NCBI GenBank assembly: GCA_017481065.1
Contig: JAFUPT010000111.1
Span: 1 to 17,389, forward strand
Direction of reading: 5' to 3'
DNA: 17,389 nucleotides
DNA from: Clostridia bacterium
GTDB lineage: Bacteria; Bacillota_A; Clostridia; Christensenellales; Aristaeellaceae
In this document: positions 1-17,389 of the stretch, piece by piece
Layout: every line of letters begins with the position of its first letter
How positions within the stretch are numbered: position 1 is the first letter of the stretch
Program-made: the position numbers and the translations under genes
Notes under the pieces: generated by a model
The model's database searches: none
Told to the model about the DNA's origin: nothing
Seen by the model: only the letters and a program-made list of their open reading frames with translations

Positions 1-2
1 AC

Positions 3-26
3 TGGCTGACGCGCTGGGAACTGTAA
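3..26 (+). CDS. Possible C-terminal end of an upstream gene (partial)
   Basis: One frame is open from the left edge and would encode a tail ending W-L-T-R-W-E-L before a TAA at 24-26. A strong hairpin with a T-rich tail starts 12 bases later, at 38, which is the usual spacing for a gene end followed by its terminator. Only seven codons are visible, so the identity cannot be judged. The other two forward frames stop at 7-9 and 50-52, the latter inside the hairpin. Confidence 0.25.
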   Translation, partial: WLTRWEL

Positions 27-37
27 ATTGCAAAATG

Positions 38-86
38 CCTGCACAGTTCTGATTTCAGATCAGGATTGTGCAGGTTTATTGATTTT
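38..86 (+). terminator. Rho-independent terminator of the upstream gene
   Basis: An 8-bp outer stem, CCTGCACA (38-45) with TGTGCAGG (67-74), encloses an inner stem CTGAT/ATCAG and is followed by a T-rich run (TTTATTGATTTTCTTT). It fits termination of plus-strand transcription entering from the left edge. From about 87 to 176 I see no gene. A TTGACA at 124-129 has no -10 partner at the right distance. Confidence 0.6.
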
Positions 87-176
87 CTTTGAATAAAAAA
101 CTATAAAAATCTGAAGAACACTCTTGACAAAAGTTGTTACAGGGGAGGCTTTTGGTTCTATCCAATAAAAATTCAA

Positions 177-198
177 GGCACGCAAAGCGTGCCTTTTT
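177..198. terminator. Bidirectional Rho-independent terminator
   Basis: GGCACGC (177-183), loop AAA, GCGTGCC (187-193), then TTTTT (194-198) on the plus strand. The minus strand reads the same stem followed by a T-rich stretch (complement of AATAAAAATT). It is placed to end the minus-strand zinc-ribbon/ferredoxin operon and any plus-strand read-through. It is also the hairpin from which intergenic repeat locus A extends. Confidence 0.75.
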
Positions 199-284
199 CT
201 GCCGGGTCCAGGGGGAGGCTCTCCTCCTGGCAGGGGTTTGGGGACAGCGTCCCCAGCAGGTTCCCACAGCAGCGCCCCAGGAAA
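199..284 (+). repeat. Modular palindromic intergenic repeat, locus A (type I, diverged)
   Basis: Immediately after the T-run of the terminator comes a GGGTCCAGGGGG-type block. Its first hairpin is CCAGG-G-GGAG paired with CTCC-T-CCTGG (208-230). A CAGGGGTTT spacer follows, then GGGGAC (240-245), loop AGC, GTCCCC (249-254), then a degenerate third module (CAGCAGCGCCCC). Order and spacing match the type I modules in the other gaps, but the first hairpin has diverged. No coding function is supported here. The open frames are products of the GC-rich palindromes. Confidence 0.7.
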
Positions 285-995
285 TCAATCCTCCAGAATT
301 TTTCCATCGAGGGAAATGGTTACCACGCGCCAGGGAATGAACTTTCCGCTGGCTTGCAGGGCGCGCTTGGCGGCAAACTCCAGGCCGCCGCAGCAGGGCA
401 CCTCCATGCGCACGATGGTGACGCTCTTGATATTGTTGTTTGCGATGATCTGGGTGAGCTTTTCGGAATAATCCACGGAATCCAGCTTCGGGCAGCCCAC
501 GAGGGTGACGCGGTTGCGGATGAATTCTTCATGGAAGTTGGCGTAGGCATAGGCGGTGCAATCCGCAGCGATGAGCAGGTTTGCGCCGTCGAAATAGGGA
601 GCGTTCACCGGCACCAGCTTGATCTGCACCGGCCAGTGGGACAGGCGGCTCACGGCGGGGGCTGCGGCAGCGGGAGCCGTGCAGGCATTTTCCCGCTGGA
701 TCACCTTGGAATTGCTGCCGGGGCAGCCGCAGGGCAGCGGAGCCTTGTTTGCTTCCTTCTCCGCCTTGGCGCGCAGCACGGCGGCTTCATCATAGGCGGG
801 AGCTTCGCGCTCCTCGAAGGTGATGGCCCCGGTGGGGCAGGCGGGCAGGCAATCGCCCAGGCCATCGCAGTAGTCCTCGCGCATCAGCCTGGCCTTTCCA
901 TTCACCATGCCGATGGCTCCCTCATGGCAGGCAGCCGCACATGCGCCGCAGCCATTGCACTTTTCTTCATCAATTTTGATAATTTTGCGGATCAT
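285..995 (-). CDS. 4Fe-4S ferredoxin-domain protein (redox/ATP-binding-annotated family)
   Basis: This 236-residue cytosolic protein has an N-terminal dicluster ferredoxin domain. The first site is a full C-x2-C-x2-C-x3-C set at Cys13, 16, 19 and 23. The second reads C-x5-C-x3-C-P (Cys43, 49, 53), with Leu46 where the second cysteine normally sits. A Pro/Ala-rich linker containing a PCGCPG motif leads to a C-terminal domain with further paired cysteines (VGCPKLD and EVPCCGG). I recall such proteins near Crp/Fnr-type regulators and hybrid-cluster proteins in clostridia. The substrate and partner are unknown. Its ATG overlaps the stop of the upstream zinc-ribbon gene by 4 bases, so the two are co-translated. 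The shared terminator is at 177-198. Electron transfer is inferred from the clusters only. Confidence 0.8.
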   Translation of the reverse strand: MIRKIIKIDEEKCNGCGACAAACHEGAIGMVNGKARLMREDYCDGLGDCLPACPTGAITFEEREAPAYDEAAVLRAKAEKEANKAPLPCGCPGSNSKVIQRENACTAPAAAAPAVSRLSHWPVQIKLVPVNAPYFDGANLLIAADCTAYAYANFHEEFIRNRVTLVGCPKLDSVDYSEKLTQIIANNNIKSVTIVRMEVPCCGGLEFAAKRALQASGKFIPWRVVTISLDGKILED

Positions 996-1279
996 GCGAT
1001 TTCCTCCTCTTTCTCAGCAAAGAACTTTTCCCGGGCCCGCGCCTTCTGGGCGGCGGCGATTTCCATCATGTGTTCATACATTTCATCGCCCACGCATTTG
1101 CGGGCATATTTGCACCACTGTACGCAGCTGAGCGCATCGTTATAGGCCACGAAGCCGCAATGTTCGCAGGCCACCTGCGTATCGGTGGAAAAAATTTCTA
1201 TCGTCGCGCCGCACTGCGGGCAGCACTTTTCCTCGATGGTGGGCGTGCGGGGCTTTCCCTGGCAGCTATCCATAATCAT
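992..1279 (-). CDS. Small cysteine-rich zinc-ribbon protein
   Basis: This 95-residue protein has nine cysteines in its first 62 residues, including C-C-P-x-C-G (19-23) and A-C-E-H-C-G-F (37-42), which form a likely zinc ribbon. A C-V-Q-W-C-K (52-57) and Cys62 follow, then a charged helical tail. The start at 1279 has a GGGAGG ribosome site (complement at 1289-1294) nine bases upstream. A second ATG two codons in is less well spaced. It is first in a two-gene operon with the ferredoxin-domain protein and divergent from the Crp/Fnr regulator. The pairing suggests metal or redox sensing, or an accessory to the ferredoxin, but no precise function is recognisable. Confidence 0.7.
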   Translation of the reverse strand: MIMDSCQGKPRTPTIEEKCCPQCGATIEIFSTDTQVACEHCGFVAYNDALSCVQWCKYARKCVGDEMYEHMMEIAAAQKARAREKFFAEKEEEIA

Positions 1280-1319
1280 ATATTTTTTCCTCCCATTTTC
1301 TCTATCTCAAAAGTCGCTC

Positions 1320-1348
1320 TTGACTTTACGAGCTCAGTTTACTATACT
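1320..1348 (+). promoter_or_regulatory. Promoter of the Crp/Fnr regulator gene
   Basis: TTGACT (1320-1325), 17-base spacer, TATACT (1343-1348). The start point would be near 1355, about 38 bases before the ATG at 1393. The same 113-bp spacer must hold the divergent promoter for the zinc-ribbon/ferredoxin operon. A minus-strand TATAGT overlaps this -10 region but lacks a convincing -35. Confidence 0.7.
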
Positions 1349-1363
1349 TAGCGTGAAAAGTAT

Positions 1364-1377
1364 GTTGGAAATCCAAC
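1364..1377. promoter_or_regulatory. Perfect palindrome, candidate operator of the Crp/Fnr regulator
   Basis: GTTGGA (1364-1369), AA, TCCAAC (1372-1377) is a perfect dyad. It lies between the predicted transcription start and the ribosome site of the regulator gene, near the -35 zone expected for the divergent operon. Its arms resemble a Fnr-type half-site (TTGAT...ATCAA) but with a 2-base centre instead of 4, so assignment as the regulator's own site is inference. Confidence 0.4.
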
Positions 1378-1392
1378 AAAGGGAGCCGAAAA

Positions 1393-2052
1393 ATGAAAAA
1401 ATATTTGAGCGTGCTGAAGCAATGCCCGCTCTTTGCAGGCATCGAGGCGGAGAACATACCCGCCATGCTGGGCTGCATCGGCGGCAGGGTTTATGAATAT
1501 GGGAAGAATGAAACCATCTTCATGGAGGGCGACCCGGCCACGCAGGTGGGCGTGGTGCTCAGCGGCGCGGTGCAGATTATCCGGGAGGATTTCTACGGCA
1601 AGCGCAGCATCATGGGCTCGGTGCACCCGGGCCAGCTCTTTGGCGAGAGCTTTGCCTGCGCGGAGATTGAAAGGATGCCCGTGAGCGTGATCGCCACGGA
1701 GAAGAGCGAAATCATGCGCATTGACTGCCGGCGCATCACCATGTCCTGCTCCAACGCCTGCGCCTTCCACAGCAGGATGATACTGAACCTGCTGGGCGTG
1801 GTGGCGGCCAAAAACCTGATGCTGAACCAGAAGATAGAAATTATGTCCCAGCGCAGCACCAAGGAAAAGCTGATGACCTACCTGCTGGATCAGGCCAAGC
1901 GGCACAAATCCAGCGAATTCACCATCCCCTTTGACCGGCAGAGTCTGGCGGACTACCTCGGCGTGGAGCGCAGCGCGCTCTCTGCGGAGATCAGCAAGCT
2001 GCGCGGCGAGGGCATACTGGAGACGAACCGCAGCTATTTCAAGCTGCTATAA
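1393..2052 (+). CDS. Crp/Fnr-family transcriptional regulator, cysteine-rich
   Basis: This 219-residue protein is of usual Crp length. Residues about 10-125 form the cyclic-nucleotide-binding-like beta-roll (GDPATQVGVVLSGAVQI, then GQLFGES). A long dimerisation helix follows at about 125-150, and a C-terminal winged helix-turn-helix at about 178-215 (RQSLADYLGVERSALSAEISKL). Six cysteines (11, 28, 89, 112, 119, 123), with S-C-S-N-A-C-A-F-H just before the dimer helix, suggest an iron-sulfur or thiol sensor more than cAMP sensing. The ATG has a GGGAG site 7 bases upstream. The divergent ferredoxin operon is the obvious candidate target. An HcpR-like nitrosative-stress role is possible but unproven. 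Confidence 0.85.
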   Translation: MKKYLSVLKQCPLFAGIEAENIPAMLGCIGGRVYEYGKNETIFMEGDPATQVGVVLSGAVQIIREDFYGKRSIMGSVHPGQLFGESFACAEIERMPVSVIATEKSEIMRIDCRRITMSCSNACAFHSRMILNLLGVVAAKNLMLNQKIEIMSQRSTKEKLMTYLLDQAKRHKSSEFTIPFDRQSLADYLGVERSALSAEISKLRGEGILETNRSYFKLL

Positions 2053-2063
2053 TGGAGAAAAAC

Positions 2064-2888
2064 ATGCCGAATATCATTGAAATCCTTGATTTTGCCGCGC
2101 CGGAGCTGGATATCTACGCCCGGCTCACTGAAGCGCAGCTGAAAAACAAGCAAAACCCGGAAAAGGGGCTGTTCATCGCCGAGAGCTTGAAGGTGATCGG
2201 CCATGCGCTGGACGCGGGCTACGAGCCGGTTTCCCTGCTGATGGAGAGAAAGCACATCTCCGGCCAGGCCGCCGGGATCATCTCCCGCTGCGGGGAGATT
2301 CCCGTGTACACCGGGGAGAGCGACCTGCTCGCCCGGCTCACCGGCTTCCAGCTCACCCGGGGCATACTCTGCGCCATGCGCCGCCCGGCCCTGCCGAGCC
2401 CGGAGGAGGTGCTCGCCAATGCCCGCCGGGTGGCCGTGCTGGAGGGCGTGGTAGACCCCACCAATGTGGGCGCGATCTTCCGCTCCGCCGCCGCGCTGAA
2501 CATGGACGCGGTGCTGGTGAACCCCACATGCTGCGATCCGCTGCACCGCCGCGCCGTTCGCGTGAGCATGGGCACGGTATTCCAGATTCCCTGGACCCGC
2601 ATCGGTGAAGCCGCCGGGGACTGGCCGGAGCAGGGCATGACGAAACTAAAGCAGCTCGGCTTCAAGACCGCCGCCATGGCCCTGAGCGATGATTCCGTAT
2701 CCATCGATAATCCCCAGCTGATGGCGGAAGGCAAGCTGGCCATCGTGCTCGGCACCGAAGGAGACGGCCTCTCCCCCGCCACCATCGCCGGCTGCGATTA
2801 CACGGTATGCATTCCCATGTCCCATGGCGTGGATTCCCTGAACGTGGCCGCCGCCAGCGCCGTGGCATTCTGGCAGCTTGGTCATTGA
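2064..2888 (+). CDS. TrmH/SpoU-family RNA 2'-O-ribose methyltransferase
   Basis: This AdoMet-dependent rRNA or tRNA ribose methyltransferase has 274 residues from this start. The N-terminal substrate-binding domain (LTEAQLKNKQNPEKGLFIAE) is followed by the SPOUT trefoil-knot domain with all three SpoU motifs: N-V-G-A-I-F-R-S-A-A, then V-L-G-T-E-G-D-G-L-S, then I-P-M-S-H-G-V-D-S-L-N-V-A-A-A. An in-frame ATG at 2052 overlaps the regulator's stop by one base but has no ribosome site. The ATG at 2064 has GGAG six bases ahead and is preferred. It is probably co-transcribed with the Crp/Fnr gene and ends at the terminator at 2912-2939. The RNA target cannot be read from sequence. Confidence 0.85.
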   Translation: MPNIIEILDFAAPELDIYARLTEAQLKNKQNPEKGLFIAESLKVIGHALDAGYEPVSLLMERKHISGQAAGIISRCGEIPVYTGESDLLARLTGFQLTRGILCAMRRPALPSPEEVLANARRVAVLEGVVDPTNVGAIFRSAAALNMDAVLVNPTCCDPLHRRAVRVSMGTVFQIPWTRIGEAAGDWPEQGMTKLKQLGFKTAAMALSDDSVSIDNPQLMAEGKLAIVLGTEGDGLSPATIAGCDYTVCIPMSHGVDSLNVAAASAVAFWQLGH

Positions 2889-2911
2889 ACGCCTGCGGAT
2901 TCTGCATATTA

Positions 2912-2942
2912 AAAGCCCGATGCTTTCGCATCGGGCTTTATT
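2912..2942. terminator. Bidirectional Rho-independent terminator
   Basis: AAAGCCCGATGC (2912-2923), loop TTTC, GCATCGGGCTTT (2928-2939) is a perfect 12-bp stem between convergent genes. It ends the regulator/methyltransferase transcript on the plus strand and the DUF554/guanine deaminase operon on the minus strand. The terminal A/T pairs supply the U-tract in either direction. Confidence 0.85.
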
Positions 2943-4229
2943 TCATATAACCTTCTTTCCCCTTACAAACTTCCCGCGCACGCCATTGTGGTCGGCGGCG
3001 AGGTACACCGCGCGCTCGAGGCGTTCGTGGATGGTGAGGGGCTGGGGATGCACGAGGCTGCTGTCGTCGATCACCACGGCGTCAAACTCATAGCCGTCCT
3101 CAAAGCTGCCCACCTTGCCGAAGAATTCTCCGCCGCCCTTGGTGGCGAGGTAGAAGGCCTCGTCGAAGGTGAGGGGCTTGGCGCCCTGGTCGCAGAGCCG
3201 CCAGTAGAGCTTGGACACCTGGATGGCATCGGTGATGGCCCGGAAGAGGGATTCGGTCTGGCCGCCGGCCACATCGCTGCCCACGCCCAGCTTCATGCCC
3301 ATATCCAGGTATTTGCGCATGGGCGCGATACCGGAGCACACATTCATATTGGAGGCCGGGCAGTGCACGATGAACACATCCTGCTTCTTCATCATTTCCA
3401 GCTCCGCATCGCAGGAATAGATGCAGTGGGCCATCAGGGTCTTCACAGCCTTCCCGGCGTTGCTGCCGAAGAGGCCGTATTGATCATATGCCTGGCCATA
3501 GAACTCCGTTTCGGGGAAGAGCTCCCGCACGAACTGAATCTCGCCCAGGTTCTCCGAGAGGTGGGACTGCACGGCGGTTCCATGCCTCGCCTGAATCTCG
3601 CCCAGCTTTTTGAGCAGCTCCCGGGAGCAGGAGGGAATGAAGCGGGGCGTGATCACCGGCAAGGTGTTTTCATACTTGCCCGCCGTTTCGCAAATCCACT
3701 TCTCCGTCTCGGCGGCGGATTCTTCCGCGCTGGGTTCCCGCAGGATATCCGGGGCCTCGGAATCCATGTTCACCTTGCCCACATAGCTCACCAGCCCGGC
3801 TTCTTCCATCATGTCCATCAGCAGTTCGGTGGCCTCGCGATGGCGGCTGGCGAAGATGCAGGCGCGGGTGGTGGCGCTCTTTTTCATATTATCGGCAAAC
3901 ATGCCGTAGGCCAGGCGGGCATAATCGAGATCGGCGTACTTCGCCTCCTCCGGGAAGGCATGCACCTGCAGCCAGTCCATCAGCTCCAGATCCATGCCGA
4001 GGCCGCGGTAGCTGTACTGCGGAGCATGGATGTGCAGATCCACCAGGCCGGGAATGATCAGCTGGTCGCCGTAATCATGCACAGGCAGGGCGGCATATTC
4101 CGCCGGAAGCGCGGCATAGATGCCGCGGCAAATTCCATCCACGCACACGGCATAGCCGCCTTCGATGGTTTCGATGCGGTTTTTCTCCGCGCTGTAACAG
4201 ATATTTCCGCGCAGGGCAAAGTTTTTCAT
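2943..4229 (-). CDS. guaD: Guanine deaminase (amidohydrolase)
   Basis: It hydrolyses guanine to xanthine and ammonia in purine salvage or catabolism. The 428 residues fit the amidohydrolase-type enzyme. N-terminal P-G-L-V-D-L-H-I-H-A-P-Q supplies the first zinc histidines, followed by the D-W-L-Q-V-H-A-F-P-E-E stretch typical of guanine deaminases. Later come S-H-L-S-E-N, a metal His in M-A-H-C, H-C-P-A-S-N and the metal Asp in G-S-D-V-A-G-G. A GGAGG site lies 7 bases before the ATG. It follows the DUF554 gene by 18 bases, so the two share the promoter at 5040-5068. A related amidohydrolase with another substrate is possible, but the guanine-deaminase-specific motifs make guanine most likely. 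Confidence 0.88.
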   Translation of the reverse strand: MKNFALRGNICYSAEKNRIETIEGGYAVCVDGICRGIYAALPAEYAALPVHDYGDQLIIPGLVDLHIHAPQYSYRGLGMDLELMDWLQVHAFPEEAKYADLDYARLAYGMFADNMKKSATTRACIFASRHREATELLMDMMEEAGLVSYVGKVNMDSEAPDILREPSAEESAAETEKWICETAGKYENTLPVITPRFIPSCSRELLKKLGEIQARHGTAVQSHLSENLGEIQFVRELFPETEFYGQAYDQYGLFGSNAGKAVKTLMAHCIYSCDAELEMMKKQDVFIVHCPASNMNVCSGIAPMRKYLDMGMKLGVGSDVAGGQTESLFRAITDAIQVSKLYWRLCDQGAKPLTFDEAFYLATKGGGEFFGKVGSFEDGYEFDAVVIDDSSLVHPQPLTIHERLERAVYLAADHNGVRGKFVRGKKVI

Positions 4230-4247
4230 GCATTTACCTCCAAATGA

Positions 4248-5012
4248 TCAGATCGCCACGCCGCAGAGCTTCAGCACCCAGCAGATCAGGATGGGCAGGA
4301 AGATGGCGGGCAGGTAATCCGCGGTTTTGGTCTTGCGCAGGCCCATCAGATTCATGGCGATGGCCAGCAGGATGAGGGAGCCCACGCAGTTTACCATGGG
4401 CAGGGCATTGATGCTGTTCAGGAAGGGCTGGATGGCGGAGGCCAGCAGCGTGAGCCCGCCCTGGAACAGGAGCACAAAGCCTGCGGAAGCCATTACGGAC
4501 ACGCCGTAGGTGACGGACAGGCAGGTGGACGAAACAAAGTCCAGCAGAGATTTGATCAGCAGCGTGGTATGGCAATTCAGGTCCAGGCCGCCGGGGCCGT
4601 TCTGCGCGCCCTCGAAGGAGCCCAGGATGGTCATCGATCCGATGCAGAAGAGCAGGCAGGCGGTCACGAAGCCTGCGGCAGGATTGGCCACATCCGCGCC
4701 GCTGCCGGTCTTTTTCACCAGCTTATCGCCGAGGGAATTGATGCGGTCATCAATGCGCAGCAGATAGCCGACCAGCAGGCCCAGCACCATGCTGGCCACC
4801 ACCACGATGGCCTGCGCGCCGCTCTGAACGCCGATCAGGCCGGAAGCAGCGGCAAACACCGTGCACAGGCCCAGGCAGGTCATCATCGTATCGGGCAGGG
4901 GTTCGCGCAGGGATTTCTTTCCATTTTTGCTGCGGCTGCGCAGGGCGAGGCCGATGCTGCTGCCCATGATTACCGTGAGTACATTTACAAAGGTTCCGAA
5001 GTATTTCCACAT
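4248..5012 (-). CDS. DUF554-family integral membrane protein
   Basis: This 254-residue protein is made largely of hydrophobic helices, about seven predicted by eye. The N-terminus (F-G-T-F-V-N-V-L-T-V-I-M-G-S-S-I-G) and the internal G-S-M-T-I-L-G-S-F-E-G and L-I-K-S-L-L-D-F-V-S-S stretches are characteristic of the DUF554 (YdfK-like) membrane family. A GGAGG (complement at 5022-5026) lies nine bases before the ATG. It is the first gene of the operon with guanine deaminase. Family function is unknown. Transport or sensing linked to purines is a guess from operon position only. Confidence 0.8.
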   Translation of the reverse strand: MWKYFGTFVNVLTVIMGSSIGLALRSRSKNGKKSLREPLPDTMMTCLGLCTVFAAASGLIGVQSGAQAIVVVASMVLGLLVGYLLRIDDRINSLGDKLVKKTGSGADVANPAAGFVTACLLFCIGSMTILGSFEGAQNGPGGLDLNCHTTLLIKSLLDFVSSTCLSVTYGVSVMASAGFVLLFQGGLTLLASAIQPFLNSINALPMVNCVGSLILLAIAMNLMGLRKTKTADYLPAIFLPILICWVLKLCGVAI

Positions 5013-5039
5013 AATTATGCGCCTCCAGTGAATAATTCT

Positions 5040-5068
5040 ATGATATCATCCCGGTATTAAAAACACAA
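5040..5068 (-). promoter_or_regulatory. Promoter of the DUF554/guanine deaminase operon
   Basis: Read on the minus strand: TTGTGT (5063-5068), 17-base spacer, TATCAT (5040-5045). It sits just ahead of the GGAGG ribosome site and ATG at 5012, and is divergent from the GH4 promoter at 5127-5155. The -35 is only a partial match. Confidence 0.55.
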
Positions 5069-5126
5069 GATTCCCGCAGGAATTCTTAGCCTTCTCTGCA
5101 TCGTGCGAAAAATATATCGCAACGAA

Positions 5127-5155
5127 TTGACAAGCTGCCGAAACTTTGTTATATT
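5127..5155 (+). promoter_or_regulatory. Promoter of the GH4 glycosidase gene
   Basis: TTGACA (5127-5132), 17-base spacer, TATATT (5150-5155), close to the sigma-A consensus. Transcription would begin near 5162, leaving a leader of about 55 bases to the ATG at 5217. The motif ATCGCAAAC (5180-5188) downstream resembles ATCGCAAC (5117-5124) upstream and could be paired regulator half-sites, but this is weak. Confidence 0.75.
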
Positions 5156-5216
5156 AGATTTGAAGGAAACTGCTTTTACATCGCAAACAATTCTATATTA
5201 TAAAGGAGAAAACCAA

Positions 5217-6638
5217 ATGAGCAAAGTGGCATTGATCGGCGCAGGCAGCATGGTGTTTACCAAGCAATTCCTGAATGACATGTTCAACACCCCCTGCATG
5301 GCGGGCAGCACCTACGCACTGATGGGTCCCACCCTGTGGAAGCTGGAGAAGATGAAGCAGTACGCGGACCAGATCATCGAAAAGAACAACATCGACGCCC
5401 ACATTTATTGCACCACCGACCGCCGCGACGCCCTGAAGGACGCGGATTTCGTAATCCTCACCTTCCTGATCGGCGGCAACGCGGCCTATGCCCATGATAT
5501 CGAAATTCCCATGAAATACGGCGTTGACCAGTGCATCGGCGATTCCATGGGCCCCGGCGGCGTATTCCGCGTGCTGCGCACCGCGCCGGTGATGATGGAT
5601 ATCTGGAAGGATATGCAGGAGCTCTGCCCCAACGCATATGTTCTCAACTATGTAAATCCCATGGGCGCGGTTTGCACCACCCTGGCCCGCGCCACCGGCA
5701 TGAAATATGTGGGCCTGTGCCACGGCGTGCAGACCACCATGGACCTGATCTCCGGCTACACCGGCTATCCCAAGGATGAGATCGACTTCACCAACGGCGG
5801 CATCAACCATATGAACTGGTTCCTTACCCTCAAGCACAAGGGCAAGGATATCTATCCCATCCTGAAGGAAAACATGGAAAAGCCCGAATACTACAAGAAT
5901 GAAAAGGTTCGCGGCGAAGTGATGCGCCAGTGCGGCTATTTCATGACCGAATCCACCGGCCACCTCTCCGAATACCTGCCCTGGTTCAGAAGCTCCGAGC
6001 GCGCCCTCAAGCGCTACTGCGATGAGCCTATGTTCGGTGGCGAGCATGCGGCATACCTGAAATTTGCCCGCATGATCCAGGAAAAGTTCAAGAATACCGA
6101 TGTGCTCTCCATTGAATCCGGCGAGCTGGAACCCCGCTCCAAGGAATACTGCTCCTTCATCATCGAGGCCATCGTCACCGGCAAGCCCTTCCGCTTCAGC
6201 GGCAACGTATCCAACGCCGGCGGCTACATTGAAAACCTGCCCCGCGATGCAACGGTCGAGGTGCCCGTATATGCCGACCAGTATGGCTTCCATCCCACCC
6301 ATGTGGGCAAGCTGCCGATGCACCTGGCCGCAATGAACCAGTCCAACCTCACCACCCAGAGCCTCGCCGCGCAGGCTGCCATCGATGGCGATCCCGAGCT
6401 GGCCTTCTGGGCAATCGCCATGGATCCCCTCACCTGCACCCAGGTCACCCTGAACGAATGCCGCGAGATGGTTGCCGAGATGTTTGAAGCCCAGGCCCAG
6501 TGGCTGCCGCAGTTCGAGGGCAAGATGATCAAGCGCCTGAAGGACATCGAAATCCCCGAAGGCACTGTACCCGTACCCGTACCCGAAGACCCGGCCCTCG
6601 CCATCAACGGCCGCTTCGGCAAGCTGGCGAACGACTGA
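5217..6638 (+). CDS. Glycoside hydrolase family 4 enzyme, MelA-like alpha-galactosidase
   Basis: GH4 enzymes cleave alpha-glycosides by NAD+- and divalent-metal-dependent redox chemistry. From the ATG with AAAGGAG eight bases upstream the protein has 473 residues; an upstream in-frame start at 5103 lies before the promoter and is rejected. The N-terminal Rossmann motif is I-G-A-G-S-M-V-F. N-Y-V-N-P-M-G (144-150), the metal Cys in G-L-C-H-G-V-Q (Cys168) and the metal His in G-I-N-H-M-N-W (His198) match family catalytic positions. Similarity to E. coli MelA continues through T-E-S-T-G-H-L-S-E-Y-L-P-W-F, which favours alpha-galactosidase; alpha-glucosidase or alpha-glucuronidase activity remains possible. 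Gly37 stands where MelA has the Asp expected to bind the NAD ribose. No signal peptide, so cytosolic. It is monocistronic, with no sugar transporter in view. Confidence 0.82.
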   Translation: MSKVALIGAGSMVFTKQFLNDMFNTPCMAGSTYALMGPTLWKLEKMKQYADQIIEKNNIDAHIYCTTDRRDALKDADFVILTFLIGGNAAYAHDIEIPMKYGVDQCIGDSMGPGGVFRVLRTAPVMMDIWKDMQELCPNAYVLNYVNPMGAVCTTLARATGMKYVGLCHGVQTTMDLISGYTGYPKDEIDFTNGGINHMNWFLTLKHKGKDIYPILKENMEKPEYYKNEKVRGEVMRQCGYFMTESTGHLSEYLPWFRSSERALKRYCDEPMFGGEHAAYLKFARMIQEKFKNTDVLSIESGELEPRSKEYCSFIIEAIVTGKPFRFSGNVSNAGGYIENLPRDATVEVPVYADQYGFHPTHVGKLPMHLAAMNQSNLTTQSLAAQAAIDGDPELAFWAIAMDPLTCTQVTLNECREMVAEMFEAQAQWLPQFEGKMIKRLKDIEIPEGTVPVPVPEDPALAINGRFGKLAND

Positions 6639-6655
6639 CGGAGGGAGAAGGCGAT

Positions 6656-6716
6656 CAGGGGACTCCGGCCCCTGAAACCCCTGCCAGGGGAAATGATTTC
6701 CCCTGGACCCCTCTGA
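6656..6716 (-). repeat. Modular palindromic repeat, locus B left arm (type I, minus orientation)
   Basis: Read on the minus strand away from the terminator at 6718-6741, this is the type I order. A CAGAGGGGT lead-in is followed by an 11-bp perfect stem (CCAGGGGAAAT at 6684-6694 with its complement at 6696-6706), then a CAGGGGTTT spacer, then a CAGGGG/CCCCTG stem (6656-6661 with 6669-6674). The 36 bases at 6680-6715 are the exact reverse complement of 15259-15294 in locus D. Confidence 0.8.
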
Positions 6717-6717
6717 A

Positions 6718-6741
6718 AAAGGCACACATTCGTGTGCCTTT
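6718..6741. terminator. Terminator hairpin 1 after the GH4 gene
   Basis: AAAGGCACAC (6718-6727), loop ATTC, GTGTGCCTTT (6732-6741), then TAATAAATAA. It is the left of two tandem terminators at the centre of repeat locus B. On the minus strand the stem is followed by a T-run, so it is potentially bidirectional. Confidence 0.7.
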
Positions 6742-6749
6742 AATAAATA

Positions 6750-6783
6750 AAACATCGACCCCGCTCCGGGGTCGATGTTTTTT
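6750..6783 (+). terminator. Terminator hairpin 2 after the GH4 gene
   Basis: AAACATCGACCCC (6750-6762), a 5-base loop, GGGGTCGATGTTT (6768-6780), with the T-run continuing to 6783. This strong 13-bp stem with six Ts is probably the main terminator of the GH4 transcript, and repeat module type II starts directly after its last T. Confidence 0.85.
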
Positions 6784-6882
6784 GCATGGGATTCTTAAGG
6801 GACAATGTCCCTTAAGCAGGATGCAGGGACAGCGTCCCTGCATGGGTTCCACGGGACAGCGTCCCTTGGCGTCTCCCCCCAT
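6784..6882 (+). repeat. Modular palindromic repeat, locus B right arm (type II, plus orientation)
   Basis: Starting at the last T of the terminator, GCATGGGATT leads into CTTAAGGGAC (6794-6803), loop AAT, GTCCCTTAAG. Next comes ATGCAGGGAC (6821-6830), loop AGC, GTCCCTGCAT (6834-6843), then GGGAC (6853-6857), loop AGC, GTCCC. It ends with a GGCGTCTCCCCCC tail resembling the ends of loci C and D. Bases 6784-6820 are the exact reverse complement of 15153-15189. No coding content. Confidence 0.8.
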
Positions 6883-6933
6883 TTTCTTGTCATATTCTGC
6901 CGCGATTGTGAATATATTTTATAATATAGATAT

Positions 6934-6974
6934 TTATTTCGAAATTATTACAAAGTGATTGAATTCCGAAATAA
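6934..6974. promoter_or_regulatory. Inverted repeat bracketing the -35 box, candidate operator
   Basis: TTATTTCG (6934-6941) and CGAAATAA (6967-6974) are perfect 8-base inverted repeats 25 bases apart. They flank the TTGAAT -35 element of the SleB-like gene. The first arm lies in a fully palindromic ATTTCGAAAT (6936-6945). A dimeric regulator could bind here. The AT-rich context means chance is not excluded. Confidence 0.35.
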
Positions 6975-6987
6975 AGAGTGGTATAAT
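6959..6987 (+). promoter_or_regulatory. Promoter of the SleB-like gene
   Basis: TTGAAT (6959-6964), 17-base spacer, perfect TATAAT (6982-6987). Transcription would start near 6994, only a few bases ahead of the AGGGAGG ribosome site (7001-7007), giving a very short leader. Confidence 0.8.
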
Positions 6988-7016
6988 ATTCCAAGATAGA
7001 AGGGAGGTTGGTGCGT

Positions 7017-7439
7017 ATGCGGAAGATGATCGCGGCTGCTGTGCTGCTTGCGCTGCTGGTGTGCGCGCTGGTTCCCTCCGTGAGCTTCACCGAAGACAGG
7101 GACACCATCCTGCTGGCGCGCACGATTTATGCGCTGGGCAAGGCGGAAAGCTATGAAACCAAGCTGGCCCTGGGCACGGTGGTGATGAACCGGCTGGAAA
7201 ACAATTGGTTCGCCGACAGCCTGGGAGAAGTGCTCCGCGACCAGCAGCAGTTCCCCTCCGGCAGCCGCTACGATGACGACAGCCTGCGTGCCGCCCATGA
7301 GGTGCTCTCCGGCAAGCGCACGCTGGATTCCAGCGCCCTGTATTACCAGAGCGCCGATGCAAGCCGCAGCTGGGGCAGCGAAAACCGAGTGGACAGCGTA
7401 GGCGGCTACAACTTCTACTCCGAAAGCGGCAACGTGTGA
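7017..7439 (+). CDS. Secreted SleB-family (Hydrolase_2) cell wall hydrolase-like protein
   Basis: SleB-family proteins are peptidoglycan lytic enzymes best known from spore cortex breakdown. From the ATG nine bases after AGGGAGG the product has 140 residues; in-frame TTG (7008) and GTG (7011) codons sit too close to that site. Residues 1-22 form a signal peptide. The rest covers the family core: L-L-A-R-T-I-Y (32-38), the A-L-G-T-V-V-M-N-R-L helix (51-60), D-Q-Q-Q-F (75-79), A-A-H-E-V-L-S-G (92-99), A-L-Y-Y (107-110) and V-G-G-Y-N-F-Y (128-134). Where relatives have Y-x-E-A-R-G-E, this has Y-A-L-G-K-A-E, so the first Glu, generally taken as catalytic, is Leu40. It stands alone between repeat loci B and C, without the N-terminal peptidoglycan-binding domain of SleB. 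Confidence 0.7.
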   Translation: MRKMIAAAVLLALLVCALVPSVSFTEDRDTILLARTIYALGKAESYETKLALGTVVMNRLENNWFADSLGEVLRDQQQFPSGSRYDDDSLRAAHEVLSGKRTLDSSALYYQSADASRSWGSENRVDSVGGYNFYSESGNV

Positions 7440-7470
7440 GGGTGAGTCCAAGGAACGCTGTCGCCAAATC
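7437..7470 (-). repeat. Degenerate type II-like module, locus C left arm
   Basis: Read on the minus strand, GGCGACAGCGTTCCTTGG and the following ACTCACCC parallel the outer end of the locus B right arm (GGGACAGCGTCCCTTGG then CGTCTCCCCC). It points away from the central hairpins at 7478-7538, keeping the outward symmetry seen at locus B. It is worn, with stem mismatches. Confidence 0.45.
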
Positions 7471-7477
7471 CCCGTAA

Positions 7478-7504
7478 GCGATGCTTCGCATCGCAGGAAT
7501 ATTT
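7478..7504 (+). terminator. Hairpin after the SleB-like gene
   Basis: GCGATGC (7478-7484), loop TTC, GCATCGC (7488-7494), followed by AGGAATATTTT. It is a moderate terminator candidate for the plus-strand gene. The stronger one follows at 7506-7538. Confidence 0.5.
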
Positions 7505-7505
7505 T

Positions 7506-7538
7506 AAAAAATCGATCCCGATCCGGGATCGATTTTTT
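7506..7538. terminator. Strong bidirectional Rho-independent terminator
   Basis: AAAAAATCGATCCCG (7506-7520), loop ATC, CGGGATCGATTTTTT (7524-7538) is a perfect 15-bp stem with U-tracts in both directions. It lies between the convergent SleB-like gene and ispE and serves both, and forms the centre of repeat locus C. Confidence 0.88.
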
Positions 7539-7542
7539 ATTC

Positions 7543-7656
7543 TGAGGGGTCCAGGGGAAATCATTTCCCCTGGTGGGGTTCTTAGGGGCAACACCCCTAA
7601 GCAGGGTGCAGGAACAGCATCCATGCCGTGGTCAGGGGCAGCGCCCCAGCATCCCC
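7543..7656 (+). repeat. Modular palindromic repeat, locus C right arm (type I)
   Basis: After the terminator and TATTCT comes GAGGGGT, then the 11-bp stem CCAGGGGAAAT (7551-7561) with its complement (7563-7573). A GGGGTT spacer follows, then CTTAGGGG (7581-7588), loop CAACA, CCCCTAAG (7594-7601). A decayed GCAGGAACAGCATCC module, then GGGGC (7635-7639), loop AGC, GCCCC lead to an AGCATCCCCC tail close to the ispE stop. Gene-free. Confidence 0.75.
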
Positions 7657-7663
7657 CGGCGGC

Positions 7664-8506
7664 TCATCCACCAATTGTCCGGGTGTAAATCGCGCCGGGA
7701 ACCTCGGACGCCGCGCTGCGGGCGGCTTCCTCGGTATCAAAGGCGGCAAATACGGTGGAACCGCTGCCGGTCATGCGGGCAAAACCCGCGCCGAGGCTGC
7801 GGAAGCGGTTCAGAATTTCGCCGATCTCCGGCATGAGGGAGATGGCCGGGGCCTCGAGTCCATTCTGGGAGAGCCGCTGGGCTTCGGCGAGCTTTCCGGC
7901 ATTCAGGGCGGCGGCGAGGGCATCGCCATCCAGCTGGGTCATGGGATAGCCGCCGGCATTCCACGCCTGGAAAACCGCCGGGGTGGAGAGCCCGCCGCCG
8001 GGAGTGACCATGGCGAGATGGATTGCCGGGGAATTTTCGTAGGGCTCGACAATTTCGCCGATGCCCCGCACCCGGCAAAGCCCGGGATGCATGCAGTAAG
8101 GCACATCCGCGCCCAGCTTTTCGCCGATGCGCATCAAGGTATGCAGCGGCAGGCGCAGATTCCACAGCCGGTTCAGCGCCAGGAGGGTGGCCGCGCAATC
8201 CGCACTGCCGCCGCCGAGGCCCGCCCGGGAAGGAATATTCTTCTTCAAAGTGATCCGCGCGCCCTTTCGGCAGCCGAGGGCATCGTTCAGCGCATTCGCT
8301 GCCCGGAGCACGAGGTTGTTGCCGCCGGAGGGCACATGCCTTCCATCCGCCTGCAGGGTGAGCCAGCGCGCGGGTTCAAAGCTCAGCTCATCGCTGAGCT
8401 CGATGCGCTGCATCAGCATGTCCAGCTCGTGGTAGCCGTTGTCCCGCTCGCCGCAGATGGCCAGCGACCAGTTGATCTTCGCGTATGCGTGTATGGTGAG
8501 TTTCAT
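7664..8506 (-). CDS. ispE: 4-diphosphocytidyl-2-C-methyl-D-erythritol kinase
   Basis: It phosphorylates CDP-methylerythritol with ATP in the MEP route to isoprenoid precursors. The 280 residues and GHMP-kinase fold match IspE. Key sites are A-Y-A-K-I-N (7-12, Lys10), G-Y-H-E-L-D (24-29), the glycine-rich ATP loop I-P-S-R-A-G-L-G-G-G-S-A-D (91-103), G-A-D-V-P (132-136, catalytic Asp134) and a C-terminal M-T-G-S-G-S-T-V-F-A. The start at 8506 gives the family-typical N-terminus and lies one base after the stop of the upstream small membrane protein, implying translational coupling. A longer frame from 8545 would only add residues overlapping that gene. It is last in a five-gene minus-strand operon and ends before the terminator at 7506-7538. 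Confidence 0.92.
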   Translation of the reverse strand: MKLTIHAYAKINWSLAICGERDNGYHELDMLMQRIELSDELSFEPARWLTLQADGRHVPSGGNNLVLRAANALNDALGCRKGARITLKKNIPSRAGLGGGSADCAATLLALNRLWNLRLPLHTLMRIGEKLGADVPYCMHPGLCRVRGIGEIVEPYENSPAIHLAMVTPGGGLSTPAVFQAWNAGGYPMTQLDGDALAAALNAGKLAEAQRLSQNGLEAPAISLMPEIGEILNRFRSLGAGFARMTGSGSTVFAAFDTEEAARSAASEVPGAIYTRTIGG

Positions 8507-8507
8507 A

Positions 8508-8870
8508 TCAGATGGATTCGATGATGGGCAGCTGGTGCACCACATCGTTCCTTCCGCTGAGAATCAGGATGAGGATGAGCGCGATGGCCGCTGCCAGCAC
8601 GATTACAGCAACGGCAATCTTTCCGCCGCGCTTCTTCTTTGCCCTGCGGCGGGATTTGCTCTGGCGGGCTGCTTCCGGCGCGGGACGGCGAGTATAGCTG
8701 TCTCCCCCATCGCGCATGGAGGGCCGCTTGTTCTCCTCATAGCCCACGCGGGAGCGGTAGCTGCCCGCAGGCTGGCTGCGGTAGGAGCCGGTGGGGCGCC
8801 GGCGGGACGCATCCTGGGAATTGCCGAAGCGGCCTTCATAGGCGCTTCTGCCGGGCTGCTGTCTGTTCAT
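8508..8870 (-). CDS. Small basic single-pass membrane protein, unknown function
   Basis: This 120-residue protein has no recognisable family. Residues 1-80 are polar, rich in Arg, Gly, Ser and Tyr and probably disordered, with a short internal repeat (G-S-Y-R-S at 28-32 and 37-41). A strongly basic run, S-K-S-R-R-R-A-K-K-K-R (71-81), precedes one hydrophobic helix at about 84-104 (IAVAVIVLAAAIALILILIL). A 16-residue tail follows. By the positive-inside rule the long N-terminus is cytoplasmic. GAGGAG lies 8 bases before the ATG. It sits between the double zinc-ribbon gene and ispE in one operon, suggesting membrane tethering of an RNA, DNA or protein partner, which is inference only. Confidence 0.65.
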   Translation of the reverse strand: MNRQQPGRSAYEGRFGNSQDASRRRPTGSYRSQPAGSYRSRVGYEENKRPSMRDGGDSYTRRPAPEAARQSKSRRRAKKKRGGKIAVAVIVLAAAIALILILILSGRNDVVHQLPIIESI

Positions 8871-8899
8871 GAGATCAGCTCCTCTGTAAGGATAGGTTC

Positions 8900-9460
8900 T
8901 TAGTCGGCCTCAAAGTCGTCCGGGGCTTCGTCGGAGTCATCCTGCACGGGGGCAGGCGCGGGCTTCACGGGAGCCGCGGGCGCGGGCGTTCCATCATAAT
9001 TATGGCCGCAGACATCGCAGAAGCGGTCTCCATCCTTCTTCATCGCGCCGCATTCCGGGCAGTAGCACACATTTTCCACAGCGGGCGCGCTTTCCGTCTC
9101 AGGGGCAGGTTCCGGCATGCGGCGGCCGCAAGCGGAGCAGAATTTGGCGTCCTTCGCGGCCACAGCGCCGCAGGCGGGGCAGCGGTTCTGGTTGCGGATC
9201 TGCAGCTTCTGGCGCTCGAGGGTTTCCAGGCGCTCCCGCAGCTCCAGCGCCTTTTCGCAGAGCGGGGCTATTTCCTGAATGTTCCCGCCCTTGCTATCCA
9301 CATAGAGGCGGCCGATCTGCTCGTAGATATCGGCCAGTTCATTTGCGATGGAGCGGCTCTCGCTGGCGATGCGGCCGATTTCCACGCCGTCCTTGGTCTT
9401 GTTGCTTACGGACTGCGCCGCGCTGGCGAACAGTTCCTTGAAATCATTGAAAAATGCCAT
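8900..9460 (-). CDS. Double zinc-ribbon protein with N-terminal coiled coil
   Basis: This 186-residue protein has a helical, probably coiled-coil N-terminus (about 1-90). Two zinc ribbons follow: C-P-A-C-G...F-C-S-A-C-G (Cys94, 97, 108, 111) and C-P-E-C-G...F-C-D-V-C-G (Cys134, 137, 148, 151). They are separated by a Pro/Glu/Ala linker and followed by an acidic Pro/Ala tail (D-D-S-D-E-A-P-D-D-F-E-A-D). Proteins of this layout are common in Clostridia and usually annotated only as zinc-ribbon domain proteins. It has a GGAGGG ribosome site. Upstream is the VTT protein (27-base gap) and downstream the basic membrane protein (29-base gap). Its acidic tail could pair with the basic neighbour, but no evidence beyond charge supports this. 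Confidence 0.72.
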   Translation of the reverse strand: MAFFNDFKELFASAAQSVSNKTKDGVEIGRIASESRSIANELADIYEQIGRLYVDSKGGNIQEIAPLCEKALELRERLETLERQKLQIRNQNRCPACGAVAAKDAKFCSACGRRMPEPAPETESAPAVENVCYCPECGAMKKDGDRFCDVCGHNYDGTPAPAAPVKPAPAPVQDDSDEAPDDFEAD

Positions 9461-9487
9461 GCTGTTTCCCTCCTGTTCGGGGCAGTT

Positions 9488-10192
9488 TTATTTATCCTGC
9501 GGCGAATGCCGCTTCTGTATCCAACGGTAAATCAACAGGCCCGCGCCGCTGACAGCCAGGCTGGCGGCGAAGACCACGATGGCGAAGATATAGCTCTTGG
9601 TGCCCAGCGCATTGCCGCCCACTGTGGAGCTGACGATGGATGGAATCCGGCCCAGCGAGCAGATGAGCAGCCATGTGCCCAGCTTCATATCGGTGAGGCC
9701 GGCAAAGTAGCAGAGCAGGTCCTTGGGGGTGCCGGGAATGGAAAATATGATGAGGAAGAGTATATTCCGGCGGCGGTTGCTCTGCAGGAAGCGCAGGGAA
9801 CGCAGCTTTTCCCGGGAGAAAAACACCTCCACCAGCTTCACGCCGAAGCGCCGCACCAGGCCGAACACGACGAGGCTGCCCAGCGTGGCCGCGCCCATGC
9901 AGAGGAGGGTTCCTTCTAGCGCGCCGAAGGCATAGCCGCCGGCGATTTCCAGCGGTTCGCCGGGGATGAGCGCCACCAGCACCTGCAGCACCACCATGCC
10001 CACATAGGCGATCCTGCCAACAATGCCGCGCTGCTGCACCCAATCCCGGAAGAATTCCGGCTCGTTCACCAGCCGCAGCATGGGCTTTCCGATGCGGAAG
10101 AAAAGGAAGCCTGCGGCCAGCAGGAGCAGCGCGATGATGATAATGCCAGCGATGCGCTGCCGGCGCAGGCCGGGATTATTTTCTTTATCCAT
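9488..10192 (-). CDS. VTT-domain (TVP38/TMEM64, DedA-like) membrane protein
   Basis: This 234-residue integral membrane protein has an N-terminal helix at about 13-33. The VTT (SNARE-associated/DedA) core contains V-A-L-I-P-G-E-P-L-E-I-A-G-G-Y-A-F-G-A-L-E-G and, later, F-S-I-P-G-T-P-K-D-L-L-C-Y-F-A-G-L-T, both hallmark re-entrant-loop segments. Two or three more helices follow, with a short basic tail. DedA/VTT proteins are linked to lipid flipping and envelope homeostasis; the bacterial TVP38 branch is less well defined. It starts 10 bases after the EamA transporter gene, with an AAGG overlapping that stop as the likely ribosome site, so it is co-transcribed. Confidence 0.82.
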   Translation of the reverse strand: MDKENNPGLRRQRIAGIIIIALLLLAAGFLFFRIGKPMLRLVNEPEFFRDWVQQRGIVGRIAYVGMVVLQVLVALIPGEPLEIAGGYAFGALEGTLLCMGAATLGSLVVFGLVRRFGVKLVEVFFSREKLRSLRFLQSNRRRNILFLIIFSIPGTPKDLLCYFAGLTDMKLGTWLLICSLGRIPSIVSSTVGGNALGTKSYIFAIVVFAASLAVSGAGLLIYRWIQKRHSPQDK

Positions 10193-10202
10193 AATGATTA
10201 CC

Positions 10203-11093
10203 TTACAGGTTCAGCAAAATGAGGCCAACCAAGCCCGAAGCCAGCATGATTAATCCTCGGCGGTTCACCTTTTCCTTATACAGCAGAATACCCAGCAGCC
10301 ACATCACCAGCACCAGCGCGCCCTGGCGGAGCGGGAAGAATACCACGCCCGGCAGCAGGGTGAGGGACAGGATGGTGAAGCAATTGCCGCCTGCGGTGCC
10401 AACGCCGATGCCGGCGCAGGTCCATGCGAAGTGGAGCGCTTCCTTCCTGGAGGAAACCAGCTTGCCTTCCCGGCTGCGCAGGCTAAAATAGACCAGCAGC
10501 GCGAGGGAGATCACCATGCTGACGAGGCTGGTCCAGAAGGTAAAGGTGACGGAATCGGTGGATGCGGAGGCCCGGCTCATCATGCCCTGCAGGATGGAGA
10601 GGAAGCTATCGCCGATGAAGGCGAGGGCGGTGAAGAGCACCCAGCGCTTCTTATTCCAGCTGCGCTTATCCGCCTCGGAAGGCGCGCCGGTATCGCCCGA
10701 GCTGAGGGCCATCATAAAGAGGATGCAGGCAAAACCGACGCCCTTGGGCAGGGTCATCCGCTCATTCCAGGCGATGATGCCATAAATGGTGGGAACCACC
10801 AGCGAGGAATTCTGGATCAGCAGGGTGATGCCCATGTGGCCGGAATTCATGGCGATGGTCATGGACATGAGGGTGAGCACGAAAAACGCGCCGAAGGCGA
10901 TCACGATGGCGACGCCCGCACCGGAAATTGCCTGTGCGCCGCCGAGGCAGGCCATGATGGCGGTGACGATGGCGGTGGCCACGAAGGTCATCGCCGCCTG
11001 CGCGCGCAGGGTGCCGGGAAAGCGGCGTCCGTATTCCTTGCAGCAGAGATTCTGCAGAGCGAATGCCAGGATCGTGAGTATGGCGAAATGCAT
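10203..11093 (-). CDS. EamA/DMT-superfamily transporter
   Basis: A 296-residue membrane protein with about ten hydrophobic helices in two halves, the usual DMT drug/metabolite transporter layout. The N-half includes V-I-A-F-G-A-F-F-V-L-T-L-M-S-M-T-I-A-M-N-S-G and V-V-P-T-I-Y-G-I-I-A-W-N-E-R-M-T. The C-half includes G-A-L-V-L-V-M-W-L-L-G-I-L-L-Y-K-E-K-V-N-R-R-G-L, a classic EamA ending. Substrate unknown. The ATG at 11093 has GGAGG six bases ahead. The ATG two codons earlier abuts GGAGG directly, and the frame from 11156 adds 21 residues lying over the promoter. It leads the operon continuing to ispE. Confidence 0.82.
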   Translation of the reverse strand: MHFAILTILAFALQNLCCKEYGRRFPGTLRAQAAMTFVATAIVTAIMACLGGAQAISGAGVAIVIAFGAFFVLTLMSMTIAMNSGHMGITLLIQNSSLVVPTIYGIIAWNERMTLPKGVGFACILFMMALSSGDTGAPSEADKRSWNKKRWVLFTALAFIGDSFLSILQGMMSRASASTDSVTFTFWTSLVSMVISLALLVYFSLRSREGKLVSSRKEALHFAWTCAGIGVGTAGGNCFTILSLTLLPGVVFFPLRQGALVLVMWLLGILLYKEKVNRRGLIMLASGLVGLILLNL

Positions 11094-11127
11094 GTTCATC
11101 CTCCGTAAAGCGGTATTTCTCAAGTAT

Positions 11128-11156
11128 ATTGTATCATATCCAGGCGGCGCTTGCAA
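11128..11156 (-). promoter_or_regulatory. Promoter of the EamA-to-ispE operon
   Basis: On the minus strand: TTGCAA (11151-11156), 17-base spacer, TACAAT (11128-11133). It is the only good promoter seen ahead of the five minus-strand genes. Start point near 11121, about 28 bases before the ATG at 11093. Confidence 0.7.
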
Positions 11157-11308
11157 TCACCGCCATGGTTGCGCGGCAGCGGCTACGGCGTTTGTAAAAT
11201 TACGATCAATTTTGTTATACGCACAGTCAATGTACGTTAAATAACGGCGATTCCGAAAACTAAACACAAAATCGTTCGTACCAGTTCGAACATTATCCCA
11301 GATTCAAC
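11157..11308. other. Gene-free spacer between divergent operons
   Basis: No credible gene. A short dyad, AAAATT (11196-11201) with AATTTT (11208-11213), and a GTTCGAAC palindrome (11284-11291) are present. Either could be a regulator site for the purine operon. I do not see a PurR-type box pair with confidence. Confidence 0.4.
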
Positions 11309-11338
11309 TTGACGTTGAGGGCAGGATGATGTTACACT
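11309..11338 (+). promoter_or_regulatory. Promoter of the purine operon and its leader RNA
   Basis: TTGACG (11309-11314), 18-base spacer, TACACT (11333-11338) with an extended -10 TG at 11330-11331. Start point near 11345. This leaves about 180 bases before purE, far more than a ribosome site needs. Confidence 0.6.
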
Positions 11339-11344
11339 GAAGCT

Positions 11345-11482
11345 GCACGAAAAAAGGCCTTTCTTTGTAACCGGCGGGTTTGTGTGGCGCACCACAGAGG
11401 AGCAAAGAATGTTTGGATCTATCCTTTGCCGACCATCTGGGCACACTCAGCTCGCAGGAGTATGGGGTGCCTTTTGTTATCC
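11345..11482 (+). ncRNA. Structured purine-operon leader, possible 6S-like RNA
   Basis: The leader folds into one long imperfect rod. AAAAGGC (11352-11358) pairs with GCCTTTT (11469-11475). After an asymmetric bubble, GCGGG (11374-11378) pairs with CTCGC (11451-11455), GTGTG (11382-11386) with CACAC (11442-11446), CAGAGG (11395-11400) with CCATCTG (11433-11439) and GCAAAG (11402-11407) with CTTTGC (11424-11429). A competing hairpin, TGTGG/CCACA (11383-11396), excludes the GTGTG pairing. The rod plus bubble resembles 6S RNA, which I recall lying near purE in some lineages, though the length (about 135) is short. A cis-regulatory leader is the alternative. I see no purine- or PRPP-riboswitch core. 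Confidence 0.42.
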
Positions 11483-11489
11483 ATTTCCG

Positions 11490-11513
11490 GCCCGGAAGGC
11501 CGGGCAATTGTTT
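11490..11513 (+). terminator. GC-rich hairpin just upstream of the purE ribosome site
   Basis: GCCCGG (11490-11495), loop AAGG, CCGGGC (11500-11505), then AATTGTTT. It could end the leader RNA as a weak terminator or attenuator. The U-tract is poor and GGAGG for purE follows at 11514-11518, so partial read-through would be needed. Confidence 0.4.
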
Positions 11514-11523
11514 GGAGGTATAT

Positions 11524-12018
11524 ATGCGCAAAGTTGGTATTGTAATGGGAAGCGACAGCGACCTGCCCATCATCCGCAAGGCTACCGACACCCTTTCCTC
11601 TCTGGGCATTCCCTATGAGGTACATATTTATTCCGCCCATCGCACGCCCGCGGAAGCCCGGGATTTTGCCTGCTCCGCCCGTGAAAAGGGTTTTGGCGCA
11701 ATCATTGCCGCCGCAGGCATGGCCGCCCACCTGGCCGGTGCCATCGCCGCAAACACCACGCTGCCGGTGATCGGCATTCCCTGCAAATCCAGCAACCTGG
11801 ACGGCATGGACGCCCTGCTCTCCACCGTGCAGATGCCCACCGGCATTCCGGTGGCCACGGTCGCCATCAACGGCGGCGCGAACGCAGCCCTGCTGGCCGC
11901 GCAGATCCTGGCGGTTGAGGACGGCGAGCTGGCCGCGAAGCTCGATAAGAAGCGCGCGGATGACGCAGCCAAGGTGCTCGAAAAGGATGCGAAGATCGCC
12001 GCCGAGCTGAACCAGTAA
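11524..12018 (+). CDS. purE: N5-carboxyaminoimidazole ribonucleotide mutase (PurE)
   Basis: It moves the carboxyl group of N5-CAIR to give CAIR in purine synthesis. The 164 residues match class I PurE. Motifs are G-S-D-S-D (9-13), the catalytic-loop [19 protein letters not shown] and [23 protein letters not shown]. The start has GGAGG five bases upstream and gives the family-standard [12 protein letters not shown] longer in-frame reading from 11380 runs through the structured leader and is rejected. It is the first gene of the purine operon. PurK, which normally makes N5-CAIR for class I PurE, is not in this window. Confidence 0.95.
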
Positions 12019-12053
12019 TTGTTTCCCAGAAATTCAGATAAGGAGATAATCGA

Positions 12054-13481
12054 ATGGGAGGATTTTTCGGCGTCGCATCCAAGCAGGACGCCCTCACGGA
12101 TGTTTTCTTCGGCACAGACTATCATTCCCACCTGGGCACCCGCCGCGCGGGCATCGCCGCATGGGATAAAAAGCTCGGCCTGCAGCGCGAAATCCACAAC
12201 ATCCAGAATTCGCCTTTCCGCACCAAATTTGAGCATGTGTTCGATGAGATGCAGGGCACTTCCGCCATCGGCTGCATCAGCGATTATGATCCCCAGCCGC
12301 TGCTGATCCGATCGAATCTGGGCACTTACGCCATCTGTATCATCGGCGTGATCAACAATTCAGACGCGCTGATCAAGCAGTACCTTTCCTTCAGCGGCGG
12401 CCACTTCAACGCCATGACCGGCAGCGGCATCAACTCCACCGAGCTCTGCGCCGCGCTGATTAACCAGAAGAGCGATTTTGTGGATGGCATCAAGTTTGCC
12501 CAGAAGGAAATCGAGGGCAGCGCCAGCATACTGATCCTGAAGGAGGACGGCACCCTGATCGCCGCCCGCGACCGCATGGGCAGGCTTCCCGTGGTGATCG
12601 GTAGGGGCGAGGACGGCTACTGCGTGACCTTTGAATCCTTCGCCGCCCAGAAGCTGGGCTACGAGCTGGAAAAGGAGCTCGGTCCCGGCGAAATTGTGGA
12701 AATCACGGCGGATTCCATGGAGCAGCTCGCCGCGCCCGGCAAGAAGATGAAGATATGCTCCTTCCTCTGGAGCTACTACGGCTACCCCACCTCCAGCTAT
12801 GAGGGCGTGAATGTGGAAGTGATGCGCTACCGCAACGGCCAGATCATGGCCCGGAACGACAAGGCCGCCGGCAATGCCGAGGGCATCGATTATGTGGGCG
12901 GCGTACCGGATTCCGGAACTCCCCACGCCATCGGCTATTCCAATGAGAGCGGCGTACACTTCGCCCGCGCCTTCATCAAATACACCCCCACCTGGAGCCG
13001 CAGCTTCACCCCCACCCGGCAGAAGGAGCGCCAGCATGTGGCCAAAATGAAGCAGATTCCCGTGCATGAGCTGATCCAGGATAAGAACCTGCTCTTCGTG
13101 GACGACAGCATCGTGCGCGGCACCCAGCTGCAGGAAACCGTGGATTTCCTCTATGCCCACGGCGCGAAGGCCGTGCACATGAGAAGCGCATGCCCGCCCA
13201 TCATGTTCGGCTGCAAATACCTGAATTTCAGCCGCGCAACCAGCGATATGGAGCTGATCGCCCGGCGCACGATCCAGGAGCTGGAGGGCGAGGATGGCTT
13301 CAAATACGTTGAAGAATACGCCGATTCCAGCACTGAGCGCGGCAGGAAGCTGCGCGAAACCATATGCGAAAAGCTGAACTTTGCATCGCTGGAATTCCAG
13401 TCCATCGAGGGCATCATTGAAGCCATCGGCATTGAACCCTGCAAGCTCTGCACCTACTGCTGGAATGGAAAGGAAGATTGA
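12054..13481 (+). CDS. purF: PurF homologue (amidophosphoribosyltransferase) lacking the glutaminase active site
   Basis: PurF makes phosphoribosylamine from PRPP, normally with glutamine-derived ammonia. Here 475 residues hold an N-terminal Ntn-hydrolase-like domain (1-230) and a PRPP-transferase domain (235-475) with V-G-G-V-P-D-S-G (281-288) and the PRPP loop V-D-D-S-I-V-R-G-T (349-357). Cysteines matching the B. subtilis 4Fe-4S ligands are kept at 235, 387 and in the C-x2-C-x2-C tail (463, 466, 469). The N-terminus is M-G-G-F-F-G instead of M-C-G-x-F-G, so the nucleophilic Cys is absent. Arg73, Asn101 and Asp127 (E. coli numbering) also appear replaced. AAGGAG lies 8 bases ahead, and no alternative start adds a Cys. 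Operon position supports the committed purine step, perhaps using free ammonia. Confidence 0.85.
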
Positions 13482-13483
13482 TT

Positions 13484-14530
13484 ATGCACAGCAATTCCCG
13501 TTCGGACAGCTACGCCGCAGCAGGCGTTGATATTACCGCCGGCTACAAGGCCGTGGAACTGATGAAAAAGCACATCGCCCGCACCCGAAACGAGGGCTGC
13601 CTGGATGATGTGGGCGGCTTTGGCGGCTGCTTCGGCCTGAGCCTCGGCGGCATGGAGGAGCCGGTGCTGGTATCCGGCACCGATGGCTGCGGCACCAAGG
13701 TGAAGATGGCCATCCTGATGGACAAGCATGATACCATCGGCATCGACGCCGTGGCCATGTGCGTGAACGATATCATCTGCTGCGGCGCGAAGCCCCTGTT
13801 CTTCCTGGATTACATCGCCTGCGGCAAGAACATTCCCGAGAAGATCGCTTCCATCGTTTCCGGCGTGGCCGAGGGCTGCGTGCAGAGCGGCGCGGCGCTG
13901 ATCGGCGGCGAAACTGCCGAGCATCCCGGCATGATGCCCGTGGAGGAATATGACCTAGCTGGCTTCGCCGTGGGTATTGTGGATAAGAAAAAGATCATCG
14001 ACAATACCCGCATGCAGGCGGGCGACACCGTGATCGCCCTCGCTTCCAGCGGCATCCATTCCAACGGTTTCTCCCTGTGCCGCAAGGTATTCGACATTGA
14101 CAACAACAATCCCGCGCTCTACATCCCCCGGGAGGAGTTGGGCGGCAAGACCATCGCCGAAACCCTGCTGACCCCCACAAAGATTTATGTAAAGAGCATC
14201 CTTGAGCTCATCAGGCATGTGGATGTGAAGGGCGTGAGCCACATCACCGGCGGCGGCTTCTATGAAAACATTCCGCGCTCCATCCCGGATGGCCTCGGCG
14301 CGAAGATCGACAAATCCGCCGTGCGCATCCTGCCCATTTTCGACCTGATCGCCAAAGCGGGCAATATTCCCGAGCGCGACATGTTCAACACCTACAACAT
14401 GGGCGTGGGCATGAGCGTGATCGTTCCTGCCGCCGAAGCCGGAAAGGCCCTGGAAATCCTGAAGGCCAGCGGCGAGGACGCATACATCATCGGCGAAATC
14501 ATCGAATCGGAAGAAAAGGTGATCCTGTGA
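13484..14530 (+). CDS. purM: Phosphoribosylformylglycinamidine cyclo-ligase (AIR synthetase)
   Basis: It closes the imidazole ring of AIR from FGAM with ATP. The 348 residues are of usual length. Motifs in order: [56 protein letters not shown], and [15 protein letters not shown] six bases earlier is in frame, but AAGGAAG (13470-13476) is properly spaced only for the ATG at 13484, two bases after the purF stop. It overlaps purN by 4 bases. No purL/purQ (FGAM synthetase) is visible here, so that step is encoded elsewhere. Confidence 0.94.
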
Positions 14531-15123
14531 GCAAGAAGAGAATCGCAGTGCTCGTATCCGGCGGCGGCACGAACCTGCAGGCGCTGATCGACGCGCAGCA
14601 TTCCGGAGCCATCCGCAGCGGCGAGATCGCGCTGGTGATCTCCAACAACGCAAAGGCATATGCCCTTGAGCGCGCCGCAAACGCGGGCATCGAAAGCGCA
14701 GTGGTGCTCAAGAAGGAACTGGGCAGCCAATCGGCATTCGAGGCGGAAATCAAGCGTTTGCTGGCTGCTTACCAGATCGATATCATCGTTCTGGCGGGCT
14801 TCATGTCTATTCTGACCAAGGACTTCACCGACGCCTATCCCCGGCGCATCCTGAATGTGCATCCCTCCCTGATCCCCTCCTTCTGCGGCGAGGGCTTCTA
14901 CGGCCTGCGGGTACACGAAGCGGCGCTCGCCAAGGGCGTGAAGGTGACCGGCGCGACGGTGCACTTCGTAAATGAAATTCCCGACGGCGGCGAGATCATC
15001 TTCCAGAAAGCCGTCGAAATTGAACCCGGCGACACCCCCGAATCCCTGCAGCTGCGCGTGATGCAGCAGGCCGAGTGGATAATCCTGCCGGCGGCCGTGG
15101 AGAAGGTTTGCGCGGAGGGCTAA
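14527..15123 (+). CDS. purN: Phosphoribosylglycinamide formyltransferase 1
   Basis: It transfers a formyl group from 10-formyl-THF to GAR. The 198 residues fit. [13 protein letters not shown] forms the phosphate-binding loop, and [10 protein letters not shown] supplies the catalytic Asn and His. [16 protein letters not shown] carries the active-site Asp. It begins with GTG inside a GTGA overlap with the purM stop, a typical translational-coupling junction. Repeat locus D begins immediately after its stop and separates it from the next purine gene. Confidence 0.94.
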
Positions 15124-15192
15124 CGCTTAGGGGACTCCGTCCCCTAAGAACCCCTGCTTAAGGGACATTGTCCCTTAAGAATCCCATGCAAG
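15124..15192 (-). repeat. Modular palindromic repeat, locus D left arm (type II, minus orientation)
   Basis: Two perfect hairpins: CTTAGGGGAC (15126-15135), loop TCC, GTCCCCTAAG; and CTTAAGGGAC (15157-15166), loop ATT, GTCCCTTAAG. A CTTAAG-to-CCCATGC connector then leads to the central hairpin at 15193. Bases 15153-15189 are the exact reverse complement of 6784-6820 at locus B. It starts in the purN stop codon region, inside the purine operon. Confidence 0.8.
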
Positions 15193-15256
15193 GCAAATCG
15201 CGCCATTCGGCGGCGCGATTTGCAAGAATAATTCTCCAGCGGCGCATTGCGCCGCT
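15193..15256. repeat. Central hairpin pair of locus D
   Basis: GCAAATCGCGCC (15193-15204), 7-base loop, GGCGCGATTTGC (15212-15223) is a perfect 12-bp stem. A second stem follows: AGCGGCGC (15238-15245), loop ATT, GCGCCGCT (15249-15256). They occupy the place held by terminators at loci A-C but lack a U-tract on either strand, so operon read-through into the next purine genes is plausible. Confidence 0.7.
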
Positions 15257-15258
15257 TA

Positions 15259-15330
15259 CAGAGGGGTCCAGGGGAAATCATTTCCCCTGGCAGGAGTCTG
15301 AGGGCAGCGCCCTCAGCATCTCCCCCACAA
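15259..15330 (+). repeat. Modular palindromic repeat, locus D right arm (type I)
   Basis: CAGAGGGGT, then CCAGGGGAAAT (15268-15278) with its complement (15280-15290), a CAGGAGT spacer, CTGAGGGC (15298-15305), loop AGC, GCCCTCAG (15309-15316), ending with CATCTCCCCC. Bases 15259-15294 equal the reverse complement of 6680-6715. It ends about 15 bases before the ribosome site of the next gene. Confidence 0.8.
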
Positions 15331-15356
15331 CTACACCAACAAAGGAGCAGCATCCT

Positions 15357-16079
15357 ATGAATATTTATGAAATCCATGACATTGCAAAGCTGATCGAGGG
15401 CAATTCCTATGTGGGCCGCGGCATTGTGATTGGCAAGAGCGCGGACGCAAAGAAGGCGGTTGCCGCATACTTCATCATGGGCCGCAGCGCCAACAGCCGC
15501 AACCGCGTATTTGCGGAGCACGACGGCGCGGTATTCACCGAGCCCTTCGACGCATCCAAGGTGGAAGACCCGAGCCTGATCATCTACGCCGCGATCCGCG
15601 CCATCGGCAACAAGCTGATCGTGACCAACGGCGACCAGACCGACACCATCTACGAGGGCATCAAAGCGGGAAAGAGCTTTTCCGAGGCCCTGCGCAGCCG
15701 CGCCTTTGAGCCGGACGCGCCGAACCTCACTCCCCGCATCAGCGGCATGCTGGAATTCGGCGAGAAAGATTTCAGCTACCAGATGAGCATTTTGAAGAGC
15801 GCCGACGCGGAGGGCACCGCCTGCAACCGCTACACCTTCGATTATGCCGCGCTGCCGGGGCTGGGCCACTTCATCCACACCTATGTTTGCGACGGCAATC
15901 CCATTCCCACCTTCCAGGGCGAGCCGGAGCGCGTGATGATTCCCGACGACATCGATGCATTCACCGCCTCCCTGTGGAATGCGCTGGATGAAAACAACAA
16001 GATTTCCCTCTATGTGCGCTACATCGACCTCGCCACCGGCGAGACCGAAAACCGCATGATCAACAAGAACAAGGAATAA
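15357..16079 (+). CDS. purO: IMP cyclohydrolase, archaeal PurO type
   Basis: It closes FAICAR to IMP, the last step of purine synthesis. The 240-residue protein resembles the PurO-type IMP cyclohydrolase family, with G-N-S-Y-V-G-R-G-I-V-I-G, A-Y-F-I-M-G-R-S-A-N-S-R-N-R-V-F and T-N-G-D-Q-T-D-T-I-Y. It does not resemble the N-terminal half of bacterial PurH. AAAGGAG lies nine bases before the ATG. The neighbouring downstream gene is the AICAR transformylase that makes its substrate, 14 bases away with the same AAAGGAGCAG ribosome sequence. It is preceded by repeat locus D. Confidence comes from the motifs and context; I could not compare sequences directly. A reading from 15168 extends through the repeat and is rejected. 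Confidence 0.85.
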   Translation: MNIYEIHDIAKLIEGNSYVGRGIVIGKSADAKKAVAAYFIMGRSANSRNRVFAEHDGAVFTEPFDASKVEDPSLIIYAAIRAIGNKLIVTNGDQTDTIYEGIKAGKSFSEALRSRAFEPDAPNLTPRISGMLEFGEKDFSYQMSILKSADAEGTACNRYTFDYAALPGLGHFIHTYVCDGNPIPTFQGEPERVMIPDDIDAFTASLWNALDENNKISLYVRYIDLATGETENRMINKNKE

Positions 16080-16093
16080 AGGAGCAGATCACC

Positions 16094-17269
16094 ATGCAGG
16101 AACTCGAACTCAAGTACGGCTGCAATCCCAACCAGAAGCCTTCCCGTATCTTTATGGAAAACGGCGAGCTGCCCATCGAGGTGCTCTGCGGCCGTCCCGG
16201 CTACATCAACTTCCTTGACGCTCTGAACAGCTATCAGCTGGTTCGAGAGCTGAAGATCGCCACCGGCATGCCCGCCGCCGCGTCCTTCAAGCACGTTTCC
16301 CCCGCCGGCGCTGCCATCGGCCTGCCGCTGACCGATGTGCTCCGCACCATTTACTTCGTTCCCGAAGGATTGGAGCTTACTCCCCTTGCCTGCGCTTATG
16401 CCCGCGCCCGCGGCGCCGACCGCATGTCCTCCTTCGGCGATTTCGTTGCCCTGAGCGATATTTGCGATGTTCCCACCGCCATGCTGATCAAGAACGAGGT
16501 TTCCGACGGCGTGATCGCCCCCGGCTACGAGCCCGAGGCCCTGGAGATTCTGAAGAGCAAGCGCAAGGGCGGCTACAATGTAATCAAGATCGATCCCAGC
16601 TATGTGCCTGCGCCCGTGGAGCGCAAGCAGGTTTTCGGCATCACCTTTGAACAGGGCCGCAACAACTTTGAGATCAACGAAGAACTGCTTTCCAAGGTTG
16701 TCACCAAAAACAACAGCCTGACCGCCGAACAGAAGCGCGACCTGATGATCAGCCTGATCACCCTGAAATATACCCAGAGCAATTCCGTGTGCTACGCCAA
16801 GGATGGCCAGGCCATCGGCATCGGCGCCGGCCAGCAGAGCCGCGTGCACTGCACCCGCCTCGCCGGCAACAAGGCCGATAACTGGTTCCTGCGCCAGCAT
16901 GAAAAGACCCTGGCGCTGCCCTTCAAGCCGGAGCTGGGCCGTCCCGAGCGCAACAACGCCATCGATGTTTACATCTCCGACGACTATGAGGACGTGATCG
17001 GCGACGACGTATGGGCCGATTTCTTTACCGAGCAGCCCGCCGCCCTCACCCGCGAAGAAAAGAAGGCCTACCTGGTACAGCAGACCGGCGTTGCCCTGGG
17101 CTCCGACGCCTTCTTCCCCTTCCCGGATAACATCGTCCGTGCAAAGCGCAGCGGCGTTACCTGCATCGCCCAGCCCGGCGGCTCCATCCGCGATGACCTG
17201 GTGATCGAAGCCTGCGACAAATACGGCATGGCGATGGCCTTCACCGGCATGCGCCTGTTCCACCACTAA
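16094..17269 (+). CDS. purH: AICAR transformylase, stand-alone (PurH C-terminal-domain type)
   Basis: It formylates AICAR to FAICAR using 10-formyl-THF. The 391 residues correspond to the transformylase part of PurH. The N-terminal L-K-Y-G-C-N-P-N-Q-K-P and the catalytic Lys66-His67 pair in A-S-F-K-H-V-S-P-A-G-A-A are present. S-S-F-G-D-F-V-A-L-S, the Q-S-N-S-V-C-Y-A-K-D-G-Q-A-I-G-I-G-A-G-Q-Q-S-R substrate-binding stretch and D-A-F-F-P-F-P-D-N complete the match. The IMP cyclohydrolase domain fused in most bacteria is absent and its job falls to the preceding PurO-type gene. AAAGGAG lies 9 bases ahead. Repeat locus E follows the stop directly; purD could lie beyond the window edge. Confidence 0.93.
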   Translation: MQELELKYGCNPNQKPSRIFMENGELPIEVLCGRPGYINFLDALNSYQLVRELKIATGMPAAASFKHVSPAGAAIGLPLTDVLRTIYFVPEGLELTPLACAYARARGADRMSSFGDFVALSDICDVPTAMLIKNEVSDGVIAPGYEPEALEILKSKRKGGYNVIKIDPSYVPAPVERKQVFGITFEQGRNNFEINEELLSKVVTKNNSLTAEQKRDLMISLITLKYTQSNSVCYAKDGQAIGIGAGQQSRVHCTRLAGNKADNWFLRQHEKTLALPFKPELGRPERNNAIDVYISDDYEDVIGDDVWADFFTEQPAALTREEKKAYLVQQTGVALGSDAFFPFPDNIVRAKRSGVTCIAQPGGSIRDDLVIEACDKYGMAMAFTGMRLFHH

Positions 17270-17285
17270 GGCGGGTGACGCTGGG

Positions 17286-17361
17286 GGAACGCTTAGGGGA
17301 CATTGTCCCTTAAGAATCCCATGCATAGCAAATCGCGCCATTCGGCGGCGCGAGTTGCAAG
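17286..17361 (-). repeat. Modular palindromic repeat, locus E (type II, minus orientation, chimeric hairpin)
   Basis: CTTAGGGGAC (17292-17301), loop ATT, GTCCCTTAAG (17305-17314), a connector, then GCAAATCGCGCC (17328-17339), 7-base loop, GGCGCGAGTTGC (17347-17358). Bases 17292-17361 match 15157-15226 of locus D at 66 of 70 positions without gaps. The first hairpin joins the 5' arm of D's outer hairpin with the 3' arm of D's inner one. The remaining bases to 17389 hold a run of seven As and no visible gene. Confidence 0.75.
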
Positions 17362-17389
17362 GAAAAAAACGGTGGATTGTGGGTAAGCC

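Follow-up and report, generated by a model that had tools for sequence, protein, structure and literature searches.

Glutaminase-less PurF homologues of gut and rumen Clostridia as probable ammonia-dependent phosphoribosylamine synthases

By standard teaching, the first committed reaction on the way to purines needs glutamine. A PurF homologue found in many members of one clostridial order, and annotated as the standard enzyme wherever it bears a name, appears to have abandoned glutamine entirely. Our example is encoded at 12054..13481 (forward strand) of the window, by which we mean the whole 17,389-nucleotide stretch of DNA that was analysed. Its reading frame is uninterrupted, starts with ATG, and specifies 475 amino acids with the N-terminus M-G-G-F-F-G. 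We refer to this protein and its clade as PurF'. Judging from sequence comparisons, PurF' is probably an ammonia-dependent phosphoribosylamine synthase. That is, it would keep the PurF fold and PRPP site, would be unable to hydrolyse glutamine, and would carry out the first step of the purine operon by converting PRPP and free NH3 to the 5-phosphoribosylamine that purD uses; the NH3 activity itself is what we infer. In ammonia-rich guts and rumens PurF' could be the only PurF. Ammonium-scavenging relatives would add a glutamine-dependent, Cys-bearing PurF, often in a module with AmtB-PII, GOGAT, AsnB, PyrG, GuaA or GlmS. The Cys-PurF would be the glutamine isozyme of this ammonium-scavenging module, which, we infer, acts when ammonium is scarce.

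We compared residues in a MAFFT alignment of 113 PurF' rows and 41 canonical PurFs from related genomes, and counted N-termini and the D-D-S-I-V-R-G-T motif over 118 PurF' rows. Four residues of the canonical enzyme (C1, R73, N101 and D127) were present in 41/41 canonical rows, and none of the four occurred in any of the 113 PurF' rows. The original prediction had been right that no Cys follows the initiator, that Ile replaces Asn101 and that Ser replaces Asp127. At the place of the B. subtilis PurF nucleophile, Cys1, the window protein has Gly2 (codon 12057..12059, forward strand, as for all codons below); in the trimmed multiple alignment Cys1 falls on Met1. The canonical oxyanion Asn101 is Ile97 (12342..12344), and this column held 68 Ile, 35 Val, 10 Thr and no Asn across the 113 PurF' rows. 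The glutamine-binding Asp127 is Ser128 (12435..12437), in a column with no Asp in any of these rows. Arg73 was likewise found in no PurF' row, as predicted. The Ser proposed in its stead (Ser76, 12279..12281) stands opposite Arg73 only in the ungapped register that lays I-G-C-I-S-D on I-G-H-V-R-Y, whereas MAFFT places a gap at the R-Y-x-T stretch. According to PMC3261824, replacing Cys1 in E. coli PurF leaves the enzyme able to use ammonia.

The phosphoribosyltransferase site, on the other hand, was kept, as were the Fe-S ligands. The window protein has the P-D-S-G motif (12906..12917), the PRPP loop (13095..13124) and the basic residues of the flexible loop, and the alignment thus bore out the predicted retention of the loop and of P-D-S-G. 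PRPP-site residues (those of P-D-S-G and K309; R316, Q323, R326 and K333) were 96–100% conserved across PurF' rows. The sequence D-D-S-I-V-R-G-T was exact in 113/118 rows; four others differed at one hydrophobic or terminal position, and the PurF' of genome G070, alone among the 118, had Glu for the first Asp (E-D-S-I-V-R-G-T). All four Fe-S cysteine ligands of the B. subtilis type (C235, C387, C466 and C469; span 12756..13460, forward strand) were found in the window protein and were kept in 112–113 of 113 PurF' rows (99–100%): C235 and C387 in every row, C466 and C469 in 112, with one gap. The cluster ligands are therefore retained as predicted, but they number four and not five.

The earlier statement that the entire glutaminase site had been erased proved too strong. 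Its catalytic and binding residues are gone, but the Ntn fold, the oxyanion Gly (Gly102, retained as Gly98 in 113/113 PurF' rows) and a match to Pfam GATase_7 (31.6 bits, cut-off 25) remain. The former glutaminase domain has its own set of PurF'-specific conserved residues, for example D22-Y23-H24-S25-x-L27 and P54-F55-R56-T57, and it is therefore probably under selection, perhaps for structure or for ammonia entry. The window protein and its 119 best listed homologues all start MGG[FY]FG. Among the 118 rows, 7 (including those at loci L186, L187, L188, L192 and L193) start M-S-G, with Ser at the canonical Cys place, and the other 111 have Gly there.

Two trivial explanations of the missing residues were considered and rejected. 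A mis-called start hiding a Cys was ruled out: a Shine-Dalgarno-like AAGGAG lies just 5' of the ATG at 12054, the start position is shared by relatives, and neither a start nor a Cys occurs in the four in-frame codons that separate this ATG from the nearest upstream stop. Decay into a pseudogene was also ruled out, because all 84 PurF' copies in the order sample lack internal stops and the clade has strict conservation of its own. With the shared MGG[FY]FG start, this agrees with the predicted patterned loss rather than random decay.

An AlphaFold2 model of the window protein (pLDDT 85.1, pTM 0.84) predicted an Ntn fold joined to a type I phosphoribosyltransferase fold; pLDDT fell below 50 in the PRPP flexible loop, at residues 311–320 and 327–336. 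The 17 best PDB fold matches to the model were all PurF chains, with 1ao0_A at the top (TM 0.78/0.81). A protein search scored at least 8000 relatives. A quick tree built from 110 rows, 105 of them different, separated 68 PurF' from 42 canonical sequences on one branch with a support of 100, and on this sequence evidence the window protein belongs to a distinct clade. Members carry the label amidophosphoribosyltransferase where their sources name them. The near relatives are nearly all from metagenome-assembled genomes (MAGs), many of them from rumen and gut by their record titles; a cultured carrier, by its source name, is Lachnoclostridium phytofermentans. PurF' was present in 84/148 genomes of one order and in 20/299 genomes of a phylum-level sample.

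The gene lies in a purine operon with the order purE-purF'-purM-purN-purO-purH1, preceded by a ZTP riboswitch, all on the forward strand. The ZTP/ZMP riboswitch aptamer (RF01750, 11357..11449) scored 50.4 bits in Rfam against a gathering score of 39. Behind it come purE (11524..12018; NCBIfam TIGR01162, 201.5 bits, cut-off 149.6), purF' at 12054..13481, purM (13478..14530; TIGR00878, 426.9 bits) and purN (14527..15123; TIGR00639, 205.8 bits). PurF' itself fails the family cut-off of TIGR01134 (175 versus 350 bits), and its best PDB sequence match is B. subtilis PurF, 1ao0. The operon continues with a divergent purO-like IMP cyclohydrolase (15357..16079; 64.7 and 60.8 bits for PRK04151 and TIGR01922, below their cut-offs of 150 and 158), whose start is given as the ATG of the conserved part, the profile query having begun at 15345. 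It continues further with an AICAR formyltransferase of the PurH1 type, which has no cyclohydrolase half (16094..17269; NF005492, 688.5 bits, cut-off 415). The final two purine steps are thus assigned in the window to separate domains, an arrangement described in PMC3261824 as an archaeal habit; among near loci with enough flank, PurO was found in 42/45 and PurH1 in 43/45. The view of purF' as an in-frame member of a live purine operon fits the window and the relatives close to it. It does not extend to 11 of 20 contexts picked for distance or diversity, where no purine neighbour was recognised; seven of these 11 are in PurF'-only genomes. At loci L184–L194, PurF' was seen without any recognised purine gene in 10.8–19.5 kb.

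We then asked how PurF' and canonical PurF are distributed. The 36 near genomes, which are those of 36 of the 80 near loci and were picked mostly for long contigs, all had PurF'; canonical PurF was found in 8 and was absent from 28, and purD, whose product uses phosphoribosylamine, was found in 35. The order sample comprised 148 genomes, for which a completeness of 95 is the requested value and not a per-genome measurement. Canonical PurF occurred in 110 of these and PurF' in 84: 51 genomes had both, 33 PurF' alone, 59 canonical PurF alone and 5 neither. Gene purC was present in 32/33 PurF'-only genomes and missing from 4/5 genomes with neither PurF. Among purC-bearing genomes, canonical PurF was found in 59/60 without PurF' versus 51/83 with PurF' (Fisher p = 3e-8). 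Canonical PurF is thus often missing where PurF' and purC are present, and by this reading of gene content it is dispensable where PurF' exists. Incompleteness of MAGs is unlikely to explain the pattern, since canonical PurF was absent from 32/83 purC-bearing genomes with PurF' versus 1/60 without it. Gaps could nonetheless account for some absences: AsnB is retained next to an over-cut-off purC in G047 and G100, with amt at the same place in G047. In the phylum sample, all 16 additional PurF' genomes also had canonical PurF (14 of these with amt), and sole use of PurF' is therefore limited to certain lineages. Two kinds of purC were seen in the order sample. The below-cut-off kind, which is the only purC in 24/33 PurF'-only genomes, mostly aligns over ~215 model positions and is in two pieces in G178.

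Of the two explanations first offered, an ammonia-dependent enzyme and a partner that supplies ammonia, these results favour the former: PurF' takes the place of canonical PurF in many genomes that keep purine genes, and mostly does so in the absence of Amt and AsnB. The ammonium transporter gene amt was found in 5/59 PurF'-only genomes, 45/59 genomes with both proteins and 38/59 canonical-only genomes. The difference between genomes with both and PurF'-only genomes was highly significant (Fisher p = 2e-14), and in the order sample alone the counts were 38/51 versus 2/33. AsnB was found in 2/33 PurF'-only genomes versus 27/47 with both; the search for it took in 47 of the 51 genomes of the order sample that carry both proteins. 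Both trends survived phylogenetic pairing. Along the PurF' tree (118 rows), canonical PurF switches between present and absent 23 times. For amt, 15 independent pairs gave averages of 8.6 changing in the same way, 0.3 in the opposite way and 6.2 with no difference (median sign-test p = 0.008, range 0.002–0.07). For AsnB, 12 independent pairs gave 8.0, 0.0 and 4.0, respectively (median p = 0.008, range 0.001–0.125). Since Amt, AsnB and canonical purF frequently lie close together and may move as one block, they are not three independent witnesses, and their co-variation may be taken as evidence for gain or loss of a module, not as separate proofs. PurF' itself was never within 100 kb of amt on one contig in the 50 PurF' genomes with amt.

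The surroundings of canonical purF were read in 50 of the 59 genomes with both proteins, five of the 50 having been picked because the two genes are in tandem. The remaining nine (G050, G062, G076, G077, G098, G124, G135, G141 and G153) are tandem by coordinates and were counted as such. As a control we read 20 of the 59 genomes with canonical PurF only, following the order of the list approximately. We identified context genes by BLAST against 25 reference proteins, the majority annotated with NCBIfam; the references for three GOGAT pieces, PurC, PurD and PurL were named by sequence or position, with one PurL checked, and some contexts end at contig ends. Where canonical purF lay apart from purF', in 26/45 cases it had two or more of AsnB, PyrG, GuaA, GlmS, Amt-PII, GOGAT subunits and GlnA within 9 kb, and in 2/45 it was in a purine operon. 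In the 20 genomes without PurF', in contrast, it was near at least two nitrogen or amidotransferase genes in 4 and in a purine operon in 13 (Fisher p = 0.007 and 4e-7 for the two contrasts). Examples of the module are GlnA-AsnB-PyrG-GlnA-Amt::PII-GOGAT-PurF (L141) and AsnB-GuaA-Amt::PII-PurF (L143). Taken alone, amt within 10 kb of canonical purF did not differ significantly between genomes with both (12/59) and canonical-only genomes (4/59; p = 0.057). Three genomes without PurF' (G039, G071 and G150; the first two are loci L241 and L242) have two over-cut-off PurFs, one adjoining purC and one near amt, showing that a purF in the nitrogen module does not require PurF'. In 14/59 genomes with both, purF and purF' stand in tandem (13 of the 14 with amt), and an isozyme switch by separate promoters is therefore unlikely there.

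These tandem pairs also speak for the view that PurF' is fed ammonia by another glutaminase, a Cys-PurF in a mixed oligomer in tandem genomes and some other partner in the rest. So does the N-terminal domain of PurF', which is whole and highly conserved. We nevertheless consider this reading unlikely. Genomes with PurF' alone have no Cys-PurF to serve as partner, in the window the genes from purE through purN follow one another without space for a partner gene, and across the 78 near loci with at least three purine genes adjacent purine frames are separated by more than 450 nt in only 23 places, of which 15 lie between purM and purN. Ten representatives of the other recurrent flanking ORF groups (forward-strand groups near PurF' loci, the reverse-strand ones being likely shadows) matched families of pyrimidine metabolism or transport; none of them was a glutaminase that recurs beside the operon, which argues against a dedicated partner there. 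At one locus, PurL has retained a glutaminase domain of its own. The predicted ammonia-supplying partner thus finds no support in PurF'-only genomes, and a mixed PurF/PurF' complex is possible in the 14 tandem genomes.

A regulator, or a different phosphoribosyltransferase, would fit the deep split from canonical PurF, the many invariant residues specific to PurF', its coexistence with PurF in many genomes and the 11 contexts without a purine neighbour. It is a quite improbable reading, because 32/33 PurF'-only genomes, with purC, would then have no known enzyme for the first step, and the residues of the PRPP site and flexible loop are retained. It is very improbable indeed that PurF' still hydrolyses glutamine through a re-invented active site. 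New conserved polar residues do occur in the old glutaminase domain (H24, S25, S76, D77 and N127), and the M-S-G starts put Ser at the canonical Cys place in 7/118 members, but the remaining 111 have Gly there, and nothing is left of the oxyanion Asn or of the Arg and Asp that bind glutamine. In E. coli PurF, furthermore, exchanging the Cys for Ser abolishes glutamine use, as described in PMC3261824. An ammonia-dependent synthase is thus the reading that we prefer.

PurF' shares with the Fe-S type PurF of B. subtilis (EC 2.4.2.14; 1ao0, 1gph) the fold, the PRPP motifs, the four Fe-S cysteines and the place in a purine operon. It differs in having no Cys1, Arg73, Asn101 or Asp127, in forming a separate deep clade, and in scoring 175 bits where the family cut-off is 350. 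Another parallel in print is the crenarchaeal PurF' of Brown et al. (2011, PMC3261824), also a PurF homologue without the N-terminal Cys and near purine genes; our comparison is with its published description, and a shared clade is not implied. By that description the crenarchaeal protein accompanies a Cys-bearing PurF in the Crenarchaeota studied, whereas the bacterial PurF' is often the only PurF. Ammonia use was put forward there in 2011 as a proposal only. A PurF without Cys and the idea of ammonia use were thus already in print for Crenarchaeota. The literature that we searched, mostly by title and the beginnings of abstracts, yielded no description of a bacterial glutaminase-less PurF, and within it the bacterial clade is undescribed. 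An analogous division of labour is known for asparagine synthetases: AsnA and AsnB are an ammonia and a glutamine isozyme for one biosynthetic step, as we suggest for PurF' and PurF, but AsnA and AsnB have unrelated folds, whereas PurF' and PurF are homologous, one of them with its glutaminase disabled. In Prevotella ruminicola, an amtB-glnK-asnB cluster beside GSIII-GOGAT responds to ammonium, in a direction that is stated inconsistently in the source (PMC5552732).

On balance, we lean slightly toward a broader scheme in which many Clostridia of gut and rumen draw on free ammonia, through PurF', for their purines and hold a glutamine-dependent PurF only in a detachable ammonium-scavenging module (with glutamine-dependent AsnB, PyrG, GuaA or GlmS). 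The result would be a switch of nitrogen donor, ammonia or glutamine, across the whole genome. If PurF' works as we propose, the nitrogen donor of purines is wrong in metabolic models of these gut bacteria, the archaeal proposal of 2011 can be put to the test in bacteria, and the lack of Amt, AsnB and Gln-PurF together would be a mark of adaptation to permanently high ammonia. The same ammonia rule may apply to carbamoyl phosphate, because carB occurs without a neighbouring carA in near relatives. At 11 near loci (L001, L016, L019, L024, L044, L053, L060, L064, L067, L072 and L076) a pyrimidine cluster, pyrC-carB-pyrK-pyrD..., flanks the purine operon, as at L024:346-9172. No carA-like ORF lies beside carB at these 11 loci, and pyrC, where visible, directly adjoins carB; if carA is absent from those genomes, their carbamoyl phosphate too may come from ammonia. 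Lastly, we observed repeats of ~44–76 nt, 64–92% alike and some of them palindromic, between several genes of the window (201-244, 6668-6820, 7537-7589, 15153-15304 and 17291-17366).
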